From the IMG/VR virus record IMGVR_UViG_3300032397_000002, positions 1-64,000 of that record: a stretch of 64,000 nt of DNA, one strand, 5' to 3'. Numbering within the stretch: the first letter of the stretch is position 1; every line of letters starts with the position of its first letter. This stretch comes from a virus. Of the stretch, positions 1 through 64,000 are shown piece after piece. The notes beneath the pieces are model-generated. The model saw nothing but the letters and a program-made list of their open reading frames with translations, had not been told where the DNA came from and searched no databases. Both the position numbers and the translations under genes were made by a program.

Positions 1-160
1 TACCAATTGTGCTACCAGGGAAAGTGCCCCCGAAATGATCACGCTCGGGAGCCACACGCGCCTTCTCAGGGACGGTTGCCGGTCAACATTTTAGCGCTAC
101 TGTCGACAAGCTCAAAGCCTTCGATCACTTGCTTGACGGAATTTCCCCGAAGGGTGGGAG
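1..160. other. Non-coding or incomplete left edge
   Basis: I see no convincing gene here. Read leftward, TTGAGC followed 16 bases later by TAAAAT (near 86-113) could be a promoter for a gene beyond the window edge, but the match is weak. No tRNA cloverleaf or clear terminator is visible. Confidence 0.3.
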
Positions 161-385
161 CTACCCTGGCCCCGTCACGGCAGTCTTTGACGTCTTGGTG
201 ACCGTCTTTGTATCGCGCGCCTTGATGCGGGCAGCGAGCTTCACCCGCTCCTTCTTGGCGACGAGATTCGCTGCATCCAGCCGAGCAAGCTGCTCTTCTG
301 GGGTACGCTTCGATGCCGCTTCAATCCGCTGTGCTGCCGAAATGCGGCGGAGATCCTTCGGGCTGCCCGGTCCATTCTTTGACAC
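161..385 (-). CDS. Small basic protein, function unknown
   Basis: This 74-residue protein is rich in Lys, Arg and Ala and looks helical (an SAAQRIEAASKRTPEEQLARL-type stretch), with a flexible Thr/Lys C-terminus. The start is GTG at 385, chosen because AGGAGA lies about 7 bases upstream. It is the last leftward gene visible, 20 bases after the Tat-like gene and probably in the same operon. A nucleic-acid-binding role would fit the charge but is only an inference. I recognise no family. Confidence 0.6.
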   Translation of the reverse strand: MSKNGPGSPKDLRRISAAQRIEAASKRTPEEQLARLDAANLVAKKERVKLAARIKARDTKTVTKTSKTAVTGPG

Positions 386-405
386 TGTGTGTCTCCTGGT
401 TGGTG

Positions 406-696
406 TTACGTCTTTGCTGCGCCTTGTGAAACTATACCCACTCTACCTCCAGCGTTCTCTGACGTCAAGGCAAAAAGAACGCCGCAGTTCTTGCAGGGCA
501 CAAGGTTCCGCATTCCCTTCTCGCTTTTGAGCATCATGCCGTAAGCTGGGGCTTCAACAAAGCCCTCATGTGGGACGTGGGAGTCCTTGCAGATCGACAC
601 CGAGCCCTCGGGCTGTGATGCCTGCTTGGCGGCTGCGATGGCCGCACCAGCGACGCCAAAGAGGCCGCCACCAAAGAGAAAATCTCGTCGGTTCAC
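406..696 (-). CDS. Small exported protein with Tat-like signal and Cys motif
   Basis: The 96-residue product begins NRRDFLFGGG followed by a hydrophobic Ala/Gly stretch. This matches the twin-arginine consensus (RRxFL plus a weakly hydrophobic segment), so export in a folded state is plausible. The rest has CK at about 36-37 and a CKNCG pair near 68-72 that could bind a metal. The start is GTG at 696, overlapping the previous stop (GTGA), with GGAG upstream. Tat substrates are usually cofactor-containing enzymes; this one is very small, so its role is unknown. The signal could instead be an N-terminal membrane anchor. Confidence 0.65.
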   Translation of the reverse strand: MNRRDFLFGGGLFGVAGAAIAAAKQASQPEGSVSICKDSHVPHEGFVEAPAYGMMLKSEKGMRNLVPCKNCGVLFALTSENAGGRVGIVSQGAAKT

Positions 697-1478
697 AGGT
701 CTACTCCGATGCGGTCCCAGAACCGCGAGTTGGCACCCTCATGGGGGTAGCCGTGGGGGTTGCAGTATAGGCGCATCTTCTCGGTACCCACCTGGTGGAA
801 GGTGTCGACCGGCGTGTGCGTGTGGCCGAAGACCCAAGCGCGAGGTAGACGGTCCTCGTGCAGGTGGGCTGACATGTCGGCCATGAAGAACGGGTTGAGC
901 GGGGAGCCGGCGTACTGGGGATCCACACATGCTGGCAGAGGCAAGTGGTGGGTGACCACGACGTCGCCCGTGCGGAGGTCGCCCATCACCTTCTTCACGA
1001 AGTCCTGGTGGCGCTCGTAGACCAGGGGCTCGAAGGGACTGGCCCCAGTGCCGATGACGAAGAAGTCGGACATGCCCCTCTTCACGTAGTAGGGGGTGCC
1101 GGCGTCAGGAAACCACATCGTGTTCCCAACGAACCGAATGCCACCGAACTCGTAGGGCCCGTGGTCCAGCTGGATGAGGTTGTGGAAGTTCGGCTCATGG
1201 TCAACCCCCTCGAAGAACTTGTCGCCTTCGAGGAACGAGTAGTCGTAGTACTCGTGGTTGCCAGGCACGTACAGGGCCTTCTTGTAGCCGCTGATCAGCT
1301 GAGCCACTCGGGCCTTCCAGAAGGCCTCGTGCCGGCCAATCTGGCAGATGTCGCCCGCCAGGATGACCAGTTCAGCTGGGTCTTTCTTCTGCACCTCTTC
1401 GAGCTGACGGAAGAATTCGTCTCCATCCCCCTTCTGCATGTGCTCGAAGTGGATGTCAGAAAGGACGTGCAGTCTCAT
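693..1478 (-). CDS. Calcineurin-like metallophosphoesterase
   Basis: This 261-residue protein carries the full metallophosphoesterase signature in order: LSDIHFEH (D8, H10), LAGDI, VPGNHEYYD, VVVTHHLPL and a C-terminal FGHTHTP. These residues bind the two metal ions in this superfamily. The start at 1478 places the DxH motif at the N-terminus and overlaps the upstream stop by ATGA. The substrate is unknown. It sits in an operon with a cREC-type protein and an RNA ligase, so a phosphodiesterase or phosphatase role in RNA-end processing is possible, but that is inference from context. It is one of three metallophosphoesterases in the window. Confidence 0.88.
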   Translation of the reverse strand: MRLHVLSDIHFEHMQKGDGDEFFRQLEEVQKKDPAELVILAGDICQIGRHEAFWKARVAQLISGYKKALYVPGNHEYYDYSFLEGDKFFEGVDHEPNFHNLIQLDHGPYEFGGIRFVGNTMWFPDAGTPYYVKRGMSDFFVIGTGASPFEPLVYERHQDFVKKVMGDLRTGDVVVTHHLPLPACVDPQYAGSPLNPFFMADMSAHLHEDRLPRAWVFGHTHTPVDTFHQVGTEKMRLYCNPHGYPHEGANSRFWDRIGVDL

Positions 1479-1810
1479 TTGGGAACCAGGGCGGTGAGGG
1501 TCTGGAAGAGCTGGTTGATGAGGTAGATTTGGTAGGAGATCAACGCAGTGTAGCCCGCAAGCGACAGGGCAAGTGTAACCCAGGCTGAGGGGCTCTGTCG
1601 AATCTTCCAGAACCCGAACGCGCAAGCCGCCGACATGAGGACCTTGACAGCCCCGAAGGCCAGCGGGCCCTTGGTCAAAAAGTAGGCCATGAGTGGGTTT
1701 TGCTCTTCCGCCACCTTGATGCTGACCAGAGCCAATGTGGTGAAGAGGTCGAAGGCATTCAGCGCTACGAAGACACTGATTGCAGAGGAGTAGAGTCTAC
1801 TGTTTTTCAT
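1475..1810 (-). CDS. Small membrane protein, DUF5658-like
   Basis: The 111-residue product has three or four hydrophobic segments and the pattern NAFDLFTTLALV...EEQNPLMAYFL...FGAVKVLMS, which resembles DUF5658-type membrane proteins (NxxDxxxT, then NP and a downstream Lys). It should sit in the inner membrane. The start at 1810 overlaps the previous gene by 14 bases; an ATG at 1825 is an alternative. Translational coupling to the cREC gene is likely. The family has no established function. Confidence 0.6.
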   Translation of the reverse strand: MKNSRLYSSAISVFVALNAFDLFTTLALVSIKVAEEQNPLMAYFLTKGPLAFGAVKVLMSAACAFGFWKIRQSPSAWVTLALSLAGYTALISYQIYLINQLFQTLTALVPK

Positions 1811-2177
1811 ATGGCCCGAAGTCATGAATGAAGTGTAGCATGCGCTGGACGCCAATTGGGTTGGCGCTGTGGACAGTCGGTGGATTGGTGGGCCAGTTCC
1901 CCGTCTCATGGACCCACTTCAAGAAGTCGAAGCCGCTGGGCTCGTTGACATGGCACGTGCAGCCACAGATGGGGTTCCCGCTGTCGTCCAGGCAGCTCTC
2001 TTCGCCCGAGCTGAAGGCGCAGGCGTGGCAGAAGCAAAGACCAAGGTCGTGGTCCAGGCTCATGTGGGTGATTGTATCCTTGTAGAACTGGCACAGTCGC
2101 ATGGCCTCGCGGATGTTCCTCGCCAGAGTCCAGCTGGCATCTGGTGGATTGCGAAGGTCGTCAAGGTAGAGCTTCAT
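1797..2177 (-). CDS. Cyclic-phosphate-processing receiver-like (cREC) protein with Cys-rich insertion
   Basis: This 126-residue protein resembles the receiver-like cREC family predicted to process cyclic phosphates at RNA ends. Visible motifs are MKLYLDDLR at the N-terminus, SLDHDLG (40-46) and HSANPIG (103-109). Between strands it carries an insertion (about 48-76) with seven Cys and several His, likely a zinc site. The start overlaps the VWA gene stop by ATGA. The nearby RNA ligase and metallophosphoesterase support an RNA-repair role. Family assignment rests on motif pattern only. Confidence 0.7.
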   Translation of the reverse strand: MKLYLDDLRNPPDASWTLARNIREAMRLCQFYKDTITHMSLDHDLGLCFCHACAFSSGEESCLDDSGNPICGCTCHVNEPSGFDFLKWVHETGNWPTNPPTVHSANPIGVQRMLHFIHDFGPYEKQ

Positions 2178-3337
2178 TGGCAGGTTGCCTCCTGAATCAG
2201 GGTTGTCAGGGCACTCTGCATTGCCTGGGGCAGGGTTGTCAAGGGCTGAACGTCCAATTGTCCAACGGGACCAAGAGCTTGGAAGTCAGCGAAGAGGTCC
2301 GTTGTGGTGAAAACATGCACCCTGAGGTTGGATGCTGCCACAGTGGCAAAGGCGTCGGATGCAGTTGCAGCAGGTGTCGCGTAGCTTTGGGGCTCTTCAT
2401 CGGTGAACATCACCAGATGTCGATTTGAGCCAGGCCTCCAATTGATGCCAAGTGGGTTCGAGCTGCTCGCGAGCATCTTGACGGCGTCGATAGAGGGCTC
2501 CATGCCGCCACCGCCGGCATTCTGCTGCTGGATAGCCTGGTTGAAGCTCGCTGGGTCGGTGAGGTTTAGCACCAGGTGCACCTTCCCGTCGTAGTAGGGG
2601 TCGTGGTCTGGGACGGTGACCAGGGCCCACCGCAGCTCGATACGATTGCCGTAGGTCGCAGCGAAGCCGGCTACAGCAGCCTTGACAGCACTGATGGTGC
2701 CGGACATGGAACCACTATCGTCGATAGCAAATACCACATCTACCAGGCTTGTGGGACTGAGCCCCTCATCCACCTGACCGTCGCAGTTGTCGTCTTTGCC
2801 ATTGCAGGCCTCAGGCTTCGGGGTCACTTCACCGTAGCAGATAGTCTGGCCAAACTGACAGCGCTTGACGCCTGGGCGACACTCCCCGAAGGTGGTCGTA
2901 CCAGCAGGGCCGTCGTAGCAGTACTCGATGGGGAGATTCTCTGGCTCGTCAATCTGGCCATCGCAGTCGTCGTCCTTGCCGTTGCAGATTTCCGGCACTG
3001 GCTGGGGTGCCGTGCAGCCAACCCAGGCCCCCTTAGAACAGGTCTCTGTGCCAGAGCCACAGGCATTGATGCACGTCTGCGAGAGACGCTCGTCTACAAC
3101 ACCATCACAGTTGTTGTCGAGACCGTCGCAGACCTCCCTGGAAGGTCCGACCTCACCTTCACAGACGGCCGTACTCTGGTCGTCACCCTCACACTTCCAC
3201 ACACCAGAGCGGCAGGTGCCGATGTCTTGGCCGCCCTTGGACGTGTAGCAAGGAAGCCCACACTTGGAGACCTCCCGAAGTTGTGTTCCTTCTCGGCAAC
3301 CGAGCAGAACCAAAAGCAGGAGGATGTATGGACGCAT
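2174..3337 (-). CDS. Lipoprotein with MopE-type repeats and von Willebrand A domain
   Basis: The 387-residue product starts with a lipoprotein signal (a Leu-rich stretch ending LLGC, Cys14). A Cys-rich region carries three near-identical acidic repeats of the form C(D/N)GxDxxCDGxxDE at about 70-83, 118-131 and 178-191, as in MopE-like calcium or copper-binding motifs common in Myxococcota. A VWA domain follows (about 199-385) with the metal-dependent adhesion motif DDSGSMS (206-212). It should be displayed on the host envelope. Possible roles are adhesion or superinfection exclusion. AAGGAAG precedes the ATG. Such fusions are usual for bacterial surface proteins, which suggests capture from a host. 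Confidence 0.85.
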   Translation of the reverse strand: MRPYILLLLVLLGCREGTQLREVSKCGLPCYTSKGGQDIGTCRSGVWKCEGDDQSTAVCEGEVGPSREVCDGLDNNCDGVVDERLSQTCINACGSGTETCSKGAWVGCTAPQPVPEICNGKDDDCDGQIDEPENLPIEYCYDGPAGTTTFGECRPGVKRCQFGQTICYGEVTPKPEACNGKDDNCDGQVDEGLSPTSLVDVVFAIDDSGSMSGTISAVKAAVAGFAATYGNRIELRWALVTVPDHDPYYDGKVHLVLNLTDPASFNQAIQQQNAGGGGMEPSIDAVKMLASSSNPLGINWRPGSNRHLVMFTDEEPQSYATPAATASDAFATVAASNLRVHVFTTTDLFADFQALGPVGQLDVQPLTTLPQAMQSALTTLIQEATCQ

Positions 3338-3349
3338 GGAACTTCCTTA

Positions 3350-4282
3350 TCAGGTTGCGGCAGCCGTTTCAAGTCTTTTTCGCTGGACCTGCATGAAGAG
3401 CTTGGCAGTGGAGCTGCTGATGGCCTTGACGGCCTCCTTGGATTCGACAATCTCACCCTTGGCCTCGCGGGTGACGTCTTCCACCATCGCGTCGATGACG
3501 GCACGGGTGTCCTCGGTCACGGGCTGTCGGCCCAGCTTGGCCTGGAGCTTGTCAAGAACGTGGTCAAGACGATTCAGGGTCACCCACTCGGTGGCAATGG
3601 CGTCCGCCTTGGCGAGCACCTCCTGCTTGTCGGGGGTCACCTGGGTGTCCTTCTTGGAGGCACGCTCACTGAACTCGGGGCGCTTGTGCTTGGCGATGAG
3701 CCGGGCTCCGTTGTTGGTGCGGACCTCGATGGGAGGCCGGAGCACGACCCCCTCAGCAATCTTGGGCTCGGTGATGCCGTTACGAACGGCCTGACGGCTG
3801 GGCAGGTCGCGCTCTGCGTCCAGGCTGGGCAGGTCGGTGCCCACCTTGTTCCAGGCAACGAACTCCAGGCCGAGCTTGTCAACCATCATGTTGGCAGACT
3901 CAACGCTGAGCCAGAGGCCCCTGTCCTCTTCATCCCCGCCCGTCTTGACATCGAAGGCAATGAACTTGAGCTTGGGGCCGTAGGTGTCCTTCATTCCTTG
4001 CTGCTTGCCGCCGTAGGCCTCGCCGAAGACAATCATCTTCTCCGGGCCAGCCTCAATGAAGCGACGTTTCAGGTCCTCCTGGTCGAAGAGGGCCACGAAG
4101 TTGTCGTACTTCTCCCCACCAGAGAAGAACCCCACCTCAGCGGTGACCGTTCCGTCCTCAGCGGTGTGGCGTTTGAAGCTGACATGGGCACTGGTGCCGT
4201 GAATCTTCTCCAGGGCGTAGACCTCCTTGAAGAGCAGGAGGGTTTGGTTGCGATAAAGGTTTTCAATGTGCATGTATCCCAT
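3350..4282 (-). CDS. RNA ligase (Rnl2-like nucleotidyltransferase)
   Basis: This 310-residue protein shows covalent nucleotidyltransferase motifs in order: motif I EKIHGT with Lys26 as predicted AMP-accepting residue, FGEAYGG (motif III region, 86-92), FIAFDV (108-112), motif IV EGVV (177-180) and motif V KHK (198-200). This pattern fits ATP-dependent RNA ligases of the T4 Rnl2 type. The C-terminal third is helical and charged and may give RNA specificity. GGAGG precedes the ATG. With the cREC and HAD genes it suggests repair of cleaved tRNA. No kinase-phosphatase (Pnkp) partner is seen in this window. Confidence 0.85.
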   Translation of the reverse strand: MGYMHIENLYRNQTLLLFKEVYALEKIHGTSAHVSFKRHTAEDGTVTAEVGFFSGGEKYDNFVALFDQEDLKRRFIEAGPEKMIVFGEAYGGKQQGMKDTYGPKLKFIAFDVKTGGDEEDRGLWLSVESANMMVDKLGLEFVAWNKVGTDLPSLDAERDLPSRQAVRNGITEPKIAEGVVLRPPIEVRTNNGARLIAKHKRPEFSERASKKDTQVTPDKQEVLAKADAIATEWVTLNRLDHVLDKLQAKLGRQPVTEDTRAVIDAMVEDVTREAKGEIVESKEAVKAISSSTAKLFMQVQRKRLETAAAT

Positions 4283-4284
4283 GG

Positions 4285-4704
4285 TCAGGCCTCCGCTTTG
4301 AAGTTGAACTTGTTGTTGTACGTCTCGTCCAGCTCTTTCTCGACGTCGTCAAGGGTGTCCTTGATCTGCTCCTCGGCCAGGCCCTTGGCCTTCATTTCCT
4401 TGCGGATAGCCTTGAGGGAGTCCTTCTTGAGCTTCTCGTAGGCAGCCAAACGGTCGGCCTTCATCTTGAGCACTTCGGGCGACTCCAGAACGGCGTCTGC
4501 GGTCTTGGTCAGGGTCTCACCGAAGACGGCGAGGTCTTCGCCACCGGCGGTCGATTCCTCAAGGTCCTCAGCTGCCTTCTGGCAGGTGGGGCAGAAGTCT
4601 GCCTCCATGTCGTCTTTGGACCAGCCCTCGTTCTCCTCACATCCCAGGAGAACTGTAGCTTCGCATCCGACCCCGTCGCATTTGATGTAGGTAACTTCGC
4701 TCAT
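4285..4704 (-). CDS. Small zinc-ribbon and coiled-coil protein, unknown function
   Basis: The 139-residue product has an N-terminal Cys cluster (CDGVGCEATVLLGC and a later CPTCQ pair), suggesting a zinc ribbon, then a long charged helical region. The start at 4704 overlaps the preceding stop by ATGA and has AAAGGTG upstream. It lies directly before the RNA ligase gene in the same transcription unit. I do not recognise the family. Confidence 0.65.
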   Translation of the reverse strand: MSEVTYIKCDGVGCEATVLLGCEENEGWSKDDMEADFCPTCQKAAEDLEESTAGGEDLAVFGETLTKTADAVLESPEVLKMKADRLAAYEKLKKDSLKAIRKEMKAKGLAEEQIKDTLDDVEKELDETYNNKFNFKAEA

Positions 4705-5027
4705 TTTTGCACCTTTCTGTGTCCGCAGTCCTTGCAGACGGTCAACACTCCAGTGGGGAGCTGTACACGCCCCACATTGCCAGATGTGCAAGCCTCACAT
4801 CCACCCGCCTGGAGACCAGGACCTTCGGGCGCCAGCTCTTGTGGTTCATCGGCCACCATCTGTTGAATGGTCATGTGAGATTCTACCATCTTGCCCATCT
4901 GCTTTCTGATCTTCGAAAGCTGCCTCTTCAAAGACCTGTTTTCCTGCTTGAGTGTTCGATTTTCCTTCAGTGGTGAGGTGGTGTCTCTTTGTGCCTTGTG
5001 CTGGGTAAGCCGACTGCCCTTAGCCAT
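4701..5027 (-). CDS. Basic coiled-coil protein with C-terminal zinc ribbon, unknown
   Basis: This 108-residue protein has a Lys/Arg-rich helical N-terminal half with heptad-like Leu spacing, then a Cys pattern CEAC...CKDCGH typical of a treble-clef or zinc ribbon. Start choice: the ATG at 5027 has GAGG eight bases upstream, while the ATG at 5039 overlaps the upstream stop (ATGA) but lacks a good ribosome site. A nucleic-acid-binding role is suggested by charge only. Confidence 0.6.
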   Translation of the reverse strand: MAKGSRLTQHKAQRDTTSPLKENRTLKQENRSLKRQLSKIRKQMGKMVESHMTIQQMVADEPQELAPEGPGLQAGGCEACTSGNVGRVQLPTGVLTVCKDCGHRKVQK

Positions 5028-5035
5028 TGATGACC

Positions 5036-5278
5036 TCATTCGTCTTGGACGGCCTCCATCTCGATTTGCCAGACGTCGCCGGTGTGCTTCATGGTGAGTT
5101 TTTGGAACGGAAGAAAGCCGCAGTTCAGAAGTTCGATGTTGTCAGTCATGGCCCGTAGCAGAGCGACCTGGAGCCTTCTGGCCTCCTGGGTCCCCATCTC
5201 ACATGGATCAGACTCAACCCTGACCATGACCCTGCACTGATTGCCACCGATGCTGACCTTCGAAGTCGTCCGCTTCAT
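5036..5278 (-). CDS. Hypothetical protein, 80 aa
   Basis: I recognise no family. The short product looks like an alternating strand and helix fold (SIGGNQCRVMVRVES, then a helix with RRLQVALLRAM). It starts immediately after the stop of the 64-aa gene upstream and runs into the next gene by ATGA, so it belongs to the leftward operon. Confidence 0.55.
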   Translation of the reverse strand: MKRTTSKVSIGGNQCRVMVRVESDPCEMGTQEARRLQVALLRAMTDNIELLNCGFLPFQKLTMKHTGDVWQIEMEAVQDE

Positions 5279-5473
5279 TCAGTCCTCGACGAGTTCATCT
5301 TCGAACTCACCCAGGTCCTCGTCGGAGTCTCCGACGTCCTCAACATCAAGCCCTTGGTCTTGAAGCTCGGTGATGAACGTGTTCAGGAACTCCTGAACAT
5401 CCGCTGCCTTGATTTTGGGAAGAAGCTCGGCGAAAACATCCACCCCTACCTGCTTGAACTCTGTTCGCGTCAT
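5279..5473 (-). CDS. Hypothetical acidic protein, 64 aa
   Basis: The product has an amphipathic helix followed by a very acidic C-terminal tail (DVGDSDEDLGEFEDELVED). The start overlaps the CYTH gene stop by ATGA. Acidic small phage proteins sometimes mimic DNA or bind host enzymes, but nothing here shows that directly. Confidence 0.55.
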   Translation of the reverse strand: MTRTEFKQVGVDVFAELLPKIKAADVQEFLNTFITELQDQGLDVEDVGDSDEDLGEFEDELVED

Positions 5474-6105
5474 TTTGTTTGTTTTCCTTTTGAGTAGATT
5501 TCGAAGAGTGATTCGTTGATTGGTCCCTCAACTTCAAGGCCATTCTTCACGATTCGAATCCACCTGTCAAGGGCTTTTCGACCGACTTCGACGGTGCAGG
5601 GGCTGCTGGCTTCGATCTCCACTTCCAGAAAGCGCCTGGTCTTGCCGTCTTCATCGGTAACGTCGTAGAGGGCCAGAACAGCAATGTAGCGCGGGTCTCC
5701 GACGTTGTCGGCCGTCATCTGCCCGGTGACATGGTAGATGTAGGAGGTCTTCTGGATGTTGAAGACCTCCTTCCCGCCCAGATAGTCAATCATCGTGTGG
5801 ACGTCATTGGGGCTGACCTTGCCGCTGAATGGTAGGTTGATTTCCACGCGGTCGGCGATGCTCTTGTCCGACTTGCGCTGCTTGTAGGTCAACTCCCCAC
5901 CGGCCATGTCCCCCTCTCGATACCGAAGCTTGGAGCCATTCAGGTCGTAGTAGGTATCCTTCCCACTGACGGCCTTGTAGGCGTCGATTCGAACGACCTT
6001 CGTGTTGATGAACTCGCCACTCTGCCCAGAGATGAAGTCATGGTACTGCTTCAAGCTCACCTTGCTGGCGTCGAACTTCGCTTCCACTTCACTATGGCGA
6101 TCCAC
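5470..6105 (-). CDS. CYTH-domain phosphohydrolase-like protein
   Basis: The 211-residue product opens with EVEAKF, the ExExK signature of the CYTH superfamily (CyaB-like adenylate cyclases, thiamine triphosphatases, inorganic triphosphatases). Later strands fit the tunnel fold: KLRYREG, ELTYKQRK, DRVEINL and RFLEVEIE, each with alternating charged residues. I chose the GTG at 6105 because AGGA lies upstream and it places the signature at the N-terminus; it overlaps the aminotransferase by 14 bases. The substrate is a polyphosphate or 5'-triphosphate, by family. Context near an RNA ligase makes RNA 5'-triphosphate a candidate, as inference only. Confidence 0.75.
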   Translation of the reverse strand: MDRHSEVEAKFDASKVSLKQYHDFISGQSGEFINTKVVRIDAYKAVSGKDTYYDLNGSKLRYREGDMAGGELTYKQRKSDKSIADRVEINLPFSGKVSPNDVHTMIDYLGGKEVFNIQKTSYIYHVTGQMTADNVGDPRYIAVLALYDVTDEDGKTRRFLEVEIEASSPCTVEVGRKALDRWIRIVKNGLEVEGPINESLFEIYSKGKQTK

Positions 6106-7090
6106 GGTCTGCGTCCTGAATGGCGCTGACAGCTTCCGCCATGGTTTGAGGGAGAACTCCAAGAGATACTCGAATCCAATCTGGATGACCACCACAGAAC
6201 TGGCCACCAACCACCTTCACCTTGGCAATGTCGAGAAGCTTGCGGAAGTGTTCTGGGTCCCTGGGCTTCACCCAAGCGAACATGCCAGAAAACGTCTCCG
6301 GGAAACCCTTCATCTCCGAGAGGTAGGGGGCAAGGCGCATGAACGCAACGTTGGTGCTAATCAACAGTGCTCGCGCCTCGCTCTGCAGCTGTTTCTTGTC
6401 GTGAGTCTCCAGGCTGAAGAGAAACTGGTGGAGGAGCCTCTGACTTGGCAAGGAAACTCCAGAGGTGGTCTTCTCGACGTACTCAGCGGCGTACTTGGCC
6501 AGCTCGGGGTCTGGAGTTGCCAGCCATCCAATGCGGTAGCCACTGAGACCAAAGAGTTTGGCCGCGCTCCAGACGCTCATCTTGTGCCAGGGTACCTGGT
6601 AGTCCCACCCGTAGATGGGGCTTGCGTAGGCGGCGTCCCAGATGTCCCATTGGCGAGTGCCGTACAACATCGAGCCATCAGGGTTGTTGGGGGCGGTCAG
6701 TACACGTGCCGTGTAGCCACCGTGTCCGCCATCGAGATCAGATTCGAAGAACTCCAACCGTGACATCTCTGCCATGGTCGGATAGGTAGGCCAGTACGGC
6801 GCCTGGGTGGTGAGGTACTCCACGTTGAAGTGCTTCCGCAGTGCGTAGGCACACGCCTGAATGGCCTGTTTGGCTCCGTTGGTGACGACCACGTGCTGGC
6901 CATTCATCCTGAGTTTGAGTATTGCCAGCAGTTCCGCCTCTCCATTCATAGGCGGGTAACGGACATGCCCCCAGAACTCCTTGGGGTACACGTGGCCGTA
7001 GACCTGCTGCAGGAAGAACGGCTCCCCAACGGCCAGATTGTAACCACCTGGGACGGTGTCACGCACCAGCTGCATATCGGCGGCGCTCAA
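6092..7090 (-). CDS. PLP-dependent aminotransferase (fold type I)
   Basis: This 332-residue enzyme shows the fold-type-I pattern: APNNPDG (133-139), a DxxY motif near 152-155, the PLP-binding Lys178 in SAAKLFGLSGYRIGW, and WIRVSLG near the C-terminus with the substrate-carboxylate Arg. It is shorter than most family members (about 390) and lacks part of the N-terminal arm. The substrate is unknown. PLP enzymes are rare in phages; some act in hypermodified-base synthesis, which is a possibility only. The start is TTG at 7090 (TTGA overlap, GGGG upstream); ATG at 7075 is an alternative. Confidence 0.8.
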   Translation of the reverse strand: MSAADMQLVRDTVPGGYNLAVGEPFFLQQVYGHVYPKEFWGHVRYPPMNGEAELLAILKLRMNGQHVVVTNGAKQAIQACAYALRKHFNVEYLTTQAPYWPTYPTMAEMSRLEFFESDLDGGHGGYTARVLTAPNNPDGSMLYGTRQWDIWDAAYASPIYGWDYQVPWHKMSVWSAAKLFGLSGYRIGWLATPDPELAKYAAEYVEKTTSGVSLPSQRLLHQFLFSLETHDKKQLQSEARALLISTNVAFMRLAPYLSEMKGFPETFSGMFAWVKPRDPEHFRKLLDIAKVKVVGGQFCGGHPDWIRVSLGVLPQTMAEAVSAIQDADRGSP

Positions 7091-7716
7091 AACTCAAACC
7101 CCACCTTCAGGCCGCCCATGCCCTGACCAGTTGTGGTCCCAGCTCCCCAGATTCCAAGGAAAACCGGTCCAACGATGCGGCGTTCAACCTCTCCACCTAC
7201 AACCCAGTTCTGGACGCCGATGGAGGGGCTGAACTGAGGGGTCAGGCCTCCAATGACGCCCACGTGCCACTGGGCCAGCATGGGGGTAACGATTTTCTCC
7301 TTCTCGACAATCTTGTCCACGTACTCGGTACGGATGGTCTCGATTTTCTTCTCGACCTCAACCACCCTCACCTCGACCTTGGTCTCGGTCTCCTTGGTGT
7401 GGGAGTCGATGTTCTTGTCGACCGTGGTCTTCTTGGTGTAAGTGCCATCAGCGAGCTTGGTTTCCAGCACCTCACGATGGTACTTCTCAACCACCTGGGT
7501 CTCCCGGACCTTCTCCATCTCGATGCGGAGGTTCTCGAAGGCGGTCATCAAGGCCTTCTGCGCCTCAGTGGTGACCTGCTTCTCCACAATCTTCTCCCTT
7601 TCCTCAATCTTCACCACCGCAGGCTTCACACCCCAGCCCACACCGATGCCGACAAGTAGCACCACAAGAAAGGGCCAGTACTTCTTCAGAAGCTCAAGGA
7701 TTTTTGCAGGAATCAT
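7087..7716 (-). CDS. Membrane-anchored coiled-coil protein with beta-rich C-terminus
   Basis: The 209-residue product has one transmembrane segment (WPFLVVLLVGIGVGWGV, about 14-30), a long highly charged Glu/Lys coiled coil (36-140) and a Gly-rich C-terminal region of alternating hydrophobic residues ending KVGFEF. A terminal Phe after beta strands recalls outer-membrane barrel ends, though the segment is too short for a full barrel. It could span the periplasm, as spanin-like proteins do. That idea is inference; the neighbouring genes give no lysis context. Confidence 0.6.
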   Translation of the reverse strand: MIPAKILELLKKYWPFLVVLLVGIGVGWGVKPAVVKIEEREKIVEKQVTTEAQKALMTAFENLRIEMEKVRETQVVEKYHREVLETKLADGTYTKKTTVDKNIDSHTKETETKVEVRVVEVEKKIETIRTEYVDKIVEKEKIVTPMLAQWHVGVIGGLTPQFSPSIGVQNWVVGGEVERRIVGPVFLGIWGAGTTTGQGMGGLKVGFEF

Positions 7717-8282
7717 TTCAGGTCACTCCATTTTTCAGCCAAGCCGTCTGCCAACCCGGCCTCAAAAGCCTCTTCTGCGAGGAAGTACCTTTCCATCTTG
7801 CACCATTCACGAATCGTTTTCAAGTCCAGCCTGGAACGATCTGCAATGGCCTTGTGGTACCTGGCGTTGTTCTGGGCGGCCTCACGACCAAGTTGCTCGA
7901 CCTTGTCGCTGTCAATGCTTCCAGTGGGTTCCAGCCCCACGGTGCCGTTGTGCATCATCAGCTGGGCGCTGGGCGCCAAGAAGCGCCTCTCGCCAGCCTG
8001 GAAAATGAGGGCGGCGATGCTGTAGACACCACCAAACCCGTAGATGTTCACTGGGTTTTTCGTGAGGCGCAAGGAGTCGAAGATTGCAAAGCCGGCCCCC
8101 TCATCCCCTCCAGGGCTGCTGAGAAGGACACGGATGGGGCCTTTGCTTTCATCCAGGAGGCGGATGATTGGAATCAACCTGAAGGCTTTCTCGTCGTTGA
8201 TTTCACCGACGATGTAGACGGTTCTGGTCTTCCAATCGACGCCCAGCTCAAGAATGTCCGTAAGCCTTTCAGTTTGCGACAT
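7713..8282 (-). CDS. clpP: ClpP-like serine protease
   Basis: The 189-residue protein matches the ClpP/crotonase-fold peptidase family: SSPGGDEGAG (oxyanion-region glycines, 55-64), GVYSIAA with predicted nucleophile Ser88, and APSAQLMMHN with His111. The length is close to cellular ClpP. The start at 8282 follows the helicase stop by one base. No ClpX or ClpA partner is in view, so it may use a host unfoldase. Its position between helicase and membrane-protein genes suggests an early or middle role rather than prohead maturation, which has its own protease domain at 46457. Confidence 0.85.
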   Translation of the reverse strand: MSQTERLTDILELGVDWKTRTVYIVGEINDEKAFRLIPIIRLLDESKGPIRVLLSSPGGDEGAGFAIFDSLRLTKNPVNIYGFGGVYSIAALIFQAGERRFLAPSAQLMMHNGTVGLEPTGSIDSDKVEQLGREAAQNNARYHKAIADRSRLDLKTIREWCKMERYFLAEEAFEAGLADGLAEKWSDLK

Positions 8283-8283
8283 T

Positions 8284-9786
8284 TCAGACTCCGCCAAGGG
8301 GCGCGTAGCGTGCAAGGATGTCAGAGGTGACCACCTTGTTCTTCCATGTACTCATGATAGCAGAGCTGACCTCACCGACGCTATCGGTCCCCCGGTATGA
8401 GAAGGCACCCAGGTCGTTGCTGTGAAGTCTGCACCGGTCGTAGTCGGTGTTGCAAACAATCGCCCACCCCGTCTCGCCGCCACGAGACTTGCAAATCAAG
8501 TAGGTGATTTTGTTCAGCTCTGCGTCCTTGGCATTGCGATTCAGACTGATGACGATGGCAGCTGCGGTCATCGCTCCCCAGGTCTCCTGGACGTCCTCCA
8601 TGTGCAAGAGCCGGGTTTCGTTCTTCTGGTTCCCGATGCGGTTGTTGAGTTTGGACCCCTCACGGTTGGTCTGGATGGCGGTCAGGACGTGGAACTTGTG
8701 GTGAAGACCCATCTGAACGAACTGGTTGTAGACCTCTTCCTGGACCTGGCGCGGCTGCATGTTGCCCCTGGCATTGGCCATGCAGCTCAGCTTGGCGCCG
8801 TAGTCGTCCACCAGGAGGTCGAACCCCTTCCCAGTGTTCATCCGGCGTTGGTCTTGCAGAGTCTCTACCGTGGCAGCGACCTCTTCCACGGTCAGGCCCG
8901 CCTTGTACATGGGCTTGTAGACCAGGAAACGCTGCAGAATCTCCTCGTACCCACGCATCTTTGCGGAAAGAACGGGGTCCGTGTAGGCCCTGAACATCTC
9001 TGGGTGGGTCATGCCGGTGATGCACCTCATGAACTTGCCCTTCAGCTCCTCCGGGGTGCCCTCATGGGCAATGAAGAGCACCGACTTGCCCTGGAAGATG
9101 TTGTGGCAGGCAATGGTCACCATTGCCGACGTCTTGCCGACGTTGGTGGGGGCCAGAAGTACGGTCATGTGGCCTGGCAGGAGGGAACCTGAAGCTCCAT
9201 TGGGCTCCAGGAGGCGGTCCATGGCGGTGACCCCGAAAGTCAGGGCGCCGGCGCTGTCCTGCTTCTCCTTCATGAGTTCTGCGCCATAGCCGTAGAAGCT
9301 GACCTGGCCATCCTCCAAGAAGCGAATGTCGTGGTACTCCTTGACCATCTTGTTCATGATGCCGATGCTCTCATCCAGCTTCTGACTGTTGAAGGCGGCG
9401 GCGGCTTTGGGAAGGGCAGATTGAATGGTGCGGGCCTTCAGCCAGATTTCCATCTCCGACAACAGGGGCTCGATGTCGAAGGTCTGCCTACTGGTGGCCA
9501 CGTAGCTGATGGTGGTTTGGACCTGAAGGATTTCTGCCGTAGGGAGCTTGGTAATGGGTCTGCTTTCGAGAAGCTCGTTGATGCTCGGCTTCTTGTTCCA
9601 ACGGACGTACCACTGCTTGAGGGCGTCGTAGATGCGGCAGAGGATGGCATCGCCGAACCATTCTGGCTCTATCTTCAGGATGACGGTTGAGAAGAATCTG
9701 TCGTCGTACAGGATGTGCCCGAGAACTGCTCGTTGCTTTTCAACACTGAAAGGAAGTAGGTCGGGGTTGACTCTGGCTTCAGCCAT
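8284..9786 (-). CDS. dnaB: Replicative DNA helicase, DnaB-type
   Basis: This 500-residue protein has an N-terminal helical DnaB domain (PFSVEKQRAVLGHILYD), then a RecA-fold core with Walker A APTNVGKTS (about 207-215), LLVDDYGAKLS as Walker B region, and the C-terminal NGNRxG-like QTNREG segment. It is adjacent to the primase without a gap, so the two are co-translated. The enzyme should unwind DNA 5' to 3' at the fork with the DnaE polymerase encoded at 14616. Length and order match DnaB-like phage helicases. Confidence 0.92.
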   Translation of the reverse strand: MAEARVNPDLLPFSVEKQRAVLGHILYDDRFFSTVILKIEPEWFGDAILCRIYDALKQWYVRWNKKPSINELLESRPITKLPTAEILQVQTTISYVATSRQTFDIEPLLSEMEIWLKARTIQSALPKAAAAFNSQKLDESIGIMNKMVKEYHDIRFLEDGQVSFYGYGAELMKEKQDSAGALTFGVTAMDRLLEPNGASGSLLPGHMTVLLAPTNVGKTSAMVTIACHNIFQGKSVLFIAHEGTPEELKGKFMRCITGMTHPEMFRAYTDPVLSAKMRGYEEILQRFLVYKPMYKAGLTVEEVAATVETLQDQRRMNTGKGFDLLVDDYGAKLSCMANARGNMQPRQVQEEVYNQFVQMGLHHKFHVLTAIQTNREGSKLNNRIGNQKNETRLLHMEDVQETWGAMTAAAIVISLNRNAKDAELNKITYLICKSRGGETGWAIVCNTDYDRCRLHSNDLGAFSYRGTDSVGEVSSAIMSTWKNKVVTSDILARYAPLGGV

Positions 9787-10797
9787 TTAGGATGCTCCGA
9801 AGTGATTCTTGAGGTAGATGACTACGTGTGCCGGATTCAAGACCGGCGCTGAATCGAACAGGACCTTCACGGCCTCAAGTGGCATTTCCCCAAGGTCCTT
9901 GAAGGGAGCCGGTGGCCGAAGGTCGTACAATACCACATCTCGCATTTCTTTTCGGATGCGGTTCACTTCCAGGTAGGCGTCTGGGTCGAGCCCCAGGTAG
10001 AGGCGGTTGATGCCTGCGTTGCGGATCAACTCCAACTGGGCCTTCGATACCGCCTTCCCCAGGGTGGCAACGTTGCCCCCACACAGGTGAGCCTTGAGGG
10101 CGTCGAATGGGCCTTCTCCGAGCACACAGTGCCGGCTACCATTCAGACGGTCAGCGAACATCAATACCAGGTCGCGCTTCAGGTCGGTGCTGGTGACAGC
10201 CTTCAGGGGCTGTATCATCTTCCGCCGGCGCTCATCCCAGTAGGGCTTGTCGTTCTCAACGAGGCGGGTCTGCCAGCCATACAGGCCGCCCTGAGACTGT
10301 ACAGGGAAGACCACCGAAGTCTTGGGCGGGCAGTAGCGCACCCCGTACTCTTTCGCCACAGAGGCTGGAATACCACGAGCTTCGAGGTACCTGACCCCCT
10401 TGGCGCTGAATTCGTGGTCAAGAGGGTAGAAGTCGAGGGGCCACGCAACCTCTTTCAGGGTGGGCTCAAGGTCTACGAAGTCGTCGCTGTCTTCGTCTTC
10501 GAAGTCTGCGACCTCGATGTTGAGGTAGATGGCTGTTGGCTGACCAGCTCCCTCCCCATAGAGGCGCTTGCAGACCTCTGATACTGGGAGGTTGCAGAGT
10601 TCAGCCAGGGCAAACTCGGCACGCCCGTGGAAGCCGTCGATCTCTTTGCAGTACCAACACACAAAGCGACCGTCTGTCCTGCGGATGTAGAGTTTTTGGC
10701 TCTTCCCACAGCGGGGACAGGACATGATGAAGGACTTGCTGTTTGGCTTGAAGCTGACTCCATGCTCTTGCAGCAAGGCCCTAATCTCGGCTTCCAC
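9787..10797 (-). CDS. DNA primase (zinc-binding plus TOPRIM)
   Basis: The 336-residue protein begins with a zinc-binding domain (CPRCG at about 27-31 and CWYC near 47-50) and has a TOPRIM core (LGEGPFDALKAH with the catalytic Glu, then LGLDPDAY supplying the Asp pair). It resembles the primase half of T7 gp4 and other phage primases. The start is GTG at 10797 with AAGGGAG upstream. It primes lagging-strand synthesis with the adjacent DnaB helicase. Confidence 0.88.
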   Translation of the reverse strand: MEAEIRALLQEHGVSFKPNSKSFIMSCPRCGKSQKLYIRRTDGRFVCWYCKEIDGFHGRAEFALAELCNLPVSEVCKRLYGEGAGQPTAIYLNIEVADFEDEDSDDFVDLEPTLKEVAWPLDFYPLDHEFSAKGVRYLEARGIPASVAKEYGVRYCPPKTSVVFPVQSQGGLYGWQTRLVENDKPYWDERRRKMIQPLKAVTSTDLKRDLVLMFADRLNGSRHCVLGEGPFDALKAHLCGGNVATLGKAVSKAQLELIRNAGINRLYLGLDPDAYLEVNRIRKEMRDVVLYDLRPPAPFKDLGEMPLEAVKVLFDSAPVLNPAHVVIYLKNHFGAS

Positions 10798-10811
10798 GGA
10801 CGGCTCCCTTC

Positions 10812-11963
10812 CTACTCCTTCGGCGTGAGCGACTCTCGAATCTCTTCTTCGGTGACAGTCTCACCGCCGTAGAATCCTGCCATGTCGCGCGTCTTCAGCT
10901 CCGTGAGAATCTTCATCTGCAACTGTTTGTCGTCCCTCAGAGCAGTGAGCATAGCCTCTTTTCCCTTCCACTGCAATCCCTCGAACTCGTGCATGACATT
11001 GTTCGGCTTGGTGATGATGCCACGAGCCATGCCAAGACGGTAGACTTCCTCGTGGACGTTGACGATTCCCTTGTTGTAGTCAAGGGTGAACTCGGCCTGG
11101 CGGCCCTTGGGGCCGATGCTGGAGTCCATGATTCGAACGCGGACCTTGTGGCCGGTCTTGTCGTTGTTCCCCTGCATGTCCTCGACAGTGGTGTCCTTGA
11201 ACTCGTTCCCCAGTTCATCCTTCTTGCCGTCTTGCCCACCTGCAGGGCTCACGTACATGAAGTACTCACAGTGGTGCTGGGTCGCCCAGCTGACGGCCGG
11301 ACGAACAGCGGTAGAGTGGCTCAAGAACACAGTTGCCGACCCACCAGTCTTGGCATCCATCTGTGAACGGACGTGGCTGGTGAGGATGAGGGCGAACTTG
11401 TGCTTGCGCTGGATTGGCAGAATACGACGCAGGCCTTCCTGAATGGTTGCTGCGTTATCGCCGATTTGCTGGGTCATGATGGTGTCAGCATTCATACCAC
11501 GACGGCCCTGCATCATGTTGAGGGAGTCGATAATGACCAGCTTCAACTTCATTCCGTCCTGGCAGTTGGCGGCCAGGTCCTTCTCGATGTGGTCGAAGAT
11601 TTCCGGGTCGTTGCGGTCGTAGCCGATGTAGCGGTTGGGGTCGATACCCCAAATGCGGCGTTGACTGTCGTCGACCTGGGCATCCTCGCGAAACTCGGTG
11701 TTGTACTTGACCACGAAGGCATCTGGGTCATTGCGATGAAGCTGTCCAGCCATGGCCGAGCAGATGATTGACTTGCCTCCACGGGGAGGTCCGTAGAGGA
11801 GCATCGAGTACCCCGACGGCAGTCCTTGGCCGTTGCCGAAGACGAAATTCAGTCCCGGGCTGGGGCTGTCGATGACGTCGGCATGGACATTGCGGGTCTC
11901 AAGCACGGCACCAGGGCCCTTGAGCAGGCGCTCCATGAACTTTCGATTGGTCTTTTCACTCAT
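10812..11963 (-). CDS. RecA/UvsX-like recombinase
   Basis: The 383-residue product carries a RecA core: Walker A YGPPRGGKS (about 56-64), Walker B LVIIDSLNMM and a downstream ALILTSHVRSQMD segment. Length and position beside the ssDNA-binding protein fit a RecA or UvsX strand-exchange protein rather than a short Sak4. I placed the start at ATG 11963, preceded by AAGGTAA, because longer in-frame extension is frame-shadow of the upstream gene. It would drive recombination-dependent replication with the gp46/47-like nuclease and endonuclease VII. Confidence 0.88.
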   Translation of the reverse strand: MSEKTNRKFMERLLKGPGAVLETRNVHADVIDSPSPGLNFVFGNGQGLPSGYSMLLYGPPRGGKSIICSAMAGQLHRNDPDAFVVKYNTEFREDAQVDDSQRRIWGIDPNRYIGYDRNDPEIFDHIEKDLAANCQDGMKLKLVIIDSLNMMQGRRGMNADTIMTQQIGDNAATIQEGLRRILPIQRKHKFALILTSHVRSQMDAKTGGSATVFLSHSTAVRPAVSWATQHHCEYFMYVSPAGGQDGKKDELGNEFKDTTVEDMQGNNDKTGHKVRVRIMDSSIGPKGRQAEFTLDYNKGIVNVHEEVYRLGMARGIITKPNNVMHEFEGLQWKGKEAMLTALRDDKQLQMKILTELKTRDMAGFYGGETVTEEEIRESLTPKE

Positions 11964-11967
11964 TGGG

Positions 11968-12567
11968 TTACCTTGCAGTGCCGAAGAAGTCATCCTCGGC
12001 CGGCTCCTGAAGAGCCTGGTGGTTGTTGGTGGTGTTGACTCCTGACAATGGTACGACGAGATTGGGGTTCTGTCTACCGTAGCTCCCGAGGGCCTCTGAG
12101 CCCATGATTTTCTTGACTGAATCGAAGGAATTCTGGAAGAACTTCCGAAGGTCCGAAACCTGCTGGATGTAGCAGCTGAGGTTGCCGGCAAGGAGGGTGG
12201 CTCTCTTGTATTCAGGGTCCTTCTCGTAGACCGCCTGGCGGATGTCTTCACTCCCCAGTGGGTTCCTTGAGTTGGACAGGCCTGCTTTCTCCAAGGTGTC
12301 CTTCATTCGATCCAACAGAATGACGGCCTTGATTTCTCGAATCAGCTGCTCCACAATCCCCAGTTCATACTGCAGTGCGTTAAGAACGCGGCTGGAGTTG
12401 AGGTAGGCGATGTTGAAGAGAGAAAGAAGCTCGGGGGCCTTGTGTGAGTTGACGATGGCCACCTCATCCTTTCTTCCGAGGGCCATGTAGATTTCTGCCA
12501 TGTCCAACACCAGCGGGGGTAGTGCCGGGTCGGCTCTGGGTACACGAATAACCGTGAGTTCGCTCAT
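11968..12567 (-). CDS. Unknown replication-region protein with C-terminal DDFFGTA motif
   Basis: This 199-residue helical protein lies between the ssDNA-binding protein and the recombinase. Its last residues are EDDFFGTAR. The same DDFFGTA heptapeptide occurs near the N-terminus of the ssDNA-binding protein, encoded by a shared 17-bp sequence. A terminal acidic-aromatic tail suggests a docking peptide for a common replisome partner. By position it could be a recombination mediator (as UvsY is in T4), but I see no UvsY sequence signature. Confidence 0.65.
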   Translation of the reverse strand: MSELTVIRVPRADPALPPLVLDMAEIYMALGRKDEVAIVNSHKAPELLSLFNIAYLNSSRVLNALQYELGIVEQLIREIKAVILLDRMKDTLEKAGLSNSRNPLGSEDIRQAVYEKDPEYKRATLLAGNLSCYIQQVSDLRKFFQNSFDSVKKIMGSEALGSYGRQNPNLVVPLSGVNTTNNHQALQEPAEDDFFGTAR

Positions 12568-12580
12568 TTTGGGTATGACT

Positions 12581-12612
12581 AGGCCCTACCCATCTTGCGA
12601 CAGATAGGGCCT
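12581..12612 (-). repeat. Intergenic hairpin between the ssDNA-binding and mediator-like genes
   Basis: AGGCCCTA (12581-12588) and TAGGGCCT (12605-12612) form an 8-bp perfect inverted repeat with a 16-base loop in the 55-base gap. No U-tract follows in either direction, so it is more likely an RNA-processing or attenuation hairpin than a terminator. Confidence 0.5.
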
Positions 12613-12622
12613 GGTCCCTCTC

Positions 12623-13831
12623 TTACTTCTTGTTGGGGTCCGGGAACATCGCCAGGAACTCCATGGGGTCCAGCTTCATCAGGTCGCCCACAGGGGCCTG
12701 GCTGGTCACAGGAGCGGCTTTCGTTGCCGGGGTAGGCGTGGACACCACCTGGTTCGTCTTGGGGGCCGCCTGGGCCGCCTGGGCCGCGTCCAGGGCAGCA
12801 AGCTGGGCCAGGAGGGCTGCACGAGCATCCTGAGCGGGTGCCGGGGCGGTGGCAACAGGTGCCGGGGCTGCCGGGGCCTGCTGAACCGGGGTGGTCACGG
12901 GGGTGGTCACCGGAGCTGGACGTGCAGCGGGTGCCGGGTGGGTAACAGGGGCTGCCGTCTGGGGCTGGTCCTGACGTCGGGTCTGGCCGAAGACGGTGGC
13001 AACCACCGAGGGCTCCCCACCAGAGCGAACCAGAGCAAGAATCTGGTCGTAGGTGAGGCTCTTGTTGTCGTTGACCTTGGCCAAGTCAGGGCACTTCTTG
13101 AGCGCCTCAGCATCAACTGAGGTCAGAGCGCCAGACTTGACCTGAAAACGGCCAGCGCCAAGGCTTTCCATGGCGATCTTCACCGCGTACCTGGTGTCGA
13201 GACCACGCCCCTGACGGGTGAACTCGAACCAGACTCCACTTCGAGCATCCAGTGGGTCCTGACCGCCGTTCTCCTTCATGAACTTGTTGCGCTCATCGTC
13301 GAGAGCAGTCATGGCTCGATGGCCGAGCTTGAGGGTGCCCCACTCGCCTGCCAGGTTCTTGGCGAGGAGATACCACTTCTTGTCGAGGTTGTGCTCTCGG
13401 AGTAGCTTGCGGGCACCCTTGACGAACTCCTCAGCCTCTGAGGGGCTCTTACCCTGGGAGATGTACTGGTTGACGAGAGCGGTGACCTCGTCCTCCTTCG
13501 CCTTCAGAAGGGCGCATTCGGGACAGTCCTGCTCAACCATGCTGGTGGCACGATTCTTCTTCTCGATGCAGCGGAAGGGACGGTGACGGGGCTTGTCGGG
13601 GTTCTGGTCGTTGGGGACCGTGTACCCGTAGTGCAGCTTGTCGTAAATCTTCCACTTGCCGACATTCTTCAGGCTCTTCACGGGTGGAGCAATGCGGAAG
13701 ATGTTGGCCTCTGAGTCAGACAGGGCGTGCATCTTCCAGTTCACATCGCTTCCTCCGTTCTTCGCAGTGCCGAAGAAGTCGTCCAGGCTCTCAGTTCCAT
13801 CAGGGGTGTTGCCGTTGTTGTTTGAATCCAT
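12623..13831 (-). CDS. Single-stranded DNA-binding protein, gp32-like
   Basis: The 402-residue protein has a DDFFGTA peptide at about 17-23, then a core that recalls T4 gp32-type proteins: FRIAPPVKS, a charged strand region and a Cys pair in VEQDCPECALLKAKEDEV, followed by LLAKNLAGEWGTLKLG. The last 120 residues are a Pro/Ala-rich low-complexity linker ending LDPMEFLAMFPDPNKK, an acidic-aromatic tail of the kind used by such proteins to recruit partners. It is next to recombinase, primase and helicase genes. Assignment is by architecture and context. Confidence 0.75.
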   Translation of the reverse strand: MDSNNNGNTPDGTESLDDFFGTAKNGGSDVNWKMHALSDSEANIFRIAPPVKSLKNVGKWKIYDKLHYGYTVPNDQNPDKPRHRPFRCIEKKNRATSMVEQDCPECALLKAKEDEVTALVNQYISQGKSPSEAEEFVKGARKLLREHNLDKKWYLLAKNLAGEWGTLKLGHRAMTALDDERNKFMKENGGQDPLDARSGVWFEFTRQGRGLDTRYAVKIAMESLGAGRFQVKSGALTSVDAEALKKCPDLAKVNDNKSLTYDQILALVRSGGEPSVVATVFGQTRRQDQPQTAAPVTHPAPAARPAPVTTPVTTPVQQAPAAPAPVATAPAPAQDARAALLAQLAALDAAQAAQAAPKTNQVVSTPTPATKAAPVTSQAPVGDLMKLDPMEFLAMFPDPNKK

Positions 13832-13878
13832 TTGGTTTTTGTCCTACCGTCGATTGGGTTGTTTGTGGGTGCTGCAGG

Positions 13879-14619
13879 TCAGTTGGTCTTCTTTTGAGTT
13901 TTCAGCTGCTTCTTGATGTTGTTGAACACTTCCAGAACGTACTCTGTGGTCACTTCCTCCGTGGTGGTGCGAATGACTGCGTTGCGGCCCTTCTGAAAGG
14001 TCTTGGTCAGGAATTCGGGTTCCGTTCCCTCTGCGAGGCCGGTGACGACCACCGGTACTGTGTTGCGATTGACACCAGCCTTGACAGCCTGGGTGAGAAT
14101 CTGCCGGTTCGTGTAGAGGGCCACCAGGTCCAGACCGACGCTGGAGTTTACCATACCGGCAATGTGCTTGAGAAGCCCCTCTCTGGTGCCGACACTGCAG
14201 GGCTCAGACCACTTGGGACTTGGCATGCTGACGACATTCAGCTCAGAGCCGATGGATCGAAGCTCCTGGATGACGAGACCGTACTGGGTGACGCCGAACT
14301 GATTGTCAGGGCCGATGGAAGGGGCGACCCGCTCTGCGATTCGGTCATAGAAGCTGCCGGCGTCGATGACCAAGACCTCGGCCTCTTCGACAGCCTTCTT
14401 TGCGAAGGTTTCGGTACCAGGTCCAGTGACGCTGATGCCGAAGGTCGCCTTCCGAAGGGCCTCACCGTAGGAGTCCCGGATGGACTCCAAGGAGTCCTGT
14501 GCTTCACGTTTCTGAGCCTCTTTTCCGGGGCGAACGTTCCGTGGCACGTCGTCAAGATTAAGCTCGGCGATTGCCTTCGTTTCGAGATACTTCGTCAGTG
14601 CAGCTTCGATTTCAGTCAT
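13879..14619 (-). CDS. Unknown protein in replication operon, 246 aa
   Basis: I do not recognise this family. The sequence looks like an alpha/beta fold with a strand EVLVIDAGSFYD, another LNVVSMPSP and VPVVVTGLAEG, so a nucleotide-binding-like Rossmann arrangement is possible, but no P-loop is seen. It starts by ATGA overlap with the polymerase gene stop and is probably translated with it. A polymerase accessory role is the natural guess from position. Confidence 0.6.
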   Translation of the reverse strand: MTEIEAALTKYLETKAIAELNLDDVPRNVRPGKEAQKREAQDSLESIRDSYGEALRKATFGISVTGPGTETFAKKAVEEAEVLVIDAGSFYDRIAERVAPSIGPDNQFGVTQYGLVIQELRSIGSELNVVSMPSPKWSEPCSVGTREGLLKHIAGMVNSSVGLDLVALYTNRQILTQAVKAGVNRNTVPVVVTGLAEGTEPEFLTKTFQKGRNAVIRTTTEEVTTEYVLEVFNNIKKQLKTQKKTN

Positions 14620-17600
14620 GGAGATTCCTCAAGTTCAGGTGATGCTTCTTCAAGTTTTTGGTCCAGTGAAGGCTGGACAACCAGTACCTCATCTACGGTC
14701 ACACCCTTGCGGGGGCGCTTCCTGTAGAGACAGACTACCACAGCCCCGGTGAGGTCGTTCTGGAACGGTGGAGGGAGTCCGCCGTCGAGGGGCCACTTGA
14801 CTGCCTTGATGGTAACGCCCTCCACATCGACTGTCAACTCAGATGCCGTCTTTGTTTTGGGTGCCCCGGCGGTGGCATTCTTGTTATCGTAACGGAAACG
14901 TCGATCTGAGTTCACGTAGCCGATGGCCGCAAAGACGATTTCGACGCCCAAGTCGGATTCCATCGCCATCTCGATGATTTCGGAGCTGGCCAGGGGGAAG
15001 TCCTGGTAGCCCTCGCCACGACTGCCGACGACCTTGTGGTGAATGTGCTCCCTGCCATCTACCTTCACGAGCTTGTCGCCAATCAAGGGCCTGGTAAGGT
15101 CTGCCAGAGGCTCGCTGAGGGCTGGAAGGATTTGCTTCCTCATCTGGTACTGAACCAGGGGGTCGATGGTTCTCAACTCTGTGCCGGCCTTCTTCTTTTT
15201 CTTCTTTCCGGTGGCTTCCAAGTGAGCGGCTTCGTGGGCGGCCAGCTTCTGACCGATTGTCATGGGGAACTTCTGACCCCCCACGTCCACCTCTCCAAAG
15301 AGGCTGTCCATGGCCCCGCTGACGATGAGGGTGGTGATGACGCGGCTGTTCAGGGCTGTGGTGGCCAGGCGCTGGCTCTGGACCTCAGTTTCCTCACCCG
15401 TCTTCTTGTCCTTCTTCTTGCGTGTGACAAGCGTCGCGTTTGCCAGGCGCCAGGCCTCAATTTTCTTGCAGAAGTCCTGGACGCTATCGTAGGGCCCGTT
15501 GGCGCTGATTTGCTCCTGAGCCTTGTCACCAATGCCCTTCAGAAGCCACAGAGGCGCTCGAATGCGCTCACCTTGAATCTCAAAGCCAGGACCACTGAGC
15601 TTGACGTCGGGCACATCGATGAGCTTGCCGCAGTAGACCCAGAACTTCTCGTTGATTTCGTTGCGGTCTGCGTTCTTGAGTACAGAGGTCCACCATTCCA
15701 AGGGGTAGTAGTGCTTGAGCCAGGCACAGGCATACCCGATGATGGTGTAGCAGATGGCGTGGCTCTTGTTGAATCCGTACCCAGAGAAGGTCTCCATCAT
15801 GCCCCAGAGCTTCTCGGAGGTCTCTGCTCCCAGCTTTGGGTAAGCGCCTCGTACGAAGACCTCCTTGTCCTTGATGACCTTGGCCATCTGCTTCTTGGAG
15901 ATGTGGATGCGGAACTCGTCTGCCTCGGCACCGGTGGTCTCCCCCAAGACCTGGTAAATCTTCGTCAACTGCTCCTGATAGACGATGACGCCACAGGTTT
16001 CTGGTAGCAGCTCGTTGAGGATGGGCAAGGAATCCCCGCTTGGGGGAAGTCCCTTGGCTCGGCGTGCGAACTCCACGAGCATGTTGTGCTTGCTGCCACA
16101 GCCGTCGTCCATGAAGTAGTCCAGGGGGCCCTTACGGTCGAGGGCGGTGAACACCGCAAGGGCTTCGATGCAGTCAAGGCCCTTGCGGACGGTTCCATCG
16201 GCGTCTTGGTGATGGTTGAAGTTGAACTGTTTCAACCAGCCCTTGGCACCTGGGGTGTTGAACTGGAACACCGACTCGGTCTTGCTCTCACAGATGTCGT
16301 GGAAGACTGGCTGGTCCTCTGGAAGGTCCCAGATGTCGTGGAACCGGCCATCGCGTGGCACGCATCGGATCGCCGGCACGAACCTACCATTGAGGTGCAT
16401 GCCTGGAATCCGCTCCTCCTTGGACAGCCCACCACGGGCCTTGGCCCACATGATGGCCAGCTCAGGGGCGTGACGGTCTTGAATCAACCGAATGCAGGCC
16501 CCAATGTCCTTGAGGCTGTTGACGATGAGGAAGTCCATCTTCAAGCCGCCAGACGATTCCACCGTGCTGGCGGTGTACTGGGTGACACGGACTCCGCCAA
16601 CGGTCGTGATGGGGATGAAGTTGGAGATGGGCTCGTCGGCGATGACAAAGGCGCAGGCGTGTCGGCCCTTCTGGCGCGTCATACCAAGGCACTTTTGGAC
16701 GATTTCCCATTCCCTTGGATAGGTCTTGACGAAGCCCTGCAGGACCGGGTCGGTCTCAATGATGCCAGCAGTCCAAGTGCCATCAGAGCCCTTGTAACCG
16801 AACACGAACTCAGCGTCGGTGATGCCCTGTGGTGGTTGTGGCAATTCGTTTGTCAAGGGACTGATGCGCTGTACCCCTTCGGTGCCATGAAGAGCCCTGA
16901 AAACGTCCTTGATGCTGGAGCGCAGCTTCATGGTCGTGTCAGTGGAAATCTGACTGACGCACTCACCAAAGCGGTCGATGAGCCAGCCCTTGGTGCTATC
17001 TGCGGGGTCGACAAGAAAGTCCCGATGGGGAAGGTCTTGGTCAATGTCGGGCAGCTTCCCAGACTGGATGCGAATCGGGGTCATGAAGCGGTCCATGCTG
17101 AGCCCGTATCTGCGGGGGTCGGCATGGGTAATGCCCAGGTCATAGGCCAGTTCAAGGCCGGCAGCGGATCCACGGCCTGGGCCCGTCAGTTCACCCCTGC
17201 GCAGGTACATGTCACAAACCTCTTCATCAATGAAGAAGTAGGGGAGCAAGTCAATGGTGCCGTTGTAGTGGAGCAGGTTGATTTCAGCCTGGAGCCGAGC
17301 CTTCTGGTCCTGGTTGTTCCAGTCCATGCGGCCATGCTTGTTGATGAGCGAGATGGTGTGCTTCAATGTTTCAGCGGGATAGAAGCTGGTGGGGAGGGAC
17401 TTCCTGGGGGTGAACTTGAAGTTCTTGAAGCGGGAGCCCCACTCGTGACTGTTCTCTACCCACCCCTCAAACTCTGCCTCGGAAACGTCCATCTTGTCAC
17501 GGAAGTAGGCCCATGCCTCATCATTGCTGAAGCGGTGGTAGCTGGTGGCGAAGCGCCAGTTGCCATTCTGACCAAGTCGGATGTCCTGGGCAACCTTCTC

Positions 17601-18608
17601 CTCTGCTCGGGCAAAATGGCTGTCGTCGCTGACAAGAATCTTGTCGCCATAGCGATTGGCGATGTTGCGGATGAAGATGTTGACGCCCCTCATCACGTCC
17701 CGGTCTGGGGCCCATGGCTTGCATTCGTTGTAGAGGTACCCCTCACGGCGCTCTGCCCCCACGATGATTTTTGGCGTCTCCAGAGGGGTCATCTTGCGGT
17801 TCTGCATGACGCCTACGAGCTTGGAGTACTTTTCACTGGCTGCAGCCGCATTCTTTTGGAAGTCGTCGGCCACAGCCAAGGCCTTGCTCTGATACTCCTT
17901 CCCGTTGGAATCCAAGATGGCCAGATTCTTCCAATCGGGCAGCTTCTCCTCGGTGCCATCGGCGTACTTCAGGAAGGTGCCGGCGTCCCAGTTCTTGTCA
18001 CACACGTGGGGGAACAGTTCCACGTAGAAATTGCCGGGCTTTACCAGAGAGCGAACCCGGTCGTAGTAGCGGATGGCCGTCTTGTAGTCATCGTGGGCCA
18101 GCAGGTGACGGCTCACCATACCGATGAGGCAGGAGCTGCAGAAGGTGACATTCTTGCTGCCAAGTTCCTCAAGGTCAGCCCACCCAAAGAGGGGCTTGCG
18201 CTCGGAACCATGGCGCTCCGCTCGGAGGTCGGCCCTGCTGATGAGGCGGGTGGCCGTTTCCAGGGCCTCCTGGTCCATGAAGTGCATGGTCAGGTGCATG
18301 TACTTCAGGTGCTCGGCGAAGGTGTTCTTTTCGTCCTTGGCGACCCCGGCTTCCTTGAGGATGGGGCAGTCATCGTCCCTGAAATACCCCTCCAAGCCCA
18401 TGATAGGTGTGAGCTTCCCCTTGAAGCGCTTGTCGTTCTGGCACATATCGTAAACGTGCCGATTTGCTTCCAGGGTGCCGTGGTCGGTGACCGTGATGTA
18501 CTCCCCACCCAATTCAAGCTCTCGAACGGCAAACGCCTCCGGGGTGGAGGCGCTGTCAAAGCTACGGACGTGAGAATGCGGCGTTGCGAAGTTCTTGAGA
18601 ATCTTCAT
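14616..18608 (-). CDS. dnaE: DNA polymerase III alpha subunit (C-family, DnaE-type)
   Basis: This 1330-residue protein has an N-terminal PHP domain (ATPHSHVRSFDSAST, TVTDHG) and the C-family palm motifs GPGRGSAAG and PDIDQD (around residue 520), where the Asp pair binds catalytic metals. Downstream are finger and HhH regions (GFNKSHAICYTIIGYACAWLKHYYP, LKGIGDKAQ). The acidic C-terminus (LEEASPELEESP) is unlike cellular DnaE ends. Phages mostly carry A- or B-family enzymes, so DnaE is notable. It should act with the phage helicase and primase; no clamp gene was recognised in this window. Confidence 0.95.
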   Translation of the reverse strand: MKILKNFATPHSHVRSFDSASTPEAFAVRELELGGEYITVTDHGTLEANRHVYDMCQNDKRFKGKLTPIMGLEGYFRDDDCPILKEAGVAKDEKNTFAEHLKYMHLTMHFMDQEALETATRLISRADLRAERHGSERKPLFGWADLEELGSKNVTFCSSCLIGMVSRHLLAHDDYKTAIRYYDRVRSLVKPGNFYVELFPHVCDKNWDAGTFLKYADGTEEKLPDWKNLAILDSNGKEYQSKALAVADDFQKNAAAASEKYSKLVGVMQNRKMTPLETPKIIVGAERREGYLYNECKPWAPDRDVMRGVNIFIRNIANRYGDKILVSDDSHFARAEEKVAQDIRLGQNGNWRFATSYHRFSNDEAWAYFRDKMDVSEAEFEGWVENSHEWGSRFKNFKFTPRKSLPTSFYPAETLKHTISLINKHGRMDWNNQDQKARLQAEINLLHYNGTIDLLPYFFIDEEVCDMYLRRGELTGPGRGSAAGLELAYDLGITHADPRRYGLSMDRFMTPIRIQSGKLPDIDQDLPHRDFLVDPADSTKGWLIDRFGECVSQISTDTTMKLRSSIKDVFRALHGTEGVQRISPLTNELPQPPQGITDAEFVFGYKGSDGTWTAGIIETDPVLQGFVKTYPREWEIVQKCLGMTRQKGRHACAFVIADEPISNFIPITTVGGVRVTQYTASTVESSGGLKMDFLIVNSLKDIGACIRLIQDRHAPELAIMWAKARGGLSKEERIPGMHLNGRFVPAIRCVPRDGRFHDIWDLPEDQPVFHDICESKTESVFQFNTPGAKGWLKQFNFNHHQDADGTVRKGLDCIEALAVFTALDRKGPLDYFMDDGCGSKHNMLVEFARRAKGLPPSGDSLPILNELLPETCGVIVYQEQLTKIYQVLGETTGAEADEFRIHISKKQMAKVIKDKEVFVRGAYPKLGAETSEKLWGMMETFSGYGFNKSHAICYTIIGYACAWLKHYYPLEWWTSVLKNADRNEINEKFWVYCGKLIDVPDVKLSGPGFEIQGERIRAPLWLLKGIGDKAQEQISANGPYDSVQDFCKKIEAWRLANATLVTRKKKDKKTGEETEVQSQRLATTALNSRVITTLIVSGAMDSLFGEVDVGGQKFPMTIGQKLAAHEAAHLEATGKKKKKKAGTELRTIDPLVQYQMRKQILPALSEPLADLTRPLIGDKLVKVDGREHIHHKVVGSRGEGYQDFPLASSEIIEMAMESDLGVEIVFAAIGYVNSDRRFRYDNKNATAGAPKTKTASELTVDVEGVTIKAVKWPLDGGLPPPFQNDLTGAVVVCLYRKRPRKGVTVDEVLVVQPSLDQKLEEASPELEESP

Positions 18609-18637
18609 TGAAGCCTATGGTGGCATGGGGTGGCTAC

Positions 18638-18859
18638 TTAGTCAAGGGAGACCTTGAGGGCCTCTCTCATCTTTACGATGACGGTCTCGTAGAGGTCCTC
18701 GACCTCATCCTCGGTCATCATCATAGCCTGGGCAATGATTTTCGTCGGTGCCCCATCTGGGTATCGATCCATGAGCTTGTCAAGGCTGTAGTCGAATCTC
18801 TTCATGTAGACAAAGTCGGGGTCAGTGTTGATCAGGTGCTTCGCTTCGTTGCTTGTCAT
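18638..18859 (-). CDS. Small protein resembling sigma-70 region 4 (gp33-like candidate)
   Basis: The 73-residue product has a helix-turn-helix-like segment KIIAQAMMMTEDEVEDLY followed by VIVKMREALKV, which matches the spacing of sigma region 4.2 (T..IA..m.(v/i)...V......i.KmR..L). It lacks any region 2. I set the start at 18859, with GGAG upstream; an in-frame start at 18880 is possible. It precedes the polymerase gene. Together with the region-2-like protein at 32545 it would form a split sigma factor. The match is by eye and short, so confidence is moderate. Confidence 0.6.
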   Translation of the reverse strand: MTSNEAKHLINTDPDFVYMKRFDYSLDKLMDRYPDGAPTKIIAQAMMMTEDEVEDLYETVIVKMREALKVSLD

Positions 18860-19247
18860 TTTTCTTGAACTCCAGAACAACCCTGGGAGGCTCGTACAGC
18901 TCTAGTTGCAGTTCAAGATCCGCCAGTTGAGCTTCAGATCGAGGTAGATCCGTGAGCGCCTGGTTTCTTATCTTCCTAGTCTGAAAACGTTTTTCCTGGA
19001 TTGCAATCAGCTGTTTCTTGGTGGTGGCCAGGCCGCTGGTGAGAGACCTGTACTCGGTGAGTGAGACTACGGGTGAACCAAGCAAGTGTTTGAGAGCTTC
19101 GGTGAGAGACTTCCTCACCATCTCGTTTCTCTCGTATACCTTGTCTTGGCTTTCAAGGAAGAAGGTTGATTGTTTGAGCTTGTTCTTCGCTTCTTGCACT
19201 TCGCCGCGCAAGGTTTCTATCGCGAAGAACAGCTCATCTTCGTTCAC
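18822..19247 (-). CDS. Coiled-coil protein, unknown function
   Basis: The 141-residue product is almost wholly helical with long heptad-like runs (EVQEAKNKLKQSTFFLESQ and later AQLADLELQLELYE). The start is GTG at 19247, overlapping the upstream stop as GTGA. Its 3' end overlaps the region-4-like gene by 38 bases, suggesting coupling. No family is recognised. Confidence 0.6.
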   Translation of the reverse strand: MNEDELFFAIETLRGEVQEAKNKLKQSTFFLESQDKVYERNEMVRKSLTEALKHLLGSPVVSLTEYRSLTSGLATTKKQLIAIQEKRFQTRKIRNQALTDLPRSEAQLADLELQLELYEPPRVVLEFKKNDKQRSEAPDQH

Positions 19248-20365
19248 GTCTCAAGGCCCTTCCAGACTGGAATGACCCTGTTCAGACTGGCGTCTGCGTC
19301 GTGATTGGTGTCAACCTTGATGAGGCGGTGGTCGCCGAACATGTGGCCATCAACGGTCTCCCACAGCTGCTGCCGGCAAGGGGTGTTGAAGATGCCGATG
19401 CTCTGGGCGTACTCGTCATTGGGAATCATGCAGCCATTTGTGATGACGGTGGTGCCGTCGATGTCAACACACATGGCAGTGTGCACGTGACCAGTACCGA
19501 CCAACTTCAAGTCGTTGTACTCGGGCTTGCTGAGCTTGAACTTGTTGATTTGAGCCTGAAGCTTGCTGACGTTGATGAGACTGCCAGGAAATCCGGGATT
19601 GAAGATGGTGTCACCGTGACTCATGACCCCCTTCATGCCGAACTGCTCATAGACATAGAACCCACGAATGGGGGTGCGGAATTCGATGTTGGGGACCTTC
19701 TTGAATCGGTACCCCATGGCCCGGTAGATACGGAACTCGTTGGAGTCGTACTTGTCCTGCATGGCCCGTTCTGGGTGACGCCCAGCATCACGTCCGTGGT
19801 TGCCAACGCTGGTGTCGACCACCACCTTCTTGAACTCGCTGGCCAGGAACTCGATGCCGTAGATGAGGCTGTGAAGTGCACGGTCTGACTGTGTAGTCAG
19901 GTCTGCGGCGTTCTGGATGTCGTGGAGCTTCCCCTGGATGATGTCGCCAATCAGGTGGATGTGCAACTCGGTCTCGTGGCGGTACTGCCGCTTGTAGTCT
20001 GCCACCTGAGTCACGATGGCGGCGGTGCGCCGAGACTCTTCTGTGGGGCCGTACCTGAAGTTGACCTGGCGCGGGTCCAGGTCTGCACCGTAGTGAAGGT
20101 CACTGAGAATGACATTCAGACGACGCTCTGTATGCTTGGACTTTTTCCCTTTGTACCGTGGGATGAATTTCCGCTCAGCGAATCTCTTGGCAAGCTCTTC
20201 TTGCCGTGCAAGAGAGACCTCCTGAGCCGCAAGGTAGTCCAGAGTTTTCTTGTTCGACTTCTGGACTACCTTGTTCTCAAGAGCCTCTGCCCGGTCCTGG
20301 ATGTACTGGCGAATGAGGGCCTCTCGCTGAAGCTCCTCTGCTCGCTTCGAGGGCCCCCGCGCCAT
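19244..20365 (-). CDS. Metallophosphoesterase (phage DNA phosphoesterase type)
   Basis: The 373-residue protein has a basic helical N-terminus (1-80), then metallophosphoesterase motifs: LSDLHYGAD, LIGDIIQG, SVGNHGRD, VMSHGD and GTGHVHTA. This size and order resemble phage phosphoesterases often placed in replication modules. The start ATG overlaps the previous TAA (TAATG). A nuclease or DNA-end-processing role is plausible but the substrate is not visible from sequence. It is separate from the SbcD-like enzyme at 33967. Confidence 0.85.
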   Translation of the reverse strand: MARGPSKRAEELQREALIRQYIQDRAEALENKVVQKSNKKTLDYLAAQEVSLARQEELAKRFAERKFIPRYKGKKSKHTERRLNVILSDLHYGADLDPRQVNFRYGPTEESRRTAAIVTQVADYKRQYRHETELHIHLIGDIIQGKLHDIQNAADLTTQSDRALHSLIYGIEFLASEFKKVVVDTSVGNHGRDAGRHPERAMQDKYDSNEFRIYRAMGYRFKKVPNIEFRTPIRGFYVYEQFGMKGVMSHGDTIFNPGFPGSLINVSKLQAQINKFKLSKPEYNDLKLVGTGHVHTAMCVDIDGTTVITNGCMIPNDEYAQSIGIFNTPCRQQLWETVDGHMFGDHRLIKVDTNHDADASLNRVIPVWKGLET

Positions 20366-20934
20366 TACGTGGTCGCCTGGTCAGTGGTGGTAGCCGCAGA
20401 GACCGGAAGGGCCTCAGCAGCCGGGGTGGCGTCTGCCGCCTTCTCAACCACCTCATAGGCCTCCAGGACCTCGAACTTGCCGCCGTTGGGCAGGTCGAGA
20501 CTGAAGCCAGAACCCTGACCGAGCAGCTGGGGCTGGAAGTTCGGGTCAATGCGAGCGAATGCCACCTGGGCGCGGCCAGGGAGGCGCACGGTCCCATCCT
20601 TGTCGGTTTCACGGCCGACGACGATGGACTTCTCAGAGACCTTGTCCACAGCCTTGATGTCGCCCTTGGCAAGCAGCTCAGCCAAGGCGGCCTTCTCGGA
20701 CTCTGCCTGGGCTTCCGCCTTGGCAACCCGATTCTCGGACATGATCTTCTGAATCGTCTCCACACCAAGGGTCTGGACAACTGCGTCCAGGACCTCAGTG
20801 ACTCCCCCAATCTGGTTGCCCAGCTGGGAGATGCTGTTGTTCACAGCCGAAACGATATTCATCACCGTCTTCTCGACCTGGTCCAGCCGCTCCAGAGCGT
20901 TCGACGTCTTCTTTGCCAATTGTCGTTGATCCAT
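20365..20934 (-). CDS. Unknown protein with coiled-coil N-terminus, 189 aa
   Basis: The first 90 residues are helical (NALERLDQVEKTVMNIVSAVNNS), followed by a strand-rich region and an Ala/Thr-rich disordered tail. It could be an oligomeric scaffold in the replication operon. No family is recognised. Confidence 0.55.
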   Translation of the reverse strand: MDQRQLAKKTSNALERLDQVEKTVMNIVSAVNNSISQLGNQIGGVTEVLDAVVQTLGVETIQKIMSENRVAKAEAQAESEKAALAELLAKGDIKAVDKVSEKSIVVGRETDKDGTVRLPGRAQVAFARIDPNFQPQLLGQGSGFSLDLPNGGKFEVLEAYEVVEKAADATPAAEALPVSAATTTDQATT

Positions 20935-20948
20935 TTGTTTTTGCTTCC

Positions 20949-21731
20949 TTATTTTCCAGAGAACTGCCTGTCGAGATTTGCTACAGCCACCATGGCCTGC
21001 TGCCTTGCTGTTTGAGCCGAGAAGTTTTCAATCGCGGCTTTCCCCACGGGTGTAGGAAAGGGTTTGACGCCCACAGGTTGTGCCTGGGGAGTGATGTCCA
21101 TCTTGACTTCACGGCCATCTTCAGTTGTGACCGTCTTGAAGACCTTTTCTTGCTTCTTTCCACGGCCCCTGGGAGCCGCCGGGGCGGGGCTCCTGACGGT
21201 ACGAGTGGTCTCAGCCTCAACAGAGGGAGCCGGACGAACGATTTTCTTCAGGGTGGGCTCACGAGCCGGAGCCTTGGGCTTCGCCGGTGCCTGAAGGGGC
21301 TTGGCGTCAAGGATTTCCGGCTTCTTGAGGACCTTTGCTGCAAGCGCCTTGAGTGCCGAGACGACCTCGGGCTGGGCCAGGGTTCTGATGGCCAGAATCT
21401 CTGCATCCGTGAACTGAGACAGCATCGGCTCCGGCTTCTTCTCTGCAGCACCCACGCCTACGAGGAGGGCCATCCGACTGCGGACGAACTCTCGTATCTC
21501 ACCCTCAACACGGTCTGCAACCTCAACGTTGGGAGGGTCGTTGAAGATGGTGTCCTGAAGGACAAGGCGGTAGTACTGTGCCATCTCCAGGCGCTTCTCA
21601 ACCTCGGACATCTGGTCATCAAGGTCCTGGGCAGACGTCTGCTGGACCTGAGGACGAACAGGGGCCTGAGACTCTTCTTCGGTCTCGTCAATCACCCCTG
21701 AAATGTCATCGTCGTCAAAATCCATTGGCAT
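20949..21731 (-). CDS. Unknown protein with acidic N-terminus and Pro/Ala-Lys linker, 260 aa
   Basis: The N-terminus is acidic (DFDDDDISGVIDETEEES), the middle helical, and the second half a basic Pro/Ala-rich linker. A clear promoter lies just upstream (TTGACA-16-TAGAAT), and GGAG precedes the ATG at 21731, so this gene begins a transcription unit that may read into the genes to its left. Function unknown. Confidence 0.55.
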   Translation of the reverse strand: MPMDFDDDDISGVIDETEEESQAPVRPQVQQTSAQDLDDQMSEVEKRLEMAQYYRLVLQDTIFNDPPNVEVADRVEGEIREFVRSRMALLVGVGAAEKKPEPMLSQFTDAEILAIRTLAQPEVVSALKALAAKVLKKPEILDAKPLQAPAKPKAPAREPTLKKIVRPAPSVEAETTRTVRSPAPAAPRGRGKKQEKVFKTVTTEDGREVKMDITPQAQPVGVKPFPTPVGKAAIENFSAQTARQQAMVAVANLDRQFSGK

Positions 21732-21743
21732 AATGTAACTCCA

Positions 21744-21771
21744 ATTCTAGCACTTGCAAAAAGCGTGTCAA
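21744..21771 (-). promoter_or_regulatory. Promoter TTGACA-16-TAGAAT
   Basis: The -35 TTGACA (21771-21766) and -10 TAGAAT (21749-21744) are separated by 16 bases, and TGC precedes the -10 (extended -10). The TGA stop of the dUTPase gene lies inside the -35 box. The start codon at 21731 is 12 bases from the -10 box and has GGAG, so a short leader is likely. Confidence 0.75.
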
Positions 21772-22226
21772 GCGACCCCGGTACTTCCGAGGCCGCCGGT
21801 CCCGCGCTCCGTCTCAGACAGCTCGCTGGCATCCTCAATGGCTGCAACAGGGACCTTCGCCAGAACCAGCTGAGCAATGCGGTCGCCCTTGTTGACAGCA
21901 AATGCCGATGGGCCCAGGTTGACGAGGATGACCTTGATTTCACCTCGGTAGTCGCTGTCGATGGTGCCGGGGGCATTCAAGACGGTGACACCAAATTTGG
22001 CCGCCAAGCCAGAGCGTGGACGAACCTGCAGCTCGTAACCGGAGGGGATCTCCACACTGAGGCCGGTAGCCACAGCTGCCCAGGTCCCGGTACCCAGGCT
22101 GACGTCCACAGAGGAGCGAATGTCCATGCCGGCTGCGCCGGCGGTGGCGTACTCGGGGAGAGCTGCCTGTGGGTCAAGGCGCTTGAAGCGAAGAACGGTA
22201 GATTGGTACAGTTTGTTTTTGCTCAT
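21768..22226 (-). CDS. dut: dUTP diphosphatase (trimeric dUTPase)
   Basis: All five dUTPase motifs are visible in this 152-residue protein: AGMDIRS (motif 1), [10 protein letters not shown] (2), [16 protein letters not shown] (3), GDRIAQLVL (4) and GTGGLGSTG (5, the flexible C-terminal arm). It hydrolyses dUTP to dUMP, keeping uracil out of phage DNA and supplying precursor for dTTP. It sits directly beside the ribonucleotide reductase gene. Confidence 0.95.
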
Positions 22227-22233
22227 GATTTCC

Positions 22234-24099
22234 TCACTTCACGGGGCAGGCACCGCCTGCACATTCGGCTCCATCCAGTTCAGCTCCGGCCTGGACAGCA
22301 TCCATGTCCAAAGGTCGCACCTTCTCGGAGAGTCTACCATACTGCTCTTCGGTAATCGCCTCCTTGGGGGCCTGCTTGAAGCCGTGGTCCCCGTGGCAGA
22401 GGAAACTGATGGTCTTGAGGTTCTTGAGGTTCTCGGCCAGCCAGACCTTAAGCTGAGGGATTTCCTCGCGCTTGTAGTACACGGTCACCGAGACGCTTTG
22501 GTCTGCCCAGTGCTTCTGGGCCATCTTCAAGACGTCCAGCTGCTTCCAGGTGTCCCAGTCACGGTCAGCCACGGGGGCACCGGCGGGGGCGCTCTCGTAG
22601 AAGTCGACCACGACGGTGTTGTGGTCCAGAGTGTTGTCGAACCGCACCACAGGCTCGATGTGGTGCCCTGAGGCGGCCAGGAGGGGGATGAGGGGGTCGT
22701 TGGCCGCGAAGCGAATCCGTTGGATGTAGAACTGGCTGTAGGCTGCGTGGATACCCTCGTAGCCGTGCATATCCAGAACCTTCGACATGGTACCGCTGGG
22801 CTTGACGACGGTCGTGCGGATCGACTCGTTGACACCACGGGCCTTACTGTAGACCCGGTTCTCATCCTGGATGGCCGCGTAGACCCGGTCCAATGGGTCA
22901 GGAGCAAACAATGGGCTCTGGAGGCAGCCGGTGATGCCGGTACCAATGCGCATGTTACGCTTCACGACCTCATCACACTTCTCGATGTGGTAGCGCTCCA
23001 TGGCGACCCGCTTTCCCCAGCGGTGCATCAACCGAGCAGCCTCCTCGAACTCCTCGATGCTGTCGAGATTGGGGAGGGCGATTTCCTGCAGGTTGCACGG
23101 CTCCCCATCTTCGAGAGTGGCTTCGGCGCAGGGGTTGACGCCGATGGCGGTGTCCTTCTTCTTCTCGCCCATGCGGCCGTAGGTCTGGATGTTGGTACGG
23201 TTCACGAGGCCGAATGGCTCCCCTTGCTCGTAGGTCTTCCAGAAGAGGGGGTGCAGGTCTTCGATGTCGTCACAGACCACCGAGAGATTCGCCATCGCCC
23301 GTTGGGTGGGCACAGGTCCCAGGTCCCAGCGCTTCGCCTTGAGGTAGTCCTTGTCGAAGGCATCGCCCAAGATGATGATGGCAGACCGGCGAACATTGCC
23401 GGCCACGACCATCTCACCGATGCTGCAGAGGATGTCCATGGCATCGACCGGCCGGAGCTGACGACCCTCACGTGAGGTGAGCAGGGTTGAAAGCTTCTCG
23501 ACCAACGTGATGAGCGGGAATGGTCCAGATGCAGTGCCGCCAAAGCCATTGATGCGTTCACCAGCCCCACGAATGCAGACGGTGCTGTACTCGAAGCTCT
23601 TGCCGGTGACGAAGAAGGCCTCCAAGGTGCGGCGAATCAGCTCGCACCAGCCCTCACGGCTGTCAGGCACGATGAACGAGGCATCCTTGGTAGCCTTGTG
23701 CCGGATGACGACCCCCTTGCGAATCTTGGGGAGCTTGGAGGTGAACTTGTGTTCAACGCTCATTCCAACGCCACCACCAAGCATCAGGAGGTCTTGGGCG
23801 ATGATGAAGTTCATCCAGTCGTCGCTGGTTACGAACCAGCAGTTGTTCAGGGCCACCCCACCCAGGATGGTCTGGGCCGGCGCACCACTGAACCACCAGC
23901 CACGGCCAGCAGGCCCGGCCTTGCGGTTCGACAGGAAGTACTCCAGGCGCTCAATCTCTTTCTTGCTGACGTCGTGACCACGTACATTGCCAGCGATGAC
24001 ACGCTCCACGGTCTGAGGGAAGGTCTCCAAGACACCACCGTCCTTGCGGGCGTAGGTTCTCTTGAAGACGACGCGGGCGAGATTGGACCAGTCTTTCAC
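22234..24099 (-). CDS. nrdJ: Adenosylcobalamin-dependent ribonucleotide reductase (class II)
   Basis: The 621-residue protein has the class II pattern: NNCWFVT (first redox Cys), [27 protein letters not shown] (active-site Cys/Glu and second redox Cys), VKPSGTMS, and a C-terminal CAGGAC redox pair (about 614-619) that accepts electrons from thioredoxin. Size fits a monomeric B12 enzyme. It makes deoxynucleotides without an oxygen-dependent small subunit but needs cobalamin from the host. The start is GTG at 24099, overlapping the endonuclease VII stop as GTGA. Confidence 0.93.
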
Positions 24100-24470
24100 T
24101 TTTTCTTTCCTTTTGCCTTCTTAGGAACAGCGGGCACTTCTGCTGGCCGCCTGGAGGCGTAGATTCTGAGGTAGGCTGCAACCCTCTCAGCCCTCTGAAT
24201 GGTGACACCACGTCCGACGAAGGTGGTGTTGCAACGAAAACACAGTAGCCCTCGGACAAAGAGCTTTCTCTGGTGAGGTGGAAGTTTCTTCCACCCCTTG
24301 ACGTGCTCGTGGTCGACACAAAGACGACCGGTGCTGGTCAGCTTCTCGCAAACGTAGCAGACACGACCTTGGCTATCAGCCAGCTCTTGCCACTCACAGA
24401 AGCTGAGCCCGTACCGGTCGAGGGTGCCCTTCTTCGGGACCTGGAGCGGCAACCCCTCCTGCTCTGCCAC
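24096..24470 (-). CDS. Recombination endonuclease VII-like
   Basis: The 124-residue product shows the endonuclease VII pattern: CYVC, VDHEH (catalytic His) and VRGLLCFRCN, with the two Cys pairs forming a zinc site. It resolves branched DNA (T4 gp49 role) and would work with the RecA-like and gp46/47-like proteins, and before packaging. The start is GTG at 24470. Confidence 0.9.
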   Translation of the reverse strand: MAEQEGLPLQVPKKGTLDRYGLSFCEWQELADSQGRVCYVCEKLTSTGRLCVDHEHVKGWKKLPPHQRKLFVRGLLCFRCNTTFVGRGVTIQRAERVAAYLRIYASRRPAEVPAVPKKAKGKKK

Positions 24471-24471
24471 T

Positions 24472-24750
24472 TTACACCTTTCCGCGCGCTTCGAGGATGA
24501 AGTGAGCGTACGCGATGCGCAGCTTGTTCATCTTCGTGGCCTCACGGTACTGTTCTCCGGCGAACTTGACTGCCGCCATCTTGTCAGCGAGGTCCTGGTC
24601 CTTCTTCTTCGCTGCACGGTTCTCGTGCTCGTTGATGGCGACCTCAGAAACTCGGCGCTTGATGTCCTCTTCAGACATGCTGTCGATGCTCGTCTTGAAG
24701 TCTGAATCGAGGTCTGCAAAGGGGGACTTCTTCTGGAATCCACGTGCCAT
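24472..24750 (-). CDS. Hypothetical charged helical protein, 92 aa
   Basis: The product is helical and highly charged, with a Lys/Glu-rich centre (HENRAAKKKDQDLADKM). A good promoter sits upstream of this gene (24781-24808), and AAGGAG precedes the ATG. It stands directly before endonuclease VII. No family recognised. Confidence 0.6.
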   Translation of the reverse strand: MARGFQKKSPFADLDSDFKTSIDSMSEEDIKRRVSEVAINEHENRAAKKKDQDLADKMAAVKFAGEQYREATKMNKLRIAYAHFILEARGKV

Positions 24751-24780
24751 TTGTGCTGCTCCTTGGGTGAACTGATGGTG

Positions 24781-24808
24781 ATTGTACTACGAACATCGGA
24801 AGAATCAA
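24781..24808 (-). promoter_or_regulatory. Promoter TTGATT-16-TACAAT
   Basis: The -35 TTGATT (24808-24803) and -10 TACAAT (24786-24781) are 16 bases apart. The preceding bases read ACGGCAC, the same CGGCACTTGA string found in the repeats at 29902-30058. The stop codon of the upstream gene is inside the -35 box. Confidence 0.7.
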
Positions 24809-25020
24809 GTGCCGTATTTGACGAGGTCGTAGTCGTGACGAACCTCATCGGCGCCATGGTCGAAAGCAAATTCTGCCATCTTGTGGCGAGACTGCTCTTC
24901 CACCGGAGACCACTGCATCTCGCCCTCGTTGTCGACCATCCAGAACTTACCTGATCCAGCTGCCGAGGTCTCGTCGGTGACCTTGATGACCCAGACGCTC
25001 TTCACTCTTTTCTGAATCAT
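24805..25020 (-). CDS. Hypothetical protein, 71 aa
   Basis: The short product has a strand-rich start (VKSVWVIKVTDE) and a His/Asp-rich end (FAFDHGADEVRHDYDLVKYG). It starts by ATGA overlap with the SbcC-like gene. No family recognised. Confidence 0.55.
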   Translation of the reverse strand: MIQKRVKSVWVIKVTDETSAAGSGKFWMVDNEGEMQWSPVEEQSRHKMAEFAFDHGADEVRHDYDLVKYGT

Positions 25021-26948
25021 GCGATCTCCGATTTGCCGTCCCTGTAGACGACATCAATGAATTGGCTGAAAAGTTCCTTGAATTCGGAGTTGTGGTCGAT
25101 GACAACAACCAGCTTCTCCTGTGCGTACTCACGGAGGACTTCCATGGCGGCCTCTTTGGTGACGTTGCCCTGGCCATTGAAGCTTTCGTCCAGGAACAAG
25201 AAGCCGGGCAAAGAGCCCGTGCGGCGCTGGACTACAGCCATGACGGCGAGGTCGACCTGACCTTCCACACTTGTGTACATGCCCCCACTGAGACCTGAAT
25301 CGAGACGAGCCTCCTGTCCATTGATGGAGACGATGGGAGTGATGCTGCGCTTGACGGTCCCCTTCTGGGTGGTGACCTCAGACTTGAACTGGATGGTGAC
25401 GTGACTGACGTTTGCCAGACGGGCCAGACGCTCGTTGGTCTCAGCCTCGATTTCTTTCAGGACGTCGTCGAAGATGACCCCAAGGAACCCCTCTCTTCCC
25501 ATGAGCGCCACGAAGTCTCGCTCGGCATTCAACTCGGTGCCATACCGCTGGAGCATGGTCTCAGAGCTGGCGATTCTCGTCTTCACCGTCTCGATGTTCG
25601 TTTCCGCAAACTGACGTGCCTGGCGGAGCTTGTAGTTCACGGCCCGGACCATGTTCATCTGCTGTGCGATGCTAGAGATGCGCGAATCCACCGAGCTGCG
25701 CTCCACTCGAATTCCATTGAGGGTCTGCTGCAGCTCATCGGTGGAGGCGTGAAGTAAGGTCTGCGACCTCTCCTGGAACTGGGCGTCGAGCTGAACCTTC
25801 AGATTGCGAAGCTTCTCAACAGTGGGGTCAGTGGTGAAGCTGACCCTAAGCTCCGCCTCCAGTTTCACCCTGTCGCCCTGCTGACGGGACAGAGAAGAGG
25901 CGGTGGCTTCAAGATTCTCAATCTGAGACTCGATGGTCTTGGCCTTGGCTGCAGCGTCTTCCCACGCCCTGTTGCAGGTGGGGCAGTGTCCCGCCACAAG
26001 CTTTGCAAGCTGGGTCTGGGCAGCCTCAAGGTCCTTGCGGTAGTTCAGAATCATGGTGTCTCGCTGGGCGATGTCCATGAGCTTCTTCCTGAGAACCTCC
26101 TGACCTGCTCTGAACTCCTTCTCACGGGCCTGTTGGGCCTCCAAAACCTGCTGGTACTGGGCTTTGGCCGCCTCGATGTAGCCAGCCAGCTTCACAAGCT
26201 CTGGGTTGTCCTTGACCTGGGCCTTCTTCCCCTGCGCCTGTGCCAAGACCTCCTTCTCGCGGGCCTCCAGCTCGGTGCGCTGGCGATCTACGACAAGAAA
26301 CTCCTCCCTGAGAGCTGCATCGCTCTCCGGGGCCGGGAATTCCTGGGTTTGAAAGGTCTCCAAATCCTTGCGAGCTGAAGCCAGGGAGGCTTCCTCGGTG
26401 TCCACAGTTGGTTTCAGGGCCTTGACGCGCTCCTCCGCCTTGTCTACGGCCTGTTCGATGTTCACCAAGCCAAGTAGGCGTGTCAGAAACTCCTTTTTCT
26501 CGCTGTCGGTGAGGCTCAGGAACAAACCCTTGGTGTTCTGGGCTCGGTAGGTGATGGCTCTGAGGGTATCGGAGTCAAGCCCGAAGATGTTTCGAAGCTC
26601 CTCTGCAATGGCCTTGGCGCTGGTGACGGTCTTCTCGCCAATCTTGATGGAGTTTTTCTTGCCACGGCTGATTACAACCGTCTGACCTTTGACATCCAGG
26701 GCCAGTTGGACCTGCATCGGCTCCTCGGTCAGCCAGCTCTGCAGCTCGGAAGCGGGGAATGGGCAGATGTCCAGGGCGTAGGCCACTGCGAGAAGAATAG
26801 TGGACTTGCCGGTGCCGCTTGGGTCTTGATTGGTGAGGTTCTTGCCCCGTATCAAGAGCAGGCCACTTGGCGGGAACTCGATTTTCGCTTCTTCGGCGAA
26901 GCTTCGAAAGGCGCGAAGCTTCAACCAATGTAGCCTGACCATGCTCAT
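25017..26948 (-). CDS. SbcC/Rad50-like exonuclease subunit (gp46-like)
   Basis: The 643-residue protein has an N-terminal Walker A (PSGTGKSTI, near 40-48), long coiled coils broken by a CPTC zinc hook near residue 320, and a C-terminal Walker B (FLFLDESFNG). This is the Rad50/SbcC/T4 gp46 architecture. Its partner is probably the phosphoesterase at 33967, encoded on the opposite arm instead of alongside, which is unusual. The complex should process DNA ends for recombination-dependent replication. Start by ATGA overlap. Confidence 0.92.
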   Translation of the reverse strand: MSMVRLHWLKLRAFRSFAEEAKIEFPPSGLLLIRGKNLTNQDPSGTGKSTILLAVAYALDICPFPASELQSWLTEEPMQVQLALDVKGQTVVISRGKKNSIKIGEKTVTSAKAIAEELRNIFGLDSDTLRAITYRAQNTKGLFLSLTDSEKKEFLTRLLGLVNIEQAVDKAEERVKALKPTVDTEEASLASARKDLETFQTQEFPAPESDAALREEFLVVDRQRTELEAREKEVLAQAQGKKAQVKDNPELVKLAGYIEAAKAQYQQVLEAQQAREKEFRAGQEVLRKKLMDIAQRDTMILNYRKDLEAAQTQLAKLVAGHCPTCNRAWEDAAAKAKTIESQIENLEATASSLSRQQGDRVKLEAELRVSFTTDPTVEKLRNLKVQLDAQFQERSQTLLHASTDELQQTLNGIRVERSSVDSRISSIAQQMNMVRAVNYKLRQARQFAETNIETVKTRIASSETMLQRYGTELNAERDFVALMGREGFLGVIFDDVLKEIEAETNERLARLANVSHVTIQFKSEVTTQKGTVKRSITPIVSINGQEARLDSGLSGGMYTSVEGQVDLAVMAVVQRRTGSLPGFLFLDESFNGQGNVTKEAAMEVLREYAQEKLVVVIDHNSEFKELFSQFIDVVYRDGKSEIA

Positions 26949-27196
26949 ATGATGTCATCTTCTGGCTTGGTTGTCGAGCGCTCCTTGACAATCTCGTCAA
27001 TGTCCGCAAGTTGCTCAACTTTCTTGGGCATGAAGCCGTTGTCTCGCACCTCTACGATTCGAGAGGTAGGCCCCTTGCCTGTGTACTCAGCTGCCTTGCC
27101 ACACTTCGGGCAAGGCTTCTTGTGCTCGGTGAGATGGGGCAGGACCTTCCGAAAGTCTTCGCCACATTCAGGGCACTTGAAGTTGTAGATTGGCAT
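26945..27196 (-). CDS. FmdB-type zinc-ribbon protein
   Basis: The 83-residue product starts MPIYNFKCPECG and has a second pair CPKCG, the typical FmdB/putative regulatory zinc ribbon, followed by a charged tail. GAGGAGA precedes the ATG at 27196. Its function in phages is not established. Confidence 0.75.
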   Translation of the reverse strand: MPIYNFKCPECGEDFRKVLPHLTEHKKPCPKCGKAAEYTGKGPTSRIVEVRDNGFMPKKVEQLADIDEIVKERSTTKPEDDII

Positions 27197-27887
27197 CGAT
27201 TCTCCTCTCAAGTTCGGACCAATCTGCCTCTTGCATACCGACGTCGTACCGGGGGCAGATGAGGTGGTCCTGACCTTCGTAGTCAAAGCTGGTGTGCATG
27301 TCGTCGAGGATGACGTAGTGGCCGTTGTAGGGCCTAGCCTTTAGCCAAGCTTGGATAGACTCCCAGCGACTGGGTTCGGAGATGGGGGTGACGCCAAGGA
27401 ATCTGTGGTGCAGTGCATCTTCCATCTCCAAGAAGCCCCAGAGGTCCTCTTCGCTGTAGGTGCTGGACATCCGCCAGCTGCTATGAATCACGACGTAGAG
27501 ATTCGGGTACCTGATGAGGTACTCGCGCAACCTCTTGGCACCATCGAAAGTCGGCAGTGCTCCAGAGTGGAGTGGGTGCAAGACACCATCGAAGTCGAGG
27601 AACAAGACCGTTGACGGGCCTGGGCATGATGGAATTTCAAGGCCCTTGCTCACACATCCAGTTCCACAACAAGTCTTACACTCACCCACATGCCCATTCC
27701 CATCGAACATCTCGATTGGTCCAATCCCGTGTCCCCCACATGAGGGACAATCCGTAAAGGCATCATCCAGCTCGTAGGGGTCATCGAGACCGCAGTCGAG
27801 GCAGTAGTTGCCAGGCCAACTCAGCTTCCAACGATGATTACGGTCTTTCGTCGGCTTCGTTGATGTTGGCGTTTCGGATGAACTCAT
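27168..27887 (-). CDS. HAD-family phosphatase domain of RNA-repair type, with N-terminal zinc cluster
   Basis: The 239-residue protein has a Cys-rich N-terminus (Cys at 29, 32, 47, 50, 70, 73, 74, 78, resembling DnaJ-type CxxC pairs) and a C-terminal HAD domain: LFLDFDGVLHP (96-105), VVIHSSWR and VILDDMH. This HAD form resembles that found in multidomain 'Swiss Army Knife' RNA-repair proteins. The likely reaction is removal of a phosphate from an RNA end. The ATG at 27887 overlaps the chaperonin gene by 50 bases. Confidence 0.72.
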   Translation of the reverse strand: MSSSETPTSTKPTKDRNHRWKLSWPGNYCLDCGLDDPYELDDAFTDCPSCGGHGIGPIEMFDGNGHVGECKTCCGTGCVSKGLEIPSCPGPSTVLFLDFDGVLHPLHSGALPTFDGAKRLREYLIRYPNLYVVIHSSWRMSSTYSEEDLWGFLEMEDALHHRFLGVTPISEPSRWESIQAWLKARPYNGHYVILDDMHTSFDYEGQDHLICPRYDVGMQEADWSELERRIDANLQLQVP

Positions 27888-29580
27888 TTGTGTCCCTGGC
27901 TTCCTGTCGCTCAAGCGACGAATCTCGTCTGAAGACGACCGTACCACCACATGTACCCAGAAGGGAAGCGATACTGATGGAATTTCGCAGGGCTTCGAGG
28001 ACGGCTGGGAGTGAGTCTAGCACACCCCCAACGAAGGGGTCGACGAATTCGCCTTCGAGGATGTCAAAGACAACCGGAACCTCTGAATCCCGAATGCGAT
28101 CCATGATGGGGAGAAGTTCATCGTCGTGGTACCCAGCGTTGTAGAAAAGTCTCTTGACTGGCACAGCCAGGCTGAAGCCAAGAACCTCTCGAAGGATGGG
28201 GTCGTCCGACAGGAGCTTTTGGAGCTGAAGGAGGGTCCATCCACCACCTGGAAGGGCACCGTTCTTGAGGGTGCCACGGACTGCACAGATGGCGTCTTCG
28301 GCGCGGTCGCGCTTCTCGCGAAGCTCGCCGGCGGAGGCTCCAACGATTTTCAGCTTGGCGATGCCACCGGTGATTTTCCCGAGGCGCTCCTGGACGATGT
28401 TGGTCCCCTGGATGGACAGTGAACCAGAGTTCAAGAGCTGCTTCAGTTGGTCCACACGCTCCAAAATGAGCAGCTCCTCTCGGAAGCCCAGGACGGTGGA
28501 ACGGAAGCGCCCAGCTTCAAAAGAGTCGCTTGTTCCCAGCTGCGCAATTTCTGCGTTCTCCAGAGGTGCGTTGAGTGGGTCAAAGATGGCTCCACCAGTC
28601 AGGGCAGCCAGGTCGCCAAGGAAGTCATACTGGCCGGTCTGCATGGGGCTCATTGGAGCCGCCAAGGGGTAGATGTTCGGAGTGCGCCCATCCTGGAAGT
28701 TCGTCGCCAGGTGGGCAAGAACGGTCTCCGAAAACCCAGTGGCAACCAAAACGACGTTGTGGCTGCAAAGCCCGTTGGCAGCCGCATCTCCAATCTTCTC
28801 GAAGAGGGTCAGTGCCGTGTAGATGTCGGACAAACGACCATGGTAGAGCACATAGAGAGGCTTCTCCAGCGAGCACATCTGGCGACCTGGGTCATTGATG
28901 AAGGCTTGGTAGAACTTTCCACAGCTCTCTTCGTACCCTGCCCCGATGGGGTAGCCGTCCAGGTGTTCCACCTCGTAGTGGCTTGGGCCGCTTGCCTCAA
29001 TGAGGGTCACGTTGCCGTCGTCACCACAGAGGTCGAAGCACCTCAGGACAGCGTCAGCCAGCTCAACATCGCCGTTGGCACTGATTTTCGCCACAGAACG
29101 AAGAATCTCTCGGCCCTTGCCAAGGTTGGCGGGCTTGGCCTGGGCGCGGATGGCCGGCTCCAAAATCTGCTTGAAGCTCTTTTCCAGGGCTCGGACCACC
29201 CGTTGAGGGCTGACCTTCGGGTTGCGGTCGCAGTACTCCGTGGTGTAGCGAACAAGCGCCTCAGCCAGGATGGTGGCGGTGGTGGTGCCGTCACCAGCTT
29301 CAGCTGCAGTGCGGACGGCCGCATCCCTGGCAGCCTCCATGATGACGTGGGCGGCTGAGTCATCAAAGCCAAGGTTGCGAAAAACGGTCACACCATCCTT
29401 GGTAATCATCGGTGGGAGGCGCTCTTCCTGGCGCTCAATCACCACCGACATGCCACCAGGACCAAGGGTGGACCCAACCACCTCAGAACAGGTCTTCATG
29501 GTCTGAAGGATGAGCTTCCGAAGCGCAGGGCCCCTACTCAGAATCTCCTTGCTGACGGACTTGACTTTCGAGTATTGCAT
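27838..29580 (-). CDS. groEL: GroEL-like chaperonin
   Basis: The 580-residue protein shows the group I chaperonin ATP-site motifs VGSTLGPGGMSV, TKDGVTV and AEAGDGTTTATILAEAL, and the C-terminal ALPGGGWTLL. It is longer than cellular GroEL (about 548) and lacks the GGM tail. Intermediate and apical domains are divergent. Phage chaperonins fold capsid or other phage proteins. A GroES-like partner may be encoded at 33603. AAGGGG precedes the ATG; the start overlaps the winged-helix gene by 47 bases. Confidence 0.9.
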   Translation of the reverse strand: MQYSKVKSVSKEILSRGPALRKLILQTMKTCSEVVGSTLGPGGMSVVIERQEERLPPMITKDGVTVFRNLGFDDSAAHVIMEAARDAAVRTAAEAGDGTTTATILAEALVRYTTEYCDRNPKVSPQRVVRALEKSFKQILEPAIRAQAKPANLGKGREILRSVAKISANGDVELADAVLRCFDLCGDDGNVTLIEASGPSHYEVEHLDGYPIGAGYEESCGKFYQAFINDPGRQMCSLEKPLYVLYHGRLSDIYTALTLFEKIGDAAANGLCSHNVVLVATGFSETVLAHLATNFQDGRTPNIYPLAAPMSPMQTGQYDFLGDLAALTGGAIFDPLNAPLENAEIAQLGTSDSFEAGRFRSTVLGFREELLILERVDQLKQLLNSGSLSIQGTNIVQERLGKITGGIAKLKIVGASAGELREKRDRAEDAICAVRGTLKNGALPGGGWTLLQLQKLLSDDPILREVLGFSLAVPVKRLFYNAGYHDDELLPIMDRIRDSEVPVVFDILEGEFVDPFVGGVLDSLPAVLEALRNSISIASLLGTCGGTVVFRRDSSLERQEARDTNEFIRNANINEADERP

Positions 29581-29818
29581 TTTGCCCCTTCTCCGTGACG
29601 ATGGCGATTCTGTAGTTCACCCATTTGCCGCCAATCTGTTGGCGCTTGGTTTCAACGGCTATCATACCATCTTCCCGAAGCACTTTGAGATGCTTGCGGA
29701 CCATCCTGGGCTTCAAGCCCATCCGAGCACCAAAGGTCTTGTCGGTACCGTAGCTGTCAGCTTCTACGAGAGCGAGAAGCACCTCACGCTGACGCGCCCC
29801 CATGACACATCGAGTCAT
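29534..29818 (-). CDS. Winged helix-turn-helix regulator
   Basis: The product contains a winged HTH: QREVLLALVEADSYG, ARMGLKPRMVRKHLKVLREDGMI and a wing ETKRQQIGGKWVNYRI. It is the first leftward gene after the divergent promoter region, the usual place for a regulator of the two arms, and the repeats at 29902-30058 are candidate operators. The start is uncertain: ATG 29818 gives 94 residues, TTG at 29860 gives 108 and would be almost leaderless, ATG 29803 gives 89. Confidence 0.7.
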   Translation of the reverse strand: MTRCVMGARQREVLLALVEADSYGTDKTFGARMGLKPRMVRKHLKVLREDGMIAVETKRQQIGGKWVNYRIAIVTEKGQNAILESQVRQQGDSE

Positions 29819-29872
29819 GGCGAGGTTGCGGCGATGTGTGGCAGACAGCTGTCTTTTCAAGTGAACGCTCGG

Positions 29873-29907
29873 ATTTTACCATATCGGCATGTGGGAGCTT
29901 CTGTCAA
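29873..29907 (-). promoter_or_regulatory. Leftward early promoter in the divergent region
   Basis: TTGACA (29907-29902) is followed after 18 bases by TATGGT (29883-29878). Overlapping it is TGGTAAAAT, an extended -10 form with TAAAAT at 29878-29873. The TTGACA belongs to the outermost CGGCACTTGACA repeat, so a repeat-binding protein would cover the promoter. Confidence 0.6.
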
Positions 29908-30058
29908 GTGCCGTTCAGCAGCACTCCTGGGTGACCCCGGCTGCTAAGTGCCGTTCACGGTCCATGCTGCTAAGTGCCGTTCAGTAGCACTCTCAAAGTG
30001 GCATTTAGCAGGCCTGTCAAGTGCCACTTTGAAGGGATTCTCTGCTAAGTGCCGTTCA
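29902..30058. repeat. Cluster of AAGTGCCGTTCA repeats between the two arms
   Basis: AAGTGCCGTTCA occurs at 29906-29917, 29946-29957, 29972-29983 and 30047-30058, always preceded by C or T. Two related half-sites (AAGTGGCATTTAGCA, CAAGTGCCACTTTGA) form a palindrome at 29993-30032. Read leftward each copy is TGAACGGCACTT(GACA/AGCA), ending in a -35-like hexamer. They could be operators, activator sites or replication iterons. The rest of the 357-base region holds the two outward promoters, an AT-richer stretch (30084-30140) and no gene I can support. Confidence 0.8.
29993..30032. repeat. 40-bp imperfect palindrome
   Basis: Arms 29993-30012 and 30013-30032 match at 17 of 20 positions around a central GGCC. 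The arms contain the repeat cores in opposite orientation. It may bind a dimeric regulator or initiator. Confidence 0.75.
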
Positions 30059-30180
30059 CGTACGCTACGCGAGAGCGCTTCTTTACATGTTGTAGATCTA
30101 TTAGTTAATAGGTGAGTTTTTGAGGTTTTTCTGCGGCCGAGTTCTTGATCCATGGTTTTTGGCGCTCCGCGCCCAGGCTC

Positions 30181-30211
30181 TTGTGCGTGAAAACCTGGGC
30201 CGTGGTAAACT
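30181..30211 (+). promoter_or_regulatory. Rightward promoter, probably leaderless
   Basis: TGGTAAACT (30203-30211) is an extended -10 with TAAACT at 30206-30211; a weak -35 TTGTGC lies at 30181-30186 with 19-base spacing. The ATG at 30218 is 6 bases past the -10 box, so transcription should start at or next to the A of ATG. No ribosome-binding site precedes the ATG. Confidence 0.55.
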
Positions 30212-30217
30212 GCCTTC

Positions 30218-30802
30218 ATGCTTTTCAACTTCCTCGGTTGCCCTCAGAGCGGTAAGACTACCACAGCCGCAATGACCTTTGCTTCTCTCAAAGAAACTGG
30301 AATCATTGCTGAGTTCAGCTCTGAGCAGGCAAGAGTCTACATTGCACACAAGAGAGTACTTCTTGGTTTGAAACCAGAAGACCACCTGCAGCTCTCTGAC
30401 AAAGACCAGCTTGACATCATGGGGAGACAGCTGGAGATTGATGAGACCCTGGTGAAGTCTTGTGGACCTGATGTCATCATCATCAGTGACAGTTCACCTC
30501 TGAATTCAGTACTTTACATGAGTCACGAGTGTAGATGTCGACCTGAAGTCATGGACATGGTGAAGCACAGCCTGTCTCTGACGACAACCAGCTTCTACAT
30601 GCACCCCATCTATCGCGGATGGTCCAACCAGAGGGACCCCAACAGAATTCACGACTACAGCCAGAGTCAGGAAATCGACTTGCTGATCCCCAAGCTCCTG
30701 GCAGAGCTTCCAGAGCTGAACTTGAAAACGGTTCCAGTCTTTGGTACAACCACTGAGAGGCTCTTGATGGTCAAGGACCGGATGTTCTTTCGGAGAAGCT
30801 GA
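30218..30802 (+). CDS. P-loop ATPase/kinase-like protein (AAA_28/NadR-like)
   Basis: The 194-residue protein starts with a P-loop, FLGCPQSGKTTTA (5-17), and has the Walker B-like strand DVIIISDSSPLNSV. Overall it resembles the small ATPase/nucleoside-kinase-like fold of NadR-type proteins. It is the first rightward gene, probably translated from a leaderless message. A role in nucleotide metabolism is possible; the substrate is unknown. Confidence 0.7.
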   Translation: MLFNFLGCPQSGKTTTAAMTFASLKETGIIAEFSSEQARVYIAHKRVLLGLKPEDHLQLSDKDQLDIMGRQLEIDETLVKSCGPDVIIISDSSPLNSVLYMSHECRCRPEVMDMVKHSLSLTTTSFYMHPIYRGWSNQRDPNRIHDYSQSQEIDLLIPKLLAELPELNLKTVPVFGTTTERLLMVKDRMFFRRS

Positions 30803-30808
30803 CCCTTG

Positions 30809-32332
30809 ATGAAACTCAGACTTGAAACACCCCTGAAACTCTACATCGAGGGGCTCGATGGGCATCGTCTCAGTGAGGTCAGGGAGTCTCTGACATTCAG
30901 AGACAAGAAGGTCCAGTACGAGCTTCAGAAGTTCAAACACGCCACCTGGTTTGTGAACAAGTACGGCGAAGAGGCCTATCAGGCCAAGATTGATGAACTC
31001 AAAGCCAAGGAGAAGATCTGCCTCTTGAACCAAGACCCTGATGGTCGGTACTGGGTCATGTCAGGTCAGAGAGACTACCTGGAGAGCAAGTACGGCTTGA
31101 CCACTGAAGTCCTTGTGAAGTACCCAGAGCCTCACCTGATGGCTTGGCATGAGGTACCTGGCAAAACCCCCTACCCATACCAAGAAAAGGCCAAGGCGGG
31201 GCTCCTGGCTCGTCTGCATGCGCGTGTGGAGATGGGCACGGGTCTCGGAAAGAGCTTCATCCTCCTGAACATTGCCAGAGAGCTGGGCCTCAGGACGGTC
31301 ATCATGGCCCCGAGCACCAGCATTGCCGACCAGCTCTATCAGGACTTCGTCAAGCACCTCGGCAGGAAGTATGTGGGTGCCTACTACGACGGCAAGAAGG
31401 ACTTCAAGAAACTCATCGTCATTGGCAATGCCCAGTCTTTGACCCGAATCGAGGAGGGGTCACCAGCATGGGAGACCATGAGCAAAGCCCAGGTCTTCAT
31501 GGCTGACGAAAGTCACCTCTGCCCGGCCTCAACCTTGAATCGAGTCTGCTCGGGTCTCCTGGCAGATGCCCCCTACCGGTTCTTCTTCTCCGCTACCCAG
31601 ATGCGGAATGATGGGCTCGACAAGCTCTTGGATGCCATCACGGGACCAACGGTCTACAGCATGACGGTCAAGGAGGGGGTTGACCAGGGTTACCTCTCGA
31701 AACCCGTGTTCCGAGTCATCAAGACCAGGTCCGACAAGAACTTTGAGTCCGACGATGCCAACGAGATGACCAGGGAACACCTGTACTACAACACCCTGGT
31801 CCTGCATCAGGCGGCAGAGGTCATCAACCAGAGCGTGGAGCGGCTTGGCCATCAGGTCCTTGTGCTGATTGACGAGGTCGAACAGTTCACCCGCCTTCGC
31901 CCCCTCCTGAACCACAAGACCGGATTTGCCCACGGCCCCCTGACAGCCACCACCTTCCACGAGAACGGGAAAATCAAGGCAAAGGGGAACCGAGAGTCTG
32001 TGCCCAAGGAGTACTGGGAGTCTGAGCCCAACAAGCTCGTTGACCAGTTCAACGCCGGCGAGTTCCCCATCTTGATTGGCACCAGCTGTATCAGCACGGG
32101 CACCGACATCAGGACCGTCAAGACAATGGTTTACCTGAAGGGCGGCAAAAGTGAAATTGAGGTCAAACAGGGGGTCGGGCGTTGCACCCGGAAGGTCCCC
32201 GGCAAGACCGCTTGCTCCGTGGTAGACTTCGACGTAGCAAACATCGCCATCCTGAGCAAACACGCCAAGGCCCGACGAGAGATTTTCGACGACATCTACG
32301 GGCCCGTCCAAGTCGTCGATTGGGGTTCGTGA
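30809..32332 (+). CDS. Superfamily 2 DNA helicase, UvsW-like
   Basis: The 507-residue protein has SF2 helicase motifs in order: Walker A MGTGLGKS (about 142-149), MAPSTSIADQ (Ia), DESHLC (II), FFSATQMR (III), LIGTSCISTGTDI (V) and QGVGRCTRK (VI), with an N-terminal non-catalytic domain of about 110 residues. This fits T4 UvsW-type branch-migration helicases that act on R-loops and stalled forks. The ATG at 30809 is preferred; TTG 30806 is possible. It follows the ATPase gene by six bases. Confidence 0.88.
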   Translation: MKLRLETPLKLYIEGLDGHRLSEVRESLTFRDKKVQYELQKFKHATWFVNKYGEEAYQAKIDELKAKEKICLLNQDPDGRYWVMSGQRDYLESKYGLTTEVLVKYPEPHLMAWHEVPGKTPYPYQEKAKAGLLARLHARVEMGTGLGKSFILLNIARELGLRTVIMAPSTSIADQLYQDFVKHLGRKYVGAYYDGKKDFKKLIVIGNAQSLTRIEEGSPAWETMSKAQVFMADESHLCPASTLNRVCSGLLADAPYRFFFSATQMRNDGLDKLLDAITGPTVYSMTVKEGVDQGYLSKPVFRVIKTRSDKNFESDDANEMTREHLYYNTLVLHQAAEVINQSVERLGHQVLVLIDEVEQFTRLRPLLNHKTGFAHGPLTATTFHENGKIKAKGNRESVPKEYWESEPNKLVDQFNAGEFPILIGTSCISTGTDIRTVKTMVYLKGGKSEIEVKQGVGRCTRKVPGKTACSVVDFDVANIAILSKHAKARREIFDDIYGPVQVVDWGS

Positions 32333-32333
32333 C

Positions 32334-32525
32334 ATGGAAGACTTTCGCAAGGAGCTGGAGCAGCTCATCAATCGGTTCAGCAAGGAAAACGGCTCCAACA
32401 CGCCTGACTTCATCCTGGCTGAGTACCTGGAAGACTGCCTGGCAGCCTACGACAAGGCTGTCACCACGCGCGATGAGTGGACAACCCCGCGAGAGCACGT
32501 AGAGCTTCCTCAAAGCGGCACTTGA
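32334..32525 (+). CDS. Hypothetical acidic helical protein, 63 aa
   Basis: The product is helical and acidic (EDFRKELEQLINRFSKENG, EYLEDCLAAYDKA). It starts one base after the helicase stop and ends just before the sigma-gene promoter. Function unknown. Confidence 0.55.
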   Translation: MEDFRKELEQLINRFSKENGSNTPDFILAEYLEDCLAAYDKAVTTRDEWTTPREHVELPQSGT

Positions 32526-32529
32526 CACG

Positions 32530-32538
32530 TGCTACAAT
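32530..32538 (+). promoter_or_regulatory. Extended -10 promoter (TGCTACAAT) of the sigma-like gene
   Basis: TGC-TACAAT lies 6 bases before the ATG at 32545, predicting a leaderless mRNA. No -35 is found at normal spacing; the CGGCACTTGACA string at 32516-32527 is too close (5 bases) to serve and may be a regulator site like the repeats at 29902-30058. Confidence 0.55.
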
Positions 32539-32544
32539 GGCCCC

Positions 32545-33606
32545 ATGGCATTCTTCGACGACGAGACACATTTCCGGGTGTTTGCTGGCAACCTGGAGAA
32601 TGCCATCAAACGTTACGAGGCCCTCCCTGAGGAAACGCTGCTCGTCAGGCAGCGTCGTCAGCTCCAACTGCTGATTTCTCTTGAGAAGAAGTTCCGCAAG
32701 ACCCTCATCAAGCATCCCTGGGGCCCCAGCGTCTACCGCGACTTCGTGTCCATGATTCTGGACAAGAAGCGCAATATCTTGGCGGCCCGCCCCTACTTCC
32801 GAGAGCGGCAATCCATCTTCGCCTCGAAAATCAGCAGAGCACTCAAACGCCGGAGCGACAAGGGGCTGTACCAGTTCCGCTTCAACTACAGCTTCATCCT
32901 CTTCGTGCTTCAGGCCAAGAATTGGAAGTCGAACAAGATCGGCGCCAAGGTCGTCTCTCTTGCCAAACAAATCAACGACATCCGCATGGAAATCATGGAG
33001 ATGAACATGCCCCTGGCTATCAGCCAGGCGCGCATCTTCTGGTCCAACACACCTCGGTCCCACTTGTCCTACATGGACCTCATTCAGATTCATTGCGGCG
33101 GGCTCCTGGTGGCCATCGACAAGTTCGTGCCCCCGGACACCAGCGAGATGTCCGAGGAAGAGGAGCTGGAGGCCTACCGGAAGTTCCGGGCTGTGGCTAT
33201 CGGGCGGATGATTGGCGACCGCATCGAGCAGTACTCCGAGACCCTCATCCATTTCTACCCCGTCGACAAGAGGAAGATTTACCGAGCCAACAAAGCCCGG
33301 AGGAAGTTCGGCGATGCCATCGACTACGAGAAGGTCTCCGCATCCGTCAACGAGGACGTCGAGAAGGCCCATCAGACCAACCCCGAAGAGATTGCAGAAC
33401 TTCTGGCCGCCAGCTCCTGCGTGAGTGGTGATGTCAGTGTTGACCCAGAAGGGGAGACCACTCTGGAACGCTACGAGGCCAATGCAGAGACCAGGCCAGA
33501 CTTGCAAGCCGAGGAAGCTGATGCTATCCTTGCGATGAGATCAAAAATCCAAGACCTTCTCCTACCGGAGAAGAAACTGCTACGAATGAAGGGAGTGCCG
33601 CAATGA
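32545..33606 (+). CDS. Divergent phage sigma factor, region 2-like (gp55-like candidate)
   Basis: The 353-residue protein contains a segment matching sigma-70 region 2: NMPLAISQARIFWSN (154-168), then LSYMDLIQIHCGGLLVAIDKF (174-194), equal to the NLRLVxxIAxxY...LDLIQEGNxGLxxAxDKF core that binds RNA polymerase. FRAVAIGRMIGDRI (214-227) occupies region 2.3-2.4 and a basic helix KRKIYRANKARRK follows. No region 4 is visible. Placement just upstream of terminase and head genes suggests control of late transcription, as T4 gp55. The N-terminal 140 residues are of unknown role. Confidence 0.75.
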   Translation: MAFFDDETHFRVFAGNLENAIKRYEALPEETLLVRQRRQLQLLISLEKKFRKTLIKHPWGPSVYRDFVSMILDKKRNILAARPYFRERQSIFASKISRALKRRSDKGLYQFRFNYSFILFVLQAKNWKSNKIGAKVVSLAKQINDIRMEIMEMNMPLAISQARIFWSNTPRSHLSYMDLIQIHCGGLLVAIDKFVPPDTSEMSEEEELEAYRKFRAVAIGRMIGDRIEQYSETLIHFYPVDKRKIYRANKARRKFGDAIDYEKVSASVNEDVEKAHQTNPEEIAELLAASSCVSGDVSVDPEGETTLERYEANAETRPDLQAEEADAILAMRSKIQDLLLPEKKLLRMKGVPQ

Positions 33607-33974
33607 GCGACGATACTGGAAGGCTTGGGCCAACCGACCTGAGCATCCCCACCAGCACCTCGTTCTGGGGAGGCCAGTATCAGATTCTGCCTGCGACCCC
33701 CAGGACCATGAACAAGGTGGTCGCTTGTACCGCCTTCCCCAAGCAGAATATCGAGAAGGTCATCAAGGGCGGCATCGCCATGATTGACAAGAAGGTGAAC
33801 CTCCAGGAGTTGACTGTGGTCTTGGCCAGCGATAGCGGATTCGCTCCAGGCCAGAAGGTCTTTGTACGCGGAGATGCTGTCGTTCAGAACTGGGTCAAGG
33901 AAGTCTTCACGGTGGATGGCAAGGAATTCATCCTGGTCCCCGAGACCGCCATCATGGTCGTCACCAATGGCTAA
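33603..33974 (+). CDS. GroES/gp31-like co-chaperonin candidate
   Basis: The C-terminal half of this 123-residue protein reads GFAPGQKVFVRGDA, EVFTVDGKEFILVPETAIMVV, which matches the Cpn10 pattern (G..GdkVlf..., g.e...dg.ey.il.e.dIlavv). The usual mobile loop is not obvious, but a loop-sized segment lies before the core. It overlaps the sigma gene by ATGA. A co-chaperonin would pair with the phage GroEL at 27838. Assignment is by short motif. Confidence 0.6.
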   Translation: MSDDTGRLGPTDLSIPTSTSFWGGQYQILPATPRTMNKVVACTAFPKQNIEKVIKGGIAMIDKKVNLQELTVVLASDSGFAPGQKVFVRGDAVVQNWVKEVFTVDGKEFILVPETAIMVVTNG

Positions 33975-34962
33975 GTGGCTCCTCATCGGGGATCCCCATG
34001 TTGTTGCTGAAGAGCTGGAAGACTGCCAGGCCCTCATTGACGGCATTTGCCAGACCATCGAGGACGTGAAGCCAGACTACGTCCTGTTCATGGGTGACCA
34101 GCACCACAACCATGCTATCGTCCACGTCGAGGTCCTCGCCTTTTGGCGAAACGCATTCTGGAAGATGACCAACCTCGGCGTGACCGTCTATGCCCTGGTA
34201 GGCAACCACGACATGCCAGGCGACTCCAGCACCAAGTCTCACGCCATGCTTGCCTATGAGGGCATTGATGGCTTGAAGATTGTTGACATGCTCATGAAGG
34301 TGGATGGGTGCCTCTTGGTGCCCTACCGACACAGCGGCCAGGACTTCATCAACGACGTCACTTGTTCCCCTGACCAGAAGGTGGTGTTCTGTCACCAGAC
34401 TTTCGACGGTAGCAAGTACGAGAATGGCATGTACGCCCCAGATGGCATCAGTCTGGCAGGACTCGAAGACCGACAGTTCATCAGCGGCCACATCCACACA
34501 CCTCAACGCTTCGCCAACGTGACGTACATTGGTGCACCACGGTGGCGTTCCCTTTCGGACGTCGGGGTTGAGAGAGCACTGTTCCTGCTTGATATTACCG
34601 ATGGTCGGCTGGGTTCTGGTCGAGAGAACGGCGGCAAGACCTTCGACACTGCCCAATGGTGCAGGAAGCTCATCCGAGTAGAGGTTCGCCAAGGTCAGCC
34701 CCTGCCTGACGTAACGCTCCCCAGTCGACACAAGTACATCGTGGACATCCACGGTGACCCCGCTTTCTGCCTGGCTCAGAAGTATCTTTGGCCGGGCTGC
34801 CGGGTGCGGACTTTCAAGACCCAGAACGACACCAAGTCTGTGAGTGAATCGATGGGGATTGACAAAGCAATTCAAGTGTTTATGGGCTCATACGTGCCCA
34901 AATATGGCACCGACATCAGCGTGCTCCGAACGATGGTCAACCAGAGGCTGGGCAACTCATGA
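33967..34962 (+). CDS. SbcD/Mre11-like nuclease subunit (gp47-like)
   Basis: The 331-residue protein has metallophosphoesterase motifs LLIGDPHV, LFMGDQHHNH, LVGNHDMP, VVFCHQTFDG and SGHIHTPQ, followed by a C-terminal capping region. This is the Mre11/SbcD/T4 gp47 layout and it should pair with the Rad50-like protein at 25017. The ATG at 33967 overlaps the previous gene by 8 bases. Confidence 0.85.
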   Translation: MAKWLLIGDPHVVAEELEDCQALIDGICQTIEDVKPDYVLFMGDQHHNHAIVHVEVLAFWRNAFWKMTNLGVTVYALVGNHDMPGDSSTKSHAMLAYEGIDGLKIVDMLMKVDGCLLVPYRHSGQDFINDVTCSPDQKVVFCHQTFDGSKYENGMYAPDGISLAGLEDRQFISGHIHTPQRFANVTYIGAPRWRSLSDVGVERALFLLDITDGRLGSGRENGGKTFDTAQWCRKLIRVEVRQGQPLPDVTLPSRHKYIVDIHGDPAFCLAQKYLWPGCRVRTFKTQNDTKSVSESMGIDKAIQVFMGSYVPKYGTDISVLRTMVNQRLGNS

Positions 34963-35384
34963 GCGACGAAAAGACGACTGCTGTGGACCACCTGGCAGCA
35001 CTCCGGTTGCTCACGGAATGGACTGGGCAGATTTCCGAGAATCAAGTCAAAACCCTGAACATGTGGCCACTTGTGATGATTGACGGTCTCAAATGTCATC
35101 GAGTGGCCATCAATCTTGAAGAGCGGAAGGTTGTGTACCACCTGACCATGAAGACCGGGAAGCAGCTCAAGGATTTGACCCCCTTGACTCGAATCGAGGC
35201 GGGCGTTTGGGCCCTTCTTGGCGACACCTGGTACACTATGGTCAGAGCCGGGAAGCAGATGGTCTACGCCGGCACCCGACGCAAGGAGTATCGTCTTGGA
35301 CAATTCAGCAGCCTTGGCACGGGTCGATCTGGTTTTGACCCCAAAGGAGCAGGAAGCGTACCAAAAGTACGTCGAGGCAAATAA
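34959..35384 (+). CDS. Hypothetical protein, 141 aa
   Basis: The product has a mixed fold with a strand pair HRVAINLEERKVVYHLTM and a basic C-terminus. It overlaps the SbcD-like gene by ATGA, and its 3' end overlaps the next gene in another frame by about 89 bases. Family not recognised. Confidence 0.55.
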   Translation: MSDEKTTAVDHLAALRLLTEWTGQISENQVKTLNMWPLVMIDGLKCHRVAINLEERKVVYHLTMKTGKQLKDLTPLTRIEAGVWALLGDTWYTMVRAGKQMVYAGTRRKEYRLGQFSSLGTGRSGFDPKGAGSVPKVRRGK

Positions 35385-35925
35385 GCCTCCCCTTGCAGTC
35401 AGCACGGCAGCCAACTTCTTTGCCCTGTTCCTGCAGGGTCACACCTGTGAAGAGATTGCGAAACTGAACCCGGCCTTTGGGCTGGGTATCATCGTTCGTG
35501 CCAGAATCGACAACGACTGGGACACAGCCAGGGACCAGCACCTGGAGAACCTGATGGTCAACATCAGGCAGGTGGCCCAGCAGACACAACTAGGTGCCAT
35601 TCGCTTCGTTTCTGACGGTCTGGCAGTGTACCAGCGCCTGGTGGGTGAGAAATTCGAGAGGTACCTGCAGTCCGGTGACCCCAGCCAGCTGGGCGACTTC
35701 AAGGACATGGGGTTCAAGCAGTACAAGGAACTCCTGGAGCTGCTCCTGAAGCTGACGGGACAGGAGGGTAGCACCACCAAGAAGGTCACCGGCGACGTGC
35801 TCCATCGTCATGTGGTTGAAGAGGGCTCCCAGCCCATCACTGTTCGTGCGGATCGCCCGATGACATCTACCGAAGCTGAAGTGCTCCTCAAGAGGCTCGA
35901 CACAGGGCCGAAGGCAAAGAAATGA
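35296..35925 (+). CDS. Candidate terminase small subunit
   Basis: The 209-residue product has a helical N-terminal region that could hold a DNA-binding HTH (STAANFFALFLQGHTCEEIAKLNP), then long helices and a Lys-rich end. It lies one gene before the large terminase, the usual place for the small subunit. The start chosen is TTG at 35296, with GGAG seven bases upstream; this overlaps the previous gene by 89 bases. Function is inferred from position and fold. Confidence 0.5.
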   Translation: MDNSAALARVDLVLTPKEQEAYQKYVEANKPPLAVSTAANFFALFLQGHTCEEIAKLNPAFGLGIIVRARIDNDWDTARDQHLENLMVNIRQVAQQTQLGAIRFVSDGLAVYQRLVGEKFERYLQSGDPSQLGDFKDMGFKQYKELLELLLKLTGQEGSTTKKVTGDVLHRHVVEEGSQPITVRADRPMTSTEAEVLLKRLDTGPKAKK

Positions 35926-36551
35926 ACCAGTTCTTTTTGAAGGTCTCACAGTGGGCGGTTTTCCTCTACCTGAGGTCTGGCCTGGCTCGCTTCTGGTACA
36001 AGCTCTACCAGCTCCTTTGGGAGAGAAGCAAGAGGGTGCCCATCCGGCGCTTTGACGACCTTGGCGTCATGGTCAAGTACATGCGCGACATGAAGTGGCG
36101 TGCCGACACCTGGCGTGAATTGGGTGATGCTATCAGTAGCCCCGAGGCCGTCCAGTGGCGTGCTGACAACGACCCCAAGCACTTCATCGGCGATTGCGAC
36201 GAGTTCGGCGTCTACCAGGCCGCTGTCATCAACAACGAGCTGACCGACAATGTGTACTGGAGCGCCCTCGGTCTCGACCGTGCCGACCTACTGACCGTCA
36301 TGTGGTACAAAATCGGTGGCAAGGAATGGGAAGGGAACCACAAGGGCTTTGGAGGCCACAACGTCTGCCTCATCTCCTACCTGGACGGAACCTTCTCCTA
36401 CATGGACTATGGCTGGCCCCAGGCCCGCCGTGAGACCATCCAAGAGGTTGTCGAGGACGTCAGGGAGCGCTACGCACAGGAGTTTCAACCGCTGGGCTGG
36501 GCTGTTTCAGATCCGCGTTCCCTGAAGGTCAAGCAGGCTCAAAGGACGTAA
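35922..36551 (+). CDS. Transglutaminase-like cysteine protease fold protein
   Basis: The 209-residue protein has an N-terminal hydrophobic/aromatic helix (FFLKVSQWAVFLYL) and a core with FIGDCDEFGVYQ (Cys92), GGHNVCLISY (His146) and TFSYMDYGW (Asp162), a Cys-His-Asp order typical of transglutaminase-like cysteine hydrolases. It sits between the small and large terminase genes, overlapping the former by ATGA. Possible roles are processing of a head protein or peptidoglycan. The target is unknown. Confidence 0.65.
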   Translation: MNQFFLKVSQWAVFLYLRSGLARFWYKLYQLLWERSKRVPIRRFDDLGVMVKYMRDMKWRADTWRELGDAISSPEAVQWRADNDPKHFIGDCDEFGVYQAAVINNELTDNVYWSALGLDRADLLTVMWYKIGGKEWEGNHKGFGGHNVCLISYLDGTFSYMDYGWPQARRETIQEVVEDVRERYAQEFQPLGWAVSDPRSLKVKQAQRT

Positions 36552-38486
36552 GTGTCAGACCTAGTCCCAAGCCGAGACGACGAGATCCGCCAGCTCCTCT
36601 TCACTCCATGTGAAACGAAGGATGCTCTGGCTAGGTGGATCCGCGTCTTCTTGGGGCCAGAGCTGTTCTTCCCTGACTGCATCGTCAGCGATGAAAGCAA
36701 CAGCTCTCCCATGGACCTCATCTGGGAGGTCTACAGCAAAGCTCGCGCAAACAACGACGAGGACTTCAGCCGCATCATGTCTTACGCGAACCGTGGCGGG
36801 TTCAAAACGTTGGGTGCTTCCGTCTTGGAGGTCCTGCAGGTCCTACATCTCCGCCGGAATGTAGCCCACATGGCCGCCATCTTTGACCAGTCCAAGAAGA
36901 GCCAGGAGTACGTCAGAGACTTCTTCAATCGCCCATACATCCGCGACTTCCGCGTCAGCCAGAACGTCAAGAAGATTGAAATCTGCCGGTACTACAACAC
37001 GGAGACAGGCCGCAGTCTCACTGAAAACGAATGGGGCGACTTGCCACCTGAGGCCAAGACGGCCTACGACAGGCAGTACAACTACATCCAAATCGTCCTC
37101 TGTACGATGCAGGGCGCCAACTCAGCCCACACCGAGTTTCTCTGTGTTGACGAGGTCGACGTCGTTCCCAAGCAGCACGTCAGGGCCTACGAGGAAGCCA
37201 AACACATCCCTGACCCCCGCGATGGTGTGATGCCTATCACCCTCCTGACCTCCACGAGAAAATTCAGCTACGGTCTCGTGCAGACGGAGATTGCCAACAG
37301 CTCCGAGACGGGCCTGCACGTCAGGCACTGGAATGTCATTGACATCACCCAGGCCTGCCAGCCTGCCAGACACGAGCCCGAGAAGCCCAAGCAGACCTAC
37401 TACATCAACGACTCGACCCTTCGCCACATCACCGAGGCCGACTACAAGCTCCTCGACGACCAGAACCAGAAGAAGTACTACCCCCGCGAGGGATTCGCTG
37501 GTTGCCAAAAGTGCACTCTCTTTGCCGCCTGCAAGGGTCGCCTGGCTACGCACCAGAAGAGCATGAGCACGATGCTCAAGCCTATCCCCAGCATCATCAA
37601 CAGCTTCAAACAGAGCAGCGCAGCGGCAGTCCAGACCCAGCTCCTTTGTCGCAAGCCCGACGCCTCAGGCCTCATCTACCCCAAGTTCGAGCGGGAAATC
37701 CACATGAAGACCGCCACCCAAATGGCGGAGATGATTACCGGTGAGAAACAGCCAGAGAACATGACCAAAGCTCAGCTTCTTCAGCTGATGCTCGACAAGG
37801 GGGCCAAGTTTTACGGTGGCATGGACTTTGGATTCACCCACAACTTCGCGGTCACCGTGTCCGCTGTCTTTGGGCAGTTCATGTTTATCTTCACGGTCAT
37901 TGCCATGGCCAACCTGGAACTGGATGAGAAGGTGGCCGTCTGTGAGCCCTTGAAGGCCTACTCTCCGACCATCTTTGGTGACGAGGCCCAGCCGGCCGAC
38001 ATCAAGACCTTCAAACGCAAGGGCTTTCATATGCGCGAATGGTCGAAGTATCCGGGCTCCATCAAGGCTGGCATCGAAGTCACCCGCATGAAGCTCATGC
38101 CGGCAGTAGGGGTTCCCCAGCTCTTCCTGCTCAAAGATGACCCCGGGTGCGAGTTCCTGGCCAGCCGCATCGAGAAGTACCACTTCCTGACTGACGCCGG
38201 CGGCTTCATCTCTGAGGAGCCCGACAAGGATGAAGACGACGAGGTCGATGCCATGCGGTACATGGTGATGAACGTTTTCGCACCCAAGGGCAAAGTCAAC
38301 ATTCCCAGCACCAGAACAGAACTGGAAGACATCCGCAACACCATTGCTGAGGCTACCGGAAACCTCAAGCCTGGCCAGCCGGCCAACTTCCTCAGGGAGC
38401 AAATCGCAAGCCTAACCGGCGAAAGTTCCGATTCCAGCGGTACCACCAAGACCATCCGACGGGGCAAGTTTGTCTTCGACGGGTAA
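36552..38486 (+). CDS. terL: Terminase large subunit
   Basis: The 644-residue protein has an ATPase domain with a P-loop-like ANRGGFKT (about 77-84), Walker B FLCVDEVDVV (near 195-204), and a C-terminal nuclease with YGGMDFGFTHN (Asp about 425), IFGDEAQ and EVDAMRYMV. It cuts and translocates DNA into proheads at the portal. The start is GTG at 36552 with AAAGGA upstream. Several Cys (CQKCTLFAAC, near 318-327) could add a metal site. Confidence 0.88.
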   Translation: MSDLVPSRDDEIRQLLFTPCETKDALARWIRVFLGPELFFPDCIVSDESNSSPMDLIWEVYSKARANNDEDFSRIMSYANRGGFKTLGASVLEVLQVLHLRRNVAHMAAIFDQSKKSQEYVRDFFNRPYIRDFRVSQNVKKIEICRYYNTETGRSLTENEWGDLPPEAKTAYDRQYNYIQIVLCTMQGANSAHTEFLCVDEVDVVPKQHVRAYEEAKHIPDPRDGVMPITLLTSTRKFSYGLVQTEIANSSETGLHVRHWNVIDITQACQPARHEPEKPKQTYYINDSTLRHITEADYKLLDDQNQKKYYPREGFAGCQKCTLFAACKGRLATHQKSMSTMLKPIPSIINSFKQSSAAAVQTQLLCRKPDASGLIYPKFEREIHMKTATQMAEMITGEKQPENMTKAQLLQLMLDKGAKFYGGMDFGFTHNFAVTVSAVFGQFMFIFTVIAMANLELDEKVAVCEPLKAYSPTIFGDEAQPADIKTFKRKGFHMREWSKYPGSIKAGIEVTRMKLMPAVGVPQLFLLKDDPGCEFLASRIEKYHFLTDAGGFISEEPDKDEDDEVDAMRYMVMNVFAPKGKVNIPSTRTELEDIRNTIAEATGNLKPGQPANFLREQIASLTGESSDSSGTTKTIRRGKFVFDG

Positions 38487-38528
38487 CAACAATCTTAGTT
38501 TAGAACACTACCTCAGGGGTATTCGAGA

Positions 38529-39518
38529 ATGGACGCCTTCCTCAACGCAACGCTGAAGATCCTCGCCTTCGGGGACAAAAGCTTCAACAGTAACCCACGT
38601 TTGCGCTACGTGGACTGGAACCGTGACGCCAGCGGCATTCAGGTCCGTGACCCCAAGGCTGAGGCTCACACTATCGACCCCGGCGCCACCAAGCTCATCT
38701 TTGATGGGACCAGGTCTACGAGCATCACCAGCGCCATCTTCGCGGTAAGCCTCTCCGCTCTCGACCCCAGCAGGTACCGCATCACCTGGACTGGAGGTAG
38801 CAATCCCGGGTTCCGTACCGACCGGTCGCTGACCTTGTCTGGCATCGCTGTCACCTTTTTGGTGCTGGCCAACAACACGGCCAATCTCAGTGTCCCCACC
38901 CTGGCTGCATTCGATTTCACTGCAGTCCAGCCCGGCGATACCATTCTCATCCCTGGCACCGCTACTGGTGACACGGCAGGCCCCGTCTCACCTCTGAACA
39001 GCGGCTACTGGCAGGTCCTCGCGGTCCTGGACTCCAAGAACCTGAGCCTCTCCCGTTTTGTGGGTTCGGGCTTTGAGGCCACCAACGAGACGGTCACTCT
39101 GAGTTCCAACAGCCAGCTCCAGGCCTTCAGTACCGCAGGTGTTCAGGTCGGAGACAAGCTCGACATCAGCGCTGGGTTCGCCATTTCGACCCGCAAGACC
39201 TTTGATGTGGTCGCCGTCACAAGTTCCTTTGTCGAGGTCATCAGCACCACGGCACTGCCCCCCGAGACCGGCATCACCCCGGGTACCCAGGGCATGATTT
39301 TCTACACCGACGCCAAGAGCTTCCTCTACATCGAAGCCGACCAGGAAGCCGCACTCCGCCTGAATGGGTCTACCGACAACAGCCAGCGCCTTTCCCCAAT
39401 CGAAGCCGGCAACCCCGACCGTCCAGGGCCCTACCTCAAGAGGGGCCCGGCGTGGTCCCTGTCCATCGTCAATCGTTCCCCGGTGACCTTGAACGTGGTT
39501 GTCATCCACGCCGAATAA
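38529..39518 (+). CDS. Virion structural protein candidate, beta-rich, 329 aa
   Basis: The product is rich in Ser, Thr and Gly with many short strands and no catalytic motif, typical of virion decoration proteins. It lies between terminase and portal genes. TAGAAC at 38504 could be part of a promoter but no good -35 is seen. The 42-base gap before it has no other feature. Confidence 0.6.
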   Translation: MDAFLNATLKILAFGDKSFNSNPRLRYVDWNRDASGIQVRDPKAEAHTIDPGATKLIFDGTRSTSITSAIFAVSLSALDPSRYRITWTGGSNPGFRTDRSLTLSGIAVTFLVLANNTANLSVPTLAAFDFTAVQPGDTILIPGTATGDTAGPVSPLNSGYWQVLAVLDSKNLSLSRFVGSGFEATNETVTLSSNSQLQAFSTAGVQVGDKLDISAGFAISTRKTFDVVAVTSSFVEVISTTALPPETGITPGTQGMIFYTDAKSFLYIEADQEAALRLNGSTDNSQRLSPIEAGNPDRPGPYLKRGPAWSLSIVNRSPVTLNVVVIHAE

Positions 39519-39527
39519 GGTGTCCAA

Positions 39528-41696
39528 ATGGCCAAGAAACGAAACAGCATCGAAACTGAATTGAGCCCACTGGCGAAGTCTCTCATTGAGAGCATCGTTG
39601 GTCCACGGCCAGCAGCCGCCTCGAAGGCCGGTGGCAAGATTTCCATGCACCTGACGGACCCCTTCGGCACCTCGCCCTTGACCAAGGAGCAGGTCGACGC
39701 TGAGGACAAGCGCATGGCGGGCATGAGCCCCCTTGTGAAGTCCGTGATGAATCTCCTGAACGGACCTGGTGACACCATCGAGCGCCTGGCGTTCGACACA
39801 GACCCGGCACTCAACAACACCTACCAGGCCCTCTACAAGACCAAGCTTCGTCTCTTGCCAGACGAGGTTCTGAAGCGCATCGGCATCCAGGACGACCTTG
39901 TCGCTGCCATCTGCAATGCCCGCTCCAACCAGCTCAGCAGCTTCGGACGACCACAGCCAGACCGCTTCAGCACCGGCTTCAAGATTGAGCCAGAGCCAGG
40001 TCTGCTTGAGAAGCTCGACGACAAGGCCAAGAAGGACCTTCAGGACCGTATCAGCAAGGCTGAGCTGAAGATTCTCAGCTGTGGCGAGACCAAGGGCTGG
40101 AAGGACACCGAAGCTCTCAGTTTTGGTCAGTTCATGTACATGTGCACCCGCAATGCCTGCCTCTTTGGCCGGATCGCGGTTGAGGCCATCAACGTGGATG
40201 GCATGGACGGCAAGAAGCGCTTTCACAGCTTTCGACCCATCGATGCTGGCACCATCTACCGCGCAGCTCCACAGAAGGAAGCTGGCGACGCGGTGCGGAA
40301 GCAGGCCAGGAAGCTCCTGGAACAAATCAAGAACAAGGACCTGGAGCCCGAGCGCTTCCAGGACGACGAATACGCCTGGGTGCAGGTCATCAGCGGTCGC
40401 CCCGTGCAGGCCTTCACGGCTGAAGAGTGCCTGGTCCACAACTTCTACCCCGTGACCGACGTGGAGTTGGACGGGTACCCCCTGACGCCTCTCGATACCA
40501 TCATCACGGCAGTCACCACGCACATCAACATCGGGAACCACAACAAGCTCTACTTCCAATCTGGTCGAGCTGCCCGTGGCATGATTGTCATCAAGTCGGA
40601 CGACGCTGATGATGGTGTCATCAAGCACATCCGCCAGCAGTTCCAGGCCTCCATCAACAGTGTGGGCAATGCCTGGCGCATGCCTATCTTCGGTGTCGGC
40701 ACGGACGACGACATCGGCTGGTACCCCATCGACAACAGCAGCCGCGACATGGAGTTCCAGTACCTGAGCGACACCAATGCACGTGTCATTCTCTCCGGTT
40801 TCCAGATGAGCCCGGAAGAGCTGCCCGGATACGCCCACCTGTCGCGTGGTACCAACAACCAGGCCCTCAGCGAGTCGAACAACGAGTACAAACTCGAAGC
40901 TCACCGAGATGTCGGCATTCGACCCCTTCTGGCCCAGTTCCAGAACTTCGTCAACTCGAAGATTCTGCCCCTCATCGATGAGGAGCTTTCCAAGACCTGC
41001 AGCCTCAAATTCGTGGGCTTGGACGTGGAAACGGCAGAGAAGGAATCGACCCGCCTCCAGCAGGACATGGCAGTCCACATGTCCATGGACGAAGTCCTCG
41101 ACAAGGTCGAGAAGAAGCCTGTTGGCAAGGAGTGGGGCGGTCAGTTCCTCCTCAACCCCCAGTGGCAGGCTGTGCTCGACAAGTACGTGCCCCAGGGCGC
41201 CATCATGGAGCATTTCTTCGGTATGAAGGGTGCCTCCAAGGACCCCCGCTACGACTTCCTCAACAACCCGAACTACTTCACCCAGATGCAGCTCCTCCAG
41301 GCCGAGCAACAGGCTCAGCAGGCAGCACAACAGCCACAACCTCCCCCAGGGGGCGGTGGTGATTCTGGTGGTGGGCAGCCAGGCGGAGACCAGGGTGACC
41401 AGCAGGACCAGGGTGGGGACCAACAGCAACAGCCAGACCAGCAGGGTGGGGACCAGCCCCAAGAAGCAACCCCAGACCAGGCACCCCAGGACTTGACGCG
41501 CAGCCTTGACCAACTCAGCGGTCTCCTCAGCAAGTCTGAGGCCCAGATGCCCACCAGCCGACGCCGGCTTCTGGCTCAGCAGCGTATGTTCGTCAAGAAG
41601 GCCCTCCAGGCTTTCGAGGCGGAGAGCCGAGAGGCCATGAAGGAGATTCTCGACGTCGCCGAGAAGCATCAGCCCCCGGCCAAGAAGAAGGGGTAA
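39528..41696 (+). CDS. Portal protein
   Basis: The 722-residue protein follows terminase and precedes the minor head gene. Its core has the portal pattern DDLVAAICNARSNQLSSFGRPQ, a membrane of helices, EECLVHNFYPVTDVELDGYPLTPLD and HINIGNHNKLYFQSGRAARGMIV. The C-terminus has a Gln/Gly/Asp-rich low-complexity tract (about 590-660) and a helical end. It forms the dodecameric DNA channel. Length is longer than SPP1-type portals because of this tail. Confidence 0.88.
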   Translation: MAKKRNSIETELSPLAKSLIESIVGPRPAAASKAGGKISMHLTDPFGTSPLTKEQVDAEDKRMAGMSPLVKSVMNLLNGPGDTIERLAFDTDPALNNTYQALYKTKLRLLPDEVLKRIGIQDDLVAAICNARSNQLSSFGRPQPDRFSTGFKIEPEPGLLEKLDDKAKKDLQDRISKAELKILSCGETKGWKDTEALSFGQFMYMCTRNACLFGRIAVEAINVDGMDGKKRFHSFRPIDAGTIYRAAPQKEAGDAVRKQARKLLEQIKNKDLEPERFQDDEYAWVQVISGRPVQAFTAEECLVHNFYPVTDVELDGYPLTPLDTIITAVTTHINIGNHNKLYFQSGRAARGMIVIKSDDADDGVIKHIRQQFQASINSVGNAWRMPIFGVGTDDDIGWYPIDNSSRDMEFQYLSDTNARVILSGFQMSPEELPGYAHLSRGTNNQALSESNNEYKLEAHRDVGIRPLLAQFQNFVNSKILPLIDEELSKTCSLKFVGLDVETAEKESTRLQQDMAVHMSMDEVLDKVEKKPVGKEWGGQFLLNPQWQAVLDKYVPQGAIMEHFFGMKGASKDPRYDFLNNPNYFTQMQLLQAEQQAQQAAQQPQPPPGGGGDSGGGQPGGDQGDQQDQGGDQQQQPDQQGGDQPQEATPDQAPQDLTRSLDQLSGLLSKSEAQMPTSRRRLLAQQRMFVKKALQAFEAESREAMKEILDVAEKHQPPAKKKG

Positions 41697-41699
41697 CCC

Positions 41700-42464
41700 A
41701 TGAAGCCACGTCTGGGGCCTGCGGCCGTCAAGCTGATAGAGGGCGCGGTCGAGAAGCTCTTCGAGAAGATTCGCAACCACACCCTTGGGGACAAGCACCC
41801 CACTGGCAAGCGCCTCTACATCGCCTACCGCCCCGACCTGACCCTCAAGGGCATCTTCGACCTGGCTGCAGCCGAGGAAGGTGTGCGTCCAGACCAAGAC
41901 GTCCTCAAGACGCTCTTGAAGATTTCCAACTCCTACATCGATGCCACCAAGGAACGTGCCAAGGCTAAAGTGGTTCAGTCGGTCCAGGCGTTCCTCCAGG
42001 AGGCCGGCAACAAGGGTGTCAAGACCAACATCGAAACGGTGCTCGGCGGGAAGCTCTATGAAGTCATGGGTGACGCCACCAGAGACCTCAAGCGCATCTT
42101 CGAGACCGAGTCAACGGTGGTCCGCAACACCAGCATCATGGACGGCATCGTACGCAGCAATGCGGCTGCAGGTATCGATGACCCCACCGTCTTCTTTGTC
42201 ACGGTACGCGATGATGTCCGGTGTCCAGAATGCACCAGGTTGCACATGTTGGAAGACCGCATCACTCCCAGGTGTTGGAAGCTCAGTGAGCTGGGCTCGG
42301 GATACCACAAGAGGGGCGATCCAACCCCGAAGGTGGGCGGTCTACATCCACACTGCCGCTGTGTTCTGACGACCTTGATGCCGGGTTACGGTTTCAATGC
42401 CGCCGGCCGTGTCCAGTACAAGAGCCCGAAGTATGACGAACTCGCTACCCAGCGAGGAGTGTAA
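41700..42464 (+). CDS. Minor head protein, SPP1 gp7/Mu F-like
   Basis: The 254-residue product ends with the hallmark of the family: TVRDDVRCPECTRLHMLEDRITP ... HPHCRCVLTTL, a Cys/His zinc-like cluster. Such proteins associate with the portal and take part in head assembly and DNA ejection. The 3' end overlaps the leftward gene at 42445 by 20 bases. Confidence 0.85.
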   Translation: MKPRLGPAAVKLIEGAVEKLFEKIRNHTLGDKHPTGKRLYIAYRPDLTLKGIFDLAAAEEGVRPDQDVLKTLLKISNSYIDATKERAKAKVVQSVQAFLQEAGNKGVKTNIETVLGGKLYEVMGDATRDLKRIFETESTVVRNTSIMDGIVRSNAAAGIDDPTVFFVTVRDDVRCPECTRLHMLEDRITPRCWKLSELGSGYHKRGDPTPKVGGLHPHCRCVLTTLMPGYGFNAAGRVQYKSPKYDELATQRGV

Positions 42465-42681
42465 AGAGCGGCTCATCGTCGGTGATGGGCTCTGATGACT
42501 CCATCTCAATCAGCGACCCCATCACGGTCGGAATGTTGTCCACGATGGCCGATGAGCGCTCGATGATTTGCCGGTAGCGCCGAAGGATTCGAATCTCATC
42601 GATGAGGGCCTGATTCTGCACACGCAGGCCCTTGTTCTCCAGCTTCAACACTTCGATGTCGTCCATGCCGTTGTTATCCAT
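42445..42681 (-). CDS. Hypothetical coiled-coil protein, 78 aa
   Basis: The product is one long helix with heptads (EVLKLENKGLRVQNQALIDEI) plus an acidic tail. The ATG at 42681 has AAGGAG upstream. It is the distal gene of the first leftward island and overlaps the convergent minor head gene by 20 bases. Function unknown. Confidence 0.6.
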   Translation of the reverse strand: MDNNGMDDIEVLKLENKGLRVQNQALIDEIRILRRYRQIIERSSAIVDNIPTVMGSLIEMESSEPITDDEPLFTLLAG

Positions 42682-42877
42682 TGTCTTTCTCCTTGAACTT
42701 CGTGTCGAATTCAGTCTCTTCGCGAACGTACCAGGGGTTGTGGCCCGGGTTCTTGGTGTAGGGGGTGTAGAGCACCATCTGCTCTCCATCCTGGGCATTC
42801 GTAGCATTGATGACGCCGCGATGCAAGACCAGATACTCGTTTCCTGTCTTGAGGTGGATGAAGACCTTTGGTATCAT
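42674..42877 (-). CDS. Small protein, DUF1653-like
   Basis: The 67-residue product (VFIHLKTGNEYLVLHRGVI ... MVLYTPYTKNPGHNPWYVRE) resembles DUF1653-type proteins that begin with a strand 'Y.H..G..Y.v...a'. It starts by ATGA overlap. Function unknown. Confidence 0.6.
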   Translation of the reverse strand: MIPKVFIHLKTGNEYLVLHRGVINATNAQDGEQMVLYTPYTKNPGHNPWYVREETEFDTKFKEKDNG

Positions 42878-43245
42878 TGCTGAGTCTCCTCGGCACAGTC
42901 GTCGCAGACCCAGTCGTTCCCGTTCCAGAACAGGCCGTGGGTTTCAGTCCGCAGAGCTGGGACCACGTCACACCGCTCGCACTTGTCGGGAGGGTTGGCC
43001 ATCCGCACGCGGATCTCGTCCATGATTTTCTCGATGTCGACAGCCAACTTCTTCTCTTTCTTGCAGAGGTCACATGGCTGTTTCGAGAAATCGAGTCCGT
43101 GCTTGCTGGCAGGACAGAGACCATTCCATACGCCCTCCAGGTCTTCTTGGGTGGGCTTCCTCAACGCAGCCTTGGCTGCCCGGCTGTCCATCTTCCGGCC
43201 CTTCGAACCCCATTCCTTGCTCAGCTTCTTGTAGTCGTCTTTCAT
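42874..43245 (-). CDS. Small Cys-rich zinc-binding protein, 123 aa
   Basis: Three Cys pairs (CDLC, CERC, CDDC) suggest zinc ribbons. The N-terminal half is basic and helical. No family recognised. It overlaps both neighbours by ATGA. Confidence 0.6.
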   Translation of the reverse strand: MKDDYKKLSKEWGSKGRKMDSRAAKAALRKPTQEDLEGVWNGLCPASKHGLDFSKQPCDLCKKEKKLAVDIEKIMDEIRVRMANPPDKCERCDVVPALRTETHGLFWNGNDWVCDDCAEETQQ

Positions 43246-43427
43246 GGCCGCCCCTTGGGTGCCCAGAGGATGTTGCGAAACCGCTCAAGCACGAGAGTTC
43301 TCTCAGAGGGGTATCTGGCCGCCAGCACCCGTTCGGCGTGAATTCGGCGCATGTTCTTTGACCTTCCGTTCTTGCCAGCCTGCACGTAGGTGACCAGGCC
43401 GGTCGTTCCGAGGTCGTTCAGGTTCAC
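43242..43427 (-). CDS. Hypothetical basic protein, 61 aa
   Basis: The GTG at 43427 overlaps the upstream stop as GTGA and has GGAGG upstream. The product is basic (GKNGRSKNMRRIHAERVLAARY) and could bind nucleic acid. No family recognised. Confidence 0.5.
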   Translation of the reverse strand: MNLNDLGTTGLVTYVQAGKNGRSKNMRRIHAERVLAARYPSERTLVLERFRNILWAPKGRP

Positions 43428-43765
43428 GGCCGGGCCTCCGCACGCATCGAACGCCACTTGGTGCTGAACAAGAAGGCCTTGTCGGCGGTGGGAGGCACCA
43501 TGTCGACCAAGTTCTGGGGGCAGTCGAAGTAGTACGGGCACTCCGACTCAGCCATGCCCTTGACGTAGTAGCGACCGTTCTCCTTCTGAATCAGGTCGAA
43601 GAAGATGGCCCGCAGGCCGGTGGAGGGGTTCTCCATGACCATCCAGAGGCCCGAGCGGGTGCTCTTGTGGGCGATGACCACGAGGCCGTCGAAACGACCC
43701 GGGCGAAGCTGCTCCTTCACGACATCCGACTTCTTCTTCCAAGCATCGCTTCCGTCCCAGCCCAT
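43424..43765 (-). CDS. Hypothetical protein, 113 aa
   Basis: It begins MGWDGSDAWKKKSDVV, a start pattern I have seen in small phage and plasmid proteins of unknown role; the rest is a compact alpha/beta domain (GLWMVMENPSTGLRAIFFDLI) with a CPYYFDCP loop. AAGGAG precedes the ATG at 43765. It is driven by the promoter at 43796-43824. Confidence 0.62.
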   Translation of the reverse strand: MGWDGSDAWKKKSDVVKEQLRPGRFDGLVVIAHKSTRSGLWMVMENPSTGLRAIFFDLIQKENGRYYVKGMAESECPYYFDCPQNLVDMVPPTADKAFLFSTKWRSMRAEARP

Positions 43766-43795
43766 TGTGTGCTCCTTTTGGTGAACCGCCACCCA

Positions 43796-43824
43796 CTTCT
43801 ATCAGACCTTCTTCGTACCGTCAA
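43796..43824 (-). promoter_or_regulatory. Promoter TTGACG-17-TAGAAG
   Basis: -35 TTGACG (43824-43819) and -10 TAGAAG (43801-43796) are 17 bases apart. The leader is about 25 bases long with an AAGGAG site, so unlike its relatives this promoter gives a led message. Its -35 lies inside the left arm of the inverted repeat at 43821. Confidence 0.75.
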
Positions 43825-43917
43825 GGGCCTCGCAGAATGGTGGGTGTAGCTGCCCTCTTTATGGGAGTTTGGGTTCGTCAACCCAAGCAACTATCCACCA
43901 CCCTGCGAGGCCCTTGA
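43821..43917. repeat. Large inverted repeat, possible structured RNA
   Basis: A perfect 15-bp inverted repeat (43821-43835 and 43903-43917) encloses a further pairing of GGTGGGT (43839-43845) with ATCCACC (43893-43899) and an inner hairpin TTGGGTT-cgtc-AACCCAA (43869-43886). The whole 97 bases could fold into a long branched stem. It resembles a tRNA only superficially (too short, no anticodon arm). It may be a bidirectional terminator or a small RNA. Confidence 0.65.
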
Positions 43918-43921
43918 TGGT

Positions 43922-44131
43922 TCAGTCAGCCATCATTGCACGCTTCTCAGCAGCCCGGCCGTCGTCATCCGCCCCGCCGCCCATGAAGTCCTCGTCACCG
44001 CAGTTGGGGCAGCAAGTCACGTCCGTCTCAGCGTACTCCTCGCCGGTCTCATCCCAGCGGCGGGTGAACTCGACTTCGACATCCTCGGAGCACTCGTAGC
44101 AGGTGACGAATTCGGAGTAGGTAGGGTTCAT
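43922..44131 (-). CDS. Small zinc-ribbon protein, 69 aa
   Basis: The product has two Cys pairs (CYEC, CPNC) separated by an acidic loop, a typical zinc ribbon, plus an acidic/Gly tail. Its ATG lies 7 bases after a -10 box, so the message should be leaderless. Function unknown. Confidence 0.65.
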   Translation of the reverse strand: MNPTYSEFVTCYECSEDVEVEFTRRWDETGEEYAETDVTCCPNCGDEDFMGGGADDDGRAAEKRAMMAD

Positions 44132-44138
44132 GGATGTC

Positions 44139-44167
44139 TTTCTACACGGTAGAAGTCGGGGTGTCAA
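44139..44167 (-). promoter_or_regulatory. Leaderless promoter TTGACA-17-TAGAAA
   Basis: -35 TTGACA (44167-44162), -10 TAGAAA (44144-44139), spacer 17. The ATG at 44131 follows after 7 bases. The first three bases of the -10 box are the TAG stop of the upstream gene (44142-44372). Confidence 0.8.
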
Positions 44168-44372
44168 GCACCAAAGTGAGGTGCTCCACCTGGCACACGG
44201 CCTTCCCGAAAGTGCCGTTGGCTCGGGCGAACGACACATCCGCCACCAGCACCCTGCGATTGCCGAAGGTGTAGCGCTTCGTCGAGTACCGAATCCGTCG
44301 GACCTTGCCAGCCCACTGGCCGAACATCCCACGGTGGAACATCACCTTGTCGCCGACTTTGATGGTGGTCAT
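44142..44372 (-). CDS. Hypothetical SH3-like beta protein, 76 aa
   Basis: The sequence TTIKVGDKVMFHRGMFGQWAGKVRRIRYSTK looks like a small SH3/KOW-type barrel (VGDKV, G.V..I). It is alone behind its own leaderless promoter and ends in the next gene's -10 box. Function unknown. Confidence 0.62.
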   Translation of the reverse strand: MTTIKVGDKVMFHRGMFGQWAGKVRRIRYSTKRYTFGNRRVLVADVSFARANGTFGKAVCQVEHLTLVLDTPTSTV

Positions 44373-44379
44373 GGGCAGC

Positions 44380-44408
44380 GTTCTACACGAGCCTGGACCG
44401 TGTGTCAA
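44380..44408 (-). promoter_or_regulatory. Leaderless promoter TTGACA-17-TAGAAC
   Basis: -35 TTGACA (44408-44403), -10 TAGAAC (44385-44380), spacer 17; the ATG at 44372 follows after 7 bases. Confidence 0.8.
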
Positions 44409-44637
44409 AGGGAAAGTACGTGCTCAGCTCCAAACGTGCCCCCAGCGCAATCTAAGCAACTACGCCGTTGTCTACAACCACACGCCCTGCCTCGCTTCGC
44501 TGTCTTCGGCTGGGTGCGTACCCACCCACCTGTGAGCAGACCATCTTGCTCGGCCCAGGACGCCCCTTTATTCCGGGAAGCACCCCGGTTCTCATCGTGA
44601 CGGTTGGTCCGCACTATCCCCTGCCAAGGGGAACGTG
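44409..44637. other. Gap after the tRNA, no gene supported
   Basis: Reading frames here are shadows of the tRNA or lack starts; a 42-codon leftward frame from about 44598 is not convincing. Short self-complementary tracts occur (CCCCTTGGCAGGGG-like near 44617-44630 and CCGGGAAGCACCCCGG near 44573-44588), which may process or terminate the tRNA transcript. Confidence 0.4.
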
Positions 44638-44714
44638 CGGGGCAGGTGGGACTCGAACCCACGTCTTCCGGCAACTGCGAACCGCCGGCGCTCTTCCTCT
44701 TGAGCTACCACCCC
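44638..44714 (-). tRNA. tRNA, anticodon probably CGC (Ala), unusual anticodon stem
   Basis: Read leftward the sequence has an acceptor stem GGGGTGG/CTGCCCC, TA at 8-9, a D-arm GCTC-AAGAGGAA-GAGC, an anticodon arm CCGGCGG-TTCGCAG-TTGCCGG, and a perfect T-arm GTGGG-TTCGAGT-CCCAC. The anticodon stem pairs over 7 bp using two G-U pairs, which makes the tRNA 77 bases long. If the loop is TTCGCAG the anticodon is CGC; a shifted loop would give TCG (Arg). CCA is not encoded. Confidence 0.8.
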
Positions 44715-44718
44715 TTGC

Positions 44719-45000
44719 TCACTCTTGTCTGAGCCACCAGAATCGGTCTTTTGCCTCCTGTTCCTGCTTCGCGGCCCTGTCCAGGACGTCAGCCCCATCG
44801 CAAGAGAGGCAGACCAGGAAGTTTCCATTGTTGGACGGGCTGTCTTTGAAGTTGGCAAAGACCCATCGCCACACATCCCCGACCCTGAAGCGCCAGCCGC
44901 ACAGCCGGCATCTGAAACAGGAGCCGTCTCGTTTCCCACACCAAGGCGCACGGATTTCCTTCTCCGTCGCTTCCCTTTGCTTTCCGTCGGTGAAACTCAC
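44719..45000 (-). CDS. Small Cys-rich protein, 93 aa
   Basis: The product has Cys pairs CFRCRLC and CLSC with Trp-rich spacing (CGWRFRVGDVWRWVF), suggesting a zinc-stabilised fold. It starts by ATGA overlap and ends five bases before the tRNA. Function unknown. Confidence 0.6.
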   Translation of the reverse strand: MSFTDGKQREATEKEIRAPWCGKRDGSCFRCRLCGWRFRVGDVWRWVFANFKDSPSNNGNFLVCLSCDGADVLDRAAKQEQEAKDRFWWLRQE

Positions 45001-45266
45001 AACGTCTCCGGCATCAGGCTGTGCCAGATCTGTGCCACTTCCCCCAGCACCTTCTCCAGGGCCTCAATCCGCGCCTCAGCTTCTCGCCGGGCCTGGGGGC
45101 CGACATCAGGGCCCTTGATGTAGTAGTCGCGGTCGTGAGGGAAAGACTCGCGGAGAGCTACGATGGCCGTCTGGACTGCCATGTAGGCGTTGTGGTGCTG
45201 CTCGAAGAGCTGCTTGCGGCCCGTACCGTTCATGTAGACCGAGGGGAGAACGATTTTGGTCTTCAC
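44997..45266 (-). CDS. Hypothetical protein, 89 aa
   Basis: Helical protein with a charged C-terminal helix (GPQARREAEARIEALEKVLGEV). It overlaps both neighbours by ATGA and belongs to a three-gene unit starting at 45553. Function unknown. Confidence 0.58.
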   Translation of the reverse strand: MKTKIVLPSVYMNGTGRKQLFEQHHNAYMAVQTAIVALRESFPHDRDYYIKGPDVGPQARREAEARIEALEKVLGEVAQIWHSLMPETL

Positions 45267-45553
45267 TTGTTCACCATCCCGTAGACCACCTCGGAGAGGT
45301 TGTCGCAGTACACGTCAGAGGCCTCTTCGACGACCGTGAAGCCCATGGTCTTGCGGCTCACCTTGATGTGGCGCACGGTGTAGGTGTCGCTGGGGTCCAG
45401 GGTGACGGTGATGCGGTGGCTGTTCCCGTTGAGGACCACGAAGCTCAGCTCGTTGCCGTCGCCCAGGGGGCTGCGGGCACCACAGGCCATCTTCGTGCCC
45501 ACGGAGATTTGCGACCAGATGACATCGGCGACTGAGGGGTTGGTTGGGTTCAT
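45263..45553 (-). CDS. Hypothetical beta-rich protein, 96 aa
   Basis: Strand-rich sequence (ELSFVVLNGNSHRITVTLDPSDTY). It is first in its unit, and its ATG is 6 bases from a -10 box, so the message should be leaderless. Function unknown. Confidence 0.6.
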   Translation of the reverse strand: MNPTNPSVADVIWSQISVGTKMACGARSPLGDGNELSFVVLNGNSHRITVTLDPSDTYTVRHIKVSRKTMGFTVVEEASDVYCDNLSEVVYGMVNK

Positions 45554-45559
45554 GGAGGT

Positions 45560-45588
45560 GTTCTACATGAGCAGAAGCCGGCTGTCAA
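45560..45588 (-). promoter_or_regulatory. Leaderless promoter TTGACA-17-TAGAAC
   Basis: -35 TTGACA (45588-45583), -10 TAGAAC (45565-45560), spacer 17; the ATG at 45553 follows after 6 bases. The upstream gene's TGA stop is inside TTGACA. Confidence 0.8.
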
Positions 45589-45806
45589 GCCTTCTTCGAC
45601 ATACGAAGAAGAATTTCTGTACGCAACATGCTCCATCGAGTGGCGAGGTACACCACGTCGTTCTTTGCGAGATTGTTCTTGCGGTCGTACGTGGCACCGT
45701 CGTAGGCCCTGAGGAGGTTCTCATTGTCGTACAGCTCGTTCTCACCAGCCCGGCCGGCTTCCAGTTCAGAGTTCAGGTTCATCATCATGAAGTCAAGCTT
45801 GGTCAT
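45585..45806 (-). CDS. Hypothetical protein, 73 aa
   Basis: Helical product with a Met-rich start and a polar middle (GENELYDNENLLRAYDGATYD). The ATG at 45806 shares its A with the upstream stop and has GAGGAGA upstream; GTG 45809 is an alternative. Function unknown. Confidence 0.58.
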   Translation of the reverse strand: MTKLDFMMMNLNSELEAGRAGENELYDNENLLRAYDGATYDRKNNLAKNDVVYLATRWSMLRTEILLRMSKKA

Positions 45807-46045
45807 CACGTCTCCTCGGGGTACAGAACGGTGTATTCCAACATGTCAGCGCCCAGCCGGAAGCCTGGCAGGTCGCAGTAGCGGCTGAAGTGGGTCTCAT
45901 CGGCACAGCTGACGATGTTGCCCGGCGCGACGTAGTCGTGGGCAGCTTGGACCCAGGGGAGGTCCTCGTCGGAGAGACCACTGACGTCTCCGTTGATGAG
46001 GGCGGAGGCAAGGAAGGCAGGGAAGGTGACGGTTTCGACTCGCAT
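45806..46045 (-). CDS. Hypothetical small phage/plasmid-type protein, 79 aa
   Basis: The pattern FPAFLASALINGDVSGLSDEDLPWV resembles a widespread small protein of unknown function in phages and plasmids. It is first in a two-gene unit with a leaderless promoter. Confidence 0.62.
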   Translation of the reverse strand: MRVETVTFPAFLASALINGDVSGLSDEDLPWVQAAHDYVAPGNIVSCADETHFSRYCDLPGFRLGADMLEYTVLYPEET

Positions 46046-46051
46046 GGTGTC

Positions 46052-46080
46052 TTTCTATCAGGTCGGTGGGCCCTTGTCTA
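46052..46080 (-). promoter_or_regulatory. Leaderless promoter TAGACA-17-TAGAAA
   Basis: -35 TAGACA (46080-46075), -10 TAGAAA (46057-46052), spacer 17; the ATG at 46045 follows after 6 bases. Confidence 0.78.
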
Positions 46081-46124
46081 GTGACCTAGACAGATTCCGA
46101 AGAGGTGGGCTACCCGGTCGACAA

Positions 46125-46361
46125 TCAGGACCGCGACCGGTCCAAGCCCAGCACCCCACAACAGGAGGCGTGAAAGGTGGGTTTTGAGGCTGGTCGGGCG
46201 TTTCGCTCCTGCCACTCCGAGTCCGACAGGCTCTTGTGACACTGTCGGCACAGGTCGTGTTGCTTGTCCCTCTTGTACTTCTTCCCGTCCGTTGAAAACA
46301 GGTTCGGCCTCTTTCCGCACAGTTGACATAGTTTTCGGTCCTTTTTCTGGGAGAACTTCAT
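46125..46361 (-). CDS. Small zinc-finger protein, 78 aa
   Basis: Two Cys pairs (CQLC, CRQC) with Lys-rich spacers (KYKRDKQHD) suggest a treble-clef zinc finger. The ATG at 46361 has GGAGG upstream. The C-terminal third is poorly ordered and is overlapped in another frame by a possible hydrophobic segment. Function unknown. Confidence 0.6.
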   Translation of the reverse strand: MKFSQKKDRKLCQLCGKRPNLFSTDGKKYKRDKQHDLCRQCHKSLSDSEWQERNARPASKPTFHASCCGVLGLDRSRS

Positions 46362-46385
46362 TGTGGTGAGCCTCCATGGAAGGCA

Positions 46386-46414
46386 CCTTAACCAGAACCA
46401 GGTCCGAGAGTCAA
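46386..46414 (-). promoter_or_regulatory. Weak promoter TTGACT-17-TTAAGG
   Basis: -35 TTGACT (46414-46409) and -10 TTAAGG (46391-46386), spacer 17, upstream of the zinc-finger gene at 46361 with a normal leader. Confidence 0.5.
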
Positions 46415-46456
46415 GAGGCAATCTTCCTTGCATGGGTCACCAGGAGAACCGGTAAC

Positions 46457-49400
46457 ATGTCCATGATAATCGATGGCGTATTCGCCTCTGAGGCGATTGA
46501 TTCCAGTGGGGAAATCCTGGACGTAGAGGGCTGCGACATCAGTGACATGGAGCAGGGTTCTGGAGTCCTCAACTGGGAGCACCGAGGCGACGACGCCGCC
46601 GGCGCAAGTGCCAACGACATCATCGGCAAGGTGGTCTTCTGCAAGAAGATTTTTGGGCCCGAGGACTGTACCGACAGCCGCCAGCTGGAGTACTGGCAGA
46701 AGATACAACTCCCAATGATTTACGGTATTTGCAGGCTCTTTGATGGTTCGGGGCACCCAGGCGCCATCGCAGCTGCAGCCATGATTCGCGACTACCAGAA
46801 GAATGGCGAGCCCTTGCTCATCCGGTACAGCATCGAGGGCACCACCCTGGAGAAGGAGAAGGGCGGCAACCGGCTCCTGCGCTCCATTGCTCGTCGTGTC
46901 GCGGCTACCATTAAGCCCTGCAACAAGTCTTGTCACTCTGGCGTCATCGCTGACCCCAACGACCCCACGGTCAAGAAGCAAGAGCACGCCCACCCGAACT
47001 TCACCCCGCTGGGTGGCTCGATGGAGTGGGAAGGCAAGCCGGAGATCGACTCGCCTGAGATTCGCAAGGCTCTGGAGGCCGGCAACTACAATTCCGCCCC
47101 TGGCACCCTTACCGGTGGCTCAGCTCTGCAGCGGGAAGATGCTGGCCTGCGCAACCGCGTCAAGGCGGCTGTGCGGGACTGGGACCGCAAGACCCCGTTC
47201 AGGAAGTTCCTCAAGCACCGCCTGCCAGAGGCCAGTGATGGCTTCATTGACCGTTTCGCCGACCTGGTCCACGACTATACCGTCAAGAAGGCTCTGAAGG
47301 AGACCGTCAGAGAATACTTGGTGAAGAAAATCGTCGAGAAAGCCAAGGCGGCACCAAAAGCCAAGGCGTCAAAGCCGGCACCAGAGCCCAAGGCAGCAAA
47401 GGCCCCCAAGGCAGCAAAGCCGGCACCGGCACCAGCACCTGAGCCGGAATCCGATGTTGAAGTCGAGTCCGATGGCCCTCTGACTATCAAGGGCAAGCCT
47501 GTCCAGCTGAACCCCGGCATCGAGAAGCCCCACTTCGACGAGAACACCGGCGTACTCCACACTCCCAGGGGCAGCTTCCCTCTGTACATCCCCAGCCGGG
47601 ACAGAGACACCGCAGATGCAGGCCAGAAGTTCGCCAACATCATGGCTGACCCGAAGGTCGAGAAGTTCCATGACTACGCCATGGAGAACTGGGCCAAGGT
47701 TCACCAGCATCTGAAGGCCGGCACACTGCCTCCAGAGGTCGTGATGCACGGAGTGCTCTTCAGCCAGTTGAGCCCGAACACTCCGGTGCCCATGCAGGAG
47801 ATGATGTACGCCCACCTCGTGGACAGCATGAAGGCCACCGGTGCAGACCCACGACAGCCCGGCTTCAGCGACAAGCTCAAGCAGGACTGGTTCAATCGTG
47901 ACCAGCCCCAGAAGTTCCCTGACCACAGCCCGGAACACTGGGCCCGCTTGGGTGACCAGCTTCGTAACAAAATCGACTCGAAGCTCACTGGCCGCAAGGC
48001 TGGCGAGATCGGCGGCTTCATGCTCGCCAACAACAAGATGAAGAACATGGACCAGTACCATTCTCTTCACAACTCCCTGACGGAGCTGATTGGTCGCCAC
48101 CGTGCTGATGCTCGCTCTGGTGTTGAAGAACTGATGCACCACAAGACCCAGGCTGGCAATTGGGAGAACAAGCGCCGTCTCCGAACAGAGAAAGGCCAGA
48201 CTGACATTGGACCTTACACGGCAGGCCCCAGTGTTCCCGGCCTTGCAACCAAGACGGCCCGCTACACCTACGGCATGTTGGGCGGTGGCAATGTCACCGT
48301 GCCAGATACCCACTTCAGCCGCTACCTCTTTGGTCTTGACAAGCGCCAGGATGGGGCCACCATCCGACACCTCCGCAATGAGGTGCTCTGGAACCCCAAC
48401 AACGCCCACATCATGGGTGCCATCGACCGGTACTACGGCCAGCACCACGATGCCGTCAAGCACATGCTCCAGCACCCTCGGTGGGGGCACCTCTTCAAGG
48501 ACAACCCCGAAGACGCCATCTTCCCAGCTTTCTGGAAGAACTGGGTCGGCATTGTCCCCCATGAGGCAAGCCGAGGCATGAAGACTGGTGGCTTCAACGA
48601 GGCCACCGACCACCGTCCCTTCTGGGACGCTGTGGGTCCGTACATGAACAAGTCCGAGACTGGGATTGACACCAACCTGGCCGCTCAGACCGCGAAAACC
48701 CATGCGCAATGGGTTGAAAAATACGGCGAGATGCCGGCCCTCCTGATGTACTTCCACTACCTGGTGCCTCAGCTCTTGGCGTCCAGCGAGAAGGCAGCGA
48801 AGGCGCAACAGATTGTCAAGTTCGAGGAAGCGGCCATCGAGCTGTCGAAGGCAGACAGCATCACCCCGAGAGATCTCCAAGGGAATCGAATCCCAGCTTC
48901 GCAGGCTCCAGCGGCAGCTCCACGCCCCGAGGTGGCCTTTGACCCGAAGGTGGCTGAAGCCGCAAGACAGAGGGAAAATCCGAAGTACAGGAATCTCGAC
49001 GAAATCCCCGAGACGGTGCAGTTTGGCGGCAAGACCGTCAAGCCTGGCCACGGCTACATCCCTGGCGGGAAGCAGATGGCCTTCTTTGGCGCCACCCCTG
49101 AGCATCTCATCGGCGTTCCCCGCAACAAGGCTCAGTCCTGGACCACCGAGGACCTGATGAAGATCCCCAGGGCCAGCGGCGCGAGCGTCCAGCGGTACCC
49201 CGAGGAACTGGCGGCTCCCAGCATTGTCAGCCACGCTGTCCATGGCGTGCCTGAGTACACCCACCACGACGACGTTCGCAACCTGGTCGACGGGCTCGAC
49301 TTCGATGCCGAGAAACAGGCGAGCTTCTCTGGCATCAACCAGGCGCAGAGCTTCTGGACCGTGAACAAGGGCCACAAGGTCTACGTCAAGGCCAACCACG

Positions 49401-50149
49401 ACGAGAGCGACTTCGACGAGCCCAGCCGAGAAGGTCTGTACCACAACCTAGCCAGAGATTTCTTCGGCATGGGCAAGTACGTGACCCCGACGGGAGTCGT
49501 GCTGCACCCTCGCACTGGCCAGAAGCATGCGGTCATCGAGAATGTTGCTGGTGGTGAGCACCTGGATACCGAGAATCCCGAGCACAAGCAGACCATGCAA
49601 AACCTCATGGCCAGTGGCGAGCTGCACAAGATGACCATGATGAACGTCATCGCAGCCAACCATGACCGGCACCGTGGCAACTTCATGATGACTCCTGGGG
49701 GCCTGAAACTCATCGACCATGGCTACGCCTTCGCTGACAAGGACCTCCATGCGACCCCTACCCCGGACTACATCAAGTACCACGACCTGATGACGGCTTC
49801 TCCGAATGACCCGAGGGACCTGGCCAGCATCGAGGCAAAGCTCCGCTTCCACCCTGAAGCAGCGAAGTGGCTCCAGGCGCTGGACCCCCAGCAGCTTGAC
49901 ATGCAGATGCGGCGCCACGGTGTGCCAGAGAGGTACGTTGATGAGGCCCGCCGCCGGCTTGTCGCCCTCCAGCACGAGAGCCGCGACCCCAAGGCAACCA
50001 TCGTTTCGATGATGCGGGCTCCCTTCCACACCGCGTGGGTGCCACCGGAAGAGCGAAAAGGCCCCAAGCCCTCCAGCTCTGACTCCCAGTCCGATGTCTC
50101 GCCTCCACGTGGCGCCCCTGGACAAAAACCTCAAGGTAAGGTAGGGTAA
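46457..50149 (+). CDS. Large head protein: prohead-protease-like domain fused to kinase-like domain
   Basis: The 1230-residue protein starts MSMIIDGVFASEAID and continues VLNWEHRG, like XkdF-type prohead proteases (about 1-190). Residues 204-228 match the major capsid protein N-terminus (18/25 identical). An Ala/Pro/Lys linker (about 300-340) and a long helical region follow. The C-terminal part (about 950-1110) resembles PI3/4-kinase or HipA-like kinases: YVKANH (Lys), NHDRHRGNF (1068-1076) and LKLIDHGYAF with Asp1087. The catalytic protease residues are not certain. ATG 46457 has AGGAG upstream; ATG 46376 is possible. Confidence 0.72.
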   Translation: MSMIIDGVFASEAIDSSGEILDVEGCDISDMEQGSGVLNWEHRGDDAAGASANDIIGKVVFCKKIFGPEDCTDSRQLEYWQKIQLPMIYGICRLFDGSGHPGAIAAAAMIRDYQKNGEPLLIRYSIEGTTLEKEKGGNRLLRSIARRVAATIKPCNKSCHSGVIADPNDPTVKKQEHAHPNFTPLGGSMEWEGKPEIDSPEIRKALEAGNYNSAPGTLTGGSALQREDAGLRNRVKAAVRDWDRKTPFRKFLKHRLPEASDGFIDRFADLVHDYTVKKALKETVREYLVKKIVEKAKAAPKAKASKPAPEPKAAKAPKAAKPAPAPAPEPESDVEVESDGPLTIKGKPVQLNPGIEKPHFDENTGVLHTPRGSFPLYIPSRDRDTADAGQKFANIMADPKVEKFHDYAMENWAKVHQHLKAGTLPPEVVMHGVLFSQLSPNTPVPMQEMMYAHLVDSMKATGADPRQPGFSDKLKQDWFNRDQPQKFPDHSPEHWARLGDQLRNKIDSKLTGRKAGEIGGFMLANNKMKNMDQYHSLHNSLTELIGRHRADARSGVEELMHHKTQAGNWENKRRLRTEKGQTDIGPYTAGPSVPGLATKTARYTYGMLGGGNVTVPDTHFSRYLFGLDKRQDGATIRHLRNEVLWNPNNAHIMGAIDRYYGQHHDAVKHMLQHPRWGHLFKDNPEDAIFPAFWKNWVGIVPHEASRGMKTGGFNEATDHRPFWDAVGPYMNKSETGIDTNLAAQTAKTHAQWVEKYGEMPALLMYFHYLVPQLLASSEKAAKAQQIVKFEEAAIELSKADSITPRDLQGNRIPASQAPAAAPRPEVAFDPKVAEAARQRENPKYRNLDEIPETVQFGGKTVKPGHGYIPGGKQMAFFGATPEHLIGVPRNKAQSWTTEDLMKIPRASGASVQRYPEELAAPSIVSHAVHGVPEYTHHDDVRNLVDGLDFDAEKQASFSGINQAQSFWTVNKGHKVYVKANHDESDFDEPSREGLYHNLARDFFGMGKYVTPTGVVLHPRTGQKHAVIENVAGGEHLDTENPEHKQTMQNLMASGELHKMTMMNVIAANHDRHRGNFMMTPGGLKLIDHGYAFADKDLHATPTPDYIKYHDLMTASPNDPRDLASIEAKLRFHPEAAKWLQALDPQQLDMQMRRHGVPERYVDEARRRLVALQHESRDPKATIVSMMRAPFHTAWVPPEERKGPKPSSSDSQSDVSPPRGAPGQKPQGKVG

Positions 50150-50153
50150 GCTC

Positions 50154-51383
50154 ATGGAAGGCCTTCAAAACCTGTATCTTCTCTGTCAGATTCACCCCCA
50201 TGGGGATGAGCTGCACACGACCGTCATTGGCAAGTTCTACCTCGACAGCGAGCACTTCGAAGTCCTTGAAGACCACGTTGGCTGGTTGGGTGACCTGCAG
50301 AAGCAAAGCCCAGCAGAGGCCTCTCGCGTCATTTGGCGCCTGGCCAATAGCATGTACTACAAGGTCGTCAACATGGAGGACATGCGCCAGGGGAAGCATC
50401 CTGAGCTTATCAACGAGGAGCCCATACCCCCAACGGCCGGTCCAGAATCCCGTTTTGAGTACCACCGGGTAGGAATGCCTGAAGCGCAGCTCGTGGAGTT
50501 CCACGAAGGCAAGGCGTACCTCGATGGCCACCCGCTGTCACCCCAGGACCTACAGCATATGCTTGACAACGTACAAGCTGGTTCTGCTACTCTCGGATAC
50601 AAGCAGGCAGAAGATGACCTGCAGAAGTCCGAGGAGTTCTATATGACGTTGGCCAAGGTTGAACCACATCTCGACGCAGCCCTTCAGGGTCTCCGAGCAG
50701 CAGTCAAGGCGGGGCATGTACACCCTGACGTGCTCAAGCACCTCACCGGGGAGATTTTCACTGACTCGATGGTGAAGGGCATGGGCAACAAGAAGGCCTA
50801 CATGGACTTTCTCAGCCGGCCCAAGCAGGGCGTCCACATCCGCATGGACGGGAACGATTTCGGTGGCATCAACAAGGTCCATGGCTTCGAGACTGGCAAC
50901 AAGGCCATCACCGCCCTGGGCGGTGCAGTGCGCGAGGCCATGGATGAGGCTGTTGGTAGAGCCAACGGCAAGGCGTTTCGTATCGGTGGAGACGAGTTCC
51001 ATGCCTTCGTGCCATCTCACGAGCATGCAGCTCAATTTGCCAGGGCTCTTCGTCAGAAGCTGGAGGCTATCCCTGCTGTCGGTGGTACCCACAACCTGAG
51101 CATGAGCCTTGGTTTCGGGCACACACCAGACCACGCAGAGCTGGCCATGATAAATGCCAAGGGTGCCAAGAAAGCCAGTGGTGCCAAGCCTGGTCAGGCC
51201 AAGACCCACGCAGCCTCACAGGTGCCTGGGTACGAGGGACTCATTCCCACCGGTGCAGATCAACTGCCCCTGAAGCAGATTCCTGAGGCACCGGCACCCG
51301 TCGCTCCGGCACCAATCAAGACACCAGAGCAGCCCTCAACGCCGACGTCGATTCACCCGCCGGCGCTTGGGAAGCCTACCTAA
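50154..51383 (+). CDS. GGDEF-domain (diguanylate-cyclase-like) protein in head operon
   Basis: The 409-residue protein carries a GGDEF domain at about 207-345: MGNKKAYMDFL, VHIRMDGNDFGGINKVHGFETGN (metal Asp232), FRIGGDEFHAF (GGDEF at 278-282), then NLSMSLGFG and an AK..GAKKASG helix. The signature is intact, so nucleotidyl cyclase activity (c-di-GMP or similar) is possible. The RxxD inhibitory site is not conserved (RANG). The first 200 residues are helical and unfamiliar; the last 60 are Pro/Ala-rich. The gene starts five bases after the kinase-fused head protein, so the protein may be packaged. Confidence 0.8.
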   Translation: MEGLQNLYLLCQIHPHGDELHTTVIGKFYLDSEHFEVLEDHVGWLGDLQKQSPAEASRVIWRLANSMYYKVVNMEDMRQGKHPELINEEPIPPTAGPESRFEYHRVGMPEAQLVEFHEGKAYLDGHPLSPQDLQHMLDNVQAGSATLGYKQAEDDLQKSEEFYMTLAKVEPHLDAALQGLRAAVKAGHVHPDVLKHLTGEIFTDSMVKGMGNKKAYMDFLSRPKQGVHIRMDGNDFGGINKVHGFETGNKAITALGGAVREAMDEAVGRANGKAFRIGGDEFHAFVPSHEHAAQFARALRQKLEAIPAVGGTHNLSMSLGFGHTPDHAELAMINAKGAKKASGAKPGQAKTHAASQVPGYEGLIPTGADQLPLKQIPEAPAPVAPAPIKTPEQPSTPTSIHPPALGKPT

Positions 51384-51677
51384 GCAGTCCTTACATGTTC
51401 TCTTGTGTCCGTAGAACTGCAGGCTAGCTGCCAGCAGGTTCCGGCACTTGTTGCATTGCCTAAGTCCCTGAATTTCATTGCAGCTTTGACACCGGCCATT
51501 CTTGTCCAGGCGTCGATGCTCTGAGCAGATGCCGCAAGGCACTGGATATTTCTTCGCGAAGTAGGCACGGCTACGGCAGGCCTCGCATTGGCTCATGCGG
51601 CCACCGGGGCCACGGTCTGGCCTCTCGTGAAAGTCACTCAATGGCTTGGGTAGGCCGCAGAGGCTGCATTGCTTCAT
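51336..51677 (-). CDS. Multi-zinc-ribbon protein, HNH-like Cys pattern without clear catalytic His
   Basis: The 113-residue product begins KQCSLCGLPKPLSDF and has four CxxC pairs (CSLC, CEAC, CGIC with CQSC, CNKC with CKDC) and a very basic end. This is the zinc frame of small phage HNH proteins but no HNH catalytic core is seen. Its start follows a degenerate tRNA-like segment, and its 3' end overlaps the GGDEF gene by 48 bases. It may be a former homing endonuclease. Confidence 0.62.
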   Translation of the reverse strand: MKQCSLCGLPKPLSDFHERPDRGPGGRMSQCEACRSRAYFAKKYPVPCGICSEHRRLDKNGRCQSCNEIQGLRQCNKCRNLLAASLQFYGHKRTCKDCLGRLPKRRRVNRRRR

Positions 51678-51681
51678 GTCT

Positions 51682-51745
51682 GCAAGATTACTGCTTGCCA
51701 CTTTTTTGCTCCCAGACTGCCGCAATCTACCAGTTGAACGACTTT
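51682..51745 (-). pseudogene. Possible degenerate tRNA-like segment
   Basis: Read leftward, GTTCAACTGGTAGA resembles a D-arm and GCAAG-CAGTAAT-CTTGC forms a T-arm-sized stem and 7-base loop, but the TTC of the T loop is lost and no acceptor stem pairs. It lies directly before the zinc-ribbon gene. Confidence 0.3.
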
Positions 51746-51778
51746 CCCAACCCCCTTTGTTTCTGAGGAGAATCCACA

Positions 51779-52225
51779 ATGGCTCAATCGTACAAGTCCC
51801 AAGCTCTCGCTGCTGAACTCCGTGACGCGCTTCTGAAGCGTTTCGCAACCGTGTCGGCAATTCTGTTTGACACCGATGGTTCGCCGTACCTGCTCGTCGG
51901 AGCCGGCACCGCAGGCTCGCAGTCCGCACTCGTGAAGGTCAGCGCTGAGCAGCCGCTCGGTGTGGACGGCCTGGGCATGACCCCCCGCGCTTTCTCGCCG
52001 CACGTGATGCAGGTGGTTCTGGAGACCAGCACCATCGCCAACGTGGCTCTCATGACTGAGGCCAACAAGCTCGCCCTGATGGGTGAGGTTGAGAAGTGGG
52101 GCACCAAGATCGAGCTGTACATGAGCGCAAACACCAATGCAGTTGGGCCCGAGGACATTGTCAGCGGCAACCTGAAGGCAACCTGGGAAATCGCACTCAA
52201 GTGGCGGTCGATGTCGAACGCTTAA
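51779..52225 (+). CDS. Head decoration or auxiliary capsid protein candidate, 148 aa
   Basis: The product is a mixed alpha/beta protein (ILFDTDGSPYLLVGAGTAGSQSALVKV) with a strand-rich end, no catalytic motif, GAGGAGA upstream, and position before the scaffold-like and capsid genes. Capsid decoration is inferred from position and size. Confidence 0.6.
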   Translation: MAQSYKSQALAAELRDALLKRFATVSAILFDTDGSPYLLVGAGTAGSQSALVKVSAEQPLGVDGLGMTPRAFSPHVMQVVLETSTIANVALMTEANKLALMGEVEKWGTKIELYMSANTNAVGPEDIVSGNLKATWEIALKWRSMSNA

Positions 52226-52248
52226 TCAGAAGCGAGGTCAACTTCTGA
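52226..52248 (+). repeat. Small hairpin between late genes
   Basis: TCAGAAG and CTTCTGA pair across a 9-base loop just after a stop codon; no U-tract follows. It may stabilise or process the late mRNA. Confidence 0.35.
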
Positions 52249-52267
52249 CAGGCATGGAGACACGACA

Positions 52268-53224
52268 ATGACGATGAAAATCAAAGAATCAGAGCTGAAG
52301 GCCCTACTGGAGGAAGTCGCAAACGACCTCTCCAAGGCATTCGAGTCCGAGAAGGACAAGCTCGTGAAGGCAGAAGAGGTCGAAAAATCGGCCCTCGCCA
52401 AGGACGACGCACCAGGTGAGGAATCCCCTGGTGAGCCGCCTGCGGCTGATGCCTCCGCTCCCCCGGACGCTTCTGCTGCCCCCTCCCCCGAGGAAGGCAG
52501 TGAGAGTGCTCCTCCCGCTTCACCTGACGCTTCGGCTTCCCCCGACGGCGCTCCCTCACCGGACGCTGCGATGGATCCAGCCGCAGATGCGTCGGCAGCT
52601 CTGACCCCTGAGGTTCTGCAGGCAGAGTACTCGAAGTTGGCTCCTGAGGAGCTGGACATGCACATCAAGGCAGCACTGGCGGCGAAGGCTGCTGTTGCTG
52701 GCGCACCGGATGCTTCGGCTGGCGCACCTCCGATGGCTCCACCGGATGCTTCGGCACCCCCGATGGCACCCCCGGCGGGCCCTTCTGCACCTCCCGCACC
52801 TGGCGCACCCCCGTTGGACCCGATGGCCCTCAAGTCTGAGGTGCCGGCTGGAAATCTGAAGGCGAATGGTGGGCAAATCAAGGGCGCATCGCTCGGCAAG
52901 TCCGAAGGCGAGAAGCGCCATGACGATGAGATTGAAGCCCTCAAGGCTTTGGTCAAGTCGCAGGCCGAAGACACCGAAAACCTGGCGAAGGTTCTCAAGG
53001 CAGTCCTTGAGCAGCCCCTCCGCAAGGCCGTGACGAGCGTCTCGCATCTCCCGAAGGTGGAGACCGAGAAGGCGCCTCTCACGAAGGCGAGCATCAATGC
53101 ACGCCTGAAGGAACTGTCGCAGAAGCCGGACTTGAAGAAGTCCGACAGGCAGTTGATCAATGACTTCTACGATGGGCGGGTCAGGGCTGATGCTCTTGCT
53201 CCTCTCTTCGAGGACTACAAGTAA
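52268..53224 (+). CDS. Scaffold-like Ala/Pro-rich head protein
   Basis: The 318-residue product has a helical charged N-terminus (about 1-45), a long Ala/Pro/Asp repeat region (45-210, repeats of PDASA and PPMAPP) and a helical charged C-terminus ending DALAPLFEDYK. It sits directly before the major capsid gene, the usual scaffold position, and GGAG precedes its ATG. The low-complexity core is unusual for a scaffold, so a spacer or decoration role is possible. Confidence 0.62.
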   Translation: MTMKIKESELKALLEEVANDLSKAFESEKDKLVKAEEVEKSALAKDDAPGEESPGEPPAADASAPPDASAAPSPEEGSESAPPASPDASASPDGAPSPDAAMDPAADASAALTPEVLQAEYSKLAPEELDMHIKAALAAKAAVAGAPDASAGAPPMAPPDASAPPMAPPAGPSAPPAPGAPPLDPMALKSEVPAGNLKANGGQIKGASLGKSEGEKRHDDEIEALKALVKSQAEDTENLAKVLKAVLEQPLRKAVTSVSHLPKVETEKAPLTKASINARLKELSQKPDLKKSDRQLINDFYDGRVRADALAPLFEDYK

Positions 53225-53254
53225 CACCACAAGGATTCAGAGGAGAACAAACAA

Positions 53255-54646
53255 ATGGCTACTGAAGTGACGCAAGCACTGCTCAAGGCTCTCGAAGCCG
53301 GCAACTACAACCAGGCTCCCAGCACTCTCGTGCAGGGTGGCTCCCTCCAGATTGAGGATCTCTCGCCGGTCATGCACAACGTGACCTTCGACGATTCGCA
53401 CATCAAGCTCCAGAAGATGGTCAAGGTGGACAGCTGCAAGTCGACCCTGGCGCAGTTCAACCGTCAGCTCAGCTACGGTGTCTTCGGCGGGTCGGCTCAG
53501 CTCGAAGGCGCAGTTGGCCAGGAAGAGACGAGCGACTTCGTGCGTATCGTGGTTGCGATGGCGTACTACTCGCACATTCGCCGGGTTTCAATCGTGGCGA
53601 ACATGGTCGACACTGCCGATGGCGTGAAGGCTGAAGAGCGGGCAGCGTCTGACGCGGCCAAGAAGCTCGCAGCTGACATCGAGTTCGATCTGTTCCGTGG
53701 CAAGGCTGACTTCTCGAACGGTGGTCTGTTCGACGGCAACCAGCTCGCCATCCCGGGTCTCCCCTCGATGCTCGGCCTCGATGCCCAGATTCGTCAGTCG
53801 GACTCGGAGCGCAATGCTACCGACCTGATGTTCGGCGAGTACGGCAGCGACGACACCGTGGTCATCAGCGGTGGCGGCACCCTCAGCCAGGACATGATTG
53901 AGGACGCCAGCGTGCGTTCGGCCATGAACCTCGGCTCGGCGGACAAGCTCCTGGTGGACCCCAAGGTCCTCTCGGCGTACAACAAGATCAGCTTCGGCAA
54001 GGAGCGCATCGTGCTGGCAGGTTCGGCACAGGATGCAACCGGCGCCGAGCTTCGCAAGCAGTGGGTCAGCAACGGTGTTGTCGGTCTTGAGGCCTCGCGC
54101 TTCCTGTCTGGCAAGACCCGCCCCTCGGCTGCACGCAGCAATGGTCCCTCTGCACCGACCATCGCGAGCACCACCCCGTCAGGCGCAAGCACCAGTCTCG
54201 CACTGGGCACCTACGTGTGGTACGTGACCTCTGTCAACGAGCTGGGTGAGTCGCCGAAGTCGGCTGCTGCATCGCAGGCTTGCTCGGCTGGCGACCAGGT
54301 CACCGTGGCCATCACGCCCCCGGGCACTGGCACTGTGCGCTTCTTCAATGTGTACCGCTCGGCAGCGGGTGGGTCGGCAGCATCGGCTCGCTTCATCGGC
54401 CGCGTGTCCTACACCGGCGCAAGCCCCACGAACTTCGTGGACCTGAACAACAAGCGGCCTGGTTTCGTGACCGGCTTCCTGGTTCAGGGCGACACCATGG
54501 CCATGAAGGAGCTGTCTCCCTACAGCCGCCTCAAGCTGGCTGTGTCGGACCTCAGCATTCCTGAGGCGCACTTCCGATTCTGCACCCTGGCTGTTCACGA
54601 GCCCCGCAAGAACGTGCTCATCGACAACCTTGTCGGCAGCTTCTAA
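53255..54646 (+). CDS. Major capsid protein with Ig-like insertion
   Basis: The 463-residue protein has an N-terminal arm (KALEAGNYNQAPSTL, 11-25), a long E-loop-like region, the HK97-type spine segment DAAKKLAADIEFDLFRGKAD and a strand-rich core. A fibronectin/Ig-like domain (PSAPTIASTTPSG ... TYVWYVTSVNELGESPKS, about 305-400) is inserted near the C-terminus, as in some capsid surface domains. It is the last gene before a strong terminator, and GAGGAGA precedes the ATG, which fits high expression. Confidence 0.82.
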   Translation: MATEVTQALLKALEAGNYNQAPSTLVQGGSLQIEDLSPVMHNVTFDDSHIKLQKMVKVDSCKSTLAQFNRQLSYGVFGGSAQLEGAVGQEETSDFVRIVVAMAYYSHIRRVSIVANMVDTADGVKAEERAASDAAKKLAADIEFDLFRGKADFSNGGLFDGNQLAIPGLPSMLGLDAQIRQSDSERNATDLMFGEYGSDDTVVISGGGTLSQDMIEDASVRSAMNLGSADKLLVDPKVLSAYNKISFGKERIVLAGSAQDATGAELRKQWVSNGVVGLEASRFLSGKTRPSAARSNGPSAPTIASTTPSGASTSLALGTYVWYVTSVNELGESPKSAAASQACSAGDQVTVAITPPGTGTVRFFNVYRSAAGGSAASARFIGRVSYTGASPTNFVDLNNKRPGFVTGFLVQGDTMAMKELSPYSRLKLAVSDLSIPEAHFRFCTLAVHEPRKNVLIDNLVGSF

Positions 54647-54675
54647 GCTGTAGTCGTAGGAAAGTCGTCGTAAGT

Positions 54676-54876
54676 TCAAGAAGAGCCCGGTAACCCCGGG
54701 CTCTTCCTTTTTGTGCTCTTGAGACATCTCTTGCAGATGTACCCGACGCCAGACCAATCGACGGTCGTCTCCCAGACGTGTCTCCCAAGCAGACCGCAGA
54801 TCGCCTGGGGCAGCGTCAAGCGCCACCAGATTCGAAGCCTGTAGGCCTTCCTGATGCGCCAGAGAGCGAAGCTCAT
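54676..54876 (-). CDS. Hypothetical basic protein, 66 aa
   Basis: Basic, Trp-containing protein (WRIRKAYRLRIWWRLTLP) with one CKRC pair; the reverse terminator lies in its last codons. It starts by ATGA overlap. Function unknown. Confidence 0.55.
   Translation of the reverse strand: MSFALWRIRKAYRLRIWWRLTLPQAICGLLGRHVWETTVDWSGVGYICKRCLKSTKRKSPGLPGSS
54680..54712 (+). terminator. Rho-independent terminator of the capsid operon
   Basis: GAAGAGCCCGG (54680-54690) pairs perfectly over 11 bp with CCGGGCTCTTC (54696-54706), with loop TAACC, and is followed by C then TTTTT. It overlaps the 3' end of the convergent leftward gene and should also slow transcription from that side. Confidence 0.93.
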
Positions 54877-55103
54877 CGCATGATTCCCAGCCGGCGCTGC
54901 ACTCTGCCCCGCTCACCGTAGCGGTTCTTCAGGACCTCGGTCTCGCCGGTGGTCAGGTTGACGGACACGACCATTTCCGCTCTGTGGAATTTCTCATAGC
55001 TGAAGAGATGGAACCTGGCACTCTGCCGGCCCTTCAGCTCCACGTCCACGACCTCAGACGTGCCATCGGGGTACATTGCCATCAGCCTGGTGTTGGGATT
55101 CAT
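54873..55103 (-). CDS. Hypothetical protein, 76 aa
   Basis: Beta-rich sequence (EVVDVELKGRQSARFHLFSY) with a basic end. It is overlapped by ATGA on both sides. Function unknown. Confidence 0.55.
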   Translation of the reverse strand: MNPNTRLMAMYPDGTSEVVDVELKGRQSARFHLFSYEKFHRAEMVVSVNLTTGETEVLKNRYGERGRVQRRLGIMR

Positions 55104-55297
55104 TCAGCCCTCGCCAGGACCTTCCGGCCCTCGAAAGTGATACTGGCCATCATGTGGGGCCAGAGCCCCCTGAGCATGAAGACCCTCTTCTCGACATGAA
55201 GACGGTGAGCAAGGTCAAGCTCTTCGGGAGCCAGGGCACGCAGGCTTCCGTCAACGGGGAGGGACCTCAGGAACTCGATTTCAGTCTTGGGCATCAT
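55100..55297 (-). CDS. Hypothetical protein, 65 aa
   Basis: Mixed helix protein; the ATG lies 6 bases after a weak -10 box, predicting a leaderless message. Function unknown. Confidence 0.58.
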   Translation of the reverse strand: MMPKTEIEFLRSLPVDGSLRALAPEELDLAHRLHVEKRVFMLRGLWPHMMASITFEGRKVLARAE

Positions 55298-55303
55298 GCG
55301 GGC

Positions 55304-55333
55304 ACCCTATCACAGGCCGAGGGACTTCTGCAA
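55304..55333 (-). promoter_or_regulatory. Candidate leaderless promoter TTGCAG-18-TAGGGT
   Basis: -35 TTGCAG (55333-55328), -10 TAGGGT (55309-55304), spacer 18; the ATG at 55297 follows after 6 bases. This is the weakest member of the family. Confidence 0.5.
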
Positions 55334-55567
55334 GCGCTGCTTCTTGGCCAGGAGCATGGCCCTGTACTCAGTGGCGTGGGCATCGTTGGCGTAGTACGGC
55401 GCGAACTCCTCGACCATCTGCTCGAAGTGCTTCGCCAGGTAGTGGTAGTCGAAGTGGTCCCAGTCCCAGACCGCCTTCTCGTCGAAGGGGTTGTGCTCGA
55501 AGGAACACCAGCCACAACAACTCGGTGGGTAGGGCTCCAGGCCGATTGGATACTCGTACTGGCTCAT
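55310..55567 (-). CDS. Hypothetical protein, 85 aa
   Basis: The sequence has a CCGWC motif near residue 17-21 and many Tyr, Trp and His (VWDWDHFDYHYLAKHFEQM). It starts by ATGA overlap. Function unknown. Confidence 0.58.
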   Translation of the reverse strand: MSQYEYPIGLEPYPPSCCGWCSFEHNPFDEKAVWDWDHFDYHYLAKHFEQMVEEFAPYYANDAHATEYRAMLLAKKQRLQKSLGL

Positions 55568-56031
55568 GAGTCCTCCGGGTCAGGCTTGGTGTGCTTGTCC
55601 AGGAGCTGCAGGAGCTGTTCTGAGGCCCCGAGAAACTCCAGGTGGAAGTCTGGGCCCTTGTCTCTGAAGGTGCTGCGCAGCTCCTCCATCTTCTTGGTGA
55701 GTCGGTACCGGCGGTTGTCGGCCCTGATGAGCATCGTGTCCTTCTTGATGTCCTCGTAGACCTCAGGAGTCAGTGGCTCCAGGCGGAAGATGTGGTGGCT
55801 CCACTGGCCCGACCCAATCCTGTAGGACCCGTCCTTCGAGAAGGAGTGGTGCTCGCTGTCTGGCCCCACCACGTCGAACCGGGTGCGCTTGGTGGTGATT
55901 TTGGCGACGCGGAACACCTTGTAGCCGTAGTTGTGGCCGATGCCACCCAGCTGTCGGGTCTTACAAGCCACCTGGTCCCCTTCCTTCAGGGTGTCCAGCC
56001 AGTCCGCACGCTCTTTGTACCAGTCGTTCAT
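55564..56031 (-). CDS. Hypothetical protein, 155 aa
   Basis: The N-terminal half looks like a small beta barrel (GDQVACKTRQLGGIGHNYGYKVFRVAKITTKRTRFDV), the C-terminal half is helical. It starts by ATGA. Function unknown. Confidence 0.6.
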   Translation of the reverse strand: MNDWYKERADWLDTLKEGDQVACKTRQLGGIGHNYGYKVFRVAKITTKRTRFDVVGPDSEHHSFSKDGSYRIGSGQWSHHIFRLEPLTPEVYEDIKKDTMLIRADNRRYRLTKKMEELRSTFRDKGPDFHLEFLGASEQLLQLLDKHTKPDPEDS

Positions 56032-56237
56032 TTGAATCCTCTGAAGATGAGTTCCTGGACTTCTTCCAGCCGGGCCTTGTAGGCCTTGACCATGAATCTA
56101 CCATGGTCGTCGTCTCCCAGATGCAGAGGGTCCTGCAGGTCCATCAACATGTGACCTACCGCCACCCTGAGGGCCATCGACTGAGCCTCGGTCAGGTACG
56201 CACCATTGACCTCCACGTCTGCTTCATTGTGGCTCAC
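56028..56237 (-). CDS. Hypothetical protein, 69 aa
   Basis: GTG at 56237 overlaps the upstream stop as GTGA and has AGGGG upstream. The product is helical and acidic (LTEAQSMALRVAVGHMLMDL). Function unknown. Confidence 0.55.
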   Translation of the reverse strand: MSHNEADVEVNGAYLTEAQSMALRVAVGHMLMDLQDPLHLGDDDHGRFMVKAYKARLEEVQELIFRGFK

Positions 56238-56458
56238 AGGTCGAACCCCTCGTTCCTGAGTGCATCCATCTCGTCCCACACGCGGTTGGGTGTGTACCTC
56301 TCGTCCTCACCGTAGGCCTGAATCACCCTCACTGCTGACCGCAACAGGACTTCCAGACGACGGTGCTCTGCCACCAGCTCCACGACAGGCACCACCAGGG
56401 GGCCATTGAAGGGTGCCACCATCGCCACGATTTCGTCCAACTCAGCCTTGGTCTTCAT
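56234..56458 (-). CDS. Hypothetical protein, 74 aa
   Basis: Helical product (LVAEHRRLEVLLRSAVRVIQAY). It overlaps both neighbours by ATGA or GTGA. Function unknown. Confidence 0.58.
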   Translation of the reverse strand: MKTKAELDEIVAMVAPFNGPLVVPVVELVAEHRRLEVLLRSAVRVIQAYGEDERYTPNRVWDEMDALRNEGFDL

Positions 56459-56718
56459 AGCAACCTCGCGCTTTCCAACAGCTTGATGTCTTCTTCTACT
56501 GCGGCCAAAGCGTCGCCCTCGTTTACTTGGTGATGGGCCTTGATGATTCTGATAGCAGCCTCAAGCAGGCTGAGGACGGTCTTTCTCTGGCTGTCAACAA
56601 GGTGGCGCTTGGCCACCTCCTCGTCTCGCTCGTCTGCGGTGGCAATGAGCATGGCGTTGCCCGTCTGAAGACCGGCGGTGTAGCCCTCGTCGTACCCGTC
56701 CCTGTACTGGGCGTCCAT
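56455..56718 (-). CDS. Hypothetical protein, 87 aa
   Basis: The start region RDGYDEGYTAGLQTGNAM recalls small phage proteins of unknown role; the rest is helical. ATG at 56718 shares a base with the upstream stop (TGATG). Function unknown. Confidence 0.6.
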   Translation of the reverse strand: MDAQYRDGYDEGYTAGLQTGNAMLIATADERDEEVAKRHLVDSQRKTVLSLLEAAIRIIKAHHQVNEGDALAAVEEDIKLLESARLL

Positions 56719-56948
56719 CAACGCACCGCCTTCACGAGGAAGCCGCGACGGGTGATTTTGCCCTTCTTCTCCAGGGCCTCCAGGATGAGGTTGAGGTGGT
56801 CTACCCGGAAGTTGGGGATGCTCATCAGGGCGGCGTACAGATGGCCTTCGGGGATGCCCATGCTGCCTGCCCCCATGACAGCCTCCATGATGATGTCCAC
56901 CAGCATCGACAGCGCCTTCGCCTGGGTCTCGGGAGTGTTTGGGGTCAT
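56718..56948 (-). CDS. Hypothetical protein, 76 aa
   Basis: The sequence IPEGHLYAALM ... LILEALEKKGKITRRGFLV resembles a small winged-helix-like fold seen in phage proteins. It is first in the second leftward island, 7 bases after a -10 box. Function unknown. Confidence 0.6.
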   Translation of the reverse strand: MTPNTPETQAKALSMLVDIIMEAVMGAGSMGIPEGHLYAALMSIPNFRVDHLNLILEALEKKGKITRRGFLVKAVR

Positions 56949-56955
56949 GCCCCAC

Positions 56956-56985
56956 TGTGTACCAAGCCTCGTGGTACGATGTCAA
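56956..56985 (-). promoter_or_regulatory. Leaderless-type promoter TTGACA-18-TACACA
   Basis: -35 TTGACA (56985-56980), -10 TACACA (56961-56956), spacer 18; the ATG at 56948 follows after 7 bases. A GGGG run just before the ATG could act as a very close ribosome site. Confidence 0.68.
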
Positions 56986-56991
56986 GCGTGG

Positions 56992-56997
56992 TAGAAT
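56992..56997 (+). promoter_or_regulatory. Rightward -10 TAGAAT of the lipoprotein unit
   Basis: TGG-TAGAAT is an extended -10 divergent from the promoter at 56956. No strong -35 is seen. The leader is about 20 bases with GAGGA. The stretch TAGAATC to CCAAC is repeated with small changes at 58244-58266. Confidence 0.6.
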
Positions 56998-57024
56998 CTT
57001 TTTCGTACCCCCAACGAGGAACAC

Positions 57025-57423
57025 ATGACCTTCAAGTTCTATGCCATTGCAGCTCTCCTTCTCACCGCCTGTGGCCCCGATTGGGCCGACTGCTCCACCT
57101 GCAAGCCTGGTGAATCCAGCGCCGAATCTGTGGATGGAGGCGAACAAATTCCAGTGGTTGTGAACGTCACTGTCAATGTCGACCAGACGCAGAATCAGGG
57201 GCAGCAGCAGGGCCAAGGCCAGGTTCAGACCACGCCTGACGCTGGAACGCCTCCGAAGGTCGACGCAGGTACTCCACCGAAGACCTGCCGTCAGGTATGC
57301 ATCTGCACTGAGACCCGGTACGTGTGCAAGGACGGCAAGGACACCAAGGACAAGCACGACTGCAAGTGTGGGGTCAAGAAGACCTACTCGAAGTGCGTGA
57401 AGGAAGTGACCCAATGCTCGTAG
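57025..57423 (+). CDS. Small lipoprotein with Gln-rich and Cys-rich regions
   Basis: The 132-residue product has a lipoprotein signal ending LLLTAC (Cys16), a Gln-rich middle (NQGQQQGQGQVQ) and about ten Cys in the C-terminal third (CRQVCICTETRYVC, CKCG). It should be anchored in the host envelope. It is coupled to the next secreted protein; the pair recalls outer spanin arrangements or a surface-modifying module, but neither is shown. Confidence 0.72.
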   Translation: MTFKFYAIAALLLTACGPDWADCSTCKPGESSAESVDGGEQIPVVVNVTVNVDQTQNQGQQQGQGQVQTTPDAGTPPKVDAGTPPKTCRQVCICTETRYVCKDGKDTKDKHDCKCGVKKTYSKCVKEVTQCS

Positions 57424-58202
57424 CCCTCGCCCTGTCTGTTCTGCTCAACTCCGCCTTCGTCTGCGACAAGCTCTGCGACCCGGACCCGATGTGTGCGGCT
57501 GTGTGCAACGTGCCAGACCGCAAGGAGCAACAGGCCATCTGTGAAGCACGGCTGATGAGCACTGCCCAGGACCTCAAGGAGCTGGAAAGCCTCACTGACG
57601 CTTGCTTCATCGCGCTCGACCGCTGCCAGGCCAAGAAGGCTTGCCCTCTGCCCAAGAAGCCGACCAAAAAGATCGTCAAGAGACCGGCAAAAATCGTCAA
57701 GCCAGTCGTGGCTCCAATCGTCAAGCAGGAGCAGAAACAGGAGCAAAGCCAGCAGGTTGTCATCAACATCGTCAACCAGGAAGATCGGCAAGAAGATCGG
57801 CAAGAACCGAAGCCCTCCCCGCTGGGCATTGGAGTCCGTGGGGCTGTAGGCCTCACCGCTTGCAATCCCCACGTCTTTGGTCTCGTTGGTGTCCGTGGCC
57901 GCTGGTTCCCTGCACATCTGGGCCTGGAAGTGAACACCCAGTTCGCCTGGGGGCACAGCGCTCAGCTGATGGTGTACCCGATCCAGGGACCGATTGCATG
58001 GCACCTCGACTTCGGTGGGCTCATGTACCTGAATGATGGGCCGAAGTTCAACCTTCTGGCAGGGACTGGTGTCGAGGTTCAAGTTGTGCCACACTTGAGC
58101 ATCACAGCGGACTGGCGCATGACTATGGCCAAGCCGTTTTACCTCGGGGACTCCCTCCTCAAGTCTCAGCTGATGCTGGGGCTGCTGCTGCATTCGTGGT
58201 GA
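57414..58202 (+). CDS. Secreted protein with Cys-rich head and beta-barrel-like C-terminus
   Basis: The 262-residue product has a signal peptide (MLVALALSVLLNSAF), a Cys-rich segment with several CxxC-like pairs, a Lys/Gln-rich linker (QEQKQEQSQQ) and a C-terminal region of alternating hydrophobic residues (GIGVRGAVGLTA ... LMLGLLLHSW), as in outer-membrane proteins. The ATG at 57414 overlaps the lipoprotein gene by 10 bases. It may act with that lipoprotein at the outer membrane. Confidence 0.65.
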   Translation: MLVALALSVLLNSAFVCDKLCDPDPMCAAVCNVPDRKEQQAICEARLMSTAQDLKELESLTDACFIALDRCQAKKACPLPKKPTKKIVKRPAKIVKPVVAPIVKQEQKQEQSQQVVINIVNQEDRQEDRQEPKPSPLGIGVRGAVGLTACNPHVFGLVGVRGRWFPAHLGLEVNTQFAWGHSAQLMVYPIQGPIAWHLDFGGLMYLNDGPKFNLLAGTGVEVQVVPHLSITADWRMTMAKPFYLGDSLLKSQLMLGLLLHSW

Positions 58203-58206
58203 GAAC

Positions 58207-58494
58207 ATGAACGATATTCCCAATCCCGAAGAAATCACTGTCGTAGAATCCTTTTGTACCTCCAACATGGGAAAGACAAATATGGGAAAGACAATCCTCG
58301 TGATTAAAAGTGATGATGTTTCGGATGAATTGATCAAGAAGATCCGAACTGAACTCAACGAAGCCATTGCCGCTAACAGGATGCCGATCCTAGCGGTTTC
58401 GAATAACGATTCGGTCTACAGTGTCTTTGTTACCCCGGAGCAGGTTGCGGCCAAGCCCTCGCTCTGGACCCGCTTCATGGACCTGTTCAAATGA
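58207..58494 (+). CDS. Small protein in direct-repeat insertion, 95 aa
   Basis: The first 13 residues repeat those of the next gene because of the 38-bp direct repeat. The true protein may start at ATG 58267 or 58282 (GKTNMGKTILVIKSDDV...). The remaining sequence is an alpha/beta domain (ILVIKSDDVSDELIKKI), and its codons are less GC-rich than the neighbours. This looks like a gene acquired by insertion at the N-terminus of the next gene. Function unknown. Confidence 0.62.
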   Translation: MNDIPNPEEITVVESFCTSNMGKTNMGKTILVIKSDDVSDELIKKIRTELNEAIAANRMPILAVSNNDSVYSVFVTPEQVAAKPSLWTRFMDLFK

Positions 58495-58528
58495 ACGATA
58501 TTCCCAATCCCGAAGAAATCACTGTCGT
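58207..58528 (+). repeat. 38-bp perfect direct repeat flanking a 246-bp segment
   Basis: Positions 58207-58244 and 58491-58528 are identical. Each begins with an ATG and encodes MNDIPNPEEITV. The segment between is more AT-rich than its surroundings and includes a copy of the TAGAAT promoter-like stretch of 56992. Confidence 0.92.
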
Positions 58529-59036
58529 CGGTGACACTTCAGCCCTTGCAGCTGAAGAAATCAACGCACTCAAGAAGCAGGCCGCCGAGAGCATGTGGGA
58601 GCACGACCGCCGTCAAGCGGAAGCTGCTTTGTTCGTCGACACCCAAGAACACCAGGACACCCTCTACCCGATGCAGGCCTACCCGCCCAGCCAGGGCGAC
58701 ATCGTGGAGCTGGACAAGGACAAGAAGATCCGCCTGACCATCACCGACGTCAAGGACCCGATGCAGGCCCTCGCGTTCATGCACCCGGAGTTCGCTCAGG
58801 CTGCCCACGCATTCGGCGTCGACCTCAACCGACCAGCAGGTCGTGAGTTGGAGGAGATGCGGAAGTACTTCGGCGCCGGCTCTGGTACCTACCTGGTGAC
58901 TGTGGACTTCCAGCTGGCCCGCACAGAGGCCTTCAAACTGGACGACCGGGCTCAGAAGCGCATCACCAAGGCTCTCAAGCCCAAACCCAAGAAACGCAAG
59001 AAGAAGTCAACCCGTTCCACCAAGGTGAAGAAATGA
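58491..59036 (+). CDS. Hypothetical protein with Lys-rich tail, 181 aa
   Basis: The protein has a helical start, a beta-rich centre (GDIVELDKDKKIRLTITDV) and a Lys-rich tail (PKPKKRKKKSTRSTK). Its first codons are in the second copy of the direct repeat. Function unknown. Confidence 0.6.
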   Translation: MNDIPNPEEITVVGDTSALAAEEINALKKQAAESMWEHDRRQAEAALFVDTQEHQDTLYPMQAYPPSQGDIVELDKDKKIRLTITDVKDPMQALAFMHPEFAQAAHAFGVDLNRPAGRELEEMRKYFGAGSGTYLVTVDFQLARTEAFKLDDRAQKRITKALKPKPKKRKKKSTRSTKVKK

Positions 59037-59470
59037 TTACAGCCATCCTCACGCTACTCATCGCCGGCGGCCTTCTTACCATGTCCGCCCTCCTTCTCGT
59101 TCGGGCCTTCAAGAACAGAGAGCGAGCCTTCACGAAAATCACCATCCCCAACACAGGCCAGCCATTCCCTAAGCTGGATGCCAAGACTCTGGTGGAGACT
59201 CAGCCCATGATGGTCGGTCTGTCCAAGACCATCGAGGACGCAGCAGCTGAGGCAGCCAAGAAGCTTGCTGACGACATCGAGAGCGACCTCTGGGGAGCAC
59301 TTCCGACCCCTTCAGCCACCGAGAAGGACGCCCTGGACGCCATGTTCAAGTACTACGACTGCAAGAGGGCAGACGACGACTGGGACATTATCTTCCCAGA
59401 GAAGGCCAAGCCCAAGAAGAAGCGCAAGACCACCAAGAAGAAGGTCGCCAAGAAGGGGAAGAAGAAGTGA
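59033..59470 (+). CDS. Single-span membrane protein with Lys-rich tail, 145 aa
   Basis: An N-terminal transmembrane segment (ILTLLIAGGLLTMSALLLV) is followed by a soluble domain and a Lys-rich end. It starts by ATGA overlap and is coupled to the cytochrome gene. Function unknown. Confidence 0.6.
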   Translation: MITAILTLLIAGGLLTMSALLLVRAFKNRERAFTKITIPNTGQPFPKLDAKTLVETQPMMVGLSKTIEDAAAEAAKKLADDIESDLWGALPTPSATEKDALDAMFKYYDCKRADDDWDIIFPEKAKPKKKRKTTKKKVAKKGKKK

Positions 59471-59778
59471 AAGCGCCCCTCCTGATGTTGCTCATGGCTA
59501 CTGCAGCTTGGGCAGAGACCGATGCGAAGACGGAGCGCACCTTCAAGGCCAAGTGCTCAGCGTGTCACGGCAAAGACGGCAAGGCCCAGACCGAGAAGGG
59601 GAGGAAGATGAAGATTGAGGACATGACCACGCCCGAGTTCAAGAAGAAGCCCGACGCTGAGCTTCGCAAGGCCATCAACGAGGGTGTCGACAAGGGGGAC
59701 AAGCTGATGGACCCCTACAAGGACGAACTGACCCCTGAGCAGGTCGAAAGTCTCATCAAGTTCATCCGCAGTCTGTAG
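59467..59778 (+). CDS. Predicted periplasmic class I c-type cytochrome
   Basis: The 103-residue product has a signal peptide (APLLMLLMATAAWA), a haem-binding CSACH motif at 30-34 and Met81 in DKLMDPYKDELTPEQVESLIKFIR, the usual axial ligand and C-terminal helix of class I cytochromes c. It would need the host cytochrome maturation system and would move electrons in the periplasm. Cytochromes are rare in phages; it could redirect respiration during infection. Gene order: after a membrane protein, before a terminator-promoter. Confidence 0.8.
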   Translation: MKAPLLMLLMATAAWAETDAKTERTFKAKCSACHGKDGKAQTEKGRKMKIEDMTTPEFKKKPDAELRKAINEGVDKGDKLMDPYKDELTPEQVESLIKFIRSL

Positions 59779-59825
59779 GCGGATACCAGAGTGCGGCGGC
59801 CATGTGCAGTGGCTTAGCCGAGCGG

Positions 59826-59860
59826 GGCCCGGTGGGTAGTTGACACCGGGCCTTCGTGTT
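59826..59860 (+). terminator. Terminator hairpin overlapping the next promoter
   Basis: GGCCCGGTG (59826-59834) pairs with CACCGGGCC (59844-59852). Only a weak TTCGTGTTT tract follows. The loop and right arm contain the TTGACA of the next promoter. Confidence 0.65.
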
Positions 59861-59868
59861 TGTAGAGT
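59840..59868 (+). promoter_or_regulatory. Leaderless promoter TTGACA-17-TAGAGT
   Basis: -35 TTGACA (59840-59845), -10 TAGAGT (59863-59868), spacer 17; the ATG at 59875 follows after 6 bases. This shows the leaderless family is also used rightward. Confidence 0.78.
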
Positions 59869-59874
59869 AGAGGC

Positions 59875-60201
59875 ATGTACAACAAACGCGAGACCATCGG
59901 CTCCCTGAGCAAGTATACCTCTCTCGAAGAGGTTCAGCGTGAGCTGGACGCTGCCAAAGACAAGGCCAAGAAGGACGGCTACAAGGACCTGGAGCTGGAA
60001 ATCGAGGACGACTACGGCTGCCTGAGCGTCATCATCACCGGCAAGCGCCCAGAGAATGAAGTGGAGCGAACACGCCGCCTGGCTCACCAGCGCACCCAGG
60101 AGGACAACGAGCGTGAGATGTACGAGCGCCTGAAGGTGAAGTACGACAAGAAGTGCACTGGATGCACCCCGGGCTGCAAGTCTGGAAAGTGTGAGACATG
60201 A
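59875..60201 (+). CDS. Hypothetical charged protein with terminal Cys cluster, 108 aa
   Basis: Helical, highly charged product ending CTGCTPGCKSGKC, a possible metal site. It has the leaderless promoter and overlaps the peptidyl-tRNA hydrolase gene by ATGA. Function unknown. Confidence 0.6.
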   Translation: MYNKRETIGSLSKYTSLEEVQRELDAAKDKAKKDGYKDLELEIEDDYGCLSVIITGKRPENEVERTRRLAHQRTQEDNEREMYERLKVKYDKKCTGCTPGCKSGKCET

Positions 60202-60596
60202 CCGTCAAGCAAGTCATCGTGATGCGCAAGGACCTGAAGATGCGCAGGGGCAAGGAGATTGCCCAGGGTGCTCACGCCAGCATGAAGTGGCTGGTTGACC
60301 GGCTGGAGTACAAGGGTCGCATCCTCAATGCCCACGAGTACTACGAGCCCAGCTTCAGCGATGCCGAGCAGGGCTGGCTCCAGGGCCTGTTCACCAAGGT
60401 CTGCCTGCAGGTGGACTCCGAAGAGGAGCTGATGCAGGTCTACGCCAATGCCTTCAGGGCTGGGCTGCTCGTCAAGCTCATCACCGACGCGGGAGCCACC
60501 GAGTTCCATGGCGTGCCCACCAAGACCTGCCTGGCCGTTGGCCCCGACATTTCCGAGAAGATTGACCCCATCACCCAACACCTGAAGCTGTACTAA
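60198..60596 (+). CDS. Peptidyl-tRNA hydrolase, archaeal/eukaryotic type (PTH2)
   Basis: The 132-residue protein matches PTH2 closely: KQVIVMRKDLKMRRGKEIAQGAHAS at the start and TKTCLAVGPDISEKIDPITQHLKLY at the end, including the catalytic His and the conserved GP. It frees tRNA from stalled peptidyl-tRNA. Phage copies may help translation when tRNAs are cleaved or starved, in line with the RNA-repair genes of the left arm. Confidence 0.92.
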   Translation: MTVKQVIVMRKDLKMRRGKEIAQGAHASMKWLVDRLEYKGRILNAHEYYEPSFSDAEQGWLQGLFTKVCLQVDSEEELMQVYANAFRAGLLVKLITDAGATEFHGVPTKTCLAVGPDISEKIDPITQHLKLY

Positions 60597-60602
60597 GGAA
60601 CC

Positions 60603-61010
60603 ATGCCACCGATTTTTGTCCAAGAGTTCATGAAGAACAACAAGTGTCCCCATTGCAAGGCCCACAAGGTGCCCGAGAAGAGCTTGTGCAAGCTCCACCT
60701 GGCCAAGGCCCGCGTCTTCTTCCGTATCTGGTCGGCCAAGCGCAAGGAAGAGGGACTCTGCATTCGCTGCAACTGCAAGTCCTTCCAGGGCTTCCTTCGT
60801 TGCCGCCTTCACACCCACGAGAACCGCCTGAATTGCCGGCGTTGGATGAAGGTCAATGGGGCTGGTGTCTGGCAGAAGCGCAAGGCCGAGACCATCAAGA
60901 CCGGCATTTGCGCCTACTGCAGGGCCAACCCACGCCTGGGAGAGACCTACCGCTGTCTGGACTGCAAACTCCGCCATCAGATGCGGGAGAAGTCCCGTGC
61001 CACACGCTGA
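60603..61010 (+). CDS. Multi-CxxC zinc protein, 135 aa
   Basis: The product has Cys pairs CPHC, CIRC, CAYC and CLDC plus an additional CNC, with a basic surrounding sequence, typical of nucleic-acid-binding zinc ribbons. The HNH-type catalytic core is not visible. Start 60603 (AAGGA upstream) or 60630. Function unknown. Confidence 0.6.
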   Translation: MPPIFVQEFMKNNKCPHCKAHKVPEKSLCKLHLAKARVFFRIWSAKRKEEGLCIRCNCKSFQGFLRCRLHTHENRLNCRRWMKVNGAGVWQKRKAETIKTGICAYCRANPRLGETYRCLDCKLRHQMREKSRATR

Positions 61011-61218
61011 CGGGGTGCCAACCACGGCTGAGATGCTTGAGGCCGAGGAGAAGCACTTCAAGAACGCGATTTGCGTCTGTCACGGGTTCGGCATGGACGA
61101 CATAGCCCTCTTGGGTGCTGTGATGAGGTACATCAAGGGCAGGGGCAACCCATCGATTGTGCTCCGCCTCGTGAGAGAGTACCTCGGTAATGGACACAGA
61201 TTTTTGGAGAAGCCATGA
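60997..61218 (+). CDS. Hypothetical protein, 73 aa
   Basis: GTG at 60997 has GGAGAAG upstream and overlaps the previous gene by 14 bases; ATG 61033 is an alternative. The product is helical with one CVCHG cluster. Function unknown. Confidence 0.55.
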   Translation: MPHADGVPTTAEMLEAEEKHFKNAICVCHGFGMDDIALLGAVMRYIKGRGNPSIVLRLVREYLGNGHRFLEKP

Positions 61219-61736
61219 AGGTCATCTTTCTCGACATCGACGGCGTACTCAACCACCAGCACACCAAAGACCGCATCGGCGGTTACATCGGCTTCAACCC
61301 GGGGCACATCAAGCGTTTCAACAAGATTGTCGAGGCTCATCCAGATGTGAAGATAGTCATCAGCTCCACCTGGCGCTGCAGCTTCACCTCCGGCGTCTAC
61401 GAGGATTTCGCGGGCCTGGTGAGACTCTTGAAGGAGCGCGGCCTTCAAGGGGACATCGTCGACCACACCCCAGTGAAGATGACCTACCTCAGCCGTGGGG
61501 CAGAGATTCGCATGTGGCTCGATGACCACCCAGAGGTCAAGAACTACATCCTCATCGACGACGACACCGAGGGTATGAAGCCGGCGACGGGTACCGCCTA
61601 CGACCCTGAGACGGACAACCACTACAGTGTCCCAGCCGAGGTAGACCTGCGCCCACGCTGGGTTCAGACCAGCTGGGAGAATGGCCTCAAAGAGGCTCAC
61701 GTGGCCAGGGCCATCAAGCTCCTGGAGGGCCCATGA
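61215..61736 (+). CDS. HAD-family hydrolase, RNA-repair type
   Basis: The 173-residue protein has the HAD signature KVIFLDIDGVLNH, then VKIVISSTWR and NYILIDDDTEG, the same pattern as the HAD domain of RNA-repair proteins encoded at 27168. It likely removes phosphate from an RNA end or nucleotide. The two phage HADs differ by the N-terminal zinc cluster. Overlaps both neighbours by ATGA. Confidence 0.8.
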   Translation: MKVIFLDIDGVLNHQHTKDRIGGYIGFNPGHIKRFNKIVEAHPDVKIVISSTWRCSFTSGVYEDFAGLVRLLKERGLQGDIVDHTPVKMTYLSRGAEIRMWLDDHPEVKNYILIDDDTEGMKPATGTAYDPETDNHYSVPAEVDLRPRWVQTSWENGLKEAHVARAIKLLEGP

Positions 61737-62143
61737 TTGCCATCGGCCCCGTCTCAGGACCTGGAGTGATGCAGCACGAAGACCGTTGGGGCTGGCCTGT
61801 GAACAGCTACGAGGCTCTGCCTTGGTTCTGGCTTGATGAGGAGGACTGGGACCAGGTGAACTGGTATCAGACAGCAACCCCGTACGATGAGAAGACCGAC
61901 TACATCGAGGTCTTCAACAACCCAGAGCACCCCATCCACAAGGAAATCAAGGCCAAGGTGGTCTATGGCGGGATGTCCACCTTGAAGCAGATGAATGTCA
62001 AGAACATGGACGGGGAGCAGATGCGAATTGTCATCCCCATGGGCCTGGACAAGTCCAAGCCTCACTACCGCCCCTGGACCTTCTGGGAGCGAACCATTGG
62101 GTATCGCTTGTCGAAGCTCCAGGCCAGGCTGCTGAATCGATGA
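61733..62143 (+). CDS. Hypothetical protein, 136 aa
   Basis: The product is Trp/Tyr-rich (PWFWLDEEDWDQVNWYQ) with an alpha/beta look. Overlaps by ATGA. Family unknown. Confidence 0.55.
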   Translation: MIAIGPVSGPGVMQHEDRWGWPVNSYEALPWFWLDEEDWDQVNWYQTATPYDEKTDYIEVFNNPEHPIHKEIKAKVVYGGMSTLKQMNVKNMDGEQMRIVIPMGLDKSKPHYRPWTFWERTIGYRLSKLQARLLNR

Positions 62144-62406
62144 ACTGGATCTACGAGAGCATACAGGATGCCATCATCGCAAGCCTTGAAGAGGGTCCAT
62201 GGTTGCCAGACGAGTTCGAGCTGACCATCGAGGATGTTGCCTTCCGACATCTCATCAAGAGCCTGAAGGTCACCGCCACCGGCAAGCCAGTTCCTGCCGA
62301 CTCAGTGAGGGTAACCCTGCAGATTCAGGGGAAAAGAGTGCTTGTGCGCTCCGACAAGGACCCCGAACCATTTCTTCCCATCACGAGGGAAGAGGGGCTC
62401 CATTAG
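62140..62406 (+). CDS. Hypothetical protein, 88 aa
   Basis: Acidic helix then strands (VRVTLQIQGKRVLVRSD). Overlaps by ATGA. Family unknown. Confidence 0.55.
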   Translation: MNWIYESIQDAIIASLEEGPWLPDEFELTIEDVAFRHLIKSLKVTATGKPVPADSVRVTLQIQGKRVLVRSDKDPEPFLPITREEGLH

Positions 62407-62435
62407 GCCGCAATCTTCTCAGTAGGAGCGGCCCC

Positions 62436-62840
62436 ATGTACATAGACGTCGTCCAGCACCTGGAAGACCTGAAGGCGAAGCTCGGCAAGACCTCAAAGAC
62501 CTATGAGGTGTCCGTTCAGGCGTACATGGACTTCCCCGCCCTCAGAGCGCACTCCGACCACGGAACTGTCAGGCTTTGCACAGATGAGGCCAACTACTTC
62601 GTGGACAAGCTTGAGATTCTTCGAGGTGACGACATCTACGTGTATCCCTACATGGAGAGCAAGGGGGTCCTCATTTACAGCGACCCACCCTTCTACTTCG
62701 TCGGCTTCACCAACAAAAACGGCTTCGGCTTCTGCCCAGCCCCCGGTTGGACAGAAGAGATGAAGGCTGATAGGATAAACCCAGACATCATCAAGAAGGT
62801 ACAGAGCTTCCTCAACAACAGTGCAGCCGTAGACTACTAG
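62436..62840 (+). CDS. Hypothetical protein, 134 aa
   Basis: TAGGAG precedes the ATG at 62436. The protein has a strand-rich centre (DIYVYPYMESKGVLIYSDPPFYFVGF). Family unknown. Confidence 0.6.
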   Translation: MYIDVVQHLEDLKAKLGKTSKTYEVSVQAYMDFPALRAHSDHGTVRLCTDEANYFVDKLEILRGDDIYVYPYMESKGVLIYSDPPFYFVGFTNKNGFGFCPAPGWTEEMKADRINPDIIKKVQSFLNNSAAVDY

Positions 62841-62847
62841 GAACATC

Positions 62848-63033
62848 ATGCCCCTGAAGGAACTCGCAACCAGGGCCCTACTCTACGAACTCGTGGAGGA
62901 CCTCATTGATGCAGCCACAGACCTTGGAGTCGGCCAGGCGAACCCCATGGTAGACGCGACACCCCTGGAGTACAATCTCAATCAAGCAGCGGAGAAACTC
63001 TACAATGCCCTCAACGCACTCACAGAAGCGTAA
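62848..63033 (+). CDS. Hypothetical helical protein, 61 aa
   Basis: Helical protein (ALLYELVEDLIDAATDLG). Overlaps the next gene by 29 bases. Family unknown. Confidence 0.55.
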   Translation: MPLKELATRALLYELVEDLIDAATDLGVGQANPMVDATPLEYNLNQAAEKLYNALNALTEA

Positions 63034-63217
63034 CCAGCCGACCGTCCAAGTCGAAGAGGAGGCCCCTCGCATCGAGACCGAGGAGGAGTACGAACTGGCC
63101 ATCGGGAAGATTGAATTCTTGTGGGACGCACCGGATGGCACCCCCGAGGCCGAGGCACGTGAGGTTCTTGTCCTCATGGTCGAAGACTACGAGCAACGCT
63201 ACGAGGACTTCGGATAG
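63005..63217 (+). CDS. Lone HigA-type antitoxin N-terminal domain-like protein
   Basis: The 70-residue protein reads TEEEYELAIGKIEFLWDA and GTPEAEAREVLVLMVEDYEQRYE, which closely fits the N-terminal part of HigA-type antitoxins (T.eeY..al..ie.L.da..gTpe..elevL..Lve.Ye). The DNA-binding HTH of HigA is absent. It may neutralise a host HigB-like mRNA-cleaving toxin, acting as a phage anti-defence antitoxin; this is inference. No toxin gene is beside it. Confidence 0.65.
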   Translation: MPSTHSQKRNQPTVQVEEEAPRIETEEEYELAIGKIEFLWDAPDGTPEAEAREVLVLMVEDYEQRYEDFG

Positions 63218-63658
63218 ATGAAATATCAGACTCGCTCCTACACCTGTGGTCCAGCAGCGGCGGTCAACGCCCTGCGACTGTACGGACTGCAGGTGCCGGA
63301 GGCGCACGTAGCCAAGCTGGCAGGCACCACCAGCGAGGGTACGGACGACCGCAGGCTCATGAGGGCCTTGCGCAAGCTCGGGTGTAAGCCTACAGCCATC
63401 TGTCTGACCTCCACGGTCAGGAAGAGGGTCTCCGCCGGCATCCCGGTCATCATCCACCTTGATGAGGAGCTGCACTGGGTGGTCATCATTGGCTGCCTGG
63501 GCCCCAACCTCATCGCGTTTGACTCTTGGCGCAGTAAGGGTAACATTGAGGAGAACGGGGTACGAGTCATACCCCCAGAAGAGCTTGGCGGCAAGGTCTT
63601 CGGCATCTGTGTGAACCGACCGCCAGTGGAGAGTAGTGATGAAAATCTGGATGCTTAA
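63218..63658 (+). CDS. C39-like cysteine peptidase
   Basis: The 146-residue product shows SYTCGPAAAVNAL (Cys10), ELHWVVIIG (His86) and FDSW (Asp102), the Cys-His-Asp order of C39-like peptidases. It may process a phage or host protein; no transporter is visible. It starts immediately after the HigA-like gene stop. Confidence 0.72.
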   Translation: MKYQTRSYTCGPAAAVNALRLYGLQVPEAHVAKLAGTTSEGTDDRRLMRALRKLGCKPTAICLTSTVRKRVSAGIPVIIHLDEELHWVVIIGCLGPNLIAFDSWRSKGNIEENGVRVIPPEELGGKVFGICVNRPPVESSDENLDA

Positions 63659-63827
63659 AATGTCGTTTGGACCAGACTGGCCCCGTCCAGCCCACACCAG
63701 GATTATGGGGTTCTACAGGACTGTGGCCAGAGCCGAAGAAAAAGCTCAAGAGCTGGTCAAAGCTTTTTCGGGAGGTCCCGGCGAGGCTACGGAATACTCT
63801 ATCGACGAGTACGAGCTGGAGGACTAA
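63639..63827 (+). CDS. Hypothetical protein, 62 aa
   Basis: Start ATG 63639 has GGAG upstream and overlaps the peptidase gene by 20 bases. Mixed sequence with an acidic end (EYSIDEYELED). Family unknown. Confidence 0.55.
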   Translation: MKIWMLKMSFGPDWPRPAHTRIMGFYRTVARAEEKAQELVKAFSGGPGEATEYSIDEYELED

Positions 63828-64000
63828 TGAAGACGTATGAAGAGCTGAGAGCCGAATGGGACGCGAGAGAGGCTGAAGACAAGGCCTACCTGGCCGAGCT
63901 GGGCATCGAGTGGCCCCGTTGTGGCTTCTGGGTGGGCAAGGGCTGGCGACCGCTGGTCCATGAGACCCTCGTGAAGCTGATCGCTGAAGGCTGGGACCGC
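63827..64000 (+). CDS. Hypothetical protein, cut by window end
   Basis: The ATG shares its A with the upstream stop (TAATG). The 58 visible residues are acidic and helical (YEELRAEWDAREAEDKAYLAE), then Trp-containing. The gene continues past the window. Confidence 0.55.
   Translation, partial: MKTYEELRAEWDAREAEDKAYLAELGIEWPRCGFWVGKGWRPLVHETLVKLIAEGWDR

Follow-up and report, generated by a model that had tools for sequence, protein, structure and literature searches.

The protease-kinase protein encoded in the head-gene cluster of the window (the whole stretch of 64,000 nucleotides of viral DNA analysed here, positions 1–64,000 of IMG/VR record IMGVR_UViG_3300032397_000002) carries a copy of the N-terminal arm of the phage's own major capsid protein (MCP), and in other phages with SPO1-type capsids the two copies recur as a pair and vary together. 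The explanation we favour, and hold to be moderately probable, is that the segment serves head assembly as a module of two parts, a cut site followed by the N-terminal arm of the capsid protein, which the protease would imitate in order to dock in the prohead.

The shared segment and the proteins that carry it

Residues 204–228 of the protease (47066..47140, + strand) and residues 11–35 of the MCP (53285..53359, + strand) align without gaps with 18 of 25 residues identical (KALEAGNYNSAPGTLTGGSALQRED vs KALEAGNYNQAPSTLVQGGSLQIED; BLASTP E 6e-7), exactly at the positions given in the original prediction. The local score of this pair is 89, above all of 200 shuffles of the protease (mean 29.8, maximum 45), and the DNA identity of the two copies is just 47/75. 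Searches of the whole 168,622-bp record with a 37-aa MCP query and with a 14-sequence profile each placed the arm at exactly two positions. It should be noted that the protease numbering presupposes a start at ATG 46457, and that from the longest-ORF start at 46376 the same segment would be residues 231–255.

The capsid protein (CDS 53255..54646, + strand) is of the SPO1 type, matching phrog_752 over residues 4–459 (E 1.3e-43), with SPO1 gp6.1 (9vel) and the phage 812 protein (9row) as PDB relatives. An AF2 model of the MCP built from 14 sequences reached a pLDDT of 41 and did not place the arm in the shell. We note that MCP residues 299–398 (54149–54448) form an inserted domain with a match to phrog_19622 (labelled esterase/lipase, E 5.8e-7), which looks like an Ig-like insertion.

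The protease is the N-terminal part of a head protease-kinase fusion (CDS 46457..50149, + strand) with a homologue in Myxococcus phage Mx1; the ORF reaches up to 46376, and ATG 46457 is the conserved start, relatives beginning at an equivalent M. Its catalytic domain (46457..46990, + strand) was delimited by invariant columns, AF2 and Foldseek, and includes His42 (46580–46582, NWEH) and Ser125 (46829–46831, YSIEG), both invariant in 18 sequences, which we propose as the catalytic pair; the proteases of SPO1 and K have an H and a (G)FSxEG motif at matching places. AF2 modelled this domain with a pLDDT of mostly 80–94, and the best Foldseek match in the PDB was the herpesvirus protease 4v07 (prob 0.92, E 9.7e-3), while many prohead proteases were matched in BFVD (E 1e-8 to 1e-5), with TM-scores that are low (0.26–0.5), the tail of the model being disordered. 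Profile searches with the window protease, relaxed to E 10 for Pfam and E 1 for PHROG, gave no match to any family, the S78-like PF04586 and phrog_1028 included, whereas both families are matched by the SPO1 and K proteases and a sister-clade protease (L007) matches phrog_1028 weakly (E 9.5e-5). We therefore call the window protein prohead-protease-like by fold and context, and not a member of S78. The head protease and capsid protein had nonetheless been named rightly at the outset, the latter by its phrog_752 match and the former by its Mx1 homologue, annotated as a 'putative prohead protease', and by its prohead- and herpes-like predicted fold.

The protease arm is left disordered by AF2, and is followed by a helical domain (VRDWD...LPEASDGFIDRFADLV; 47141..47347, + strand) which is conserved in relatives and has AF2 helices at residues 229–240, 248–255 and 261–297. 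The remainder of the protein (47348–50149) is a fused PI3/PI4-kinase-like part. Its NHDRHRGN and LIDH motifs belong to a stretch at 49619..49741 (+ strand) that matches PF00454 with an E of 6.8e-6 and 26.6 bits, slightly short of the 27.1 bits that Pfam requires.

Between protease and MCP lies a candidate scaffold gene (52268..53224, + strand), the Ala/Pro-rich product of which contains nine (LIVMF)xK(S/A) sites vs 1.6 expected and which is positioned like the annotated SPO1 scaffold; profile searches gave no family match for it. The head-gene cluster also includes, again between protease and MCP, a gene for a GGDEF-domain protein (50154–51383; PF00990, E 4.9e-8, with RIGGDEF intact), and in Mx1 a gene annotated 'nucleotide cyclase' is similarly placed.

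Breadth and co-variation of the arm pair

The protease arm copy is present in nearly all of the SPO1-type-capsid phages sampled, which include the Mx1 group, the Herelleviridae, a group of ~90-kb phages and the Thermus phage Cumys. We had considered whether the pair was an oddity of one phage, and this is ruled out by its wide recurrence. Amongst the Mx1-like relatives, all proteases of the alignment keep the arm while the linker ahead of it is very variable in length, and the invariant protease columns K204, A208, G209, P215, G221, L224 and E227 are those of the MCP (K11, A15, G16, P22, G28, L31 and E34). A sister clade, in which the protease is short, is encoded on the opposite strand and has a linker of different length and sequence, also keeps the arm, as does a third clade (L142 and L144) with a protease-kinase of 559–574 aa. 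Loss of the motif in close relatives had been named, together with a lack of processing near either copy, as grounds for rejecting the original prediction, and we found no such loss: all proteases examined that reach this region, in the Mx1 group and the sister clades, retain the arm. We note that in the sister clade (L007, L008, L009, L011, L013, L014, L016, L017 and L021) the protease is encoded on the strand opposite the MCP, and that no kinase part was detected in the protease ORF of these members.

More distantly, copies of the phage's own arm were found in the proteases of SPO1, phage K and its relatives, Twort, Dolphis and the A511-like LP-125, in those of Listeria, Enterococcus, Lactobacillus, Aerococcus, Exiguobacterium and Lysinibacillus phages, and in the ~90-kb group of Bordetella, Pseudomonas, Aeromonas, Morganella and Yersinia phages; Lactobacillus Lb338 and Aerococcus AVP show a weak match. 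Cumys has AGDPHALDxKxGLxGVPAIRxESLE in both protease and MCP. A 43-aa phage K capsid query found 1129 places in 582 records (Herelleviridae); where records were checked, the second place proved to be the protease, and the reciprocal protease query found 1116 places in 577 records. The phrog_752 capsid HMM likewise aligns to the arm in the proteases of both SPO1 and K. Of another 62 IMG/VR loci that contain the two genes, the own pair scored above all 200 shuffles in 55; the seven that did not were L081, where the protease is cut by the contig end, and six fusions of protease and scaffold (L060, L061, L062, L064, L065 and L129). Although the segment is short, the probability that the likeness arose by chance is negligible given the E of 6e-7 for the window pair, a profile probability of 99.2 and the hundreds of records involved. 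One place matching the phage K protease arm (72%) in Bacillus phage 010DV005 (MZ501261.1, 122873–123001) is annotated as 'major capsid protein', a label for which the common arm may be to blame.

Within genomes the two copies co-vary. Using 11 clade representatives with close genomes collapsed, the mean arm score of own MCP–protease pairs was 74.5, compared to 32.0 for mismatched pairs, 36.3 between capsid orthologues and 35.3 between protease orthologues; the own-pair score was reached by 0 of 100,000 permutations, though deep kinship remains and this is not a strict probability. The own pair of Cumys scored 101 vs ≤27 in any other pairing. If the cut site alone mattered and the remaining likeness were the ancestral baggage of an old duplication, the site would be expected where it nearly always is, at or near the arm start, but the arms would have drifted so that capsid arms resembled capsid arms and protease arms resembled protease arms; as own pairs instead match best on average, we regard this explanation as improbable.

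Concerted evolution of this kind is also the classical sign of gene conversion, and repeated, functionless recombination that carries the start of the capsid gene into that of the protease would produce it. However, identical residues share the same codon at 226 of 529 positions vs 237.2 expected from codon usage (28 genomes pooled), which leaves no trace of recent DNA copying; the test reaches conversion younger than codon saturation, and we consider this explanation more improbable still. Co-variation of own pairs with codon agreement at background indicates that selection on the protein, and not recent DNA copying, holds the pair together. Recent capture or gene conversion is ruled out by the codon agreement, and the suggestion that the protease gene had captured the capsid start finds no support as a recent event, the pair also spanning very distant phages.

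A predicted cut site at the arm start and a proposed docking arm

The scaffold proteins of 26 phages contain 168 (LIVMF)xK(S/A) sites vs 26.9 expected (SD 4.9), an enrichment of about six-fold, while the capsid bodies used as a control contain 21 vs 22.3 expected; the scaffold sites favour a hydrophobic residue at P2'. From these patterns we infer that the phage protease cuts at (LIVM)xK↓(S/A), with the arrow marking the cut. A site is located exactly at the arm start in 27 of 30 MCPs and 24 of 30 proteases when the pattern is widened to LIVMFY and SAGT. The window protease has a predicted processing site, I-R-K↓A (47060..47071, + strand), that would be cut after K204 (between 47068 and 47069), and the window MCP has a single (LIVMF)xK(S/A) site exactly at the arm (LLK↓A, at 53285).

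Older work on A511 reportedly found N-terminal processing of Cps near residue 24. We predict that the window MCP loses the propeptide MATEVTQALLK (53255..53287, + strand) by a cut after K11, in analogy to the phage 812 capsid protein: of its 463 residues, 439 are present in the 9row chain, which thus starts at S25, right after K24. This chain start may reflect the depositors' choice of sequence, and the accessible part of the phage 812 neck paper describes no capsid cleavage. It should also be noted that the consensus ends in Lys, where trypsin cuts too, and routine trypsin-based virion proteomics would therefore miss the processing.

The original prediction held that both copies may carry the same cleavage or scaffold-docking site, and the sequences support this in the form of a module with two parts instead of one site. 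The first part would be a site, (L/I/V/M)-x-K↓(S/A), at which the protease of the phage itself cuts, and the second the capsid N-terminal arm of 20–30 residues, copied in the protease between the catalytic and C-terminal helical domains. The arm behaves like a docking segment, since 20–30 conserved residues exceed what protease subsites need and scaffold sites come without an arm. Most likely the copy would give the protease access to the docking places of capsid arms in the growing prohead, the copied segment interacting with shell or scaffold. Both arms of a phage would have to fit one partner, which we propose is a capsid neighbour or the scaffold, and this would keep the protease arm matched to that of the capsid. 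During maturation the protease would then cut scaffold, capsid propeptide and itself at one kind of site. The self-cut would free the catalytic domain and give the C-terminal part an N-terminus almost like that of mature capsid protein; a cut at K204–A205 would therefore leave a kinase-like fragment of ~1,000 residues with a near-mature-capsid N-terminus, and we speculate that this fragment might stay in the head. A precedent for the self-cut is SPN3US gp245, a protease which removes its own C-terminal propeptide (PMC10052503). Protease peptides have been reported from purified virions of the Herelleviridae phages CKA15 (PMC12282133) and Bc431v3 (PMC3601020), the text naming no particular part of the protein.

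Exceptions to the pairing bear on the docking model in both directions. Protease and scaffold form one ORF adjoining the MCP in MA9V-3 and its relatives (L060–L065) and in the distant L129, and in the seven fusion ORFs the arm match is lost or a mere relic, the seventh (L063) giving, as L062 does, a marginal alignment that falls outside the region of the arm. MA9V-3 and L064 still have a K-A(M) site. As the correlation involves one clade plus L129, it represents one or two independent events. The Leptospira phage LE1 has a protease without the arm, and here a large protein encoded just after the MCP opens with the arm instead (MLTANSEGNTDVGNLTGGAALQKDPF; profile E 3.1e-6). Both arm decay in the fusions and the LE1 arm on another protein fit a role for the arm in bringing proteins to the shell. 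In the Bacteroides phages DAC19 and SJC03 the protease is encoded separately, and no arm was found in the neighbourhood (a search of viral_contigs found no relatives of the DAC phages); these phages and LE1 are two lineages with a separate protease lacking the arm copy, and they count against the docking model. LE1-0025, the arm-bearing protein of LE1, is annotated as a 'tail protein' of 885 aa (L055:5713–8370), and its capsid-arm-like start is followed by a HAD-like-looking domain (VCIDFDGVINSY). It is the exception amongst the other neighbouring ORFs and scaffolds of the phages examined, in which no arm was found.

The same observations can be set against a different model, in which the protease copy is a pseudo-substrate that fills, in cis, either the active site or an exosite and silences the enzyme until assembly, self-cleavage removing the copy and the same exosite recognising the capsid arm. 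Within-genome co-variation fits this equally well, a cut site is found at the start of both copies, and SPN3US provides a known case of a protease that cleaves off its own C-terminal propeptide (PMC10052503), while the AF2 models, having no confident placement for the arm, speak neither for nor against it. However, the enriched scaffold sites come without the arm, the arm decays in protease–scaffold fusions while the site remains, and in LE1 the arm belongs to a protein other than the protease, and on balance we think a pseudo-substrate role unlikely.

The docking model can be extended to make the capsid arm a portable loading tag by which arm-bearing proteins are built into SPO1-type heads, so that the kinase-like fragment of the Mx1 group and the HAD-like multidomain protein of LE1 would be loaded. 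We put this forward tentatively, as something possible that we would not presume. If it were true, those enzymes may be delivered with the DNA, and the arm could be used for putting enzymes into phage heads. The docking model itself offers a testable answer, for a class of phages that includes SPO1 and Staphylococcus phage K, to how and when head proteases enter the prohead and act.

Comparison with known systems

Mx1 (OR576727.2) is the nearest named phage and resembles the window in gene order, in having a protease of ~1240 aa with the arm and a cyclase between protease and MCP, and in its matched arms. Its protease is ~50% and its MCP 60% identical to those of the window, and the arm is absent from the Mx1 annotation. 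The Herelleviridae cassette (portal–protease–scaffold–MCP; gp3.1–gp3.2–gp3.3–gp6.1 in SPO1, and in K and A511 relatives) shares the SPO1-type MCP and a scaffold rich in (LIVMF)xK(S/A), and has an S78-type protease with its own capsid-arm copy. In contrast to the window, this protease is ~257 aa long without a kinase, and there are no extra genes between protease and scaffold.

In herpesviruses, the UL26/UL26.5 system uses a capsid-interacting tail to take the protease into the shell, where the enzyme releases itself at scaffold-like sites. The herpesvirus protease shares the tail of the scaffold, whereas the window protease shares the N-terminus of the capsid protein; by its predicted model, the window protease is closest in fold to a herpesvirus protease (4v07). 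T4 gp21 is grouped with SPN3US gp245 as a prohead protease with a short cut motif, propeptides and autocleavage. SPN3US gp245 is like our proposal in its short P1-centred cut motif, N-terminal propeptides and C-terminal autocleavage (PMC10052503), but it cuts after AxE and not (LIVMF)xK, and a capsid-arm copy is not described there.

The literature available to us, mostly without subscription papers, contained no report of a protease with a co-varying copy of the capsid N-terminus. Proteases that share a scaffold tail and free themselves, and C-terminal self-cleavage, are known from other systems; the co-varying copy of the capsid arm in the protease would be what is new here.
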